A stretch of DNA of 64,000 nt. Origin: Myxococcota bacterium. GTDB lineage: Bacteria; Myxococcota_A; UBA796; UBA9615; JAKLKC01. The position numbers and the translations under genes were made by a program. The stretch lies in NCBI GenBank assembly GCA_023150875.1, contig JAKLKC010000027.1:18348-82347 (forward strand), in the 5' to 3' direction. This document shows, in pieces, positions 1 through 64,000 of this stretch (position 1 is its first letter; each line of letters opens with the position of its first letter). The notes beneath the pieces are model-generated. The model made no database searches and was not told where the DNA came from. It was given only the letters and a program-made list of their open reading frames with translations.

Positions 1-2
1 CC

Positions 3-587
3 GACGTCGCCCTCCCCCGGGACCGCTTCGACCCCGCGCTCCTGGACGAGCTGGCGCGCCTCGCCCCCTCTAGCATCGAGCACGACGGCGACCACCTGGT
101 GATCCGCCACATGTACATCGAGCAGCGGATGACGCCCCTGGATATCTACCTGCACACCGGCGACGAGGCGGCGGTGCGCCACGGCATCCAGGAGTTCGGC
201 CAGGCCCTCCGGGACCTCGCCGCCGCCAACGTCTTCGCGGGCGACCTCCTCCCCAAGAACTTCGGCGTCACCGGGGAGGGGCGCGTCGTCTTCTATGACT
301 TCGACGAGGTCTGCTACCTCACCGAGTGCAGGTTCCGCCGCGTCCCCGAGCCCCGCACCCACGAGGACGAGATGAGCGCCGAGCCCTGGTACAGCGTGGG
401 GCCCAACGACGTGTTCCCCGAGGAGTTCGCCTCCTTCCTCCTGCCCGCCGGCCGCGCCCGCGACCTGTTCCGGGAGGTCCACGGCGACCTCATGGACCCC
501 GGCTACTGGGCGCGGGTCCAGGCGGAGATCCGGTCCGGGACCGTCGGCGACGTCTTCCCCTATCCCGCCGAGCTCCGCTTCGCCTGA
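3..587 (+). CDS. aceK: Isocitrate dehydrogenase kinase/phosphatase, C-terminal part (gene runs off the left edge of the window)
   Basis: Frame is open from position 3; the translation contains IEQRMTPLDIYL, GDLLPKNFG and VVFYDFDEVCYLTEC, characteristic of the AceK C-terminal kinase domain. Confidence 0.9.
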   Translation, partial: DVALPRDRFDPALLDELARLAPSSIEHDGDHLVIRHMYIEQRMTPLDIYLHTGDEAAVRHGIQEFGQALRDLAAANVFAGDLLPKNFGVTGEGRVVFYDFDEVCYLTECRFRRVPEPRTHEDEMSAEPWYSVGPNDVFPEEFASFLLPAGRARDLFREVHGDLMDPGYWARVQAEIRSGTVGDVFPYPAELRFA

Positions 588-711
588 TCCTCCCGGGTCC
601 GGGGGCGCTTCCCCGAGCGTCCCCGTCCTTGCGTCCCGGGATCTCCGGGCTAGATCCTGGCCCGCCGCGCGGGAGCCCGGGGCCTGGGCTTCGGGGGGCG
701 GCGGGGGAGCG

Positions 712-1407
712 ATGGGGGCGAGGGCGGCACCGGCGCGGGGGGCGAGGGTGGAAGCGCACGTCCGCTTCTGGCACACCACCGTCGGCAAGAAGGCGGTCAT
801 GGCGGTGACCGGGCTGCTCATGGTCGGCTACGTCGTCGTGCACCTCCTGGGGAACCTCCAGGTCTTCGCCGGGCGCGAGAGGGTCAATGCCTACGCCCTG
901 TTCCTGAAGTCGGAGCCGGTGCTCCTCTGGGGGGTCCGGATCGTCCTGCTGGTCTCCCTCGTCCTGCACGTCGCCGCCGCCGTCCAGCTCGCGGCGCTCC
1001 GGCGGGAGGCGCGCCCGGCGGCCTACGCCGAGAAGAGACCCACCGTCTCCACCTGGGCCTCTCGAGCGATGCTCGTCACGGGGGCCGGCACCCTCGCCTT
1101 CGTCGTGTATCACCTGCTTCACCTGACCTGGGGGGTGGTCCACCCGGCGTTCTCCCACGAAGACGTCTACGGCAACGTGGTGGTGGGCTTCCTGTCGCTT
1201 CCGGTGGCCGCCGCCTACGCCGTCGGCCTCTTCTTCGTGGGCGCCCACATCTACCACGGCGGCGGCGCCATGTACCGCACCGTGGGGGTGAGCAATCCGA
1301 GACACGCGGGGGGACTCCAGCGCGCCGCCGCCGTCGCCGCCGTGGTCCTCGCCCTGGGATATGTGTCCATGCCCATCGCCGTACAGCTCGGCTGGGTGCG
1401 GCCGTGA
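712..1407 (+). CDS. sdhC: Succinate dehydrogenase cytochrome b subunit (b558 type)
   Basis: Five hydrophobic segments with [30 protein letters not shown]; immediately upstream of sdhA and sdhB. Confidence 0.9.
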
Positions 1408-3341
1408 CCGGGCCCGACGCCGTCGCCGATCCCCGCCTGGATGCACGGATCCCCACCGGCCCCGTCGCGCAGAAGTGGGAGCGCCGCCGCGACGAGGCGC
1501 GGCTGGTCAGCCCCACCAACAGGAGGCGATACAGGATCCTCGTGGTGGGCTCCGGTCTCGCCGGGGCGTCGGCCGCCGCCAGCCTCGGGGAGCTGGGCTA
1601 CGGCGTCGACGTGTTCACGTATCACGACAGCCCTCGCCGGGCCCACAGCATCGCCGCCCAGGGGGGGATCAACGCCGCCAAGGACTATCGGAACGACGGG
1701 GACAGCGTGGCGCGGCTGTTCGCCGACACGGTCAAGGGCGGGGACTTCCGGTCCCGGGAGGCAAACGTGTATCGCCTCGCCCAGCTCTCGGTCCGCATCA
1801 TCGATCAGTGCGTCGCCCAGGGGGTCCCCTTCGCCCGGGAGTACGGTGGCACCCTCGCCAACCGGTCCTTCGGGGGGACCCAGGTGTCCCGCACCTTCTA
1901 CGCCCGGGGCCAGACGGGGCAGCAGCTCCTCCTGGGGGCGTATCAAGCGCTGTTGCGACAGGCGGCCCTCGGCTCCGTCGACGTCCACCCCCGCACCGAG
2001 ATGCTCGACCTCGTCGTGGAGGCGGGCCGCGCCCGGGGGATCGTGACCCGGGACCTGGGCGACGGGAGGCTCCGGGTGTGGACGGGGGACGCGGTGGTGC
2101 TCGCGACCGGCGGTTACGGGAACGTTTACCACCTGTCCACGAATGCCCGGAACTCCAACGCCACAGCCATCTGGCGGGCCCATCGGCGGGGAGCCCTCTT
2201 CGCCAACCCCTGCTTCACCCAGATCCACCCCACCTGCATCCCCGTCGCCGGCGCCCACCAGTCGAAGCTCACGCTGATGAGCGAGTCCCTGCGCAACGAC
2301 GGGAGGATCTGGGTGCCCGCGCGCCCCGGGGATCGGCGCCCCCCCGACCAGGTCCCCGAGGGGGACCGAGACTACTACCTGGAGCGGGCGTACCCCGCCT
2401 TCGGCAACCTGGTTCCCCGGGACGTGGCCTCCCGGGCCGCGAAGCGGGTCTGCGACGAGGGGAGGGGCGTGGGGCCGGGGGGCCTCGGCGTCTACCTGGA
2501 CTTCCGGGACTCCGTGGAGCGCCTGGGGGTCGAGACCATCCGGGAGCGATACGGAAACCTCTTCGACATGTATCGTCGCATCACCGACGAGGACCCCTAT
2601 CGCCTGCCCATGCGGATCTATCCGGCCATCCACTACACCATGGGCGGCCTGTGGGTGGACTACGACCTGATGAGCGACCTCCGGGGCCTCTTCGTGCTCG
2701 GCGAGGCGAACTTCTCGGAGCACGGGGCCAACCGGCTGGGGGCCAGCGCCCTGATGCAGGGGCTCGCCGACGGGTACTTCGTCCTCCCCATCACCATCGG
2801 GGACTTCCTGGCACGGCACGCGCCGGAGAGTCTCGCCCCGGACCACCCCGCCTGTGCCGAAGCTCGTACCGACGTGGAGGCCCGCCTGGACCGCCTCCGG
2901 TCGGGCCGCGGCTCCCGCACCGTCGACTCCTTCCACCGGGAGCTGGGGCGCCTCATGTGGGACTACTGCGGCATGTCCCGGAGCGCGGCGGGCCTCCGGG
3001 CCGCCCTGGAACGGATCCCCGCGCTGCGGGAGGAGTTCTGGCGCGACGTGAGGGTCGCCCCCGGGGAGCGGATCAACGAGTCCCTCGCCCGGGCGGGGAG
3101 GGTGGCGGACTTCATGGAGCTGGCGGAGCTGATGTGCGTCGACGCCCTTCACCGGGAGGAGTCCTGCGGCGGCCACTTCCGGGTGGAGCACCAGTCCGAG
3201 GACGGGGAGGCGCTGCGGGACGACGAGGGGTTCTCCTACGTCGCCGCATGGGAGTGGCGGGGCCCGGGGGAGGCGCCGGTCCTCCACCGCGAGCCCCTCC
3301 AGTTCGACCGGGTGAAGCCGGCCCGGAGGAGCTACCGGTGA
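1404..3341 (+). CDS. sdhA: Succinate dehydrogenase/fumarate reductase flavoprotein subunit
   Basis: [20 protein letters not shown]-binding motif, [31 protein letters not shown] and [25 protein letters not shown]; overlaps sdhC by 4 nt. Confidence 0.95.
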
Positions 3342-4177
3342 TCCGCCTGGTCCTCCACGTGTGGCGCCAGGCCGGCCCCAGCGAGCCCGGGCGGTTCGAG
3401 CGATACGAGGCCACCGAGGTCGAGCCCGACATGTCCTTCCTGGAGATGCTGGACGTCGTCAACGAGCGGCTGGTCCTGGAGGGGAGGGACCCCATCGCCT
3501 TCGAGAGCGACTGCCGGGAGGGGATCTGCGGGTCCTGCGGGTTCATGGTGGACGGCGTCGCCCACGGGCCCGGTCGCGGCGCGGCCATCTGCCAGGTCCA
3601 CATGCGACAGTTCCGGGACGGGGAGGACCTGCGGATCGAGCCCTGGCGGGCCCGGGCCTTCCCGGTCCTGAAGGACCTGGTCGTCGACCGCTCCGCCCTG
3701 GACCGGATCGTGGCCGGGGGCGGCTACGTGTCGGTGCCCACGGGGAGCGCCCCCGAGGCCAACACCCTGCCGGTGCCGAAGCCCCAGGCGGAGCTCGCCC
3801 TGGACGCGGCGATCTGCATCGGCTGCGGAGCCTGCGTGGCCGCCTGCCCCAACGCCTCGGCCTCCCTGTTCGCGGGGGCGAAGGTCGCCCACCTGGGCCG
3901 CCTGCCCCAGGGCCAGCCCGAGCGCCACGCCCGCGCCCGGGGGATCGTGGGGGCCATGGACGCCGAGGGATTCGGGCACTGCACCTTCATCGGCGAGTGC
4001 TCCGCCGCCTGCCCCAAGTCGATCCCCATCGAGGTGATCTCGTTCATGCAGCGGGACTTCATCCGGGCGTCCTGGTCCCGGAGGGAGTGGCGGCCGGGGA
4101 TCGCGGGGGGGCCGTGGTTCCGCGGCGGGTCGGGACCGGTGGGGGATCCGGGGTCGTCGGAGGGGGACGAGCGGTAG
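3338..4177 (+). CDS. sdhB: Succinate dehydrogenase iron-sulfur subunit
   Basis: Likely GTG start overlapping the sdhA stop; [10 protein letters not shown] [2Fe-2S], [12 protein letters not shown] and [12 protein letters not shown] cluster motifs. Confidence 0.93.
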
Positions 4178-4301
4178 GCGTGCCGTCTCGCCCTTCGGAG
4201 AGCTTGGACGGCGGTGGGCCCGAGGCGGTAGACTGCGGCACCGCGGCGGCGGGGAGCAGAGCGGGTACCCGAGGGGGGCGGGGCTTCCGGAGGCGGACAT
4301 C

Positions 4302-5957
4302 GTGACGAACCAGGTCGGTGGGCTGACGGGCGCCCTGGCGGAGTGGCGCGCCCTGCTCGGGGATCGGCGCGTCTCCGACGAGGTCGATGCGGCGGTGCGG
4401 TACGGCGCCAACGCCATCGGCGCCACGCGGCGGATCCCCGCCGCGCTCCGGCCCGGCACCCGGGAGGAGGTCCAGGAGCTCGTCCGCGTCGCGGCGCGGT
4501 GGCGCGTTCCCCTCTACCCGGTGAGCACCGGCCGGAACTGGGGCTACGGCGCGGCGAACCCCGTCGTGGACGGGTGCGTGGTGGTGGACCTCTCGGGGAT
4601 GGACCGGGTGGTGGAGTTCGACCGCGAGCTGGGCCTCGTCACCGTGGAGCCCGGCGTCACCCAGGGGGGGCTCGCCGAGTTCCTGGAGCGGGAGGGATTG
4701 CCCTTCCTGGTGCCGGTGCACGGCGGCGGCCCCGGGTGCTCCCTGCTGGGCAACGCCATGGAGCGGGGCTACGGGATCACCCCCCACGCCGACCACTTCG
4801 GCGCGCTGACGACCCTCGAGGCGGTGCTCCCCGACGGGTCCATGTATCATGGGGCGCTGGCGAGCCTGGGGGGCGGGCTGGTGGACCGGGCCTTCAAGTG
4901 GGGGGTCGGGCCCTACCTCGACGGGATCTTCAGCCAGGGCGGCTACGGCATCGTCACCCGGGCCACCTTCGCCCTCGCCCCCGTCCCCGAGCACCTGGAG
5001 GTCTTCTTCTTCACCGTCCCCGCGGAGGAGGGGCTGGAGAGGGCGGTCCTGGCGGTCCGGGAGGTCCAGCGGCGCCTCCCCGGCCTGGTGGGGTCCACCA
5101 ACCTGATGAACGCCCGGCGGATGCTCTCCATGGTGGCTCCCTACCCCTCGGACCGGGTCCCCGCGGGCCAGACGATGCCCCGGGAACTGGTGGCCTCCCT
5201 GGCCGGGGGCCTCCAGATCGGAGCCTGGACGGGGCTGGGGGCGATCTACGGCACCCGGCGGACCGCGGCGGCGGCCCGCGGCGCCGTGAAGGAGGCCCTC
5301 CGGGGCGTGGCCTCCCGCAGCGTCTTCCTCTCATCCACCGAGGCGAGCTGGGCCAGCCGCGTCGCGGGATGGCTGCCCGAAGCCCTCCGCCCCCGGGAAG
5401 CCCGTTACGTCGGCCTCCTCCAGGGGGCGCTCCAGATCCTGGGGGGACGGCCGAGCAACGTCGCCCTGCGCCTGGCCTACTGGCGGGGAGGCAGACTGCC
5501 CGAGGGAAACACCCCCCTGGACCCCGCCCGGGACGGCTGTGGGATCCTCTGGTACGCCCCCCTGGTCCCCCTGCTCCCGGACCGGGTGCGGACCTACGTG
5601 GGGGGGGTGGAGGCCACCTGCCTGGAGCACGGGATCGAGCCCCTGATCACCCTCACGAGCCTCTCCGACCGCTGCTTCGACAGCACCGTGCCCGTGCTCT
5701 ACGACCCCGCCGACGCCGCCATGGCGGACCGGGCGCGCGCCTGCTACCGCGCCCTCTTCGAGGGGGGGCGGGCGGAGGGCTTCGTGCCCTACCGGGCCGG
5801 GATCGACTCCATGGGCTGGTACACCGGCAGCGGCGGCCCCTCCTGGGCGCTGGCGGCGCGGATCAAGAGGGCAGTGGACCCCCACGGGATCATCGCTCCC
5901 GGCCGCTACGTGCCGACGGAGGTCGCCGGGGGCGGTGGCGAGGGCGGGGGAACCTGA
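4302..5957 (+). CDS. FAD-binding oxidoreductase of the VAO/4-cresol dehydrogenase flavoprotein type
   Basis: VYPVSTGRNWGYG-like PP-loop, VTVEPGVTQGGL, GPGCSLLGNAMERGYG and a C-terminal FAD-oxidase domain (GWYTGSGGPSWALAARIKRAVDPHGIIAPGRY). Confidence 0.82.
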   Translation: MTNQVGGLTGALAEWRALLGDRRVSDEVDAAVRYGANAIGATRRIPAALRPGTREEVQELVRVAARWRVPLYPVSTGRNWGYGAANPVVDGCVVVDLSGMDRVVEFDRELGLVTVEPGVTQGGLAEFLEREGLPFLVPVHGGGPGCSLLGNAMERGYGITPHADHFGALTTLEAVLPDGSMYHGALASLGGGLVDRAFKWGVGPYLDGIFSQGGYGIVTRATFALAPVPEHLEVFFFTVPAEEGLERAVLAVREVQRRLPGLVGSTNLMNARRMLSMVAPYPSDRVPAGQTMPRELVASLAGGLQIGAWTGLGAIYGTRRTAAAARGAVKEALRGVASRSVFLSSTEASWASRVAGWLPEALRPREARYVGLLQGALQILGGRPSNVALRLAYWRGGRLPEGNTPLDPARDGCGILWYAPLVPLLPDRVRTYVGGVEATCLEHGIEPLITLTSLSDRCFDSTVPVLYDPADAAMADRARACYRALFEGGRAEGFVPYRAGIDSMGWYTGSGGPSWALAARIKRAVDPHGIIAPGRYVPTEVAGGGGEGGGT

Positions 5958-6075
5958 CAACCCCCCCGGGGTGTGCAACCTCCCTTCACCTGCTTATAGC
6001 TGGGGCCGAAGCCCGTGAAGACCCGCGCCCGGACGGTGGGGAGCCCCGTCATCCCGAGCGCCCCGCGAGGATCCC

Positions 6076-7167
6076 ATGCCCGTCCGACGTCATCTCCCCC
6101 ACCTGGCCCCCGCCCTGGCAATCGGCCTGAGCGCCTGCGCCGGAGGGGCAGGGGGTCCCGCCGCCTCGTCCTCCTTCGACGCCGCCCCCGATCCCGTCGC
6201 CCGGGTGGGGGGACGGACCATCGCCCTCTCCGATCTCGACGCCGAGGTGGCGGCGGAGCTGGCCGAGGCGCGCCGCGAGGTCCACGAGGCTCGGGCCGAG
6301 GCCCTGGACGCGATGATCGACCGGCGGCTCCTGGAAGAGGAGGCCGAGAGGCGGGGCGTCTCCGTGGACGACCTCCTCCGGGCCGAGGTGCTGGAGAAGG
6401 TCGCCGAGCCGACCGAGGACCAGGTCCGCGCGGTCTACGACGAGAACGCCGAGCGGATCGGCAAGCCCATCGAGGAGGTCCAGGGGCCCATCCGCGATTT
6501 CTTGCGACAGCAGGCGGCCCAGGCGCAGGCGGCGACCTTCGTGTCGGGCCTTCGGGCGACGGCGGACGTGCGGATCTTCCTGGAGCCCCCGCGGGTGGAG
6601 GTCTCGGGAGACGACGACCCCCGCCTGGGCCCCGCGGACGCCCCGGTCACCCTCATCGAGTTCACCGACTTCCAGTGCCCCTTCTGCGGGCGGGCCCAGG
6701 GGACCCTGAAGGAGCTGCGGGAGCGCTACGGCGACCGCATCTCGGTGGTCGCCCGGGACTTCCCGCTGCCGATCCACGACTCGGCCCACCTGGCCGCCGA
6801 GGCGGCGGAGTGCGCCGACGACCAGGGTCGATACTGGGAGTACCGGGAGCGCCTGTTCGCGGACCCCCAGGGGATGGACCGGGACGACCTGGTGGCGAGG
6901 GCCGGGGACGTCGGCCTCGTGATCGACCGGTTCGCCACCTGCCTCGACGGAGGGACCCACGCCGCCGAGGTGGACGCCGACGTGCAGGCGGGCTCGGAGG
7001 CGGGGGTCACCGGCACGCCCACCTTCTTCATCAACGGCAGGATGCTCGCGGGCGCCCAACCCCTGGAGGCGTTCGTGAAGGTCATCGATGAGGAGCTGCG
7101 CCGGGCGGGGGTGGGACGCCCCGAGGCGAAGGGAGCCGGTGAGGCGCCGAAGGTGGCGACTCCCTGA
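6076..7167 (+). CDS. DsbA-family thioredoxin-like lipoprotein with N-terminal SurA-like chaperone segment
   Basis: Lipobox LSAC after the signal peptide; SurA_N-like LDAMIDRRLLEEEAERRGVS; FTDFQCPFCGRAQG and GVTGTPTFFINGR. Confidence 0.85.
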   Translation: MPVRRHLPHLAPALAIGLSACAGGAGGPAASSSFDAAPDPVARVGGRTIALSDLDAEVAAELAEARREVHEARAEALDAMIDRRLLEEEAERRGVSVDDLLRAEVLEKVAEPTEDQVRAVYDENAERIGKPIEEVQGPIRDFLRQQAAQAQAATFVSGLRATADVRIFLEPPRVEVSGDDDPRLGPADAPVTLIEFTDFQCPFCGRAQGTLKELRERYGDRISVVARDFPLPIHDSAHLAAEAAECADDQGRYWEYRERLFADPQGMDRDDLVARAGDVGLVIDRFATCLDGGTHAAEVDADVQAGSEAGVTGTPTFFINGRMLAGAQPLEAFVKVIDEELRRAGVGRPEAKGAGEAPKVATP

Positions 7168-7176
7168 TCCGAGGGT

Positions 7177-9579
<2,403 letters not shown>

Positions 9580-9659
9580 GGATACTCCTGGGATCCCGTG
9601 GGATCCGGGGCGCCTCCCCACCACCCGGGGCCATTCGGTCTCTACGGATGGGTGACGCC

Positions 9660-9682
9660 TGAACGAAAGCTATATTCGTTCA
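9660..9682. promoter_or_regulatory. Operator-like palindrome TGAACGAA-N7-TTCGTTCA upstream of lon
   Basis: Perfect 8-bp inverted repeat around AGCTATA; a TTGACG element lies just upstream on the lon (minus) strand. Confidence 0.5.
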
Positions 9683-9887
9683 CGGCGACGTCAAGTCCGC
9701 CCCCCGAATTCTCCCGTCCGGCGGCCTGGGATCCAGTCCTGGTGCAGCCCGGCCCGTGCGGGGGAGGCTCCCGCCGGCCAGACGTCCAAGCGGGCCGCGG
9801 TGGCTCGCAGCGAGGGCACCGGTTTGGAAGAGCCCAGCCTCGTGGCCGCCTTGACGCGGTGGCGAGCGTGCAGGACACTCTCGGACG

Positions 9888-10226
9888 GTGCCCGCGACGG
9901 GCCCAGGGGAGGCTCCCGTGTCCGATCAGGTTGGGTTCTTCAGCGCGCTGCTCGACCTCAGCTTCAGCAACTTCGTCACCACCAAGATCATCAAGGTCGT
10001 GTACGTGCTGCTCCTGATCGGGGTGGTGCTGGGCGCGCTGGGCATGGCGGCGACCGGACTCGTGGCCCTGCTCGAGGAGGAGCTCGCCGGCGCGGTGATG
10101 ATCCTCGCGTCCCCCTTCGCCCTGGGAATCGGGATCCTGCTCGTGCGCGTCTACATGGAGCTGGTGATCGTCCTCTTCCGCGTGGCGGAGTACGCGGGCG
10201 AGATCGCGCAGAACACCCGCCGCTAG
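9888..10226 (+). CDS. Small two-TM membrane protein resembling DUF4282 family
   Basis: FFSALLDLSFSNFVTTKIIKVVYVLLLI, then a second TM ending in GIGILLVRVYMELVIVLFRVAEYAGEI. Start uncertain (9888 or the downstream GTG of VSDQ). Confidence 0.7.
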   Translation: MPATGPGEAPVSDQVGFFSALLDLSFSNFVTTKIIKVVYVLLLIGVVLGALGMAATGLVALLEEELAGAVMILASPFALGIGILLVRVYMELVIVLFRVAEYAGEIAQNTRR

Positions 10227-10288
10227 CCCTCCTCGGGCTATGAGCCGGAGGGGAGGGGCCTCGGACCGGATCCGACCCGCGCCTTCTC

Positions 10289-10410
10289 GTGCCCGAGCCC
10301 AGGCCGAAGGCCGGTGCCCGCGCCCGTGCCCGGCTGGGGCGTCCGATCACGGTACCGTTGCACACCACGGATCGGGCACGGACACGGGCACGGGCACGGG
10401 CTCGGAAGGA
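10289..10410. repeat. Imperfect inverted/tandem repeat of GCCCGTGCCCG / CGGGCACGGGCACGGGC
   Basis: Left arm gcccgcgcccgtgcccg and right arm cgggcacggacacgggcacgggcacgggctcgg are complementary across the gap between two convergent genes. Confidence 0.6.
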
Positions 10411-10416
10411 CGCCGG

Positions 10417-10445
10417 GGGTCAGGCACCGACACTCCTCCATTTCG
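10417..10445. repeat. Dispersed 29-nt repeat, copy 1 (GGGTCAGGCACCGACACTCCTCCATTTCG)
   Basis: Matches 24 of 29 nt of the copy at 57350..57378. Confidence 0.55.
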
Positions 10446-10511
10446 GCGCCGAGACCTGGGGTGGCCGGCCGCCCGGCGGGCGCGCGCCCCGGGGACTCTC
10501 GCTTCCTCGTC

Positions 10512-12842
10512 CTAGACGCTGTGGGCCGCGGCGGCGAAGGTCCGGCGCAGGAGGGCCCTCACCCGGAGCTCCAGCTCCTCGGGGTCGAAGGGCTTGGGCA
10601 GGTAGTCGTCGGCCCCGGCGCGGAAGCCGCTCTTGATGTGGGCCTGGTCCCCCCGGGCGGAGAGCATCAGCACGGGCAGGAATGCGGTCTTGACGTCCTG
10701 CTTCAGGGCCCGGCACACCTCGAAGCCGCTCATGCCGGGCATCATCACGTCCAGCACCACCAGGGACACCGGGTGGCGCTTCACCACCTCCAGGGCCTCG
10801 GGGCCGTCCCGGGCGGTCAGGACCCGGAACCCCGCGCTCTCGAGGGTGAACCGCACCAGCTCCAGGATCTCCTCGGCGTCGTCGACCACCAGCAGGGTCT
10901 CGGCGTCATCCGGCACCTGCCGGGGCTCTCCCAGGGGGGAGATGTCGGCCATGCTCAGCACCGGGAGCTCGGACGTGTCCAGCCGCGTCTCCACCGGCTC
11001 GGCCGGGGTAGCGGCCCCGGCGGGCGCCGGGGAGGGCTCCGGGCGGGGGAGGGCCCGGAACGCGCCGGTGGCCGAGGCCCGAGCCTCGACGCCGGTCCCG
11101 GCCGGCAGGGTCACCGGCGCCGGGGAGGGGGCCACCCGGGCCACCTCCTCGATGGAGGTGATGCCCTCCCGCACCTTGGTCAGGCCATCGTCCAGCAGGG
11201 TCCGCATTCCGGCGGACAGGGCGTGCTCCCGCATGCGCCTCTCGTCGGCCTTCTGGTGGACCAGGTCCCGCATCGCGTCGCCGAAGGGCAGGATCTCGTA
11301 GATCCCGGTACGCCCCTGGAAGCCGGTGTAGCGGCACTCGTGGCAGCCCGGGCCGACCCGGTGGGGCTGTCCCCCGAGGTCCATGGGCGCCAGGCCCAGG
11401 CGCCCCCAGTCCAGGTCCCCGGGGGCGGCGGGGAGGCGGCAGGCGCGGCAGAGGCGCCGCACCAGGCGCTGGGCGACGATCCCGGTGAGGGTCGCCCCCA
11501 GCAGGTAGGGGGGCACGTCGAGGTCCAGCAGGCGGGTGACCGAGGCCACGGTGTCGTTGGTGTGGAGGGTGGCGAAGACCAGGTGGCCGGTGAGAGCGGC
11601 CTGGCAGGCCGCCTGGGCGGTGTCCCGGTCGCGGATCTCGCCGATGATCAGCACGTTGGGGTCCTGGCGGAGCATCGCCCGGATGCACTGGGCGAAGGTC
11701 ATCCCCCGCTTCTCGTCCACGCCCACCTGGGTGATCCCGGAGATCGTGTACTCGATGGGGTCCTCGATGGTGACGATGCTGGTCTGCTCGGACCGCAGGC
11801 GGTTGATGGTGGCGTACAGGGTGGTGGACTTGCCGCTGCCGGTGGGTCCGGTGATGAGCACCAGCCCCTGGGGGCGCGAGACGAGACGGTAATACGTCTG
11901 ATACACGTAAGGCTGGAGGCCCAGGGCGCCGAGGTCCGCCTCCACGATGGTCGGGTCCAGCAGGCGGATCACCACCGTCTCGCCGAACTGCGAGGGCATC
12001 ACCGAGATCCGCAGGTCGATCTCGCGCCCGCCCACCAGCACCCGCACCCGGCCGTCCTGGGCGCGGCGCCGCTCGGCGATGTCCAGCCCCGCGACCACCT
12101 TGGTGCGGGAAACGAGGCCGGCGTCCACCCACCGGGGCAGCCTCACCACCTCCCGGAGCACGCCGTCCACGCGGTACCGGACCCGCACCGCGTGCTCGTG
12201 GGGCTCCACGTGGATGTCGCTGGCCCGCTGGAAGTGGGCGTCGGCCAGCAGGAAGTTCAGCAGGTCGGTGAAGGGCCGGGCGGCGCCCTCCCGGAGGGCC
12301 CCATCCACCGTCGCCGAGTCCACGTCCAGAGTCCGCAGCCCGGGGCCGGGTCGGTCTGCCACCCCCTGGGGCCTCACCTCGGAGAGGATGGCGGCGAGCT
12401 GTCGCTCCAGGTTGAAGTGTTTCTGTATCGCCTCCTCGATGCGGCTGGCGGGGGCGACGGCGACCTCCAGGGCCCGACCCAGGGCGAACTCCAGGTCCCT
12501 CCGCATGCCCAGGTCCAGGGGATCGGCGGCGGCGACCCGCACCACCTGATCGGCTACGGAGTAGAGGGGGAGGGCGCCGAGGCGCCGGGCCTGGTCGGCG
12601 TCGATGTGGGACAGGACCTCGGGGTCCACCGGGGCGGTCACCGGGTCCACCAGGGGGAACCCATACTGCCGCGAGAGGCCGAGGGCGATGGCGTCGTCCC
12701 TCACCGCCCGCTCCAGGACCAGCAGCTCCCCCAGGCGCCGCCGGGGCCTCTCGGACGCCTGCCGCTCCAGGGCCCGGGCGAGGGCGGAGTCGTCGATCAG
12801 GCCCTCTCCCTTCAGGATCTCGCCGAAGAGCTGTCCAGCCAT
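10512..12842 (-). CDS. PilB/GspE-type secretion ATPase with N-terminal MshEN-like region and C-terminal response-regulator receiver domain
   Basis: ITGPTGSGKSTTLYATIN, IVTIEDPIEY, FATLHTNDT, zinc motif CRACR...CHECRYTGFQGRTGIYEI; C-terminal LLVVDDAEEILELVRFTLESAGF...LVVLDVMMPGMSGFEVC...PKPFDPEEL. Confidence 0.93.
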   Translation of the reverse strand: MAGQLFGEILKGEGLIDDSALARALERQASERPRRRLGELLVLERAVRDDAIALGLSRQYGFPLVDPVTAPVDPEVLSHIDADQARRLGALPLYSVADQVVRVAAADPLDLGMRRDLEFALGRALEVAVAPASRIEEAIQKHFNLERQLAAILSEVRPQGVADRPGPGLRTLDVDSATVDGALREGAARPFTDLLNFLLADAHFQRASDIHVEPHEHAVRVRYRVDGVLREVVRLPRWVDAGLVSRTKVVAGLDIAERRRAQDGRVRVLVGGREIDLRISVMPSQFGETVVIRLLDPTIVEADLGALGLQPYVYQTYYRLVSRPQGLVLITGPTGSGKSTTLYATINRLRSEQTSIVTIEDPIEYTISGITQVGVDEKRGMTFAQCIRAMLRQDPNVLIIGEIRDRDTAQAACQAALTGHLVFATLHTNDTVASVTRLLDLDVPPYLLGATLTGIVAQRLVRRLCRACRLPAAPGDLDWGRLGLAPMDLGGQPHRVGPGCHECRYTGFQGRTGIYEILPFGDAMRDLVHQKADERRMREHALSAGMRTLLDDGLTKVREGITSIEEVARVAPSPAPVTLPAGTGVEARASATGAFRALPRPEPSPAPAGAATPAEPVETRLDTSELPVLSMADISPLGEPRQVPDDAETLLVVDDAEEILELVRFTLESAGFRVLTARDGPEALEVVKRHPVSLVVLDVMMPGMSGFEVCRALKQDVKTAFLPVLMLSARGDQAHIKSGFRAGADDYLPKPFDPEELELRVRALLRRTFAAAAHSV

Positions 12843-12865
12843 GCCGCCTCTCCTTCCCTCGCGCC

Positions 12866-14938
12866 TCAGGACCGGTGCGTTCCCGACGCGGTGCGGGACT
12901 CTCCGCCCCCGACGGGGACCTCGGCGCTTCGGGGCAGGGTCAGGGTGAACGTGCTCCCCCGGCCCACCTGGGAGCGTACCTCGATCCGGCCGCCGTGGGC
13001 GGAGGCGATCTCCTTGCAGATGTACAGCCCGAGCCCCACCCCGCCGGCGCCCCGGGTGTCGCCCCTCTCCACCTGGTAGAACTTGTCGAAGAGGCGGGGC
13101 AGGTCCCTCTCGGGGATCCCCCGGCCGGTGTCCTCGACCTCGACCACCACCGCCCCGCCCTCCCCGCGGCAACGCACCGAGATCCGCCCCCCGGGATCCG
13201 TGAACTTGCACGCGTTCTGCACGAGGTTCGCGAGCACCTGCTCGACCCGGGGCGGGTCGCAGCGGACGACGGTCCGCTCGGGGTCCGAGCCCTCGTAGGA
13301 GAGCTCCAGGCCCCTCTCGTGGGCCAAGGTGGCCTGGGCTTCGACCACCCTCCGCCCGATGGGGTCCACGGGGGCGAGACGGAATTCGTAGGTCATTCGA
13401 CCGGCGGCGATCCGCGAGATGTCCAGCAGGTCCTGTATCATTCCCCGGAGGGTCTGGGCCTGGCGGTACACCACGTCGAGGAAGCGTTTCTGCTGATCGG
13501 AGACGGGGCCGGCGCGACCCATGAGGACCAGGCGCGTGTAACCCTCGATCCCCGTGAGGGGAGTCTTGAGCTCGTGGGTGACCACCGACAGGAAGTCGTT
13601 CTTGAGTTGCTCCGCCTCCCTCTCCTGGGTGACGTCCCGGAGCACGGCCACGAAGCCCCGGGGCTCCCCGTGGGGGCCGACCAGGGCGCGGCGGACCACG
13701 CGGACGGCCCGCGGGGGGGAGTCCGCCCGGGGCCCAGGCGCCGAGCAGTCGGAGGAGTCCTCGCCTCCGGCCATGGGTCGGCTGAGGGTCTCGAGCCCCG
13801 CGGCGGCGACGGGCCTCCCCGGCTCCAGCCTCGCCTCCCCGACCAGGCCCAGGAGCGCGTTGGCGTGGCGGTTCAGGATCACCACGCGCCCCTGTCCGTC
13901 CACGAGGAGCGCGCCGTCCGCCATGGAGTCGAAGGCGGTGCCGAGACGAGTGTTCCGCTCCTCCAGGTCCAGGATCGTCCGCGCCAGGTGCTCGCGCATC
14001 TGCCTCATGGCCTCGGCGAGCACCCCGAACTCGGTGGCGGGGTCCAGCGAGGGGATCCGCACCTGCTCCTGGCCCCGGGTGATGGCCTCCGCCGCGGCGG
14101 TGAGCGCTTCCACGGGGGCGCTGATCAGCCCCCTCATGCGGAGGGAGGCATACACCGCCAGCAGTCCCAGCAGGAAGGGCGGGGCGACCACGAAGGGGAG
14201 CCACGTGCCCAGGAGGCCCCGGGTCGCCTCCAGCTCGGACTCGGTGAGGGAGCCCAGGCCGTACCGGAAGCTCCGGTAGGCGCGGTCCATGTCCCGGAAC
14301 CTCGCGTCGGCCTCCTCCGGGGTCGGCTCGGCGGGCCGGGCTTCCCCGGCGACCGCCCCCTCGCGGGGGGAGGGGCGCGCCGCTCCCCCACTCCCGGCGT
14401 CCTCGTCCCCGGGTCCGCCGGTGGGCTCGGGGAGGCGCTCGGGGGCGGGGAGGAATCGCGGCGGGACGGCCCTGCCCGAGTCCCACCACCGCCGGGCCTC
14501 GTTCTCGAACAGGCGGAGCTCCATGGCCAGGGAGGACGAGCCGGAGGCGAGGCCGCCCTCGAGTTCCCGGTGAAGGGCCTCGAAGTCCGCCGCGGGGAAG
14601 GGATCGGCCTCCTCCCCCTCGGTTCGGGCCGCCCCCAGGACCAGGAGCCGCGTGTACACGGCGTCGGTGGCCCGCCCCAGGTCCCAGGCGGCGTGGTGCG
14701 TGGATCGAGCCCCGTCCACCTTCTCGCCGGCGAGGCGCTCGGCCAGCACGAAAGCCGCCACGCAGGAGACGAGGCTCAGGCCGCAGGCCAGGAACGCCAG
14801 GCTGACCTGGTAGCGGACGCCCCGGGCGCGGCGCGCCCTCACGAGGACCTCGGCGACATCGCCGCAGCATGGCCGGAGGGGCGGAGGAGGGTCAAGGGGA
14901 ACGGGAGGACGGCGCGTACCCGCGCCCCGTGGAGTCAC
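12866..14938 (-). CDS. Membrane sensor histidine kinase (HAMP, PAS, HisKA, HATPase_c)
   Basis: Two TM segments, NDFLSVVTHELKTPLTGIEGYTRLV H-box, NLVQNACKFTDPGG N-box, VEDTGRGIPERDLPRLFDKFYQ and GVGLGLYICKEIASAHGG. The true start may be up to about 90 nt downstream of the ORF start. Confidence 0.9.
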   Translation of the reverse strand: MTPRGAGTRRPPVPLDPPPPLRPCCGDVAEVLVRARRARGVRYQVSLAFLACGLSLVSCVAAFVLAERLAGEKVDGARSTHHAAWDLGRATDAVYTRLLVLGAARTEGEEADPFPAADFEALHRELEGGLASGSSSLAMELRLFENEARRWWDSGRAVPPRFLPAPERLPEPTGGPGDEDAGSGGAARPSPREGAVAGEARPAEPTPEEADARFRDMDRAYRSFRYGLGSLTESELEATRGLLGTWLPFVVAPPFLLGLLAVYASLRMRGLISAPVEALTAAAEAITRGQEQVRIPSLDPATEFGVLAEAMRQMREHLARTILDLEERNTRLGTAFDSMADGALLVDGQGRVVILNRHANALLGLVGEARLEPGRPVAAAGLETLSRPMAGGEDSSDCSAPGPRADSPPRAVRVVRRALVGPHGEPRGFVAVLRDVTQEREAEQLKNDFLSVVTHELKTPLTGIEGYTRLVLMGRAGPVSDQQKRFLDVVYRQAQTLRGMIQDLLDISRIAAGRMTYEFRLAPVDPIGRRVVEAQATLAHERGLELSYEGSDPERTVVRCDPPRVEQVLANLVQNACKFTDPGGRISVRCRGEGGAVVVEVEDTGRGIPERDLPRLFDKFYQVERGDTRGAGGVGLGLYICKEIASAHGGRIEVRSQVGRGSTFTLTLPRSAEVPVGGGESRTASGTHRS

Positions 14939-15015
14939 CGTCCTGGGGCCTCGCGTTAGGTTTCCCGGGCGGCGCCCCCGCGCCCGGCCTCCCGCCGGGA
15001 CAGCCCACGAGGCCC

Positions 15016-17646
15016 ATGCGCGATCCCCTCTCGACCTACCGGGTCCAGTTCCACGAAGGGTTCGACTTCGACGCCGCGGCGGACCTCGCCGAGTACCTCC
15101 GGCGCCTCGGCGTCACCCACCTGTACGCCTCGCCCTACCTCCAGGCCGCCCCGGGGAGCACCCACGGCTACGACGTCGTCGACCCCAGCCGGGTGGACGC
15201 CAGCCTGGGCGGCGAGGAGGGCCACCTCCGCATGTGCCTCGCCCTCGGGCGGAGCGACCTCGGGCAGGTCCTCGACGTCGTGCCCAACCACATGGCGATC
15301 CCGGGTCCCCAGAACCGCTGGTGGTGGGACGTGCTGGAGAACGGCCCGTCCAGCGTATACGCCTCGTACTTCGACGTGGACTGGGACCCGCCCCAGGCCA
15401 AGCTCCGGAACACGGTGCTGATGCCCATCCTCGGCGACCACTACGGCCGCGTCCTGGAGGCGGGGCAGATCCGACTCCGCCGGGACGGCGGGGGCTTCGT
15501 CGTGCGGTACTTCGATCACGTCCTCCCCGTGGCGCCCCGCTCCCTGGAGGGGCTGCTGGACGCCGCCGCCCGGCGCTGCGGCTCCGACGAGCTGGAGAGC
15601 GTCGCCGTCGCCCTGGGTCGCCTGCCCCCCTCCACCGCCACCGACCAGGAGAGCGTACGCGAGCGGCACCGTGACAAGGAAGTCCTCCGCTCCCGGGTGG
15701 CGCGCCTCTGCGAGGAGGAGCCCGACGTCGCCGCCGCCATCGACGCCGAGGTCGACGCCATCAACGGAGACGTGGACGCCATGGACGAGCTGCTGGACCG
15801 GCAGAACTTCCGCCTCGCATACTGGCGCACCGCCGGAAGGGAGCTGGACTGGCGGCGCTTCTTCGACATCTCCACCCTCGTCGCCCTCAGGGTCGAGGAC
15901 CCCCAGGTCTTCGCCGACACCCACGCGCTGGTGCTGGCCTGGCTGGCGTCGGGGGTCCTGGACGGCCTCCGCATCGACCATGTCGACGGGCTCCGGGACC
16001 CGGGGGGCTACCTGGCCCGGCTGACGGCCGAGGCGGCCGGGGCGTGGATCGGCGTGGAGAAGGTCCTGGAGCCGGGGGAGCGGCTCCCGGGGGGCTGGCC
16101 CGTGGCGGGGACCACCGGGTACGACTTCCTGAACGACGTGCTCGGGCTCTCGGTGGACCCGGCGGGGGAGGCGCCCCTGACGGAGCTGTACGCCGAGGTC
16201 ACCGGCGCGGAGACGGCGTGGGAGGACGTGGCGAGGGAGCGGAAGCACGAGGTCATGCGGGAGTCCCTGGCCGCGGACGTGGGCCGCCTCACCCACCTGC
16301 TGGTGGACGTGTGCGAGGGACAACGCAGATACAGGGACTACACGAGACACGAGCTTCACGAGACGCTCCGGGAGCTGATCGCGTGCTTCCCCGTGTATCG
16401 CACCTACGTCGAGCCGTCCCGGGGGGAGGTGAGCGAGCAGGACGCGGCGTGGGTCGGGGAGGCGGTGGACGCCGCCCGAACGCGGAGGCCCGACCTGGAC
16501 CCGGACCTGCTCGCCTTCCTCCGGGACCTGCTGCTGCTCCGTCGGACCGGAGCGCTGGAGGCGGAGTGGGTCGGCCGCTTCCAGCAGGTCACGGGCCCGG
16601 TCATGGCCAAGGGTGTCGAAGACACCGCCTTCTACGTGTATCACCGACTCGACGCGCTGAACGAGGTCGGGGGGAGCCCGGGGAGGTTCGGGATCTCCCC
16701 CGCCGAGTTCCACGAGGCCCGCCGCGAGGCGGCCCGGCGGTGGCCCCGGGGGATGACGGCCCTCTCCACCCACGACACCAAGCGGGGGGAGGACACCCGG
16801 GCGCGCATGGTCCTGCTGTCGGAGATCCCCGAGGGATGGGCCGAGGTGGCCCGGGCGTTCCTGGCGGCGACGGAGGGGGAGGTGGACCGCAACACCCGCT
16901 ACCTGCTCCTCCAGACCTGGATCGGCGCCTGGCCCCTGCCCCGGGAGAGACTGCTGGCCTACATGGAGAAGGCGGTCCGCGAAGCCAAGACCCACACGTC
17001 GTGGGTGGACCCGGTCCCCGCGTACGAGGGGGCGGTGGCGGCGCTGGTGGAGAGGCTGTACCGGGACGAGGCCCTGATGGCGGCGCCCGCGGCCCTGGCC
17101 GCGTCCCTGGTGGGGCCGGGGCGCCTGAACTCCCTGGCCTGGAAGCTGATCCAGATCGCCGGCCCCGGGGTGCCGGACGTGTATCGCGGGACGGAGCTGT
17201 GGGACCTGTCCCTGGTGGACCCGGACAACCGCCGCCCGGTGGACTGGGAGGTCCGGCGTCGCCTGCTGGCGGAGCTGCCGGGCCTGGCGCCGGAGCAGGT
17301 CATGGCCCGTTCCGACGAGGGCCTGCCGAAGCTGCTGGTGGTCTGCCGCGCCCTGGAGCTGCGACGCCGCCGGCCCGAGGCGTTCGGGCCCGGAGCCGGC
17401 TACGCGGAGGTGGAGGCCCGGGGCTCCCGGGCGGCCCACGCCGTCGCGTTCCGGAGGGGGGACGCGGTGGTGGCGGTGGCCCCCCGCCTGCCCCTGCGCC
17501 TCGGCGGCGACTGGGGAGACACCCGGGTGACGCTCCCGCCGGGTCGGTGGCGGAACGTGCTGACGGGGGACGATCGGCCGGGGGGCGAGGCCCCGCTGGC
17601 GGAGCTGCTGTGGCGGTTCCCGGTGGCGCTGCTGGAGTGCGTATGA
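15016..17646 (+). CDS. treY: Malto-oligosyltrehalose synthase
   Basis: STYRVQFHEGFDF, YLRRLGVTHLYASPYLQAAPGSTHGYDVVDPSRVD, VLDVVPNHMA, GLRIDHVDGLRDPGGY, KGVEDTAFYVYHRLDALNEVGG, LSTHDTKRGEDTRAR. Confidence 0.95.
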   Translation: MRDPLSTYRVQFHEGFDFDAAADLAEYLRRLGVTHLYASPYLQAAPGSTHGYDVVDPSRVDASLGGEEGHLRMCLALGRSDLGQVLDVVPNHMAIPGPQNRWWWDVLENGPSSVYASYFDVDWDPPQAKLRNTVLMPILGDHYGRVLEAGQIRLRRDGGGFVVRYFDHVLPVAPRSLEGLLDAAARRCGSDELESVAVALGRLPPSTATDQESVRERHRDKEVLRSRVARLCEEEPDVAAAIDAEVDAINGDVDAMDELLDRQNFRLAYWRTAGRELDWRRFFDISTLVALRVEDPQVFADTHALVLAWLASGVLDGLRIDHVDGLRDPGGYLARLTAEAAGAWIGVEKVLEPGERLPGGWPVAGTTGYDFLNDVLGLSVDPAGEAPLTELYAEVTGAETAWEDVARERKHEVMRESLAADVGRLTHLLVDVCEGQRRYRDYTRHELHETLRELIACFPVYRTYVEPSRGEVSEQDAAWVGEAVDAARTRRPDLDPDLLAFLRDLLLLRRTGALEAEWVGRFQQVTGPVMAKGVEDTAFYVYHRLDALNEVGGSPGRFGISPAEFHEARREAARRWPRGMTALSTHDTKRGEDTRARMVLLSEIPEGWAEVARAFLAATEGEVDRNTRYLLLQTWIGAWPLPRERLLAYMEKAVREAKTHTSWVDPVPAYEGAVAALVERLYRDEALMAAPAALAASLVGPGRLNSLAWKLIQIAGPGVPDVYRGTELWDLSLVDPDNRRPVDWEVRRRLLAELPGLAPEQVMARSDEGLPKLLVVCRALELRRRRPEAFGPGAGYAEVEARGSRAAHAVAFRRGDAVVAVAPRLPLRLGGDWGDTRVTLPPGRWRNVLTGDDRPGGEAPLAELLWRFPVALLECV

Positions 17647-17725
17647 GCGCGAGGTTCCCCCGCCTGCTCGTCCGCCCGAGACGGCCCCGGCGCAGGCTGA
17701 GGCCGGCCCCGGCCCCCGCCGGACC

Positions 17726-18442
17726 TCATCCTCCGCCGGGCGAGGGCGGGAGGCGCGCCGCCTCGCGGCTCGTCTCCAGGCCGGCGAAGCCCTCGGCGCG
17801 GAGCTGGTGCTGGAAGTCGAAGGGGCCCTCCCGGCGCGCCAGCATCGCCGCCATGGAGGCGCCCGGGGGCAGGGGCGCGCAGCGGGACCCGAAGAGCACG
17901 TCCCAGAATCCGGTGACGATCCCGTAGCCCCGGGAGTCGTCGGCGAAGTGGTGGGAGAGGTGCCGATCCCGTTGGGCGCGGCCGATAAACGTCCAGGGCT
18001 CCCGCTGGTGGGTGGACCAGTGGACGAAGTCCGAGAGCAGGTAGGAGATCGTCACCCCCGACCACAAGGCCAGGTGGTAGGGGGCGGGGGCCAAGGCGGC
18101 GCACGCGGCGAAGATCGCCAGGCTGATGGGGGCCACCACCCAGACCGGGAACACGGCGATGTGGTCGTCCGCGGGGAAGCGGTGGTGCAGGCCGTGGACG
18201 CGGTAGTTCAGGTGCCGCAGCGCCGCCGGCCCCCCGGGGCTGCCGACGTGCAGGAACCAGCGGTGGAGGGCGTACTCGGCGAAGGTCCAGGCCAGGGCTC
18301 CCGCCATGAACCACACCAGCGAGGCGCCCACCGCCCCGCGGCGCGCCGCGAGCCCCAAGGCCAGGACCGCCAGGGGTCCCCAGGTGACGAAGGGGAGCGC
18401 GGGATGAGACCGCGCCAACCGGAACCAGAGCCGCTCGATCAT
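17726..18442 (-). CDS. Sterol desaturase/fatty acid hydroxylase superfamily membrane protein
   Basis: His clusters EYALHRWFLH, HGLHHRFPADD, HWSTHQ, DRHLSHHFAD among TM segments. Confidence 0.88.
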   Translation of the reverse strand: MIERLWFRLARSHPALPFVTWGPLAVLALGLAARRGAVGASLVWFMAGALAWTFAEYALHRWFLHVGSPGGPAALRHLNYRVHGLHHRFPADDHIAVFPVWVVAPISLAIFAACAALAPAPYHLALWSGVTISYLLSDFVHWSTHQREPWTFIGRAQRDRHLSHHFADDSRGYGIVTGFWDVLFGSRCAPLPPGASMAAMLARREGPFDFQHQLRAEGFAGLETSREAARLPPSPGGG

Positions 18443-18671
18443 GGCCCGATCCTAATCCCAGCGCCCCCCTCCGGACCAGCCGGCCCGGTGCCTGCGGCCC
18501 CCGCCTTGCACTGCCTCCCCCGTGGGAGGCCACGACCGATGAGGCTCAGGCTGGGGACGTGCAACGTCGCGGGGGTCGGGCTCACCACGTCGCCCTGGTC
18601 GCCGAGGCGAGGTGGGATCTCGCGGAAGGGGAGGGGGGAGGAGGCTGAGGCCGGGCGAGGACGGGGCACCG

Positions 18672-19379
18672 TCACACGGTGGCGGCGGCCCCCCTCAGCC
18701 TGGACCCCACGTCCTCCGTCACCGGGTCCCCGTGGGCCATCAGGACGGCCCGGAGATCGCGGTCGGCCATCTCCTGCAGCCACCCCCGGAAGGCGGGCGC
18801 CTTCACCGACATCGCCACCCGGGCGATCCGGGTCAGGCCGAAGAAGCCCGTGCTCCGGGTGACGTGGCGCAGGAGGAAGCCCTGGAAGCCCGGCAGGTGC
18901 TCGGTGACGTTGAAGAGCATGTCGCACACCACCAGCGCCTTCCCGCCGTCGCCCGAGTCCAGCAGCCACGCCAGTTCCACCGGCTTCACCCCGGGGACGC
19001 GCAGGGCCTCGATCCCCGGATCCGGCGGGCGCGACTCCGCCTCGGCGTCCACCCGGACGGCCTGCTCCACCCGCCCCCGGGCGGCGGCGGGGCAGACCAC
19101 CTCCATCGCAGGGTAGCGCTCCTTCCAGAGGCGGGCGTCCAGGCGGTGGAACCCGTTGGGCACCACCAGGACCCGGGGGGGCCCCAGGGCCTCCAGCGCC
19201 GCCATGCCGGGCTCGTCCAGGCAGATGGCGCTGTGGATCCACAGGCCCCCGTCCGCCATTCGGTAGACCGCCATGTTCCGGGGAAGCGGCATGCCCTTCA
19301 TGCTGCCCGTCACCTGCCAGAGGCGGGGGGCCACCGGCACCAGGGCGCCGTGGGGGTGGACGTGGGACTGCCAGGACAT
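18672..19379 (-). CDS. DUF4336-like (metallo-hydrolase-like fold) protein
   Basis: MKGMPLPRNMAVYRMADGGLWIHSAICLDE, VLVVPNGFHRLDARLWKERYP, VLMAHGDPV; resembles DUF4336 proteins from memory. Confidence 0.6.
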   Translation of the reverse strand: MSWQSHVHPHGALVPVAPRLWQVTGSMKGMPLPRNMAVYRMADGGLWIHSAICLDEPGMAALEALGPPRVLVVPNGFHRLDARLWKERYPAMEVVCPAAARGRVEQAVRVDAEAESRPPDPGIEALRVPGVKPVELAWLLDSGDGGKALVVCDMLFNVTEHLPGFQGFLLRHVTRSTGFFGLTRIARVAMSVKAPAFRGWLQEMADRDLRAVLMAHGDPVTEDVGSRLRGAAATV

Positions 19380-19501
19380 GAGAGGGTCTCCGAGGGGAGC
19401 CCAGCCTAGCACGACCCCGGGGGCGGTGCTGGTGTACCATCGGCGCCGACGGGCGGCAGGCGCTCCTCCGCGGCGGAGGCCCTCACCGGCCCGCCGGACC
19501 G

Positions 19502-21400
19502 ATGATCCGAGGTCGTGGCGATGCGCCGTGGGTCCTGATCCTCCTGGCGGCGGTCGCCTACGGGGCGGCGTTCGCCCTGTGGATGGACCTGCCCTCCCGC
19601 TGGGCCGCCGAGATCCCCCACGGCCGCAACGAGGACTGGGACTGGCAGCTCACCTTCTACGAGGTGTGCCGCGTCACCCTCCTGCGCTTCGGGCAGGCGC
19701 CCCTGTGGAACCCCTACACCCAGGGCGGCGTGCCCATGCTGGCCAACCCCGAGTCCCCCTTCCTCTACCCCGGCTTCCTGCTGGTCCTGGCCCTGGGGAC
19801 TGGCCCCGGGCTGCGCCTGTGGGTGTGGGCGCACATGGTGCTCGGCGCGGCGGGAGCCGCGGGCCTGGCCCGGGCGTCGGGGGTGAGGCCGTGGGTCAGC
19901 CTCCTCGCCCCCGTCCCCTGGCTGATGGCGGCCTTCGTCCCCGGCTTCATCGCCTACGGCCACATCATGTTCCTCGCGGTGGCGTGGCTGCCCTGGCTGC
20001 TGCTGGCCCTGCCCCTCCGGCCCGGCCCCACGCGCCGGGCCGCGCTCGCCGCCCTCGCCCTGGCCATGACCCTCCTGATGGGGGGCCACTACGTGTTCCT
20101 GTACGGCGCCCTGCTGGTGGGGCTGGCGGCCCTGTGGAGGCTGCCGGTGGGGATGGGGACCCGGGCGGTGGTGGTGGGGTGGCTGGCCCTGGACGTGGTC
20201 CTCGCCGGCCAGCGGGGCCCCGCCTGGAAGTGGGGACTCGTGGCGGGGGGCGCCGTGACCCTGGGGGCGGCCCTGGCGGCGGAGCGGGTGAAGCCCCGCT
20301 GGCTCGCCCGGCGCGCCCTGGACGTCATCGGGACCGCGGCGTCGGTGGTGGCCCCCGCCGTCCTCCTGGTGGCCGTCAAGCTGCTCCCGGGGCAGGTCCT
20401 CCTGGGCCGGGCGGAGCGCCTCACCGACGTGCCCACCGCCCGCGCCCAGGACGCCTTCGACGCGGCGCGCCTCTGGGAGGTCTGGCTGGGCGCGGTGCCC
20501 CGCCCCTCGGGACACGAGGGGCACGAGGTGTACGGCTCCGCCTGGCCCCTGGCGCTGGCCCTGGTGGGGGCCGTCGCGGGGGGGAGGCCCGGACTGGGCT
20601 TCGCCGGCGGGGCGCTGCTCTTCCTCGGGCTCTCCCTGGCGGACAACCTGCCCGTGGACTACGCCTCGGTCCTCCACTCCCTGCCGGGGTTCTCGCTCTT
20701 CCGCGTCACCGAGCGGTACGCGCTGGTGTACTCGATGTTCGTGGGCCTGGGGGCGGCGGCGGGGGTGGAGGCGGTCCTCCGGCTCGTCGCGCGGATCCGG
20801 CTCCCCCTGGGGCTGGGAGCGGCTGTGGCCACGGGCCTGCTGGCGTGGGGCAGCTTCCGTTACGTCGACACCGTCTGGACCGCCCACGGCCCCGACGCGC
20901 GCCTCGGGGTGAGGAGCTCCCCTCCCGAGACGCCGCCCTGGAGCCCTTTCGCACAGGTGGAGGGGGAGGAGAGCAACTTCGACTCGGTGCGGCGCAACCG
21001 GGGCCGCCTCGACTGCTGGACCACCGCCTGGCTCGCGGACGGGGCGCCGGGGCTGGAGGCGGAGGGGGCACCCGGCTACCGGGGCGAGGTGTACGCCGAG
21101 GGGCCTGCCCGGGTCCGGGAGGTCCGGCTCGCCCCGGGCCGGGTGGGGGCGGCGGTGGAGGTCGACGGCCCCGCCGAGCTGCGGGTGAACCAGAACCACT
21201 TCCCGGGGTGGAGGGCCCGGGTCCCGGGGGGTGCCCCCCTGACCGTCGCGGAGCGGGACGGGATCGTCGCCGTCGAACTTCCCCCGGGGTCCTACGACGT
21301 GGACCTGCGATACGCGCCGCCGGGCCTGCTCCCGGGCGCGTCGGGTTCCCTGGCGGGGTTGGCGCTGGTGGGGTGGGCGCTCCGCCGCCGGGACCGGTGA
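19502..21400 (+). CDS. Polytopic membrane protein, YfhO/GT-C-like
   Basis: Many TM helices, early acidic loop RNEDWDWQLTFYEV, LWNPYTQGGVPMLANPESPFLYP and a soluble C-terminal RVNQNHFPGWRARVPG...VAVELPPGSYDVDLRYAPP. Confidence 0.7.
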   Translation: MIRGRGDAPWVLILLAAVAYGAAFALWMDLPSRWAAEIPHGRNEDWDWQLTFYEVCRVTLLRFGQAPLWNPYTQGGVPMLANPESPFLYPGFLLVLALGTGPGLRLWVWAHMVLGAAGAAGLARASGVRPWVSLLAPVPWLMAAFVPGFIAYGHIMFLAVAWLPWLLLALPLRPGPTRRAALAALALAMTLLMGGHYVFLYGALLVGLAALWRLPVGMGTRAVVVGWLALDVVLAGQRGPAWKWGLVAGGAVTLGAALAAERVKPRWLARRALDVIGTAASVVAPAVLLVAVKLLPGQVLLGRAERLTDVPTARAQDAFDAARLWEVWLGAVPRPSGHEGHEVYGSAWPLALALVGAVAGGRPGLGFAGGALLFLGLSLADNLPVDYASVLHSLPGFSLFRVTERYALVYSMFVGLGAAAGVEAVLRLVARIRLPLGLGAAVATGLLAWGSFRYVDTVWTAHGPDARLGVRSSPPETPPWSPFAQVEGEESNFDSVRRNRGRLDCWTTAWLADGAPGLEAEGAPGYRGEVYAEGPARVREVRLAPGRVGAAVEVDGPAELRVNQNHFPGWRARVPGGAPLTVAERDGIVAVELPPGSYDVDLRYAPPGLLPGASGSLAGLALVGWALRRRDR

Positions 21401-21489
21401 AGCCCGGCCACCGGCCGGCCCCCGCGAAACCACGGCCCCCCACGCATACTCCCATGGGCTCGCGGGCGATGCCGGCGGAAGGGAGGCGG

Positions 21490-23361
21490 ATGAGGAAGGA
21501 GAGACCGACGTGGGTCCCGGTGCAGGGGGTGGCCGCCGCGACCCTCCTGGCCCTGGCGGGGGCCTGCGGCCCCGACGAGCCGGGGTTCACGCCCACCGAC
21601 GACGACGCCACCGGCGATGACGACACGGGTGACGACGACGCCTCCGACGACGACGACGCCACCGGCGACGACGACGACGCGGTCCACGGGGATCCCATCA
21701 CCCACGAGGCGTCCTTCCCCCTCGTGGCGCCGGAGGGGGGGCCGGTGGAGGTGGTGGGCGCCCTCAAGGTGGACGGGTGGCTCTACACCTTCGGACAGGG
21801 GGGGCTCTTCGTCTTCGACGCGTCGGAGCCGACCCAGCCGGTCCCGGTGGCGGAGCAGCCGGGGGGACCGCGGGTGAACCGCCTCGCCGCCGGCCCGGGG
21901 AGCTGGCTCGCCGGGATCGGGGACGCGGGGCAAGCACAGGGCGGCCTGGTCGTCTTCGACGCCTCCGAGCCGTCGACGCCCGTGGAGGCGAGGCGCGAAC
22001 TCCTGGACGGGCTCCCGGCGGACGTGGCGACGGTGGGAGACGAGTGGTGGGTGTGCGTCCGGGACCGGGGCATCGAGAGGATGGCCCCCTCCCTGGACGC
22101 GCCGCTGCTCCTGGACACGCTCCCGGAGTTCGAGGGCTGCACCGCCCTGGCGGTCTCCGGCGACCTCGTCGCGGTGGGCACGGCGACCCCCGGCGTGGCC
22201 CTGATCGACGCCGCGACGCCCGCGTCACCGGTCCCCCTGGGGGAGGTCCCCGTGGACGGGACCGTCCAGGACCTGTCGTGGCAGGGTGACCGCCTGTTCG
22301 CCGCCCTGGGGAGCGCGGGCGTCGCCGCGTTCGACGCGACCGGGGACGGACCCCCCGTCCTCGCCGGCGAGGCCGACCCGGGGTGGGTGGCGTTCGGGAT
22401 CTCCGCGGTCGGCGACGTCGCCTTCGTGGCGGGCATGACCCACCTCCTGGCCCTGGACTTCGCCGTCCCCGGGGCCCCCGTCCTCGTCGCCGTGGAGACC
22501 GCCCCCAACATCGGCCTCGGGGTGCTGGCCGAGGGGGACGCGGTGTGGCTCGCCGACTGGGGGGTCTTCGACGCCTACCGGTTCCACCCCGGCCTCGTCT
22601 CCCCGGAGATCGAGGTCCGACCGGATGGGGAGCTGTTCCTGGCGGCGACGGACACCGGCGCGGAGGCGGTGCTGGAGGTGCTGAACGTCGGCCACGAGGA
22701 GCTCCGGGCGACGTTCCCGACCTCGGGGGCCGGCCTCACGTTCTCCCCCTCCGAGGTCGTGCTCCCCCCCGGCCAGAGGGTGGACGTGGAGGTCGCCTAC
22801 GGGGGGGAGGGTCCGCTGTTCGCCGAGGTGGATCTCGCCACCAACGACCCCGACGAGGCCATCCTTCGGAAGACCGTCCGGTTCGATCCGGAGGGCCTCG
22901 GTCCCGGGAGCCCGGCGCCCGACTTCACGCTGCCCCTGCTGGAGGGAGGCACCGTCACCCTGTCGCAGGTGGCGTCCACCCACGTCGGCGTCCTCCTGTA
23001 CTTCTTCACCACCTGGTGACCCACCTGCGGTCTGGAGGCTCCAGACCTGGAGACGGTGTTCTGGCAGGGGTACGGGGACGAGGGGCTGGCTGTGCTGGGG
23101 GTCGACGTGGCCTGGCTGGGCAACCAGACCGAGGTCCAGGTCCGGGACTGGGCGGAGGCCATGGGCGTGACCTTCCCCATCGCCCTGGACGGAGACTCCG
23201 AGCGCGTCTACGAGAGCTACACCCGCAGCGTCGGGATCGGCGAGGGCTCCATCACGTTCAAGGCCCTCGTGGACGGCGACATGACCGTGCGCTACCTGTC
23301 GTGGGACGTGGAGCAGGAGGAGCTGGTGGGGCTGGTGGAGGAGCTGATCGCCGGGGGGTAG
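21490..23361 (+). CDS. Candidate selenoprotein: lipoprotein with Asp-rich linker, LVIVD-like beta-propeller repeats, an Ig-like region and a C-terminal redoxin domain with UxxC (TGA-encoded Sec at 23017-23019)
   Basis: Continuous frame apart from one TGA exactly at the first Cys position of the redoxin motif: APDFTLPLLEGGTVTLSQVASTHVGVLLYFFTTW-U-PTCGLEAPDLETVFWQGYGDEGLAVLGVDV...EELVGLVEELIAGG. SECIS-like hairpin directly downstream. Lipobox LAGAC. Conventional callers split it at the TGA. Confidence 0.85.
21597..21683 (+). repeat. Low-complexity Asp-rich coding repeat (DDDATGDDDTGDDDASDDDDATGDDDD)
   Basis: Imperfect gacgacgac runs directly after the lipobox segment. Confidence 0.85.
23017..23058 (+). 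promoter_or_regulatory. Bacterial SECIS-like element: UGA followed by stem-loop
   Basis: TGA CCCACCTGC [GGTCTGGA] GGC [TCCAGACC]; perfect 8-bp stem 23029-23036/23040-23047, 3-nt loop starting with G, 17 nt between TGA and loop; possible outer CACC (23022-23025)/GGTG (23055-23058) pairing. Confidence 0.8.
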
Positions 23362-23457
23362 CCGCCGCCCCCGCCCTTGCGCCCCCGCCCGCCGGACGTG
23401 TACAACCCGCGGACAGCGGTGGGCCCCGCAGGTCCCCCCCGCGCGGGAGCGTGTCGA

Positions 23458-25209
23458 GTGGCGGAAGTCAGCGGCGGAGAGGTGATCGCGCGGATGCTCC
23501 TGAAGGAGGGCGTCGCGCGGGTCTTCGGGATCATCGACGGGACCTACTTCGGGTTCTACGAGGCGCTGCACCGGCTGGGGATCGAGATCGTCACGCCCCG
23601 CCACGAGGCGTCTGCGGCCCACATGGCGGGGGCATACGCGCGGTTGACCGGCAGGCTCGGCGTCTGCATGGCGAGCAACGGGCCGGGGGTGGCCAACCTG
23701 CTGCCGGGGCTGGTGGTGGAGCAGGCGGAGGGCAACCGCGTCCTGGCGATCACCAGCGCCCGCCGCCCGGGGATCATGTATCCGGACCGGGGCGGCGCGT
23801 ACCAGTGCTTCGACCAGAGCGGCGTGATCGGCAGGATCGCCAAGTGGAGCGCGGCGGCCTCGTCGTTCGATCGGGTCCCCGAGCTGATGCGGAAGGCGCT
23901 GCGGCAGAGCTGGGAGGGCAGGCCGGGGGTGGTCCACCTGGACGTGCCCGAGAACGTGATGAACGGCAAGGTCAAGGCCGACGTCGCCTTCTGGGAGCCC
24001 CACCAGTACCGTCGCACGGCCCCCGCCACTCCCTCGGCGGACCAGGTCGAGGCGGCGGCCTCGGCCCTGGCCGAGTCCCGGGCGCCCCTGATCCACGCCG
24101 GCAGCGGAGTGCTGCACGCAGGCGCCCACGACGCCCTGCGGCGGGTCGCCGAGCTGCTCCAGGCGCCGGTGACCACGAGCTGGGGGGCGAGGGGCGCCCT
24201 CTCCGAGACCTCGCCCCTGGCGATCCCCATGCCCCACGTCAAGCTGAACCACACGGTCCGCAACGACGCCGACGTGGCGCTCATCGTGGGGTCCCGGGTG
24301 GGCGAGACGGACTGGTGGGGCAAGCCGCCCTACTGGCGCAAGGCGTCGGAACAGACCACGATCCAGGTGGACGTGGACGCCCAGGCGCTGGGGCTGAACC
24401 GGCCGGCGGACCAGCCGGTCCTGGCGGACGCCCGCACCTTCCTGGAGCTCTTGGGGGACGCCCTGGAGGGCAGGGCGCGGGCCGACCGGATGGAGGCGCG
24501 TCGGGCCCGGATCGCCTCCTGCGCCAAGGCGATGGCGGCGGACCGCGCCGGCTGGGACAAGGCCCTGTCGGACATGGCGGTCCCCATGCACCCCGCCCAC
24601 ATCGCCACCGCGTGCCGGCAGGTCTTCCCCGCGGACTCGGTCCTGGTGGCCGACGGCGGGAACGCGACGATCTGGGCGATGTTCTACCACCAGGTCCGGG
24701 TGCCCAACACGCTCCTGTCCACGTTCAAGTTCGGGATGCTCGGGGCGGGGATGGCCCAGGCGGTGGGCGCGGCGGTGGCCCGGCCGGGGGCGCCGGTGTG
24801 TTGCATCATCGGCGACGGCGCGTTCGGGTTCCATCCCCAGGAGGTCGAGACGGCGGTCCGGAACGGCGCCCGGGTGGTGTACATCGTGCTGTGCGACCGG
24901 CAGTGGGGCATGGTGAAGATGAACCAGCAGTTCATGCTCCGCCCCTTCAAGACCATGCTGTTCAAGAGCCTGGGGCCCGACGAGACGATCAAGGCGGACC
25001 TCGGGGAGATCGAGTTCGACGCCCTGGGCCGGAGCATGGGGGCCCACGGCGAGAGGGTGTCGGATCCGGCGCTGCTCGGGCCCGCCCTGGAGCGCTCCCT
25101 GGCCTCGGGCCGGTGCGCGGTGGTCCACGTGGACGTGGACCCGGTGAAGCACATGTGGGCGCCGGGTCTGATCCACTTCAAGAAGATGCACGAGGAGCCC
25201 AAGGGCTGA
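23458..25209 (+). CDS. Thiamine pyrophosphate-dependent enzyme of the acetolactate synthase-like family
   Basis: GTG start; EVIARMLLKEGVARVFGIIDGTYFGFYEAL, RHEASAAHMAGAYARLTGRLGVCMASNGPGVAN, TPP-binding GDGAFGFHPQEVETAVRNGARVVYIVLCDRQWG. Confidence 0.87.
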   Translation: MAEVSGGEVIARMLLKEGVARVFGIIDGTYFGFYEALHRLGIEIVTPRHEASAAHMAGAYARLTGRLGVCMASNGPGVANLLPGLVVEQAEGNRVLAITSARRPGIMYPDRGGAYQCFDQSGVIGRIAKWSAAASSFDRVPELMRKALRQSWEGRPGVVHLDVPENVMNGKVKADVAFWEPHQYRRTAPATPSADQVEAAASALAESRAPLIHAGSGVLHAGAHDALRRVAELLQAPVTTSWGARGALSETSPLAIPMPHVKLNHTVRNDADVALIVGSRVGETDWWGKPPYWRKASEQTTIQVDVDAQALGLNRPADQPVLADARTFLELLGDALEGRARADRMEARRARIASCAKAMAADRAGWDKALSDMAVPMHPAHIATACRQVFPADSVLVADGGNATIWAMFYHQVRVPNTLLSTFKFGMLGAGMAQAVGAAVARPGAPVCCIIGDGAFGFHPQEVETAVRNGARVVYIVLCDRQWGMVKMNQQFMLRPFKTMLFKSLGPDETIKADLGEIEFDALGRSMGAHGERVSDPALLGPALERSLASGRCAVVHVDVDPVKHMWAPGLIHFKKMHEEPKG

Positions 25210-26264
25210 TGGAAGGCCCCGGCGTACCCCCACCGGCGGCGCGCCCGCCGGACGTCCTGGTGACGGGGGCGGCGGGTTACCTGGGTTCCCTGCTGGTGGC
25301 GGCCCTCGCCGAGGGGCGGGTCCCCGTCGGACGGGTCATGGCGGTCGACGTCCGCGACCCGCCGGCCGAGGCACGGAGGGACGGCGTCGAGTGGGTCCGG
25401 GCGGACGTCCGCTCCCCGGACGTGGCCGACGCCGTGTCTCGGTTCCGGCCCGGCGTGGTGGTCCACCTGGCCTCCATCGTCACCCCGGGGAAGGACAGCC
25501 ACCGGGCCTTCGAGTACTCGGTGGACGTCCTCGGCACCGAGAACGTGCTCCGCGCGTGCGCGGCGGCGTCGGTGGAGAGGATCGTCGTCACCTCCAGCGG
25601 GGCGGCCTACGGCTACCACGCCGACAACCCGCCGTGGATCGACGAGGACCGGCCACTCCGGGGCAACCAGGAGTTCGCGTACTCCTGGCACAAGAGGCTG
25701 GTGGAGGAGATGCTGGCCCGGTGGCGGGTGGAGAGGCCGGAGCTGAGCCAGGTGGTGTTCCGTGTGGGCACCATCCTGGGCGAGACGACCCGCAACCAGA
25801 TCACCGCCCTGTTCGAGAAGCGGCGACCCCTGGCGATCCGGGGCTCCGACAGCCCGTTCGTCTTCGTGTGGGACCAGGACGTGGTGGGGTGCATCCTGCG
25901 CGCCGTCGCCGGGGGCCCCGCGGGCGCCTACAACGTCGCCGGGGACGGGGCCCTGACCATCCACGAGATCGCGGCGCGCATGGGGAAGCGCTGCCGCGTG
26001 CTGCCGGCGTGGCTCCTGCGGGCCGCCCTGGCGGTGCTGAAGCCCCTTCGCCTCACCCGCTACGGCCCGGAGCAGCTCGACTTCCTGCGGTACCGGCCCG
26101 TGCTGGACAACGCCCGTCTCAAGTCGCGGTTCGGCTACGTCCCCCGGCTGACCTCTTCCCAGGTCTTCGACCTGTACCTCCGGGGAAGGGATCCCCCGCC
26201 GCGGTGGGGGAGGCATGGCCTCCCAGGCGGGTTGGAGGGGGCGGGCCCGGGGGGCCGGACTTGA
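25209..26264 (+). CDS. NAD-dependent epimerase/dehydratase (extended SDR)
   Basis: ATGA overlap with upstream gene; VLVTGAAGYLGSLL, VVHLASI, YSWHK active site (YxxxK). Confidence 0.88.
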   Translation: MEGPGVPPPAARPPDVLVTGAAGYLGSLLVAALAEGRVPVGRVMAVDVRDPPAEARRDGVEWVRADVRSPDVADAVSRFRPGVVVHLASIVTPGKDSHRAFEYSVDVLGTENVLRACAAASVERIVVTSSGAAYGYHADNPPWIDEDRPLRGNQEFAYSWHKRLVEEMLARWRVERPELSQVVFRVGTILGETTRNQITALFEKRRPLAIRGSDSPFVFVWDQDVVGCILRAVAGGPAGAYNVAGDGALTIHEIAARMGKRCRVLPAWLLRAALAVLKPLRLTRYGPEQLDFLRYRPVLDNARLKSRFGYVPRLTSSQVFDLYLRGRDPPPRWGRHGLPGGLEGAGPGGRT

Positions 26265-26294
26265 ATCCCGGGGGGGCGGCGCTAGCCAATCCCC

Positions 26295-28112
26295 ATGCGC
26301 CTCCTCCGCCGGCTGCTCACTGCGACCTCGTGCCTGGTTCTCGGTGGCTTCGCTCCGGGCGAGGTCCGCGCCGAGGCGAGCTTCGTCGAAGCGGCCGCCG
26401 AGCTGGGTCTGGGCGAAGTCACCAACCCCAACGACTCCGGAACGAGCCAGCACGGCGGGGGCGTGGCGATGCTGGACTTCGACTTGGACGATTGGCCGGA
26501 CCTGTACGTCGCCCGCAAGCAGCCGCCCAACCTGCTGTACCGGAACGTGGGGGGCACCTTCGAGGAGGTGACGGAGATCGGGGACGGCGCGGCCTACGGC
26601 CAGCCGTGGGTCGGGGTGGCCAGCGCCGACGTCGACGGCGATGGCTGGCCCGACCTGCTGCTGATGGGGGCCAGCGGGAACCGGCTTCTGCTGAACTCCG
26701 GCGGAGATGGGACCTTCGAGGAGGCACAGCACACCGGGATCGAGGAGGAGGGACGGGCCACCGTGGGGGCCGCCTTCGCGGACCTGGATCGGGACGGAGA
26801 CCTCGACGCGTACGTCGCCGGCCACGCGCGGTGCGTGGAGCCGTTCCTGGAAGAGCCTCCGACCTTCGACTCGTACTCCAGCGACACGTGTCCCACCCCC
26901 GAGGACGTGTGTCTCGGGAACTTCCTCTACATCCAGGTCGCGCCCCTGGTGTTCGAGGAGAAAGGGCGGGAGCTGGGGGTCGACAACGACGGGTGCACCC
27001 TGGCCGTCGTCGCCAGCGACTTCGACGGCGACGGCTGGATCGACCTGTACAGCGGGAACGACCACGGAGCGCGGGTGGAGCCCGACGGACTCTTCTGGAA
27101 CGAGGGGGTGACGGACGGAGGGGAGCTCCGGGAGTTCAGCCTGGACCCGAACCGGCTCGTGCTCTTCAACATGGGCGTCGCCGTGGGCGACCCGGATCGG
27201 GACGGGGACCTCGACTACTACTTCTCCAACACCTACGCCAACAAGCTCTGGATGGGGGTCGCCCCCCGGGTCTACGTCGAGTCCCAGGACGTGGCCGGCG
27301 TCGCCGGCACGCTCAGTCCCAAGGTCTCATGGGGGACTGCCTTCGAGGACCTGGACCTGGACGGCTGGCCCGACCTCTTCGTCGCCAACACCAACCCCTA
27401 CGACATCGTCTTCTGGAACCAGGGGGATGGCACCTTCGCGGAGGAGTGGCACGGACCCAAGCCCACGGACCAGGCGGCGGAGTTCGGGGCGGTCTTCGGC
27501 GACGTGGACGGAGACGGCGACGTGGACGTGGTCACCGGCGGCATGACCCACCTGGAGAGCGACGCCGGGGATGGCTCGGTCCAGGTCTACCGGAACACCC
27601 TGGTCGCCGGACCCCACTGGCTCAAGGTCCGGCTGCGGGCCACTACGGGTCACCCCGACGCCATCGGCGCCCGGATCCACCTGCGCGCGGGGGACGACGT
27701 CCAGGTCCAGGAGGTCTTCGGAGGGGGTAGCTTCGCCAGCGCCCCCTACCGGGTCAAGCACTTCGGACTGGGAGCCGCGGCGGTGGTGGACGAGCTGACC
27801 GTGTCCTGGCCCTCGGGGAGCGTGGAGGTGGCGACGGCGGTGGCGGTCGACCAGCTCCTGGACCTGGTGGAGGGGGAGCCCCCCCTGGAGCCCGCCGACG
27901 GCACGCCGGCCATCGGCGACGACGACTCCGCGCCGGCCGACGACGATGCGGGGGCGTCCCAGGGGGGCGACGGCTACGAGGTCGGCCTGGACACCCCCGA
28001 TCCCGTCGGGTGTCGCACCGGAGCGGGCGGGGCGGTGGGGAGCCCCGCGCTGGCGGTGCTCGGCGCCCTCGCCGGCCGGCGGCGGGCCGCCCGCCACCCG
28101 CGCCACCCCTGA
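26295..28112 (+). CDS. Secreted CRTAC1-type FG-GAP/VCBS protein with ASPIC/UnbV domain and MYXO-CTERM-like C-terminal tail
   Basis: Repeated DxDxDGxxD calcium-binding motifs, HWLKVRLRATTGHPDAIGARIHLRAGDDVQVQEVFGGGSFASAPYRVKHFGLG, Asp-rich linker, then GCRTG plus a short hydrophobic stretch plus GRRRAARH. Confidence 0.87.
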   Translation: MRLLRRLLTATSCLVLGGFAPGEVRAEASFVEAAAELGLGEVTNPNDSGTSQHGGGVAMLDFDLDDWPDLYVARKQPPNLLYRNVGGTFEEVTEIGDGAAYGQPWVGVASADVDGDGWPDLLLMGASGNRLLLNSGGDGTFEEAQHTGIEEEGRATVGAAFADLDRDGDLDAYVAGHARCVEPFLEEPPTFDSYSSDTCPTPEDVCLGNFLYIQVAPLVFEEKGRELGVDNDGCTLAVVASDFDGDGWIDLYSGNDHGARVEPDGLFWNEGVTDGGELREFSLDPNRLVLFNMGVAVGDPDRDGDLDYYFSNTYANKLWMGVAPRVYVESQDVAGVAGTLSPKVSWGTAFEDLDLDGWPDLFVANTNPYDIVFWNQGDGTFAEEWHGPKPTDQAAEFGAVFGDVDGDGDVDVVTGGMTHLESDAGDGSVQVYRNTLVAGPHWLKVRLRATTGHPDAIGARIHLRAGDDVQVQEVFGGGSFASAPYRVKHFGLGAAAVVDELTVSWPSGSVEVATAVAVDQLLDLVEGEPPLEPADGTPAIGDDDSAPADDDAGASQGGDGYEVGLDTPDPVGCRTGAGGAVGSPALAVLGALAGRRRAARHPRHP

Positions 28113-28129
28113 CGCCGCCCGGCCCGGGC

Positions 28130-29446
28130 TCAGGCGGCTCCGGCCTCGGGCTCCTCGGAGTCCGCCCCCGGGGGCGGGGCTTCGTTGGCCCTGGCGACGG
28201 GGCCGGTCCCCCGGAGGATGTCTCCGGCCCGGCGGACGAAGTACTCGGAGCTGTTGGTCTCCCAGATCCGCCGCAGCCGGTCCCCGATCTCGGGGTCCTG
28301 GGCCATGGCCTCCCCCACGTCCTTCAGGGTCCGCACGAGCTGGTCCAGGTGCTCCCGGGGGATCGACACGTCCTCCATCACCTCGCGGACGATGGTGTCC
28401 CGGGCCAGCTTCGCCGGCTTGAGCAGGCGCAGCCTCTCGTTCTGGAGCTCGTAGTGGCGCAGCAGCTCCGGCGCGTCCGCCCACATCTGCTGGAAGACCT
28501 TCACCACGTCGGGGTCGAACTTGCGTCCGCGGTCCTCGTCGAGCATCTGGAGCACGTCGGGCACGGGCACGGCGGCCTTGTAGACCCTCTCCGACGCCAG
28601 GGCGTCGAAGAAGTCCGTCACCGCCACGACGCGGCCGAAGAGGGAGATCTCCTCCCCCCTCTTGCCGTCGGGGTAGCCCGTCCCGTCGAAGCACTCGTGG
28701 TGGTCCCGCGCCGCCTCCAGCGACCTCTCGAAGCCGCGCATCCCCTTGAGCAGCTCCGCGCCGTAGCGGACGTGGTTCTTCATCTCGGAGTACTCCTCCA
28801 GGGTGAGCCCCCGGGTGCACGTCACGATGCTGTCGGGCACCACGAGCTTGCCGACGTCGTGGAAGAGGGCGGCGAGGGGCAGCATCTCGCGGTCGGCGGC
28901 GGGCAGGTCCAGGAAGGGCATGAGGTGACGGCACAGCAGCTCGACGTTGTGGACGTGCTCGTGGGTGAAGGAGCGGTCCTTGTAGTGGAGCAGGCGCTTG
29001 AGCAGGACGGAGGTGTTGGTCACCATCGCCCGCTCCCTCAGGGTGGCGACATAGTGCTGCGCCGCGCCGTCCACGATCTCGGTGATCCTCCCCCCCGAGA
29101 ACGCCTCGATCTTCTTGTGGTAGCCGTGGCAGAGCTGTCCGTTGAGGGCCCGGATCGCCAGGCGCTCGTCGTTGTACCCCGTGAGCAGGAGGCGAACCGG
29201 GAGCGCGTTCACCTTCGACGCCTGGTGGAGGAACTCGAAGCCGTCCATGTCCGGCATCTTGATGTCCGAGACGATGACGGCGACCTCCTCTCCCCGCTGC
29301 AGGAACTCCAGCGCGGCGGCGGGGCGGTCGAAGGTGTGGACGTCGAAGCGTTCGAACAGGGTGTATTCGAAGGCATCGAGGTTCTCCTGCTCGTCGTCGA
29401 CGTACAGGACCTTCGCCGAGGGGGCCAGTTCGATGTTCATGGACAT
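28130..29446 (-). CDS. Response regulator with HD-GYP c-di-GMP phosphodiesterase domain
   Basis: VLYVDDEQENLDAFEYTLF, VSDIKMPDMDGFEFL, LFHDVGKLVVPDS, HHECFDGTGYPDGKRGEEI. Confidence 0.92.
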   Translation of the reverse strand: MSMNIELAPSAKVLYVDDEQENLDAFEYTLFERFDVHTFDRPAAALEFLQRGEEVAVIVSDIKMPDMDGFEFLHQASKVNALPVRLLLTGYNDERLAIRALNGQLCHGYHKKIEAFSGGRITEIVDGAAQHYVATLRERAMVTNTSVLLKRLLHYKDRSFTHEHVHNVELLCRHLMPFLDLPAADREMLPLAALFHDVGKLVVPDSIVTCTRGLTLEEYSEMKNHVRYGAELLKGMRGFERSLEAARDHHECFDGTGYPDGKRGEEISLFGRVVAVTDFFDALASERVYKAAVPVPDVLQMLDEDRGRKFDPDVVKVFQQMWADAPELLRHYELQNERLRLLKPAKLARDTIVREVMEDVSIPREHLDQLVRTLKDVGEAMAQDPEIGDRLRRIWETNSSEYFVRRAGDILRGTGPVARANEAPPPGADSEEPEAGAA

Positions 29447-29472
29447 TTCCGTCTCACTCCCGCGGCGTGGGG

Positions 29473-31329
29473 TCACGCGGCCTTCTTGTATCGTTCGGCG
29501 AGGTCCAGGGGGATCTCGATGTCGAACCGGGCTCCCCCCTCGGGGCGGTTTCCGGCCCGGATCGACCCGCAGTGCTTCTCGGCCACGAGGTCGTGCACGA
29601 TGGACAGTCCGAGGCCCGTGCCCTCCCCGGGAGCCTTGGTGGTGAAGAAGGGCGAGAAGATCCGGTCCAGGTGCTCCTCGGGGATCCCGGGGCCCGTGTC
29701 CTCCACCGCCAGGTCCAGGCGCTCGCCACGGATGGCGGCGATCACGCGGATCTCCCCTCGGCCCTTCGCGGCGTGGGCGGCGTTGGTGACCAGGTTGAGC
29801 AGGACCTGGAGCAGACCGTTCTCGAACACGTCGACCTCGATGTCCGCGGGTACCTGGGGCACCAGGGTGACACCCTGGCAGCGGGGGTCGCTCCGGACGA
29901 GGGTGAAGACCTCGTCCACGAGCGCGTGCAGGCGGATCCGGCGCACGGGGTCGCTGGAGCCCCGGGACAGCACCTCGAGGCTCCGGACGATGCTCCGCAT
30001 CCTCCCGGCCCCCCGGACGATGTTGCCGATGGCCCGGACCATCATCTCGCCCCTCCGGACCCAGGCGGGCTCCGGGGTCCGTCCCTCCTTCAGGATGGCG
30101 ACCAGGGCGGGCAGGTCCCGATCGAGGTTCTCGGCGTTCCCCGCCACCTGGCCCAGGGGGTTGTTCAGCTCGTGGCCGACGCCGCTGAGGAGGATCCCGA
30201 GGGCGGCCATCTTCTCGGAGTGGATCGCCGCCTGCCGCGTCCGCTCCAGCTCCGCGGTCCGCTCCGCGATGCGGCGCTCCAGGGAGTCGCTCCAGCTCTG
30301 GAGCTCGGCGTTCTTCTCCGCCAGCTCCTGGTTCGCGCGGCCCAGGTCGAAGTTGGCCTGCTCCAGCTCCCGGTTCGCCTGCCGGAGCGCGGCCCGGTCC
30401 CTCTCCAGTTGCCCCGCCATCCGGTTGAAGTGCGCCGCCAGCCGCCCGAGGTCGTCGTCGGAGAACACCCTGGCCCGGGCCCCCAGGTCGCCGGACTCGA
30501 TACGGTCCATGGCCGCCGCGAGCCGAGACATGGGACCGGTGATGGCGCGGACGCTGTAGAAGGCGAGCCCGAGGAACACGGCCGCGCTGAGGGTGGCGAT
30601 GGCGAGGACGTTGTCCACGACCCCCGCAACGTCCGGGTGGGCCCGGGCCTTCTGATACACCATCGCGCAGATGAAGAGAAGCGGGATGAGCTGGGCACTG
30701 GTCGTAAGGTACAAGAGCTTGCGGCCGAGGAAACCCGGTCGCCCCGTGGGAAGCGTCTCGACTCCCTGCGCGAGGGGGATGGCCTGCAAGTAGACGGGCC
30801 GGGACAGGGTCAGGGTCACGAGGTAGGAGAACATGACCTGGAGCGAGACGGCGATGGACGCCCCGATCCCCGCGTGCATCACCCGCACGGGGTCCCGGAG
30901 GACCACGGAGTTCGCGAGGACGAACACGGCGGACATTCCGCAGCCCACGACGGCGACCCGGGCGATGGTCTCGCGGCCGAGGCTGGCGATCTCGTCCAGG
31001 AGGCGGCCTGGAGCCCCGATCCGCTCTCCCTCCAGGAACGCCCGAATCCGTCGCGTCTGGCGGCCGAAGACGACGCTGTCCACCGCGCTCCCGCCCACGA
31101 CGAGCCCGAGGTAGATGAGGAACAGGACCTTCTGCTCGTCTCGATCGGGCTGGACGCCGAAGAAGACGTACCCGATCATCGCCGTTCCGGCGATCAGCCC
31201 CGAGGCTACGCCGGCGACGACCTTCACGCCGTCGAGGTAGCGCCGGCCCAGGCGCTTCAGCGCGCGATCGAGGACGGAGTCCCCCCGCGGTGCTACGCTC
31301 GGTCCGTGATCTCGGGTCTGCGGCTTCAC
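29473..31329 (-). CDS. Membrane sensor histidine kinase (TM region, HAMP, coiled coil, HATPase_c)
   Basis: LSGVGHELNNPLGQVAGN H-box, NLVTNAAHAAKGRGEI, VEDTGPGIPEEHLDRIFSPFFTTKAPGEGTGLGLSIVHDL. Confidence 0.9.
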   Translation of the reverse strand: MKPQTRDHGPSVAPRGDSVLDRALKRLGRRYLDGVKVVAGVASGLIAGTAMIGYVFFGVQPDRDEQKVLFLIYLGLVVGGSAVDSVVFGRQTRRIRAFLEGERIGAPGRLLDEIASLGRETIARVAVVGCGMSAVFVLANSVVLRDPVRVMHAGIGASIAVSLQVMFSYLVTLTLSRPVYLQAIPLAQGVETLPTGRPGFLGRKLLYLTTSAQLIPLLFICAMVYQKARAHPDVAGVVDNVLAIATLSAAVFLGLAFYSVRAITGPMSRLAAAMDRIESGDLGARARVFSDDDLGRLAAHFNRMAGQLERDRAALRQANRELEQANFDLGRANQELAEKNAELQSWSDSLERRIAERTAELERTRQAAIHSEKMAALGILLSGVGHELNNPLGQVAGNAENLDRDLPALVAILKEGRTPEPAWVRRGEMMVRAIGNIVRGAGRMRSIVRSLEVLSRGSSDPVRRIRLHALVDEVFTLVRSDPRCQGVTLVPQVPADIEVDVFENGLLQVLLNLVTNAAHAAKGRGEIRVIAAIRGERLDLAVEDTGPGIPEEHLDRIFSPFFTTKAPGEGTGLGLSIVHDLVAEKHCGSIRAGNRPEGGARFDIEIPLDLAERYKKAA

Positions 31330-31459
31330 GGAGTGGCATCCAATGCCCGCCCCACAGGGCGAGGTTCGGCCCGTCCACTCCTTCCCGCGGGGCTCCCACC
31401 CCGTGCACCTTATCGGTGCGGGACCCTCGGGGATTGAACCCGGCGCTCCCCAGTCCGGA

Positions 31460-33550
31460 TCAACGGTCGCCGCGCTTCTCCATGAAGCGCCCGAACTGGA
31501 AGGCGAGGAAGTTCCGGTACTGCCGCGCGGCGTGCCGCGAGAAGACGATGCAGCCCATGGTCTCCGCCAGCTCGAAGCCAGCCCGGCTCGCGCAGGTGAG
31601 CGTGCCGGGGGGCGCGATCACGATCGGCCGGGACTGCCCCCGCTCGGCGTAGTACGCCAAGACCCGGTCCAGGAGGCCGATCTGGGCGGCAGCCGAGGGC
31701 GCGGCGTCTCCCAAGCGGAGGTAGACGTGGGCGATGTTCAAGAGGTTGAACAGAGACAGGTCCCGGCTTCCGGTCTCGCAGAGCGCGATCCCGGCCACTC
31801 CCGCCCCGTCCCGGATGACGAACCCCTTGCGGCCCCGGACCAGCCCCCGGGCCGAGTGCTGGGTGCAGAGGTGGGGTGCGTCGACGTGGACGGGGTCGAG
31901 ATCGAAGGCGCCAGCGACCAGAGCCGGGACCTGGCTTGCCGCGAGGGCTGCGGCCTCCACCCGATCCTCGGGGCCGAGGTCGCCGACCGTCTCGCCGTCG
32001 CGCGAATCGTCGGGCTCGAAACCCGCCGCGGGCGTGCTGGTCCTCTCGAAGCGGTCGTAAGGCGCGATGACCACCATCTCGTCCGAGCGCATCCAGGAAG
32101 CGAAGGCGTCGAAGAACACACGGTGCCAGGCCTTCTCCCGGTTGAACCACGCCATGGCGTATCGGTGGTCGTCGTCCCGCGAGCCGAGCCAGGCGATGGT
32201 GTGGAGGTAGAGGGCCCTGCGCCCCTCGGAGGCGGCGAGTCCCTTCCCCACGGAGGCGAGCTGGTGATACATCCAGGTGTAACGGTAGATCCTGAGACAC
32301 GAGAGGTGCCCGCCGGGGATCCCCTCGGGGGAGTTGCACACGATGTCCAGGGACAGCCGCTCGTCCCCGGGAGGCGTATACCACGTCTCCGTGGGACCGA
32401 TCCCGGCGCGCAGATCCAGGTAGCCGGACTGGACGAGGAGCTCGTCCAGCAGCGCGCGGGGCACCTCGGACCGGGACACCAGGAGGGGGAAAGTCGTCTG
32501 GGACCAGAACCGGAACAGGCGCAGCCAGTCCCCCGTGCCCGCCGAGACCAGCTCCACGCCCACAACCGCCTCGCCGTCGCGCTGACCCGCATGCCGGACC
32601 CGGGCGTGGAACACCGCCTCTCTCCCGAACAGCGTCATGCGCAGGCCAGGCATCGGTCCCGGCGGCACCGGCGGCCCTCCCGCGAAACGGGAAAGGACCA
32701 GGCCGCGGGGAGACAGCTCCACCACCTCCGCCGTGACCTCGCTGCCCGCGAGGAGGGGATGGGCGAGGCGCACGCCGAGGGTCCCCGGAGGGACTCGGGT
32801 ACGGCCGCTCGTCCGCCTCCCCCGGCTGAAGACGCGACAGGGGAGGGGGAGCACCAGGGTCCCTTCGTGGGTGGCCCGAAGCCTGCCCTCCAGGGTGAAG
32901 GAGGCGTCGTGGAGGGCGACGCCCACGACCGCTTCGGCGCCGTCCAGGACCGCCGCGGGCACCCCGCGGGGGACGAGCTCGATCCCCTCCGGACGCGCGG
33001 CGATGCCCTTGTCCAGCAGGTCGGCCGCCAGCTCCCTCCCGCCGCCCAGCTCCAGGGTGAGCCTCGGGCGGAGGCGGTAGAGGGAGGTCAGCACCTCCCC
33101 CACCACGGCCTCGTCCACCAGCTCGAAGCGGGCGTCGGCGGGGAGGTCGGCCTGGGGGCCGGTGGGGAGGGCGGCGGCGTTGGCGATGAAGCCGCCCACG
33201 CGCCACGCGTCGCCCCAGGGGGCGCGGGTGCGGACGTCGAGGGAGAGGCGGGCGAAGGAGGTGCCGGAGGAGACCAGCTCCACCAGCAGGCGGTTGCCCA
33301 CCTTCACCCGGGCCCGGCGGGGGAGGATCAGGCCCAGGCCCGAGACGCTGCGGTCGACGAAGGCCGCCTCGGCGGCGAGGTCCGGGACCCAGAGGGAGAG
33401 GCCGTCCGGTCCGCCCGGGACCCGGGGCTCGCGGCGGCGCTCGCCACCGCCCGGTCTGTCCTCCGAGCCCGGGGCGTGCCCGGGGCCGATCTTCACGGAG
33501 CTGGTCACGCCGCCGTCCCTGAGCCCTTCCCCCGCCGGCCTGGACAGCAT
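31460..33550 (-). CDS. Large cytosolic protein with N-terminal PilZ-like regions and a C-terminal acyltransferase-like (GNAT-like) region; function unknown
   Basis: ERRREPRVPG...FVDRSVSGLGLILPRRARVKVGNRLLVEL (PilZ-like RxxxR...D/NxSxxG); C-terminus GVAGIALCETGSRDLSLFNLLNIAHVYL...GFELAETMGCIVFSRHAARQYRNFLAFQFGRFME. Start uncertain. Confidence 0.55.
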   Translation of the reverse strand: MLSRPAGEGLRDGGVTSSVKIGPGHAPGSEDRPGGGERRREPRVPGGPDGLSLWVPDLAAEAAFVDRSVSGLGLILPRRARVKVGNRLLVELVSSGTSFARLSLDVRTRAPWGDAWRVGGFIANAAALPTGPQADLPADARFELVDEAVVGEVLTSLYRLRPRLTLELGGGRELAADLLDKGIAARPEGIELVPRGVPAAVLDGAEAVVGVALHDASFTLEGRLRATHEGTLVLPLPCRVFSRGRRTSGRTRVPPGTLGVRLAHPLLAGSEVTAEVVELSPRGLVLSRFAGGPPVPPGPMPGLRMTLFGREAVFHARVRHAGQRDGEAVVGVELVSAGTGDWLRLFRFWSQTTFPLLVSRSEVPRALLDELLVQSGYLDLRAGIGPTETWYTPPGDERLSLDIVCNSPEGIPGGHLSCLRIYRYTWMYHQLASVGKGLAASEGRRALYLHTIAWLGSRDDDHRYAMAWFNREKAWHRVFFDAFASWMRSDEMVVIAPYDRFERTSTPAAGFEPDDSRDGETVGDLGPEDRVEAAALAASQVPALVAGAFDLDPVHVDAPHLCTQHSARGLVRGRKGFVIRDGAGVAGIALCETGSRDLSLFNLLNIAHVYLRLGDAAPSAAAQIGLLDRVLAYYAERGQSRPIVIAPPGTLTCASRAGFELAETMGCIVFSRHAARQYRNFLAFQFGRFMEKRGDR

Positions 33551-33690
33551 AGCGCAAGCGCGCGGCACCCGCTCGCCGGAGAGGCGGCTTCGTCTCTCGG
33601 CGCACAATCGGGCGGATGGTCTTCCGAGCGCCCGACGCTCGGGGGATGCCGGTGCGCCCGGTCCCAGCCGGGTCACTGCGGGCCCGAGTC

Positions 33691-33878
33691 TTAGAGCGCC
33701 TTTCAGAAGTGGAGGACCGTCGTGAGGCGAGCGAGGCGGAGGCGACCGCAAGGAGCGGTGGGCCCCAGGCCCGGGGGGCGTAGTAGACCTACGTCTCCCG
33801 GGTCTGGGGGGACCGCGACGGCGCGGGCGCCCCGAATCGTTCGCCGCAGCAGGTCCGGGCTTCTGAAAGGCGCTCTTA
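33691..33878. mobile_element. MITE-like palindromic element: 16-bp perfect terminal inverted repeats flanked by TTA direct repeats
   Basis: TTA-GAGCGCCTTTCAGAAG (33691-33709) and CTTCTGAAAGGCGCTC-TTA (33860-33878); interior is also largely self-complementary, with the central hairpin CGTAG-TAGAC-CTACG at 33779-33793. Confidence 0.8.
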
Positions 33879-34259
33879 GAGGGCAGGCGCGGGGTCCAGG
33901 GCCGCCTGGACCATGCGGAGCACGTCGTCGACGTCGAAGGGCTTCTGCACCACCGTCATCGCCCCGAGCTGCCGGGCCTGCTCCGACAGGTCCCGCGTGT
34001 CGTGGGCGGTCATCAGGACCACGCGGCAGGCGGGCTCCCGCGTCTTGAACTTGCCGATCAGGTCCCGGCCGTCGCCGTCGGGGAGCCGCACGTCGAGCAG
34101 CACGAGCTCGACTCCCGGTCCGAACCGGGCCACCGCGCTGCTCGCGTCCTCCGCCTCCAGCACGTGGAAGCCCGCCTGGGTCAGGCGCGCCACCAGGGAC
34201 CAGCGGATCAGGAGCTCGTCGTCGACCACGAGGATGGTGTGGGGGGGCGGAGGCGTCAT
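33876..34259 (-). CDS. Single-domain response regulator (receiver)
   Basis: TILVVDDELLIRWSLVARLTQAGFHVLEAEDA, LVLLDVRLPDGDG, VVQKPFDVDDVLRMV. Confidence 0.92.
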   Translation of the reverse strand: MTPPPPHTILVVDDELLIRWSLVARLTQAGFHVLEAEDASSAVARFGPGVELVLLDVRLPDGDGRDLIGKFKTREPACRVVLMTAHDTRDLSEQARQLGAMTVVQKPFDVDDVLRMVQAALDPAPAL

Positions 34260-34334
34260 CGCAACCCTGGGTGGCGGGCGGAGTGCGGGTGGGGGATCCC
34301 ACACCACCGGCTCCGCAGCCCGTGCCGAGCGCCT

Positions 34335-34340
34335 TATAAT
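34335..34340. promoter_or_regulatory. TATAAT-like -10 element in the divergent intergenic region between the receiver and the PAS-kinase
   Basis: Perfect TATAAT in a very GC-rich context between divergent genes; no convincing -35 seen. Confidence 0.3.
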
Positions 34341-34444
34341 GCGAATCCCATACCACGCGGGGCGACTGGCAGGCTGGGGCGGCAGCGGACCGCCCCGGGC
34401 CTCGCCCGTGACTTCCCGATGACGCCCGGCCCCGAGGAGCGAGA

Positions 34445-36238
34445 GTGATCCCGCCGCAAGCTCCCCACCGCGCACCCCACAGGGACAAGGTGCTGGTGTT
34501 GACGGTGGCCCTGATGGCCATCACGTTCATCGTCGACCTGCTCATGCCCCTCGGGGTGGCGATGGGCATCCCCTACGTCCTGCCCGTGATGCTCGCGCTG
34601 ACGTCGCCCTACCGGCGGCACGCCGAGGTCACCGCCGGGATCGGCTCGGCGCTGACCCTGATCGGCGCGTTCGTGCCCTTCAGCACCCTGGAGCCCCTGT
34701 GGGTGGCGATGACCAACCGCTTGCTGGCCCTCGCCGCGATCTGGGCCACGGCGGTGGTCATCCGGCACTACATCGGCGTCAAGACCCGGCTCGGCGCGGA
34801 GGAGGGCGAGAGGCGGCGGCTCCTGGACGTCGCCGAGTCGTGGTTCCTGGTCCTGGACCCCGACGGGCGGGTGGCCAGCCTGAACCGCAAGGCGAGGGAG
34901 GTCCTCGGGGTCGTCGAGGGCGAGGAGGTCGGCCTCGACTGGTTCGACACCTTCCTCCCTGCGGAGACGCGGGAAGAGCACCGGGCGGGGTTCCGCCGGG
35001 CCGCCGCGGCCGGGGGGACCGTCCCCGCGCACACCGAGACCGCGGTCGTCACCCGCAAGGGAGACCGCCGCATCGTCGCCTGGCACCACTCCGTCCTGCG
35101 CGACTCCGGGGGACAGTTCGCCGGGACCCTCAGCTCCGGGACCGACGTCACCGAACCCCGCCGCACCGGCGCCGCGCTCCAGCAGTCCCGCAAGGAGCTG
35201 GAGGACATGAAGTACGCCCTGGACCAGGCGAGCATCGTGGCGATCACCGACTCCCGCGGGATCATCCAGTACGTCAACGAGAAGTTCTGTCAGGTCTCCG
35301 GCTACCGCCCCGACGAGCTGTTCGGGCAGGACCACCGGGTGGTCAACTCGGGCCTCCACGGCAAGGCGTTCATGGCCGACCTCTGGCGGACGATCGGCGC
35401 CGGCCAGGTGTGGCGGGGCGAGATCTGCAACCGCACCAAGGGCGGCACCCTCTACTGGGTGGACACCACCATCGTGCCGCTGCTGGACGACGCGGGAAGG
35501 CCCATGCGCTACCTCGCCATCCGCACCGACATCACCGAGCGGAAGGCGGCCGAAGCCCTCCTCCGGGAGCAGGAGTCCCTCGCGCGGCTCGGCGAGATGG
35601 CCGCGGTCGTGGCCCACGAGGTGCGGAATCCCCTCGCCGGGATCGGCGGCGCCCTGCAGATCATCCAGGGCAGGCTCGCCGAGGGCTCGGCGGAGCGGCG
35701 GGTGATCCAGGAGATGCGGGCGCGCCTCGACGCACTGAACGAGTCCCTGACCGACCTGCTGGAGTTCGCCCGGCCCCGGACCCCGCGCCTCGCCCCGGTG
35801 CCGCTGAAGCTCGTGCTGGAAGGCACAGCGGCCCTGCTGGGCCGCGACCCCCGCCTGAGCGAGGTCCGGGTGGAGATGACGGGGGCGACCCCCACGCTCA
35901 CCGCCGACGGCGACCTGCTGCGGGAGGTCTTCCTCAACCTCCTCCTCAACGCCGCCCAGGCGATGGGGGGCAAGGGCACGATCCGGGTGGACACCGCCGT
36001 CGAGGGCCCCGACTGCCAGGTCGCCATCCGCGACCAGGGCCCGGGGATCCCCAAGGAGATCCGGGAGCGGATCTTCCAGCCGTTCTTCACGACCAAGTCC
36101 CAGGGCACCGGGCTGGGCCTGGCCATCGTGAAGCGGATGGTGGACATGCACGGGGGCGACGTCACGGTGCAGCAGCAGGCGCCGGGGGCCGGGACCACGT
36201 TCATCGTTCGGCTTCCCCTCGTGGCGGTCCCCGCCTGA
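34445..36238 (+). CDS. Membrane PAS sensor histidine kinase (NtrB/ZraS-like)
   Basis: N-terminal TM segments, two PAS domains (NEKFCQVSGYRPDELFGQDHRVVNSG), AAVVAHEVRNPLAGIGGALQI H-box, DQGPGIPKEIRERIFQPFFTTKSQGTGLGLAIVKRMVDMHGG. Confidence 0.93.
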   Translation: MIPPQAPHRAPHRDKVLVLTVALMAITFIVDLLMPLGVAMGIPYVLPVMLALTSPYRRHAEVTAGIGSALTLIGAFVPFSTLEPLWVAMTNRLLALAAIWATAVVIRHYIGVKTRLGAEEGERRRLLDVAESWFLVLDPDGRVASLNRKAREVLGVVEGEEVGLDWFDTFLPAETREEHRAGFRRAAAAGGTVPAHTETAVVTRKGDRRIVAWHHSVLRDSGGQFAGTLSSGTDVTEPRRTGAALQQSRKELEDMKYALDQASIVAITDSRGIIQYVNEKFCQVSGYRPDELFGQDHRVVNSGLHGKAFMADLWRTIGAGQVWRGEICNRTKGGTLYWVDTTIVPLLDDAGRPMRYLAIRTDITERKAAEALLREQESLARLGEMAAVVAHEVRNPLAGIGGALQIIQGRLAEGSAERRVIQEMRARLDALNESLTDLLEFARPRTPRLAPVPLKLVLEGTAALLGRDPRLSEVRVEMTGATPTLTADGDLLREVFLNLLLNAAQAMGGKGTIRVDTAVEGPDCQVAIRDQGPGIPKEIRERIFQPFFTTKSQGTGLGLAIVKRMVDMHGGDVTVQQQAPGAGTTFIVRLPLVAVPA

Positions 36239-36416
36239 TCGCCGGCGCGGCCCTCCGGGCGGGAGTGGTGCACGCCACGGGACGGCGCGTGTGTGGCGGC
36301 ACACCTCCCGCCCCCCTCGCCGCCCACCCCCATCTCCGCCCCCAGCGCTGCCGAAGTCCGCCGGATTGGGGTACCTTCACGCCTCCCCGCGCCCGGGACG
36401 GGCGCCCCCCGGTGAG

Positions 36417-37220
36417 ATGGAGCCCGCGCCCACCCTGTCCGTCGTCGTGGTGACCTACGAGAGCGCCGCGTTCCTGCCGGCCCTGGCGGCGTCCCTCCGC
36501 CCGGAGCTGGAGGCGCTGCCCGGCGGATCGGAGGTGGTGGTGGTGGACAACGCCTCCCGGGACGACTCCGCCCGGGTGGCGCGGGAGGTGTTCCCCGGGG
36601 CCACCGTCCTGGTCAACGGGCGGAACGCCGGGTACGGCAGCGCCGCCAACCGGGGGTGGGCCGTCACCCGGGCCCCCCGGGTGCTGGTGATGAACCCCGA
36701 CGTCGTCGTGCAACCCGGGGCCCTGGCCACCCTGCTCCGGGCGAGCGCGTCCTTCCCCGAGGCCGCCGTGATCGCCCCGCGGCTGCTCAACACCGACGGC
36801 TCCCTCCAGCCCTCCTGTCGCCGCTTCTACACCCCCGCCACCGTCCTGCTCCAGCGCACGGCGCTGGGGCGCCTCGGCCTCGGGAAGCGGGCCGTCCGCA
36901 GGCACCTGATGGGCGACCTGGACCTCTCCCGCCCCCACCAGGTGGACTGGGTGACGGGGGCGGTCATGCTGGTCCACCGGGGGGCCGTGCCCGAGGCCGG
37001 ACCCTTCGATCCCCGCTTCTTCCTGTACTTCGAGGACGTGGACCTGTGCTACCGGGTGAGGCGGGAGGGGTGGATCACCCTGTACGTTCCCGAGGCGGCG
37101 ATGACCCACCACCACGGCCGCCGCAGCCGCGCCCCCAGCCCCTGGAACGCCGACCTCCGCCACCACCTCGTCAGCTACGGGCGCTTCCTCGCCAAGTGGG
37201 GGGCCTCGCCCGGGGTATGA
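36417..37220 (+). CDS. Family 2 glycosyltransferase
   Basis: LSVVVVTYESAAFLPALAASL, VVVDNASRDDS, GYGSAANRGW, VLVMNPDVV, FFLYFEDVDLCYRVRREGW. Confidence 0.92.
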   Translation: MEPAPTLSVVVVTYESAAFLPALAASLRPELEALPGGSEVVVVDNASRDDSARVAREVFPGATVLVNGRNAGYGSAANRGWAVTRAPRVLVMNPDVVVQPGALATLLRASASFPEAAVIAPRLLNTDGSLQPSCRRFYTPATVLLQRTALGRLGLGKRAVRRHLMGDLDLSRPHQVDWVTGAVMLVHRGAVPEAGPFDPRFFLYFEDVDLCYRVRREGWITLYVPEAAMTHHHGRRSRAPSPWNADLRHHLVSYGRFLAKWGASPGV

Positions 37221-37227
37221 TGCCGGC

Positions 37228-38856
37228 GTGACCCACGGCCGCAGACTGCTGATCGTCGGGTGGGACGGCGCCACCCCGGAGCTCGTCGAGCCCTGGGTGG
37301 AGCAGGGCCACCTGCCGAACCTCGCCGCCCTCATGGGCCGCGGGGCCTACGGGCGCCTGCGCTCCGTGATCCACCCCCTCTCCCCCCAGGCGTGGGCGTC
37401 CTGCGTCACGGGGCTGAACCCCGGCCGCCACGGGCTCTACGACTTCGGGCGCCGCCTCCCCGGGACCTACCAGGTGGAGCTGGTGACCTCCCGGGACCGG
37501 AGCGGCGTCCCGCTGTGGAGCCGGGTGGGGGAGGCCGGCGGCGCCAGCGTCGTCGTGAACGTGCCCATCACCTGGCCCCCCGAGGCGGTGCGGGGCGCGA
37601 TGGTGACGGGGATGCACACCCCCAGCCTCGCCCGGGGCCTGTGGCCGCCGGACCTGTGGGAACAGGTGCGCCGGGCGGTCCCCGACTACCGCATCGACGC
37701 CATGTCCTTCGACTACGAGTCCCGGGACGCCTTCCTCGCCGACCTGGCCGCCGGCATCGACGGGCGGATGCGGATGTTCGGCTACCTCTGGGAGTGGTTC
37801 CGCCCCGATCTCGGGTTCCTGGTGTTCACCGAGACCGACCGGGTCCAGCACTCGCTGTGGAAGCAGAGCTGCCTGCCCGGGGAGGGGCAGGAGAGGGCGA
37901 CGTGGCGCTACGCCCACGCCATCCGCGACGTGTACCAGCGCCTCGATTCCGCCCTGGGGGACCTGCGGGCGATGGTGGGGGACGACTGCGCGGTGGTGGT
38001 GTTGTCGGACCACGGGTTCGGCAGCCTCGACCGGGACGTGTACCTGAACGCCGTGCTGGAGGACATGGGCCTGCTGGCGGTCCGGCGCCCCGCTCCCACG
38101 GGAGCCCTGTCCCGCCTCGCCCGCCGCCTGCCGGGCCCCCTGCGGCCGTCCCCGTGGAAGGGGGCCGCCGAGGCCGCCCTGGACGGGACCCCCCGCCCCG
38201 CATTCGGGGACGTGGACTGGGAGCGCACCCGCGCCTACGCCTCCGGGCTCTTCGGCGGGATCCACCTGAACCTGCGGGGGCGGGAGCCGTCGGGCACCGT
38301 GCCGCCCGGCCCCGAGGCCGAGGCGGTCCTGTCCCGGGTGGAGAGGGCCCTGCTGGAGCTGCGGGACCCCGACGACGGTCAGCCCATCGTGGACAGGGTC
38401 CACCGCCGGGAGGCCCTGTACCGCGGCCCCCGGGCCGCCGAGGCGCCGGACCTGCTGGTGGTGATGCGGGGCTACCGCTACATGACCCGCTCGGGGCGGG
38501 AGATCGGCCGCCCCGGCGAGCTGGTGGTGCCCCCCGCGGTGGACCACAGCGGCAACCACCGCCTGGACGGGATCCTGGCCATGGCGGGCCCGGGGATCTC
38601 CCCCGGGGTCCGCCTGGAGCAGCCCCACATCCTGGACGTCGCCCCGACGGCCCTGGCGCTGATGGGGCTCCCGGTCCCCCTGGACCTGGACGGGCGGCCC
38701 CTGGAGCGCGCCTTCCCGGGCCTCGGCTGGCGGTATGCCGCCCCGGGGGAGCTCTCCCCGTCCGACGGCGGGGCCCGGCCCGCCCCCGAGGCCCTCTTGG
38801 ACCGGGAGCGGGACGCGATGGTCCGCCGCCTGGAGGGGCTGGGCTACCTGGCATGA
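37228..38856 (+). CDS. Alkaline phosphatase-superfamily phosphodiesterase/nucleotide pyrophosphatase
   Basis: LLIVGWDGATPELVEPWVEQGHLPNLAALMGRGAYGRLRSVIHPLSPQAWASCVTGLNPGRHGLYDF; CAVVVLSDHGFGS; GILAMAGPGIS. Confidence 0.88.
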   Translation: MTHGRRLLIVGWDGATPELVEPWVEQGHLPNLAALMGRGAYGRLRSVIHPLSPQAWASCVTGLNPGRHGLYDFGRRLPGTYQVELVTSRDRSGVPLWSRVGEAGGASVVVNVPITWPPEAVRGAMVTGMHTPSLARGLWPPDLWEQVRRAVPDYRIDAMSFDYESRDAFLADLAAGIDGRMRMFGYLWEWFRPDLGFLVFTETDRVQHSLWKQSCLPGEGQERATWRYAHAIRDVYQRLDSALGDLRAMVGDDCAVVVLSDHGFGSLDRDVYLNAVLEDMGLLAVRRPAPTGALSRLARRLPGPLRPSPWKGAAEAALDGTPRPAFGDVDWERTRAYASGLFGGIHLNLRGREPSGTVPPGPEAEAVLSRVERALLELRDPDDGQPIVDRVHRREALYRGPRAAEAPDLLVVMRGYRYMTRSGREIGRPGELVVPPAVDHSGNHRLDGILAMAGPGISPGVRLEQPHILDVAPTALALMGLPVPLDLDGRPLERAFPGLGWRYAAPGELSPSDGGARPAPEALLDRERDAMVRRLEGLGYLA

Positions 38857-40091
38857 GCGCCCCTCCCCCCATCGCCGACGCCCTCCGGGGCCTGGCCCGG
38901 GCCGCCCGGGAGCACGCCGTGGCCCAGCGGGACCTGCTGGGCTGGCAGCACGGCGAGCGGGCCTTCGCCGGCCCCCGGGTCGTCCAGATCGACCTCGCCA
39001 ACACCTGCAACGCCCGGTGCGTCGCGTGCTGGCTGCACAGCGACCGCGTGCCCGCCGCCGACCTGCCCGACGGCGCCCGGCGCCACCAGCTCCCTTGGGA
39101 CCTCCTCGTCCCGCTCCTGGACGAGCTGCGGGCCCTCGGGACCGAGGAGATCTACCTGGCGGGGGGAGGCGAGCCCCTGACCCACCCCCGGGCCTGGGAG
39201 GCCCTGGAGCGGATCGTCTCCCTGGGCTTCACCTGCTCCCTCCACACCAACTTCACCCTGGTGGACGAGGCGGGGATCGAGGCCCTGGCGTCCCTGCCGG
39301 TGCACCACGTCACCGCCAGCGTGTGGGCGGGGAGCGAGGGGGCTTACGCCGACACCCACCCCGGCTCTCCGCCCGCCCAGCTCCGGGGGGTGCTGGAGCG
39401 CCTGTCCCGGCTCAACGCCCGGAAGCGGGGGCGCCCCGTCACCAAGCTCTACCACGTCGTCACCGCCCTCAACTGGAGGGACGCGGAGGCGATGTTCGCC
39501 GCGGCCCGGGAGACCGGGTCCGACGCCGTGGAGCTGGCGCTGGCCGACCTCATCCCCGGGCGGACCGACTCCCTCGCCCTGGACGCGACGGCCCGGGCGG
39601 CCCTCGGGGAGAGGGTGAGGGGGTGGCTCGCCCGGGATCCCCGCGCACGACCCCGGCTCCTGGGGGGAGACGACCTGCTCCGGCGCCTGGAAGGGAGCGC
39701 CGAGGACCCGGGGCGCTTCGACGCCGGGATCGTCCACCGGGTGCCCTGCACCGCGGGCTGGACCTACGCCCGGGTGATGGCGGACGGGCGGGTGGTGCCC
39801 TGCCTCAAGGCCCACCGCGCCCCCTCCGGGGACCTGCGCTCCGCCTCCTTCACGGCGATCTGGGAGGGCGAGGCCCAGCGCCTCTTCCGGCGCGAGACGC
39901 GGGTGCTCCGCAAGGACTCGCCGTTCTTCCGGGGGATCGGCAACGCCCCCGGGCAGGAGAGGGGCTGCGAGCGGGGCTGCGACAACCTCGCCGAGAACCT
40001 CGCCACCCACGCCCGCTGGAGGGCCCTGAGCCCGGCGGAGCGGGGGGCGATCCGCCTCGTGGCCCGGGGCCGGGGGGGCAGGCCGACGTGA
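38853..40091 (+). CDS. Radical SAM protein with C-terminal SPASM-like Cys region
   Basis: QIDLANTCNARCVACW (CxxxCxxC), YLAGGGEPLTHP, C-terminal VPCTAGWTYARVMADGRVVPCLKAH...CERGCDN. Confidence 0.9.
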   Translation: MSAPPPIADALRGLARAAREHAVAQRDLLGWQHGERAFAGPRVVQIDLANTCNARCVACWLHSDRVPAADLPDGARRHQLPWDLLVPLLDELRALGTEEIYLAGGGEPLTHPRAWEALERIVSLGFTCSLHTNFTLVDEAGIEALASLPVHHVTASVWAGSEGAYADTHPGSPPAQLRGVLERLSRLNARKRGRPVTKLYHVVTALNWRDAEAMFAAARETGSDAVELALADLIPGRTDSLALDATARAALGERVRGWLARDPRARPRLLGGDDLLRRLEGSAEDPGRFDAGIVHRVPCTAGWTYARVMADGRVVPCLKAHRAPSGDLRSASFTAIWEGEAQRLFRRETRVLRKDSPFFRGIGNAPGQERGCERGCDNLAENLATHARWRALSPAERGAIRLVARGRGGRPT

Positions 40092-40149
40092 GGGCGGGCG
40101 CTGAGCATATGTACTCGGGATCACTGGCTATTCCTGGAACGGAGGGCCC

Positions 40150-42648
40150 TTGCGCGTCCTGATCGCCAACCCCCCGTGGTCGCGGCCCGGCTACTACGGC
40201 GTGCGTGCGGGTTCCCGCTGGCCCCACTTCGAGGCGGAGGCCCTGGACTATTGCCCCTTCCCGTTCTCCATGGCCTACCCCGCGTCGGCGCTGGAGGCGG
40301 CGGGGCACGAGGTCTCGCTGGTGGACGCCTGCGCCGAGCGCATGGATCGCCCCGCCTTCCTGGACCGGGTGACCGCGGCGAGCCCCGAGGTGGTGGTGAT
40401 GGAGGTCTCGACCCCCTCCATCGTGGAGGACCTGGAGACCCTGTCCCAGGTGCGGGCGCGGGTGGGGGCCGGGGTGCCGGTGGTCTTCGCCGGACTCCAC
40501 GAGAGGATGTTCCGCCCCGACTTCCTCGCCGCCGCCTCGGGCCTCGACGCGGTCTTCGCCGGGGAGTACGACGACACCCTCCTGGAGTGGGTGGATGCCC
40601 GGGAGCGGGGGCGCCGGGACCTCTCGGGGATCCGGGGCCTGGTGTGGAGGGAAGGGAGCGAGGTGCGGGCCAACCCGCGGCGGGACTCCATCCCCGACCT
40701 CGACCGTCTGCCCTGGCCGGCCCGCCACCTGCTGCCCATGGAGCGCTACCACGACGAGCCCGGCGGGATCCCGAGGCCCTCGGTGCAGATGTGGGCGAGC
40801 CGGGGTTGCCCCTACCGCTGCTCGTTCTGCGCCTGGCCGCAGATCACCTACGGAGACAACAAGTACCGGGTCCGTTCCGTGGAGCGGGTCGTGGACGAGA
40901 TGGAGTCCATGGTCGCCGACTGGGGCTACCGCTCCGTGTACTTCGACGACGACACCTTCAACATGGGGGATCGGCGCTGCGTGGCCCTGGCCCGGGAGGT
41001 CCGCCGCCGGGGCCTCGGGGTGGAGTGGGCGTTCATGGGCCGCGCCGACACCTCCTCGCCCCGGGCCATCGAGGAGATGGTGGCCTCGGGGCTCCGGGCG
41101 GTGAAGTTCGGCGTGGAGTCGGCCGAGCAGGGGATCATCGACCACGTGGACAAGCGCCTGGACCTGGGGAAGGTGCGGGAGGCCGTCGCCGCGTGCCGCT
41201 CCCTCGGGGTGAAGGTCCACCTCACCTTCATGTTCGGCCTGCCCGGGGAGACGAGGGAGTCCATGGAGTCCACCGTCGCCCTCGCCCGCGAGCTGGACCC
41301 CGACTCCCTCCAGATGACCATCGCCACCCCCTTCCCGGGGTCCCGTTACTGGGAGGAGCTGGTGGAGAAGGGGCACCTGACCTCCGAGGACTTCAACCGT
41401 TTCGATGGGTTCCGCTCGGCGGTGGTGCGGACCGAGGCCCTGGAGGCGGAGGAGATCCAGGCCTTCGTCCTGGGGGCCCAGCGGGAGTGGGAGGCCCGGA
41501 AGCGGGGCCAGGAGGGGCTCCGCCCCCAGGCGCATGCCGCGACCTCCCGGCGGGTGTCGGTGGTGATCCCCACCCACGAGGGGGCCGGGGAGTGGCTGCC
41601 CCAGTGCCTCTCGGCCCTGGGGGAGCAGCGGGAGCCCCCGGTGGAGTGGATCGCCGTGTTCGACGGCGGCGCCGCCGAGCTCGCCCGGTACGTGAAGTCC
41701 GTCCACCCCCACCTCCGGGTCGTGGAGACCGAGGGCCGGCGCGGCTTCGCCGGGGCCGCCAACGCCGGGATCCGGGCGGCGACCTCGCCCTTCGTGGCCC
41801 TGCTCAACGACGACGCCGAGCCGGAGCCCGGGTGGACCCGGGCGATGGTGGACGCCGCCCTGGCGTTCCCCGAGGCGGGGATGGTGGCGTGCCGGGTGCT
41901 TCGCAAGGGTGAGGAGGGCCAGGTGGACTCCGCCGGCCACGGCCTCACCCGCTGGGGGTACGCCTTCAACATCGGGTCGGGGGAGCCCGACGGCGGGCGG
42001 TTCGAGGCCGACCGCGAGGTCTTCGGCGCGGTGGGCTGCGCCGCCCTGTACCGGCGGGCGATGCTGGAGGACGTGGGCCTCTTCGACGAGGCGATGGAGG
42101 CCTACCTGGAGGACGTGGACCTGTCGGTGCGGGCCCGGCTTCGGGGCTGGGGATGCCGCTACGCCGCGGGGGCGGTGGTGCGGCACCGGGGCAGCGCGTC
42201 CTACCGGTTCCCCCGGGACGCCTGGCCCGTGGAGAGGGTCGCCCGGAACCAGGTCCGCCTCGCGTTGAAGGGGATGCCCCGGGCGGTGCTCGCCCGCTCG
42301 GCGGTGCCCGCGGCCCTGTTCCAGGCGGGTCTCCTCGCCCGGCGGGCGGCGGTGGACCGGCAGGGGGCGGCCCACGCGAGGGGGCTGCTGCGGGCGGTGG
42401 CCGACGCCGCCGACGCCGTGAAGGCCCGCAAGGGCGTCCTCGGGGCCCGGCGCCTCGGGGACGCGGACTTCGAGGCCCTCCTCCGGCGGAGCGAGGAGGA
42501 CCTGCTCCTCGCGACCGGTGCCGGGGTGCGGGGGGCCGCCCGGCGGGGCTGGCACCGGGCCCTCTCGGGCCTCTCCGGGCCGGGCATGGAGACCCCGCGG
42601 GGGGCCGCCGAGCCCGATCCCCTTCTCCAGTGGGAGTCCATCTCGTGA
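40150..42648 (+). CDS. Cobalamin-binding-type radical SAM enzyme fused to a C-terminal family 2 glycosyltransferase
   Basis: MRVLIANPPW B12-binding-like N-domain, SRGCPYRCSFCAWP (CxxxCxxC), GVESAEQGIIDHVDKRLDL, then VSVVIPTHEGAGEWLPQCLSAL...AALLNDDAEPEPGW...YLEDVDLSVRARLRGWGC in one uninterrupted ORF. Confidence 0.9.
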   Translation: MRVLIANPPWSRPGYYGVRAGSRWPHFEAEALDYCPFPFSMAYPASALEAAGHEVSLVDACAERMDRPAFLDRVTAASPEVVVMEVSTPSIVEDLETLSQVRARVGAGVPVVFAGLHERMFRPDFLAAASGLDAVFAGEYDDTLLEWVDARERGRRDLSGIRGLVWREGSEVRANPRRDSIPDLDRLPWPARHLLPMERYHDEPGGIPRPSVQMWASRGCPYRCSFCAWPQITYGDNKYRVRSVERVVDEMESMVADWGYRSVYFDDDTFNMGDRRCVALAREVRRRGLGVEWAFMGRADTSSPRAIEEMVASGLRAVKFGVESAEQGIIDHVDKRLDLGKVREAVAACRSLGVKVHLTFMFGLPGETRESMESTVALARELDPDSLQMTIATPFPGSRYWEELVEKGHLTSEDFNRFDGFRSAVVRTEALEAEEIQAFVLGAQREWEARKRGQEGLRPQAHAATSRRVSVVIPTHEGAGEWLPQCLSALGEQREPPVEWIAVFDGGAAELARYVKSVHPHLRVVETEGRRGFAGAANAGIRAATSPFVALLNDDAEPEPGWTRAMVDAALAFPEAGMVACRVLRKGEEGQVDSAGHGLTRWGYAFNIGSGEPDGGRFEADREVFGAVGCAALYRRAMLEDVGLFDEAMEAYLEDVDLSVRARLRGWGCRYAAGAVVRHRGSASYRFPRDAWPVERVARNQVRLALKGMPRAVLARSAVPAALFQAGLLARRAAVDRQGAAHARGLLRAVADAADAVKARKGVLGARRLGDADFEALLRRSEEDLLLATGAGVRGAARRGWHRALSGLSGPGMETPRGAAEPDPLLQWESIS

Positions 42649-43619
42649 CCCGACGCGCCCTGGTGACCGGCGGTGCCGGCTTCATCGGCAGCCACCTGGC
42701 GGAGCGGCTGCTCCGGCTGGGCTACGCCGTGACGGTGCTGGACGACCTGTCCAGCGGCCTGCGGGAGTACGTCCCCGCCGGCGCCGACTTCCTGCGGGGG
42801 GACGTGCGGCGCCTGGGAGACGTCCAGGCGGCCTTCGCCCGGCCTCCCGACGTCGTCGCCCACGTCGCCGGGCAGGCGTCCACGGTGCGGTCCTTCGACG
42901 ATCCGGGCTGGGACCTCTCGGTGAACGCCGTGGGCACCCTCAACGTGCTCCACGCCTGCCTCGCCGCCCGCACGCCGCGGCTGCTCCTGGCGAGCAGCAT
43001 GACGATCTACGGGCACCCGGAGCGCCTGCCGGTGCCCGAGTCCCTGCCGCCGAGGCCCATCTCGTACTACGGCGTCAGCAAGTGGGCGGCGGAGCGGGCG
43101 GTCCTCCTGACGTCGGAGCGCACCGACCTGCCGGCCCCGTTCCGGGCGACGGCCTTCCGCATGTTCAACGTGTACGGCGAGCGCCAGAGCCTCGAGAACC
43201 CCTACCAGGGGGTGCTGGGGATCTTCCTAGGGAACGTGCTCCGGGACGAGAGGATCCGGATCTTCGGGGACGGGGAGCAGAGCCGCGACTTCGTCCACGT
43301 GGACGACGTGGTCCGGGCCTGGACCGACGCCATCGACCGCGAGGCCAGCTTCGGCAAGGCCATCAACCTGGGGAGCGGAGAGCGGATCTCCATCAACGCG
43401 CTGGTGGACGCGGTGCTCCGGGCCCAGGGGAGGGACCGGAGCGGCGGGGTCGTGGAGTACGGACCGGCGCGGCCGGGGGACCAGCGCCACATGTGCGCCG
43501 ACCTGTCCCTGGCCCGGGAGGTGCTGGGCTTCCAACCGGCAGTGTCGTTGGACGATGGTTTGGAAAGGACGCTGGCCTGGGCCCGCGGCCAGGCGGCGTC
43601 CGCCGGGAGGGCCCCGTGA
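42645..43619 (+). CDS. NAD-dependent epimerase/dehydratase (UDP-glucose 4-epimerase-like)
   Basis: GTG start overlapping the upstream stop; RALVTGGAGFIGSHLAERLLRLG, SYYGVSKWAAE (YxxxK), MFNVYGERQ, FGDGEQSRDFVHVDDVV. Confidence 0.92.
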   Translation: MTRRALVTGGAGFIGSHLAERLLRLGYAVTVLDDLSSGLREYVPAGADFLRGDVRRLGDVQAAFARPPDVVAHVAGQASTVRSFDDPGWDLSVNAVGTLNVLHACLAARTPRLLLASSMTIYGHPERLPVPESLPPRPISYYGVSKWAAERAVLLTSERTDLPAPFRATAFRMFNVYGERQSLENPYQGVLGIFLGNVLRDERIRIFGDGEQSRDFVHVDDVVRAWTDAIDREASFGKAINLGSGERISINALVDAVLRAQGRDRSGGVVEYGPARPGDQRHMCADLSLAREVLGFQPAVSLDDGLERTLAWARGQAASAGRAP

Positions 43620-44622
43620 GGCTGCTGGTCACCGGCGGGGCGGGCTTCATCGGCGCGGTGGCGGCCCGGCGCGGGCTGCTCCGGGGCGACGAGGTGTGGG
43701 TGCTCGACGACCTCTCGCGGGCGGGCTCCGAGGAGCGCCTCGCGGGTCTGCTCCGGGACGGGCTGGAGTCCCGGCGCTTCCTACGGGTGGACCTCTCGGA
43801 CCGCGGCGCGGCGGAGGCGGCCCTGGAGGGGGTGCCGGAGCCGGAAGCGGTGCTCCACCTGGCCTCCCAGGTGGCGGTGACGACCTCGGTGGAGGACCCC
43901 CTGCGGGACTTCCAGGTCAACGCGGCGGGCACGGTCCACCTGCTGGAGTGGGTGAGGCGGCGCGCCCCCGGAGCGGCGGTGGTCTACGCCTCCACCAACA
44001 AGGTGTACGGCGAGCTGGCGGACCTGGTGGTGGAGAGGCGTGGCGACCGGCTGGCGTTCCGGGACCTGCCCCGGGGGGTCGCGGAGGACCGGCCGGTGGA
44101 CTTCCACTCCCCCTACGGGTGCTCCAAGGGGGCCGCGGACCTCTACTGCGTGGACTACGCGCGGATCTTCGGGCTCCGCACGGCGGTCCTGCGCCAGTCG
44201 TGCATCTACGGCCCCGAGCAGAGCGGCGAGGAGCGCCAGGGCTGGGTCTCGTGCTTCGCCCGCGCCGTGCGGGACCGCGCCCCTTCTACGGAGACGGCTA
44301 CCAGACCCGCGACCTGCTCCACGTCGAGGACCTGTGCGACCTGTACGACGTGGTGGTCCGAAGGGGGGAGCGGCTGGCGGGGGACGTGTACAACGTCGGG
44401 GGCGGCGCGCCGACGGCCCGCTCCCTGTGGGAGGTGCTGGGGGAGCTCCGAAGGGTCTCGGGCGTCACCGTCCCCGTGCGGCACGGCCCCGTCCGGCCCG
44501 GCGACCAGCCGGTCTTCGTCGCGGACGTGGGGAAGGCCGAGAGGGAGCTGGGATGGCGGCCCCGGATCCAGCCCGAGGAGGGGGTGGCGGGGCTGTGGGA
44601 GGAGATGGCCGGGAGGGGGTGA
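43616..44622 (+). CDS. NAD-dependent epimerase/dehydratase, frameshifted near 44280-44283
   Basis: VRLLVTGGAGFIGAVAARRG...SPYGCSKGAADLYC...SCIYGPEQ in one frame; YGDGYQTRDLLHVEDLCDLYDVV...RELGWRPRIQPEEGVAGLWEEM continues in the other frame after a CCCC run. Confidence 0.85.
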
Positions 44623-44633
44623 GGGGAGGGGGA

Positions 44634-46274
44634 TCACCTCCCCGTGCGGACCTCGATCCGTCGCAGGAACTCCCGCATGATGGAGCGATACAGCTCGTCC
44701 TTGAGGCGCTGGTCCTCACAGCCCGACTCGATGGTGGGGTTGTCGTTGATCTCGATGACGAAGATCCCCCGGTCGGTCTGCTTCAGGTCCACGCCGTAGA
44801 GCCCGTCGCCGATGGTGGCGGCGGCCTGAACCGCCAGGTCCACGACCTCCCCCGGGGCGTCCTCCACCAGGAAGGTGGAGAACCCCCCCTCCTCCACCCC
44901 TCCCCTGGGGGTGTGTCGCATGATCTGCCAGTGTCGCTTCGCCATGCCGTACTGGCACACATAAAGCGGCTTGCGGTCGAGGATGCCGACGCGCCAGTCG
45001 AACTCCGTATACATGTATTCCTGTGCCAGGATCACGTCGGACTCGTCGAACAGCGCCGCGGCCGTCGAGAGGAGCTCGTCGCGGTTCCTCACGCGGAACA
45101 CCCCCCGGGAGGACGACCCGTCGGGGATCTTGAGCACGATGGGGTAGGGGAGCTCCTGCTCCAGGGCCGCCACCCGGCTCCGGTCGACGATCACCGTCTT
45201 CGGCGTGGGGAGCCGGTGGGCCCTCAGCAGCTCGGCCAGGTAGACCTTGTTGGTACACTTGAGGATCGACGTGGGGTCGTCGATGACCGGGATCCCCTCC
45301 ACCTCCGCCCTCTTGGCGAAGCGGTAGGTGTGTCCGGCGAGGGTCGTGGTCTCCCGGATGAACAGGGCGTCGTACTCCGCGAGGCGGAGGATGTCCTTCT
45401 TCTCGATCAGGTCGACCTCGATCCCCATGCCCTCCCCGGCCTTCACGAAGCGCTGGAGGGCGCGGGGATCCGACGGGGGGATGGGCTCCTTGGGGTCGTG
45501 GAGGATGGCGAGACGGTAGCGGGGGGCCGGGCGGACCTTGGGCTCCCGCCAGGAGGCGCGGGTGTAAGCGGAGAGGGCGGTGGCCAGGTGCTCCGCCTGG
45601 TCCTCCCGGACCTCGTCCACCGACAGGGGCTCGATGGCGTGGATGGACCAGTCCTCCTTCCGGCGGATGGACACCTTCAGGAGGGGGGCGCGGAACCGGT
45701 CGAAGAGGCGGCGGGCCAGGTCCTGGAAGCGCCGGTCGTCGGGGATTCCGAGGAACACGTAGAGGCTGAAGGAGGTCTCCGGGGGGTTGGACATGCGGCG
45801 GATCCGCCGGCGGAGCAGGTCTTCGAGGTCCGGGAGGGCGTGGCGGTACAGGGACTTGTGGCCCAGGTCCAGGATGGTCCCCACCGAGGGGATCACCCGG
45901 TGGCCCCGCGCCTCGGCCAGCAGGGAGCAGTAGTAGCCCATCCCCAGGTAGGAGTAGGCGCGGCCCAGGTTGATCACCCGGGCGTCCCGGGCCTTGACCG
46001 CCTCGGGGCGCGTGATGTAGTCCCGGGCGGTGAGGACGGTGAAGGCGTCCGTCGGGAAGGAGAGGGCGGCCCGGCGATCCACCACGATCACCGGGGTCGA
46101 TGGGGAGGCACGGGGGACACCCGCCCGGCCCCCACCGGCCAGCGGTGGATCGAAGGGGGCGGGGCGGCCCGGGCCCGAGGGGAGCTCGTCGAGGGGTGCC
46201 ACGCCCCGGGGGACGGGGCGGGGAGACGCGGGCCGGCGGGCCCGCGAGGGAGGTTCGACGGGTGTCTCAGGCAT
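44634..46274 (-). CDS. RimK-like ATP-grasp ligase with N-terminal RLAN-type domain
   Basis: N-terminal [49 protein letters not shown]-grasp [59 protein letters not shown]. Confidence 0.88.
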
Positions 46275-46857
46275 CCTTGGCCTCTGGCCCCCGGGCGGTG
46301 GAGGGGGCCGCCGGGAGGGGCTTGGCGAGGCGGCGCGCCGGGGCGCCGTCGGCGTAATAGCGGGGGAGGTCCGCCACGGGGCGGTATCCGGCGCGGGTGT
46401 ACCAGGCGACGGCGAAGGCGTCACGCGCCCGGACCTCGAGGCGCAGGGCGCGGCACCCCGCGGCGCGGGCGGCGTCCTCCGCGGCGGCCAGGAGGAGGGT
46501 GCCGGCGCCACGGCCCGCGTGGTCGGGGTGGACCGCGATGGAGTAGAGCCGGGCGGCGGTCCCGCCGCGGCGGAAGAGCACGCAGCAGTACCCGATCGCC
46601 TCCCCTCCCCGGTGGGCGACGAGGGTCGCGTTCCCCGAGGCGAGCATGCGGCGGAGGGAGCGCTGGGACATGCGGTCCGTCGGGAAGCAGGCGTCCTCGA
46701 TCCCCAGGAGGGCGGCGAGGTCCGCGGCGGTGGCGGCTCGGACCTCGAGGAGGGCGTCCCGCGCGGGGGCCCTTCCGCCGGTGCTCGGGGTAGGAGGGCG
46801 GAACACGGGGATCAGGCGCCGCCGGCGGCGGCACACGGTTGCGGCGGCGTGGCCCAT
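46267..46857 (-). CDS. GNAT-family N-acetyltransferase
   Basis: [84 protein letters not shown]; overlaps the RimK-like gene by 8 nt. Confidence 0.9.
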
Positions 46858-47097
46858 CCGCCCGCCGGGGAGCGCCGGAGACCGGCGGCGACGCCAGCGC
46901 CGACGCGGGCGGTGGGGGACTCGACGAGGGCCGGTGCCGGGGGCATCGGGGGACTCCGGGGAGGGCGGGGGAGGCTGGGCGCCCGGGCGACGCCGCGGCG
47001 GCAAGCTACCGCGCCCCGAGAACGCGTTCAAGTCGGAGGGAAGGAGGGAGCGGGGGCGGCGCCGGGCACCCTCCCGGTACCGGTCCCGGCGCCGGGC

Positions 47098-49389
47098 TCA
47101 TCCCCGGCGGGGCACCGCCGCCAGCACCGCGTCCAGCTCCTCCACCTCCACCGGCTTCACGAGGTGCACGTCGAAGCCGGCGTCCTGGGAACGGCGCCGA
47201 TCCTCCGCCTGGCCGTAGCCCGAGAGGGCGACGAGGCGCGTGGAGGAGGTGGTGGGGTCGGAGCGGAGCGCCCGGGCCACCGCGTACCCGTCGGCGCCTC
47301 CAGGGAGGCCGATGTCGCAGATCACCACGTCGGGGCGGGCCTCCCGCGCGGTCCGTATCCCCGAGGGGCCATCATAGGCGACCTCCACCTGGTGGCCGCT
47401 CAGGGACAGGAGCAGTCCCAAGCTCTCGGCGGTGTCCCGGTTGTCCTCGATCACCACCACCCGCAGCCCCCCCTCCGCGGCGTCGGGCTCTGGCGGGCGG
47501 TCCGGAGCCGGGGCGCCCTCCGCTAGCGGGAGGCGGACCCGGAAGGTGGAGCCGGTGCCGGTGCCGTCGCTCTGGGCCTCCACCGTCCCCCCGTGGAGGT
47601 CCACCAGCCCCTTCGTCAGCGCCAGCCCCAGGCCGAGCCCTCCGTCGGACCGGGCCAGCCCCTGCTCCGCCTGGCTGAACGGGTCGAACAGGCGCGAGAT
47701 CAGCTCCGGGTCCATGCCGACGCCCGTGTCCCGGACGGTCACCACCGCTTCCCGGGACACGGGATCGGCCTCGGCCCGCACCCACACCCGCCCGCCGGGC
47801 GGCGTGAACTTCCCGGCGTTGTGCAGCAGGTTCCCCACCACCTGCGCCAGGCGGGTGGGGTCGCCGTCCACCCAGAGGGGCTCCTCCGGACAGCTCACCG
47901 ACACGGACAGGCCCCGGGCCTCCAGGTCCGGCCGGTAGTCCCCCGCGGTGTGGCGCACGACCTCGGCGAGGTCGCGGCGCTCCCTGCGGAGGCGCATCCC
48001 GCCCCGGGCGATGCGGGAGACGTCCAGGAGGTCGTCGACGATGCGGGCCATGTGGGTGACCTGGCGGTCGATCAGGTCCCGGGCCATCACGGCCCTCCCG
48101 TCCCGGGAGCCCACCTTCCGCAGGATCTGGACGGCGTTGCGGACGGGGGCGAGGGGGTTGCGGAGCTCGTGGGCGAGGGTGGCGAGGAACTGGTCCTTGC
48201 GGCGGCCCGCCTCCCGCAGCGCCTCCTCGGCCTCCCGGAGCTCGGTGACGTCGGTGTTGGTCCCGAACCAGCGCACCACCTTGCCCGACTCGTCGCGGAT
48301 CGGCAGGGCCCTGGAGAGGAACCAGCGGTAACCCCCGCTCCGGCTCCGCAGGGGGAAGGTGTCCTCCCAGGGCTCGCCCGTCCGGATGCAGTGGCTGAAC
48401 TTCTCGACTACCTGGTCCACGTGGAGGGGATGGTGCACCTTGCGCCAGCCCCAGCCCTCCATCTCTTCCAGGGTCGTGCCGGTGTACTCGAACCACCGCC
48501 GGTTGTACCAGGAGATCCAGCCGGTCTCGTCCGCCATCCAGGCGAACTGGGAGATGTTGTCCGCCAGGGTGCGGAAGCGGGCCTCGCTCTCCCGCAGGGC
48601 GGCCTCGGCTTCCATCCGGTCGGTGATGTCCAACTGCGCCACCACCGCGCCGGCGATCCGTCCGCCCACGAGTCGCACGGGCGCCGCGGAGATCAGGAGC
48701 GTCCGGTGGGTGCCGGGGGCCTCCGGGGGCTCGACCTCCGCCAACTGGCCCCAGGTGGACTCCCCCTCCAGGGCCCGGGCCAGCGCCCAGCCCCGCGCCT
48801 CCACGGGATGGGCGGACCCCTCGGACCCGTCGGCCCACCGGCCCTGCCAATCCCCGCGCTCCCCCTCGCTCCCGGCGCGGGGGACCGACGGCCGGTGCGT
48901 CGCGGCCGGGTTCGTCCGGACGAGCCGGCCCTCGGCGTCCGCCACCACGATGCTCATGGGGGCGGCCGCCAGGACGGCGTCCAGCAGGCGGCACTCCGCC
49001 CCGGAGTAGGAGATCCCCACCCCGCCCTCGCCCCCCTCTTCATCGGTCGCCGTGCCCACCCAGCCCAGGGGCGGCCCGTCGCCCTCGGCCACCTCGTGGT
49101 CGGCGCGGAAGAGGAACCAGCGCCAGGTGCCGTCGGCCACGCGCAGGCGGCACCGCACCGTGAGGGATCGCCCGGCCGTGGACGCCCGGGCCCTCCACTC
49201 GCCGCGGTCGTCGGGATGAAGGGAGGCCATCCAGCCGAAGCCCATCGCGGACTCCCGGGGAAGGCCGGTGTACTCCTCCCAGCGGCGGTTGACGAAGTCC
49301 CAGGCCCCTCCCGGCCCGGCGGTCCAGACGATCTGGGGGAGCGCCTCGGCGAGGAAGCGGAACCGTGAGGAGTCTCGATCCGGGTTCAC
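47098..49389 (-). CDS. Soluble hybrid histidine kinase (three PAS domains, HisKA, HATPase_c, C-terminal REC)
   Basis: [12 protein letters not shown] and [24 protein letters not shown] cores, [62 protein letters not shown]...[14 protein letters not shown]. Start assigned to GTG (VNPDRDSS), uncertain. Confidence 0.88.
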
Positions 49390-49677
49390 GTTCAAGGAGA
49401 GGCGCCCAGGTGCCCGGTGGTGCCGGGGAGTCACGGGACGTCGGGGCCGCGGGGCGCGGACCCATCCATGCCTCCGTGGTCGGTTCCCCGCGTCGAGGGG
49501 ACGAAGTCCGATGGGGCGCCTCAACCCGTAAGGTCCGGGAGGGACGCGGTCAAGGCGCGGGTTCCGCCCCGGGGGGAGGGCCCGCCCGCGCGCCGCCGGA
49601 ACTTCCCGCTTGCGTTCGGGCGCCGTCCGCTCTATCAACTCCTTCTCCTGGGGGAGGGTGGGGCCGAGCGGTGTCCC

Positions 49678-51156
<1,479 letters not shown>

Positions 51157-51167
51157 CGCGACCCGGG

Positions 51168-52331
51168 ATGGGCCCCGGGGCCGCCGACGTCGTGGTGCCC
51201 ACCCTCGGCCGACCCTCGCTGGCCGAGGCGGTGGAGTCGGCGCTGAGGCAGGACCCGCCCCCGGCGCGGGTGATCGTCGTGGACGACTCCGGCGGGGACG
51301 TGGGGCATCTCCTCGGCGCGCGGGCGGGGGCGGTGGAGGTCCTCCGGGGGCCCCGGCGGGGGCCCGGGCCCGCCCGCAACGCAGGGCTCGCCGCCGCGAC
51401 ATCGCCCCTGGTCGCGTTCCTGGACGACGACGACCTGTGGCTCCCGGGGCGGCTCGGAGCGACCGTCCGAGCCCTGGGGGCGGACCCGGGGGCGGTCCTG
51501 GCCGCGTGCGACGCGTTCGCCCCCGGGGGGCGCTACCTGGACCGGTTCCCGGGGCTGCCCAGGGGAGGAGCGGCGGTGGCCGACCCGTTCGTCCTGCTGG
51601 TGCAGGGGGGATCCTTCCTGTGCACCAGCGCGGTGACCGGGAGGCGGGCGGCCCTCATGGCCGCCGGCGGGTTCGCCGAGGACCTCCCCCAGGCCGAGGA
51701 CTACGCGCTCTGGCTGCGGATGGCGGCGGCGGGCGGGGGCGTGGCGCTGGTGGACGAGCCCCTGGTCCGCTACCGGCCCGGGCCCACGTCGGTGTCCCGG
51801 GACGGCACGGAGGCGGCGATCTGCGCCCGGGTGGCGGTGGAGCGGGCCTTCGCCGGGTCGGGGCGAAGGGGCGAGGCGGCCCTGGGCCGGGCGGTGGGAC
51901 CCGGTGCGGTCGTCGCCCTGACCGGCCCCCTGGGCGCGGGGAAGACCACCCTCGCCCAGGGGCTCGGCGCCGGCCTGGGGGTCCGGGCCTCGCGGGTGCG
52001 GAGCCCCACCTTCTCGGTCCTGGACGAGCACCAGGGCAGGATCCCCTTCCACCACGCGGACTTCTACCGCCTCGGCGACGGAGCGGAGCTGGAGGGGATC
52101 GGCCTCTCGGAGCTGCTGGGGGGCGAGGGGGTGGCGGCGGTGGAGTGGGCGGACCTCTTCCCGGAGGAGATCCCCGAGGGGGCGCTCTGGGTCCACCTGG
52201 ACCACGCGGCGGCGGGGGGGCGCGTGGCGACGCTCCGGGGCCCGGAGGGGGCGTGGGCCGGGGCGGTGGACGGGCTCGGGCTGCCCCCTGGGGAGCCCCT
52301 GGGGAGTGGACAAGCGCGGGAAGCGCACTAG
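51168..52331 (+). CDS. Family 2 glycosyltransferase fused to TsaE-like tRNA t6A biosynthesis ATPase
   Basis: N-terminal DVVVPTLGRPSLAEAVESALRQ...VDDSGG...GPGPARNAGLAAA...LDDDDLWLPGRL; C-terminal VVALTGPLGAGKTTLAQGLGAGLGV...SPTFSVLDEH...HHADFYRL...VEWADLFPE (TsaE). Confidence 0.87.
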   Translation: MGPGAADVVVPTLGRPSLAEAVESALRQDPPPARVIVVDDSGGDVGHLLGARAGAVEVLRGPRRGPGPARNAGLAAATSPLVAFLDDDDLWLPGRLGATVRALGADPGAVLAACDAFAPGGRYLDRFPGLPRGGAAVADPFVLLVQGGSFLCTSAVTGRRAALMAAGGFAEDLPQAEDYALWLRMAAAGGGVALVDEPLVRYRPGPTSVSRDGTEAAICARVAVERAFAGSGRRGEAALGRAVGPGAVVALTGPLGAGKTTLAQGLGAGLGVRASRVRSPTFSVLDEHQGRIPFHHADFYRLGDGAELEGIGLSELLGGEGVAAVEWADLFPEEIPEGALWVHLDHAAAGGRVATLRGPEGAWAGAVDGLGLPPGEPLGSGQAREAH

Positions 52332-52365
52332 GTTACACGGTTCATCCACCTGGGGAATCACCGCC

Positions 52366-53577
52366 GTGTCCGGGGCGATCTACGCCGACCACAACGCCAC
52401 CACCCCCCTCCGGCCAGAGGCCCTGGCGGCGATGCTGCCCTTCCTGGGGCCGGACTTCGGCAACGCCAGCTCGGTCCACGGGCCCGGGCGCCGGGCGGCG
52501 GCGGCCGTGGACGACGCCCGGGACCGCGTGGCGGCGCTGATCGGGGCGAAGCCGGCTCAGGTGGTGTTCACCTCCGGCGGCACCGAGAGCGACAACACCG
52601 CGATCTGGGGGGTGTTCGACGCCCGGCGGGACCGGGGGCGGCACCTCATCACCACCGCGGTGGAGCACAAGGCGGTCCTCGACCCGTGCCGCTACGTCGA
52701 GAGGATGCACGGGGCCCGGGTGACCCGCCTGCCGGTGGACGACCGGGGGCGCCTGGACCCGGACTCCCTCCGGGCGGCCCTGACCCCCGAGACGGTCCTG
52801 GTGTCGGTGATGCTCGCCAACAACGAGGTCGGCAACCTCTATCCGGTGGCGGAGCTGGCGGAGATCGCCCACGCGGCGGGGGCCCTCTTCCACACCGACG
52901 CGGTCCAGGCGGTGGGGAAGGTGCCGGTGGACGTGGGGGCCCTGGGCTGCGACCTGCTGTCCGTGAGCGCACACAAGCTCTACGGTCCCAAGGGCACCGG
53001 CGCCCTCTACGTGCGGAAGGGGGTGCCCTTCGAGCCGCTGCTCCACGGCGGCGGCCAGGAGCGGGGGCGCCGCTGCGGTACTTACAACACCCCGGGGATC
53101 GTCGGCTTCGGCATCGCCGCCGAGCTGGCCTCGCGGGAGCTGGCGGCGGAGATCCCACGGCTGAGCGCGCTGCGGGACCGGCTCCAGGGCACGATCCTGG
53201 GGGGCGTGGACGGCGTCTGGGTGAACGGGGATCCGGAGGCCCGCCTGCCCGGAACCCTCCACCTCGGCTTCGAGGGCCTGGAGGGGGAGAGCCTCCTGAT
53301 GAGCCTCGACCTCCGGGGCGTCGCGGTCTCGTCGGGCTCCGCCTGCTCGAGCGGCTCCCTGGACCCCTCACACGTGCTGGTGGCCATGGGCCAGGACCGC
53401 GCCCGGACCCGCTGCACCCTTCGGTTCGCCCTGGGGCGGACCACCGAGGCCGCCGAGGTCGACGCCATCGCCGAAGCGGTGATCGAGGAGGCGACCCGAC
53501 TGAGGGAGATCGCCGCGGACGGAAAGCCACCGGGCGCGACATCCGATAAGGTGGGGCGCCGCGGCGGTCCGCTGTAG
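52366..53577 (+). CDS. Cysteine desulfurase (NifS/IscS family)
   Basis: IYADHNATTPLRPEAL, FTSGGTESDNTAIWG, VEHKAVLDPCRYVE, SVSAHKLYGPKGTGALYVRKG, SSGSACSSGSLDPSHVL. Confidence 0.94.
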   Translation: MSGAIYADHNATTPLRPEALAAMLPFLGPDFGNASSVHGPGRRAAAAVDDARDRVAALIGAKPAQVVFTSGGTESDNTAIWGVFDARRDRGRHLITTAVEHKAVLDPCRYVERMHGARVTRLPVDDRGRLDPDSLRAALTPETVLVSVMLANNEVGNLYPVAELAEIAHAAGALFHTDAVQAVGKVPVDVGALGCDLLSVSAHKLYGPKGTGALYVRKGVPFEPLLHGGGQERGRRCGTYNTPGIVGFGIAAELASRELAAEIPRLSALRDRLQGTILGGVDGVWVNGDPEARLPGTLHLGFEGLEGESLLMSLDLRGVAVSSGSACSSGSLDPSHVLVAMGQDRARTRCTLRFALGRTTEAAEVDAIAEAVIEEATRLREIAADGKPPGATSDKVGRRGGPL

Positions 53578-53616
53578 GGCCCCACCGATCCAACCCCCCG
53601 AGGTGACTGGCGAACC

Positions 53617-54408
53617 ATGTCCTGGGAATCCCTGCTGTCCCCCGTGCTCGACGCCGTGAGCGAGGCCGGTCGCCTCGCCATGAGACACTTCCGCGAGAGG
53701 CCCCAGGGTTGGGACAAGAGCCCCGACAACCCGGTCACCCAGGCGGACCTGGAGGTGGACGCCCTCCTCAACGAGAGGCTGCTCGCCCTGGACCCCGGGG
53801 TGGGCTGGTTGTCGGAGGAGACCAAGGACGCCCCCGCCCGACTGGCCTCCCGTCGGATCTGGATCGTGGACCCCATCGACGGCACCAAGGAGTTCATCGA
53901 GGGGGTGCCCCAGTTCGCCATCTCCGTCGCCCTGGCCGAGGAGGGGGCTCCGGTCCTCGCCGTCGTCCACAACCCCGCCCGGGGCGAGACCTTCACCGCG
54001 ATCCGGGGGGGCGGCGCCCGTTTCGGCGACCTCCCGGCGCGGGTGACGGACCGCTCGGACCTCCGGGGTGCACGGGCCCTGGCGAGTCGCAGCGAGGTCA
54101 AGAAGGGGGAGTGGGACGCCTTCCAGGGCCTGTTCGAGATGCAGGCCACCGGCTCCATCGCCTACAAGCTGGCCCTGATCGCCTCGGGGCAGGCGGACCT
54201 GACCTTCAGCCAGGGGGCCAAGCACGAGTGGGACGTCGCCGCCGGGGTGCTCCTCGTCCAGGAGGCGGGCGGCATCGCCTGTGGCCTGGGGGGCGTGCCC
54301 CTCGTCTTCAACCAGGCGCGGCCCAAGGTGCCCGGGATCGTCGCGTGCCCCGTGGGCCTGAAGGACGACCTGATCTCCCGCCTCCCCACCTCGCCCATCC
54401 GGCTGTGA
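53617..54408 (+). CDS. Inositol monophosphatase-superfamily protein (CysQ/3'(2'),5'-bisphosphate nucleotidase-like)
   Basis: SPDNPVTQADLEVDALL, WLSEETKD, IWIVDPIDGTKEFIEGVPQFAISVAL, KHEWDVAAGVLLVQEAGG. Confidence 0.9.
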   Translation: MSWESLLSPVLDAVSEAGRLAMRHFRERPQGWDKSPDNPVTQADLEVDALLNERLLALDPGVGWLSEETKDAPARLASRRIWIVDPIDGTKEFIEGVPQFAISVALAEEGAPVLAVVHNPARGETFTAIRGGGARFGDLPARVTDRSDLRGARALASRSEVKKGEWDAFQGLFEMQATGSIAYKLALIASGQADLTFSQGAKHEWDVAAGVLLVQEAGGIACGLGGVPLVFNQARPKVPGIVACPVGLKDDLISRLPTSPIRL

Positions 54409-54424
54409 CCCGCACCCCCCCCGA

Positions 54425-55489
54425 TCACAGGTGGATCCACCGCTCCACCCGCGCCTGCCCGGGACCGGAGTCGCTCTCGAAGGTGACCTCGGCGCCGGGC
54501 TCGTTCATCCGGCGCTTCACGTAGCCCAGGGCGGCGACGCGGCCCTCGGGGTCCCGGGCCACCGACGTGACGACGCCCGCCTTCTTCCCCCCCGCCAGCA
54601 GCTCGACCCCGGGGAGGGGAGGCGCGCCCCCCGCGGCCGCGAGGGCCACCAGCCTCTTCGCAGGCTCCCCGAGGGTGTCGATGCGACAGATCACCTCCTG
54701 CCCCCGATAGCATCCCTTGTTCCAGTGGATCGCGCGGTCCCGGAGCCCCGCCTCGACGGGGATGGTCTCCGCCGTGATCTCCGCCCCCTGGCGGGGCACG
54801 CCCCCCAGGATCCGGGCCGCCTCCATCGCCTCCGCCCCCACCGGGCGCGCGCCCGCGGCTGCGAGGGCGTCCCACACGGCGACCGCCTCGCCCTCGGGGG
54901 CGAACACGGTCAGGTCGTCCTCGGAAGCCCGGAGCACCCGGGCGACCCGGACCTCGGTCCCGCCCACGGTGGCGACGAGGTGTCCGTAGGGAGGTAGCCC
55001 CCCGGCCCCCGCGGCTCCCGCCGCCTCGGCGACGGCGGCGCTGCCCGGGCCCAGCAGACCGATCCCCGCGACCTTGCCCCGCAGCGGGGCGAACCAGCAC
55101 TTGTCGGCGATGATGAACCGCTCGATCCCCGGTACGAAGACCTCGCCCACGCCGGGCTCCAGGTCGATCCACAGCCGGTCCTCCAGCGCCAGCACCCGCA
55201 TCTCGGCGACGACGCGGCCCTGCTCGGTGTTGAAGGTGGCCCAGCAGCCCTGGCCAGGGGCGAGGGACCGCACGTCGTTGCTCAACATGGCGTGGAGCAG
55301 CCGCACCCGGTCCCGGCCGGTGGCCTCCACCAGGTCCCGGGCGGAGAGGTCCACCAGCCCCGCCCCGGCCCGGGCGGCGGTCAGCTCGCCCCGGGGATCG
55401 CCGTAGTGGGGCGGAGCGCCGACGTCGGGGGCCTCGGCGGCGCCGTGGGCCAGGTGCCAGGATCGCAGGGTGGTTCCGGAGTCGCTCAT
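54425..55489 (-). CDS. ygfZ: YgfZ/GcvT-domain folate-binding protein
   Basis: KGCYRGQEVICRIDTLGEPAKRLVAL signature; VDLSARDLVEATGRDRVRLLHAMLSNDVRSL. Confidence 0.92.
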   Translation of the reverse strand: MSDSGTTLRSWHLAHGAAEAPDVGAPPHYGDPRGELTAARAGAGLVDLSARDLVEATGRDRVRLLHAMLSNDVRSLAPGQGCWATFNTEQGRVVAEMRVLALEDRLWIDLEPGVGEVFVPGIERFIIADKCWFAPLRGKVAGIGLLGPGSAAVAEAAGAAGAGGLPPYGHLVATVGGTEVRVARVLRASEDDLTVFAPEGEAVAVWDALAAAGARPVGAEAMEAARILGGVPRQGAEITAETIPVEAGLRDRAIHWNKGCYRGQEVICRIDTLGEPAKRLVALAAAGGAPPLPGVELLAGGKKAGVVTSVARDPEGRVAALGYVKRRMNEPGAEVTFESDSGPGQARVERWIHL

Positions 55490-57333
55490 CGGTCTCGTCC
55501 CGGAGCGCCGGTGGGGCCGGCGGGTGGCGGGGGGGAGTCGGGCCCCGCGGCGGCGGGGTCCAGGGGCCAGGGCGCCCCGGTCCACGCGGCGAAGAGCCCG
55601 CGCTGCTCGGCGGTGGTCTCCTCCAGGGGGAGGACCTGGTACTCGCCGTGCTGCGTGCCCAGCTCGACCCGCCGCTCCAGGAGGCGGTCGTCCCGGAACA
55701 GGGTCAGCGCCACCTGCTCCCCGGGCTTCCGTTCGGCGATCCGAGAGGCGAGGGACGCCCCGTCGATCCGCAGCCCGTCCACCGCCACCACCTCGTCCCC
55801 GGCGGAGAGGCCGGCTCGGTCCGCGGGTCCGCCCGCCAGCACCTCGGCGATCCGGGCGAAGCCCCGCGCGTCGTCCAGCCTCGCCCCCAGGGAGGCCTTG
55901 GCCGCCTTGGGGTCGCCCCTCTGCAAGCGAAGCCCGGCGGCGGCGAGGGCCTCATCGACGGGGAGCTCGTCGGTCCCCGCCACGTAGCGCTCGAAGAACT
56001 CCCCCCAGGCCCCGCCCGAGACCTCCTCCACCGCCGGCAGCACGCCGTCCTCGGGGATCCCCGTCCCGTGGGGCAGGGCGTGGCGCCGGTAGAGCAAGCG
56101 CATGACGTCGTCCAGCGAGCGCCGTCCCGCCGTCCCGCGGCGGATCAGCAGGTCCATGCACAGGGCGAGCAGGGAGCCCTTGAGGTAATACGAGACGGTG
56201 GAGTTCCGGGTGTGCTCGTCCCGGCGGTAGAGCTTGATCCAGGCGTCGTAGCTGGCCAGCTCCAGGGACTGGAGCCGGCGCCCCGGCGTCTCGTCCAGGG
56301 CCTTCAGGTCCCGGGCCAGCAGCACGAGGTACTCGGTGGTCGAGATCAGCCCGGCCCGCCTCACCAAGAGGTTGTCGTAGTACGAGGTGACCCCCTCCAT
56401 GAGCCAGAGGAGTCGCGTGTGGTTCTCGGTCTCGTAGTCGTAGCGACGGAACGCGGCGGGCCGCAGTCTCTTGACGTTCCAGGCGTGGAAGTGCTCGTGG
56501 CTCGCGAGGCCCAGCACGTCGATGTACCGGTCCCGGGCCTGGAAGTCCCACCTCCCGACGGAGAGCACCGAGGAGTCCATGTGCTCCAGCCCCCCCCGGG
56601 AGCCGGCGGGGCCGAGGTGCACGATGAAGGTGTATCGCGGATAGGGCAGCCCGCCCCACATCTCCGCCTGGGTCTCGACGATCGTCCCCACGTCCCGGGC
56701 CAGACGCTCCCGGTCCTCGTTGCCGGAGCCGGCGAAGGCGACCCGCACCGTCCGGCCCGCGGCGGCGACCTCCCGGACCTCGTGGGGCCCCACCTCGAAC
56801 GGGGAGTCGTAGAGCTCGTCGAAGTCCCGGGCCCGGAAGGTCCGGCCCCCCCCATCCGGCAAGGGCTCGAGGGCGGTGGCGATCCCCCAGCCCGCCGGGG
56901 CCTCCACCTCGACGTCCACGGGAAGCCCCGGGTGCCCCAGGGGGAAAGGGAAGAGTCCGGTGCCGTTCCAGAAGGCGTGGGAGTCGTCCAGGTGGCAGGT
57001 GCGGACGCTCCACTCCCGGGCGAAGACCCGGAATCTCGCCTCGATGGTCCCGCCGGCCTCCCGGGCGTCGATCCGCCAGCGGTTCTTCGCCACCTTCCGG
57101 AAGGGCAGCGCCCGCCCGTCCCCGCCCCGGCACTCCATCCCCTCGACGTGTCTCTCGAACTCGCGCACCAGGTAGGAGCCGGGGATCCAGGTGGGGAACA
57201 CCAGGGTCAGCTCGGGCTCGCCCCACCCCCGGGTCCGCATCTCCACGTGGAAGAGGTGGCTCTCGGGGCGGGGCATCGAGACGTGGAAGCGCAGGTCGGT
57301 CAAGGGGACGACTCCGTTCGCGTTCCGGCGCAT
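55486..57333 (-). CDS. M61-family metallopeptidase with C-terminal PDZ domain
   Basis: SHEHFHAWNVKRLRPAAF (HExxH M61 signature), WLMEGVTSYYDNLLVRRAGL, PDZ-like AEVLAGGPADRAGLSAGDEVVAVDGLRI; overlaps ygfZ by 4 nt. Confidence 0.92.
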   Translation of the reverse strand: MRRNANGVVPLTDLRFHVSMPRPESHLFHVEMRTRGWGEPELTLVFPTWIPGSYLVREFERHVEGMECRGGDGRALPFRKVAKNRWRIDAREAGGTIEARFRVFAREWSVRTCHLDDSHAFWNGTGLFPFPLGHPGLPVDVEVEAPAGWGIATALEPLPDGGGRTFRARDFDELYDSPFEVGPHEVREVAAAGRTVRVAFAGSGNEDRERLARDVGTIVETQAEMWGGLPYPRYTFIVHLGPAGSRGGLEHMDSSVLSVGRWDFQARDRYIDVLGLASHEHFHAWNVKRLRPAAFRRYDYETENHTRLLWLMEGVTSYYDNLLVRRAGLISTTEYLVLLARDLKALDETPGRRLQSLELASYDAWIKLYRRDEHTRNSTVSYYLKGSLLALCMDLLIRRGTAGRRSLDDVMRLLYRRHALPHGTGIPEDGVLPAVEEVSGGAWGEFFERYVAGTDELPVDEALAAAGLRLQRGDPKAAKASLGARLDDARGFARIAEVLAGGPADRAGLSAGDEVVAVDGLRIDGASLASRIAERKPGEQVALTLFRDDRLLERRVELGTQHGEYQVLPLEETTAEQRGLFAAWTGAPWPLDPAAAGPDSPPPPAGPTGAPGRDR

Positions 57334-57349
57334 GATAAGCGCGGACGGG

Positions 57350-57378
57350 GTGTCAGGCACCTACACTTTTACATTTCG
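57350..57378. repeat. Dispersed 29-nt repeat, copy 2 (GTGTCAGGCACCTACACTTTTACATTTCG)
   Basis: Matches 24 of 29 nt of the copy at 10417..10445. Confidence 0.55.
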
Positions 57379-57493
57379 CCGCCCGCTCCTCGGGCTGGAC
57401 GGCGAGGGCCGATCGTGCTGGACTGTCGGCGCGTCGCGGTGCGGTGGCCGCCTACCGGGCCGGCGCGCGGCCTGACGCGGGGGTTCTTCGCGG

Positions 57494-59434
57494 TTGAGGA
57501 CGGATCCGGACGGAACGCGCCGCGGCGTCCCCGCGGTCCTCCTGGTCGCCGCCCTGGCGACGTCGGGGTGCTCCGGCTTCGATCCCCTGGGTCAACGGGG
57601 GGACGGCGCCGACGACGACTCCGCCGCCGCCGACGACGACGGGACGGCGGGGGCCTGCGTCGAGCTGGTCCCGGCGGCGGCGGGCCCCCCCGATACCGGT
57701 TGCACCTCCACCGAGCCTTACGAGGTCTTCCAGCCCACCATGGAGCGCCTCTGGCAGTGGACCGCTCCGGAAGCGGAGCCGGAGCACGACCAGGTCCTGA
57801 GCATCCCCCTGGTGATCGACCTGGACGACGACGACGGGGACGGGCAGTACGGGGGCGCGGGGGACGTGCCCGATGTCGTCTTCATCGGCATGGCCGAGCA
57901 GGCGTGGGACGCCAAGGGGCTGCTCCGGGCGGCGCGGGGGGACGACGGGACGGAGTTGTGGCACGACGCCAGCCTCACCGAGCTGCCCAGCGGCTTCGCC
58001 CCCGCCGCCGGCGAGCTGGTGCCCTCGTCCCCGGGCCCGGAGATCGTCGTCAAGACCGTCGACAACCGGATCGTGTGCTACTCGGCGGCGGGGGCGATCC
58101 TGTGGGAGACGCCCATCTCGGAGACGATGAAGTCCGGGGCGATCTCGCTGCACGACATGGACCACGACGGCGAGCCCGAGGTGATCTACGGCCGCGCGAT
58201 CCTCGGGGGGCGGGAGGGCACCCTGTACGGCATGGGGGAGTACGGCGCCGGCAAGTCCCACAGCAGCTTCCCGCTGAGCTACGCCGTGGACCTGGACGGG
58301 GATGGGGAGCTGGAGGTGGTGGTGGGGAACGCCGCCTACCGCAAGGACGGCTCGGCCCTCTGGTACAACGGCCTCGAGGACGGGACGACGGCGGTGGGGG
58401 ACTTCGACCTGGACGGGGATCCCGAGGTGGTGGTCTCGTCCGAGGGGGCGCTGCGCCTCCAGGACCACCTGGGGGACCTGCTGTGGGGGCCGGTGGACAC
58501 GCTGGGGGAGGCCTCCAACGGCGCGCCGCCCACCGTGGCGGACTTCGACGGGGACGGCCTGCCGGAGATCGGGATCGCCGACGTGGACTACTACCAGGTG
58601 TACGACACGGATGGCTCGCTCCTGTGGTCCCACGAGACCGCAGAGTCATCGTCGGGGTTCACGGGTTCGACGGTCTTCGACTTCAACGGGGACGGGACGG
58701 CGGAGGTGGTGTACGCCGACGAGGAGGTGATGTACGTGTTCGAGGGGCCGACGGGGGTCATCCTCTTCGAGGAGCCGGAGCACAGCAGCCGGACCAACAT
58801 CGAGTACCCGGTGATCGTGGACGTGGACGGCGACGGCGAGGCGGACATCGTGCTGACCTCCAACGTGGTCTTCGAGGAGTCCGGGTGGGACGGGGTGACG
58901 GCCCTGCGGGGCACCAACGAGAGCGGGTGGTGGGCCACGCGCCGGATCTGGAACCAGCACGCCTACTTCGTGGACAACGTCCTGGACGACGGCACCATCC
59001 CCCAGCACCAGCCGGACCCCTGGGAGGTCCACAACAGCTTCCGCCAGGCCCGCCCGGCGACGGGTTGGGACGGCTACCCCGTGCCCGACCTGGTGCCCCT
59101 GGTGGATGCCGTCTGCCTGGACCGGTGCCCCGAGCGCGTCGCCGTCGCCTTCCGGGTGTGGAACCGCGGTGCCGACCGCGTGACGTCGGGCCTGCCCGTG
59201 ACCCTTTGGGACCCCTCCACCGGCACCGTGCTGGCGACCCACTACGTGGGGGAGCCCATCGAGGCCGGATGGACCTCCTCCACCCAAGAGATCTCCTTCG
59301 ACCCCGCCACCGCCCCCACCGCGTCCACCGACCTGGTGCTGCGGGTGGACACCTTCGCCTCTGGCGATGGCATCCACGTGGAGTGCGACGAAGGGAACAA
59401 CGAGGCGGCCGTCGCGGGGGTCGGGTGTCCGTGA
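57494..59434 (+). CDS. Lipoprotein with FG-GAP/VCBS repeats and CARDB-like C-terminal domain
   Basis: TTG start; lipobox TSGC, Asp-rich linker DDDSAAADDDG, repeated DLDGDGELEVVVGN motifs, C-terminal VAVAFRVWNRGADRVTSGLPVTLWDP. Confidence 0.83.
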   Translation: MRTDPDGTRRGVPAVLLVAALATSGCSGFDPLGQRGDGADDDSAAADDDGTAGACVELVPAAAGPPDTGCTSTEPYEVFQPTMERLWQWTAPEAEPEHDQVLSIPLVIDLDDDDGDGQYGGAGDVPDVVFIGMAEQAWDAKGLLRAARGDDGTELWHDASLTELPSGFAPAAGELVPSSPGPEIVVKTVDNRIVCYSAAGAILWETPISETMKSGAISLHDMDHDGEPEVIYGRAILGGREGTLYGMGEYGAGKSHSSFPLSYAVDLDGDGELEVVVGNAAYRKDGSALWYNGLEDGTTAVGDFDLDGDPEVVVSSEGALRLQDHLGDLLWGPVDTLGEASNGAPPTVADFDGDGLPEIGIADVDYYQVYDTDGSLLWSHETAESSSGFTGSTVFDFNGDGTAEVVYADEEVMYVFEGPTGVILFEEPEHSSRTNIEYPVIVDVDGDGEADIVLTSNVVFEESGWDGVTALRGTNESGWWATRRIWNQHAYFVDNVLDDGTIPQHQPDPWEVHNSFRQARPATGWDGYPVPDLVPLVDAVCLDRCPERVAVAFRVWNRGADRVTSGLPVTLWDPSTGTVLATHYVGEPIEAGWTSSTQEISFDPATAPTASTDLVLRVDTFASGDGIHVECDEGNNEAAVAGVGCP

Positions 59435-59514
59435 GGGCCATTCCGGCCACGAGAACCGCGGCGGATCGCCAAGGGGGGGTCGCCACCCGCGCCCCGATCT
59501 GCCAGGATCCGCCC

Positions 59515-60159
59515 ATGGAGACTGCAACGACGTTGGTCCCTGGCTCCCCGATCGCGCCGTCGGCCGCCCCGCGCCGCCGCTTCCTCGTCCCCCTCGCCCT
59601 CGCCGCGACCCTCGCCGCGGGGATCGGCTTTCCCCGGGGCACGGACGCGGGGGGCCGCACGACGCCGGAGGAGGCGGTGCTGCAAGCGCCCTATGTCGCA
59701 GTGGCGACGCCCGACAGCCACGAGCTGGAGCTGCTCCGGATCGGGGAGACCCGGGAGGTGAAGCGCCACGGGATGTGGACGGGCTACAAGGTGGCGCGTG
59801 TCGTCGTCGACCGCACGCGGGCGAGGACGCCCCAGCCTGGGGAGGTCGTGCGGGTGCGCGAGAAGTGCGACGCGTGCGTGGAGCTGCCCACCACCGCGAC
59901 GCGGCGGGGGAACGGCTGGCTGATCCTCCAGGACTCCGTTCCGCCAGTACGCGAGGAGTTCACCGTCGCCGAGCTGCGCTACCGCGTCATGCCCCACCGG
60001 GGCCAGCCGGTGATCCTCTTCCTCGACCGCGCGCCCCAGGGGGGCCCGGGGGCGGCCGGAGATCCCGAGGGGTGGGTCCACCACGGATCCCGGGTGTCCC
60101 CGACGAAGTGGGACCCGGACGTGGAGGCCCGGATCAAGGCGGCGGCGGGGCTGCCCTGA
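59515..60159 (+). CDS. Secreted/membrane-anchored protein of unknown function
   Basis: TM/signal-like PLALAATLAAGIGF; remainder shows no family I recognise; strong ORF and codon bias. Confidence 0.65.
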   Translation: METATTLVPGSPIAPSAAPRRRFLVPLALAATLAAGIGFPRGTDAGGRTTPEEAVLQAPYVAVATPDSHELELLRIGETREVKRHGMWTGYKVARVVVDRTRARTPQPGEVVRVREKCDACVELPTTATRRGNGWLILQDSVPPVREEFTVAELRYRVMPHRGQPVILFLDRAPQGGPGAAGDPEGWVHHGSRVSPTKWDPDVEARIKAAAGLP

Positions 60160-60178
60160 CGGCCGGTCGGGGGGAGCG

Positions 60179-61648
60179 TCAGGGGGCTGCGCCCCCCGGC
60201 GGGGGCCGGGGGAGCGACTCGGGGATCTCGGCCAGCCAGTAGGCCAGGACAGCCACCGCCGCGACGTTCCGCGCGAGCAGCTTCGGGTCGACCTTGTCGA
60301 AGGTGTCGGCGGCGGTGTGGTGGATCGGCCAGTAGCCGCTCATGTCCTGGTCCAGGCCGAAGCCGGGGACCCCCGCCGTCACCAGCGGGCCGATGTCCGC
60401 CCCGCCGTGGGCCAGCCGCAGGTGAGCCGCCGAGAGGGGCTCCAACAGGACCCCCACACCCCGAAGCCGGTCCATGACCTCCCCCGCCAGCGGCGACTCC
60501 GCCCCGCCGTCCCCGCCCCCCGGGACGTGGACGCGGAACCCCAGCGGGGCCCCCGACCCGGTGTCGGCCTCGACGGCGGCCACGTGCCGGGGGAGCTCGT
60601 CCCGATGCTGCTCGGCGTATGCGCGGGCACCGCGCAGGCCGTTCTCCTCGTTCGTGTAGAACACCACGCGCACCGTCCGCCGCGGGCGTTGGGGCAGGGC
60701 GCCTATCAGCCGCGCCGCCTCCAGCACCGTCACGCAGCCGGCGCCGTCGTCCTGGGCCCCCTGACCCACGTCCCAGGAGTCCAGGTGGCAGCCGAGCACC
60801 ACCACCTCGCCGGGGTGCTCCCGCCCTCGCACCTCCCCCACCACGTTGGCCGAGGTCCCGTCGGGCGCCGTGCGGGCCCCCATCTCGAGTCGCACCCGGG
60901 GCACGATCCCCCGGTCGGCGAGGCGGTGGAGGGAGGCCGCGTCCTCCACCGTCAGGGCGGCGGCGGGGATCCGCGGGGCGTCGCCGGCGTAGCCCAGGGC
61001 GCCGGTGTGGGGGGTCGAGAGGCTGGTGGGGGTGACGGAGCGGATCAGGACCGCTACGGCGCCCAGGCGGGCCGCGGCGCTGGCCCCCCTTCCACGGTAC
61101 GCGACCGTCTCGCCGTAGTCGGTGAACGGCACGTCGAAGAGCACGATCCGCCCCCTCACCGCCTCCCCGAGGGACTCCAGGTGGGCGAAGTCACGGGCGA
61201 CCACCACGTCGGCCTCGATCCCCCCGGGGGGAGTACCCACGCTGCCCCCCAGGCCCAGCATGGGCAGGGGGCGCTCCAGGGGGTGGAGCAGGGTGGCGCG
61301 CTCCTCCCCCCGGATCCACACCGGCACCTTCACCTCCTCGGCCCGGACCCCCTCCAGGCCGCCGGCCCGCATGCGTTCCATGGACCAGGCGACGGCCCTG
61401 TCCAGGGCCTCGCTCCCGGCGAGACGGTTCCCGATCCGGTCGCAGAGGTCTGCCAGGTCCTGGTACGCGCGCCGGGACACCAGGGCGGCGCCGATCAGCC
61501 GGGCCGAGGCCTCCTCCACGGGATCCCGGGGACCCGGCGCCGACACCGTCGTCCCCGCATCCCGTGGCCTCGCGGCGCGGCCGTCGGCGGCGAGCACCGC
61601 GACGGCGGCGAGGCCCACTCCCGCCGCCACCCGCGCCGCCCGCGTCAC
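60179..61648 (-). CDS. Secreted M28-family aminopeptidase
   Basis: VVLGCHLDSWDVGQGAQDDGAGCVTVLEAARLI, FYTNEENGLRGARAYAEQH, GYWPIHHTAADTFDKVDPKLL (metal ligands), PA-domain insert. Confidence 0.93.
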   Translation of the reverse strand: MTRAARVAAGVGLAAVAVLAADGRAARPRDAGTTVSAPGPRDPVEEASARLIGAALVSRRAYQDLADLCDRIGNRLAGSEALDRAVAWSMERMRAGGLEGVRAEEVKVPVWIRGEERATLLHPLERPLPMLGLGGSVGTPPGGIEADVVVARDFAHLESLGEAVRGRIVLFDVPFTDYGETVAYRGRGASAAARLGAVAVLIRSVTPTSLSTPHTGALGYAGDAPRIPAAALTVEDAASLHRLADRGIVPRVRLEMGARTAPDGTSANVVGEVRGREHPGEVVVLGCHLDSWDVGQGAQDDGAGCVTVLEAARLIGALPQRPRRTVRVVFYTNEENGLRGARAYAEQHRDELPRHVAAVEADTGSGAPLGFRVHVPGGGDGGAESPLAGEVMDRLRGVGVLLEPLSAAHLRLAHGGADIGPLVTAGVPGFGLDQDMSGYWPIHHTAADTFDKVDPKLLARNVAAVAVLAYWLAEIPESLPRPPPGGAAP

Positions 61649-62589
61649 GGCCGGCGCTCCAGGGCCGCCGGCTCCTCCTGGCGCCGCGCCTCCTCCCACC
61701 CCAGCGGACGCTGCTCCGGGCCCAGGCCCGCGGCGAGGGTACGGTGGACCAGCGCGACGTGCTCGTCGATGGTCTCCGCGCGCCAAGAGCGAGTGTCGAT
61801 GGGGGGCAGGACGTCGATGTACATGGTCATCGGGTGGAAAGTGAGGGCGTGCTTGCGCCACGCCTTGTGGGCGTCGTGGACCACCACCGGCACGATGGGC
61901 AACCCGGTGGCGAGGGCGAGGTGGGCGAACCCCTTCTTGAGGGTGGGACGGAGGCGGCCGTCGGCGCTCCGCGTCCCCTCCGGCCACATCCACGCCCCCA
62001 GGCGCAGGCGGCGCATGACTTCGGCGGTGCGGGCGAGGGCCGACACGGCGCTGCCCCGGTTGTCACGGTCCAGCAGGAGGTGGCCCGTCAGGTAGTACAC
62101 CTGTCCGAAGAAGGGAGTCTTCGCGATCTCCTTCTTGGCCACCCCGCAACCCCCGAAGGGGCATAGCCACATGCCGGCGAAGGCGTCCAGGGTGGAGACG
62201 TGGTTCTCGACGTAGATCGCCGGGAACGAAGCCGCCAGGCGCTCCCGGTTGCGGATCACCGGCTTCACCCCCGCGATGAAGAGGATCCCACGCCCGAGCA
62301 CCTTCCCGCACAGGTTCCCCGCCCGGATCCGCAGCCCGCGCCAGGGGAGCAGCGGGATGGTGACGGCGATGAAGGCGAGACTCACCGTCATCATGTAGAC
62401 GAACCCCACCACCAGGCGGAGGATCGACGCGATCCGCAGGCCCGGGGAGACGGGCTCGTCGGCAGTGGGGGGCACGTCGGGGCACCTCGTGGGGGTGGCG
62501 CCGGGCGAGGCGGCTGGGAACTCCGCTGCAGTCCCGGACGAAACAGCCAAGGAGGTGCCGAGGATACACCTTGCCGCCGGGCCTGGCAC
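61645..62589 (-). CDS. plsC: 1-acyl-sn-glycerol-3-phosphate acyltransferase (PlsC-like)
   Basis: YVENHVSTLDAFAG (NHxxxxD), WPEGTRSADGRLRPTLKKGFAHLALATGLPIVPVVV; start uncertain. Confidence 0.92.
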   Translation of the reverse strand: MPGPAARCILGTSLAVSSGTAAEFPAASPGATPTRCPDVPPTADEPVSPGLRIASILRLVVGFVYMMTVSLAFIAVTIPLLPWRGLRIRAGNLCGKVLGRGILFIAGVKPVIRNRERLAASFPAIYVENHVSTLDAFAGMWLCPFGGCGVAKKEIAKTPFFGQVYYLTGHLLLDRDNRGSAVSALARTAEVMRRLRLGAWMWPEGTRSADGRLRPTLKKGFAHLALATGLPIVPVVVHDAHKAWRKHALTFHPMTMYIDVLPPIDTRSWRAETIDEHVALVHRTLAAGLGPEQRPLGWEEARRQEEPAALERRP

Positions 62590-62811
62590 CCCCCGCCGCG
62601 GCGGAGCCGGGCTGGGCCGGGCTGAACGCGTCCGCCGCGATCCTCGCTCGTCCGCCCTGGAGGCGGGGGATGGAATGCCGTCCCAGGTCGGGGCGTTCTC
62701 GGCAGGCGCTCCGGAGCGGAGCGGCCGCGAGCCTCGCTGTGCCCCGCCGTCGGTCGCCGGGCCGCTCCGCCCTGCTTCTCCTGGATCCGCTCCCCATCAT
62801 CGGAGGGTGCG

Positions 62812-63465
62812 ATGCCTCGCCTCGAGTACCTGTTCCTCGCCTCCATCATCGCCGTGGCGGCGGGCTGCGCCCCCGATCCGGCGGCCGACAAGCCCGCCGC
62901 GGTCGTCGCCGACGTCGCTCCGCCCCCCGCGGACGCCGCCCCTGCTCCCGCCGCCTCCGCTCCCCGCGCCGGCTGGACCCTCGTCGCCGGGGAGAGCAAG
63001 GTGGGCTTCCTGGCCTCGAAGGTGACCAAGAGCCACGAGGGGAGCTTCTCGGACCTGACCGGAGGGCTCGACTGGTCCGGTCGCCCCGAGGGGTCCACGG
63101 TGCGCTTCGCCGTGCCCCTGGCGACGGTCAAGACCGACTCCGAGCGGCTCGACAAGCACCTGCGGTCTCCGGACTTCTTCGACGTGGAACGGTTCCCGGA
63201 GGCGACGTTCGATTCCACCGCCATCGTCCCCGCGGCCGGCGGTGGTGGGCGATACGACGTCACGGGCAACCTCGCCCTGCACGGCGTGACGAAGCAGGTC
63301 ACCTTCCCGGCGACCATCGTCCAGGAGGGGAGCACCGTGCGCGGGCGGGCGGAGTTCTCCATCAACCGCAAGGAGTTCGGCATCGCCTACCCCGGCAAGC
63401 CCGACGACCTGATCCGGGACGATGTCGTGCTCAAGCTGGACGTCGCATGGAGGGCCCCGGGCTGA
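62812..63465 (+). CDS. YceI-family lipoprotein
   Basis: Lipobox VAAGC; VGFLASKVTKSHEGSFSDLTG, LRSPDFFDVERFPEATFDST, GNLALHGVTKQVTFPATI. Confidence 0.93.
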   Translation: MPRLEYLFLASIIAVAAGCAPDPAADKPAAVVADVAPPPADAAPAPAASAPRAGWTLVAGESKVGFLASKVTKSHEGSFSDLTGGLDWSGRPEGSTVRFAVPLATVKTDSERLDKHLRSPDFFDVERFPEATFDSTAIVPAAGGGGRYDVTGNLALHGVTKQVTFPATIVQEGSTVRGRAEFSINRKEFGIAYPGKPDDLIRDDVVLKLDVAWRAPG

Positions 63466-63501
63466 GAGGGCGGTTCACCGCATGCCTGTCGGCCCGGGCC
63501 C

Positions 63502-63522
63502 CAACCGGAGCAGCTCGGGTTG
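63502..63522. terminator. Hairpin CAACCGGAGC-A-GCTCGGGTTG downstream of the YceI gene (no clear T-tract)
   Basis: 21-nt near-perfect palindrome with one G-G mismatch, 36 nt after the stop codon. Confidence 0.35.
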
Positions 63523-63823
63523 GGTTCCGTGCCCGAGCCCTTGCCCGGTGCGTCCGGGACAGCATCCCGCTCACGGGCCTGCAGGAATCGCCTGGGTGGG
63601 CCAGTGCCGTTGGATGGCAACCGGATAGGCATGGTTCACCGCGTCCTCCGGTGGCGTTGGGGCTCTCCGTTCGCTCTCGTCTCGGATGCACCCATACGAA
63701 AAGCGCACGGGACCTCTTGCGCTGAACGGGCGTGCAGTATATCTTGGCGTTCCGCTCGGGCGCCGCGAAGGTGCTCAGGGCGCCCCCCAATCCCGGGGGG
63801 CGGACCATGGAGAGGGAGTTCCC

Positions 63824-63994
63824 GTGACCCACGCCGTCAAGCCGATCCCCGAGGGATACCACACCGTCACCCCCCACATCGTCGTCCGGGGCGCCGAGGA
63901 GGCCATCGCGTTCTACGCTCGGGTGCTCGGCGTCAACTACATTCACCCACCAACGACAATTACACTTCCCCATCCGGGAGCCCGTTCCGGCTGA
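63824..63994 (+). pseudogene. VOC/glyoxalase-family protein N-terminus, apparently truncated
   Basis: VTHAVKPIPEGYHTVTPHIVVRGAEEAIAFYARVLGV matches VOC N-termini, then diverges into an AT-richer tail and stops. Confidence 0.5.
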
Positions 63995-64000
63995 GAGGTG

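Follow-up and report, generated by a model that had tools for sequence, protein, structure and literature searches.

The window analysed here, a stretch of 64,000 nucleotides from a Myxococcota genome, carries a near-perfect 182-bp hairpin with TTA on either side, inserted at the stop codon of a minus-strand gene for a stand-alone response-regulator receiver (Table 1). The palindrome, the TTA pair and the perfect inverted ends (16 bp) described in the original prediction were confirmed in the sequence, and the right TTA is indeed the TAA stop of the receiver gene. As this duplicate serves as the stop, the insertion did not change the protein. The fold-back extends beyond the ends over the entire 182 bp, which formed a single hairpin of -148.1 kcal/mol including flanks, compared with -90.5 ± 4.8 kcal/mol for dinucleotide shuffles (z = -12). 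These results indicate that the stability of the hairpin is far above chance. The genes flanking the element are ordinary chromosomal genes. The claim that the element has no ORF of its own held in so far as it encodes no transposase, but unrelated reading frames pass through it. A scan of window positions 33500-34100 against Rfam 15 gave no match up to E = 1.

Table 1 Coordinates of the hairpin element, its conserved core and the adjacent genes in the window
Feature	Position	Strand	Basis
Family A hairpin element, 182 bp	33694..33875	+ (RNA-like strand)	Sequence, fold, copies, strand asymmetry
Target duplication TTA, left copy, 3 bp	33691..33693	.	Sequence; TWA flanks likewise in other copies
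Target duplication TTA, right copy, equal to the TAA stop codon of the receiver gene	33876..33878	-	Sequence and ORF
Left terminal inverted repeat GAGCGCCTTTCAGAAG	33694..33709	+	First 12 bases equal the L092 IS end GAGCGCCTTTCACAACC
Right terminal inverted repeat, reverse complement of GAGCGCCTTTCAGAAG	33860..33875	-	Sequence
Host gene, stand-alone response-regulator receiver, stop codon at insertion	33876..34259	-	ORF; Response_reg PF00072, 1.1e-22
Neighbour gene downstream, same direction, 696 aa	31460..33550	-	No Pfam match
Conserved hairpin core, 143 nt (141-145 nt in families A-D)	33714..33856	+	R2 match, alignment
Internal loop 1, 5' side GUCGUGAG (family consensus GUYGCGAG)	33719..33726	+	Alignment
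Internal loop 1, 3' side GCAGCAGG (GCAGCAG invariant in 12/12)	33846..33853	+	Alignment
Internal loop 2, 5' side GCAAGGAGC (loop bases RAGGA)	33748..33756	+	Alignment
Internal loop 2, 3' side GCGACGGCGC (consensus GYGACGMMG), tandem G.A conserved	33815..33824	+	Alignment

The genome (6.92 Mb in 180 contigs, 98% complete) was searched by blastn, and about 14 copies beyond the window element were found, at approximately 75% identity and with scores from 128 to 50 bits; several were truncated by contig ends. These approximately 15 diverged copies with 3-bp TWA flanks, hereafter family A, supported the original prediction of a MITE-like element with a TTA duplication and with further copies in the genome, and excluded a fixed single-copy RNA. 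Identical 3-bp flanks were present in four of the eight two-ended copies (TTA, TAA, TTA and TGA); the remaining flanks look decayed, with L003 and L006 retaining the gene-side stop. The ends themselves varied. Variants GAGCGCC and GGGCCCC are distinguished by changes that are paired between the two ends, and the ends of copy L013 (CAGGGTCGCC) were unrelated to other family A ends. Two of 15 copies were inserted in frame within genes, L002 (180+3 bases, L002:1503-1682) and L013 (183+3 bases, L013:1492-1674), adding 61-62 residues, and the L013 copy interrupts a sorting tail of the MYXO-CTERM type (TIGR03901). The copy at L008:1511-1776 has an additional asymmetric hairpin, about 84 bp long, in its 5' arm. 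The orthologous locus was absent from the relatives examined, so no empty site was seen.

GTDB genomes were scanned for the family A end sequence, and an 855-bp IS with GAGCGCCTTTCACAACC at both ends and a TAA/TAA duplication was found in another phylum, on Thermomicrobiales contig CADCWL010000032.1 (L092). Its transposase is encoded in two overlapping frames with matches to PF13340 (9.8e-23) and PF01609 (2.2e-27), and among annotated transposases of the plasmid collection the closest were ISAzba7/ISMra6-like, about 62% identical. The IS end agreed with the window element over the first 12 bases and with other copies over 15-17 bases. Elements of the IS1031 subgroup have the same properties as the L092 IS (PMC12016507). 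An IS with matching terminal repeats therefore exists, and mobilisation of the IS5/IS1031 type, as predicted, agreed with its ends, its transposase and its TNA duplication. Within the window's own genome, no PF13340 protein was detected in the 180 contigs (control genomes were positive), and tblastn for the parent transposase gave no match; the exact end sequence was in none of 70 other genomes of the class that were examined. These absences indicate that family A is old and that its transposase is gone from the genome. A parent IS was likewise lacking in this genome; an old MITE need not be accompanied by one. A candidate parent transposase sought through PF01609 was rejected, the sole match being an IS4-like element with unrelated ends. 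Dozens of copies of a 163-bp MITE with GAGCGCCTTTCACAACC as left end and a CTWAG target, not folding as a full hairpin, were observed in Salinicola species, and one copy of this type in Gilvimarinus (L101, L104, L084, L098, L133-L182). In many mycobacteria, a conserved non-repeat stretch ATCATCAGATTAGAGCCCCTTTCACAACCCAATGTTAGCACGG fits the end pattern by chance or as a conserved site (L075, L078, L085, L089, L091, L093, L100).

Base pairing was then compared among six full copies of family A aligned over 67 pairs. Both sides had changed in 27 of these pairs, and 92.0% of cells remained paired, compared with 81.4% after shuffling (0/500) and 38-50% in a control with slid partners. In a 12-sequence alignment of the core of families A-D (described below), 27 of 38 pairs were altered on both sides, with 92.7% paired versus 72.0% in shuffles and a covariation score of 0.557 versus 0.178 (0/500). 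Covariation thus exceeded the shuffled and slid controls, as expected of a structured RNA, in a small sample (six to twelve sequences) whose shuffles retain relatedness and in alignments of which some were sequence-based and a few columns are possibly misplaced. Strand asymmetry was assessed with a pairing rule that treats the DNA strands alike and is blind to RNA. In family A, 22 columns had G.U compared with 4 that had A.C (p = 5e-4); among columns paired in most copies, the counts were 14 and 3 (p = 0.013). The + strand folded more stably than the - strand in all eight family representatives. Such a surplus of G.U over A.C is what folding of the + strand as a single strand would produce.

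The other families were found with a covariance model first built from family A only, which recovered families B to D. Family B, in the same genome, has about 11 copies with ends ACTCGKGTTTCGCA and CTG or CAG duplications. Two further genomes of the same class carry families C and E in one and family D in the other, and the duplications of C and D are CTAG. A later model, R2, was built without families E, F and G and recovered all three held-out families (E from 9e-7 to 1e-4), being a weakly informative model (0.59 bits per position) with a short calibration. Family F lies in the window's genome and has ends GAGTCGGACACG and TCA duplications. The terminal repeats of these core-carrying families are unrelated to those of family A. 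The window core, whose sequence is part of the model, matched R2 with 115 bits (E 1.2e-18) on the + strand only; no match was found on the minus strand of the hairpin. In the controls, R2 gave nothing above background in 400 kb of Salinicola sequence or in an unrelated CTAG MITE, and Rfam on the loci of families B-E detected just a flanking tRNA and a chance IRES match. Ten copies were found by R2 in 1.26 Mb of the window's genome, which by extrapolation from these non-randomly sampled stretches would correspond to approximately 55 copies in the whole genome. The core is known within one class, from MAG-like assemblies that are broken at repeats. Twenty pattern matches in viral contigs were discarded, as none was backed by the model. 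A 277-bp hairpin with ends resembling those of family A (GAGCCCCTTTCACAACC) and TTA flanks in an Omnitrophota MAG (L074:7014-7292) has AAGGAAC and GTGACGCC at the loop-2 position (R2 E = 0.07), and is a lead, not a result, for a link of the core to another phylum. The window's genome also contains a second MITE of about 210 bp with ends TACGTCGTTCC and CTAG flanks, of which there are about 41 copies, most of them nearly identical (L066-L071, on contigs C31, C136, C121, C158, C118 and C55 of genome G000). Several contigs end at this MITE, which is without the hairpin core, and one copy is nested in a family A hairpin (C31).

Conservation within the core was concentrated in two internal loops, with consensus GUYGCGAG//GCAGCAGG for loop 1 and RAGGA//GYGACGMM for loop 2. 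Between families, identity was 96% in loop 1 and 82% in loop 2, compared with 58% for paired bases and 44% for other unpaired bases. Tandem G.A mismatches were invariant in the family A alignment. Two shorter hairpins in the same genome (L238:10680-10780 and 14826-14926) have GUCGCGAG//GCAGCAGG and no loop 2 (E = 0.15), and are possibly a reduced form.

We consider it probable that the element is a MITE moved in trans, in which a selected single-strand hairpin core of approximately 143 nt, most likely RNA, outlasts the ends and travels on several transposases. An IS5-family (IS1031-like) transposase, now absent from the genome, would have moved this non-autonomous DDE element in trans, and it would have inserted into a TWA site at the receiver stop codon. 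The cargo is predicted to be a structured nucleic acid of the + strand, most likely an RNA hairpin of approximately 143 nt with fixed internal loops, and selection would retain its fold while stem sequence and terminal repeats drift or are exchanged. Because a common core occurs on elements with other terminal repeats and target duplications, the core would be the persistent unit and the transposases its interchangeable vehicles. The ends may be exchanged by recombination between palindromic elements; nesting and palindrome recombination are the obvious candidates. The fold may be bound by a host protein or may otherwise aid the persistence of the element. Mixed gene orientation and copies in unrelated contexts indicate that it favours the element rather than the host gene. 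Our reading is accordingly of a selected single-strand fold, predicted to be RNA more likely than DNA, that benefits the element. The original prediction had set a mobile element and a structured RNA against each other as alternatives; this opposition was not upheld, as the mobile element has a core with covariation, conserved loops, strand asymmetry and carriers with unrelated ends. Whether the family is a truly transposase-agnostic mobile structured RNA, whose fixed-length core swaps terminal repeats and uses at least three target types (TWA, CWG and TCA) in one genome and CTAG in relatives, seems to us evenly balanced.

The clear transposition marks and the existence of a parent-type IS would also fit an ordinary IS5-type MITE, whose copies share ancestry and whose palindrome is a frozen accident with a fold under no selection; palindromic MITEs are common, and the copies are old and diverged. 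We regard this explanation as improbable and largely refuted by the retention of 92% of pairs despite changes on both sides, by loops more conserved than stems, by the same loops in elements with unrelated ends and by G.U being favoured on one strand. Compensated pairs could also arise without selection, since quasi-palindromes undergo arm-to-arm correction during replication, and template switching or gene conversion between the arms could account for the double changes in the terminal repeats. Such correction should remove mismatches, whereas no columns are better conserved than the internal loops, and non-pairing bases are conserved across independent families; it also predicts no excess of G.U over A.C, and we consider it quite unlikely as the source of the pairing. 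The marks left by a folded single strand of DNA would differ little from those of RNA. The folded form could be ssDNA that a recombinase, a transposase or a replication protein recognises, by analogy with integron attC sites and REP/RAYT hairpins: attC sites share the strand-specific fold, the conserved extra-helical bases and the freely covarying stems, and G.T is tolerated in DNA hairpins. The same ambiguity was left for a mobile single-stem motif (PMC11109978). However, terminal inverted repeats with short target duplications indicate DDE transposases acting on double-stranded ends, and conserved tandem G.A and G.U would be typical of RNA, so ssDNA is a possible but rather doubtful form of the fold.

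The stop-codon position raises the further question of a role for the host gene. Seven of 15 family A copies were located exactly at stop codons, including those of an SSB gene ending DDLPF, a CLC channel, a sigma-54 activator and the window receiver. Based on 1.26 Mb of the genome and a simple in-house gene caller, stop codons made up 9.8% of non-genic TWA sites, so that seven of 15 is an excess (binomial p about 3e-4), but 28.9% of non-genic TNA sites, against which it is not significant (p = 0.11). In Salinicola tamaricis, the 163-bp MITE, which has GAGCGCCTTTCACAACC as left end and duplicates TTA, was at stops in 6 of 35 copies, as its CTWAG target predicts (p = 0.57). A dedicated stop-codon-targeting element was weakened by the Salinicola control and the TNA null, although the excess over TWA sites persists. 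The excess would also suit an element acting as a 3' terminator or mRNA stabiliser, and published MITE hairpins can influence mRNA stability (PMC3733652). Against such a function, orientation relative to the gene was 3:3 among six classifiable stop-codon copies and the hairpin is without a U-tract; together with the TNA and Salinicola comparisons, this makes a host 3' role very doubtful. Much of the insertion at stops is explained by a target resembling CTWAG and the GC richness of the genome. The coincidence is not specific to the receiver locus, and target choice accounts for most of it; in the window we take it to reflect mostly target choice and purifying selection, with a residual excess possible.

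Among known systems, the IS1031 subgroup resembles the element in its 3-bp TNA duplication and short terminal repeats. ISLrh, an IS5-family member of this subgroup, has 857 bp, a TNA duplication and two frames (PMC12016507), and the L092 IS, with 855 bp, two frames and PF13340+PF01609, is similar. Family A differs from the subgroup in having no transposase in the window's genome and a full-length hairpin with a conserved core, which moreover occurs with CWG and CTAG rather than TNA duplications. By content, and compared by description, the core belongs with the structured mobile or repeat motifs of PMC11109978. One of them, MRSC-65-2, is a multi-copy long single stem with strong covariation, judged selfish and left open as RNA or DNA (PMC11109978), and the family of the window element is likewise a multi-copy long stem with strong covariation. 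By the same comparison of descriptions, MRSC-65-2 is defined by repeated UYCCGG, which is not among the invariant columns of the core alignment, whereas the core is marked by two internal loops and a near-fixed length, and its carriers show terminal repeats and several types of target duplication. Rickettsia palindromic elements are palindromes of about 150 bp, some of them in frame within genes (PMC10969869). The two in-frame copies of family A resemble these, but most copies are intergenic or at stop codons, and in-frame insertion is not the rule (2/15). NEMIS/Correia, ERIC, RUP and further structured MITEs of bacteria are short elements with terminal inverted repeats whose transcripts form long stem-loops; unlike the window element, most carry TA at their termini, and one core common to elements with unrelated ends is not reported there (PMC2229807).

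The customary view takes a MITE to be a defective transposon and defines it by its ends. In the present case conservation lies in the interior and variation in the ends, which points to selection on a nucleic-acid structure that employs several transposases. The findings are also a warning about the classification of repeats by sequence, in which a single structural family is broken up into unrelated MITEs. If this reading is true, the persistence of structured palindromes in bacterial genomes would become testable, since there are defined loop bases to mutate, a prediction of the strand, several families to compare and a covariance model with which to search for others.
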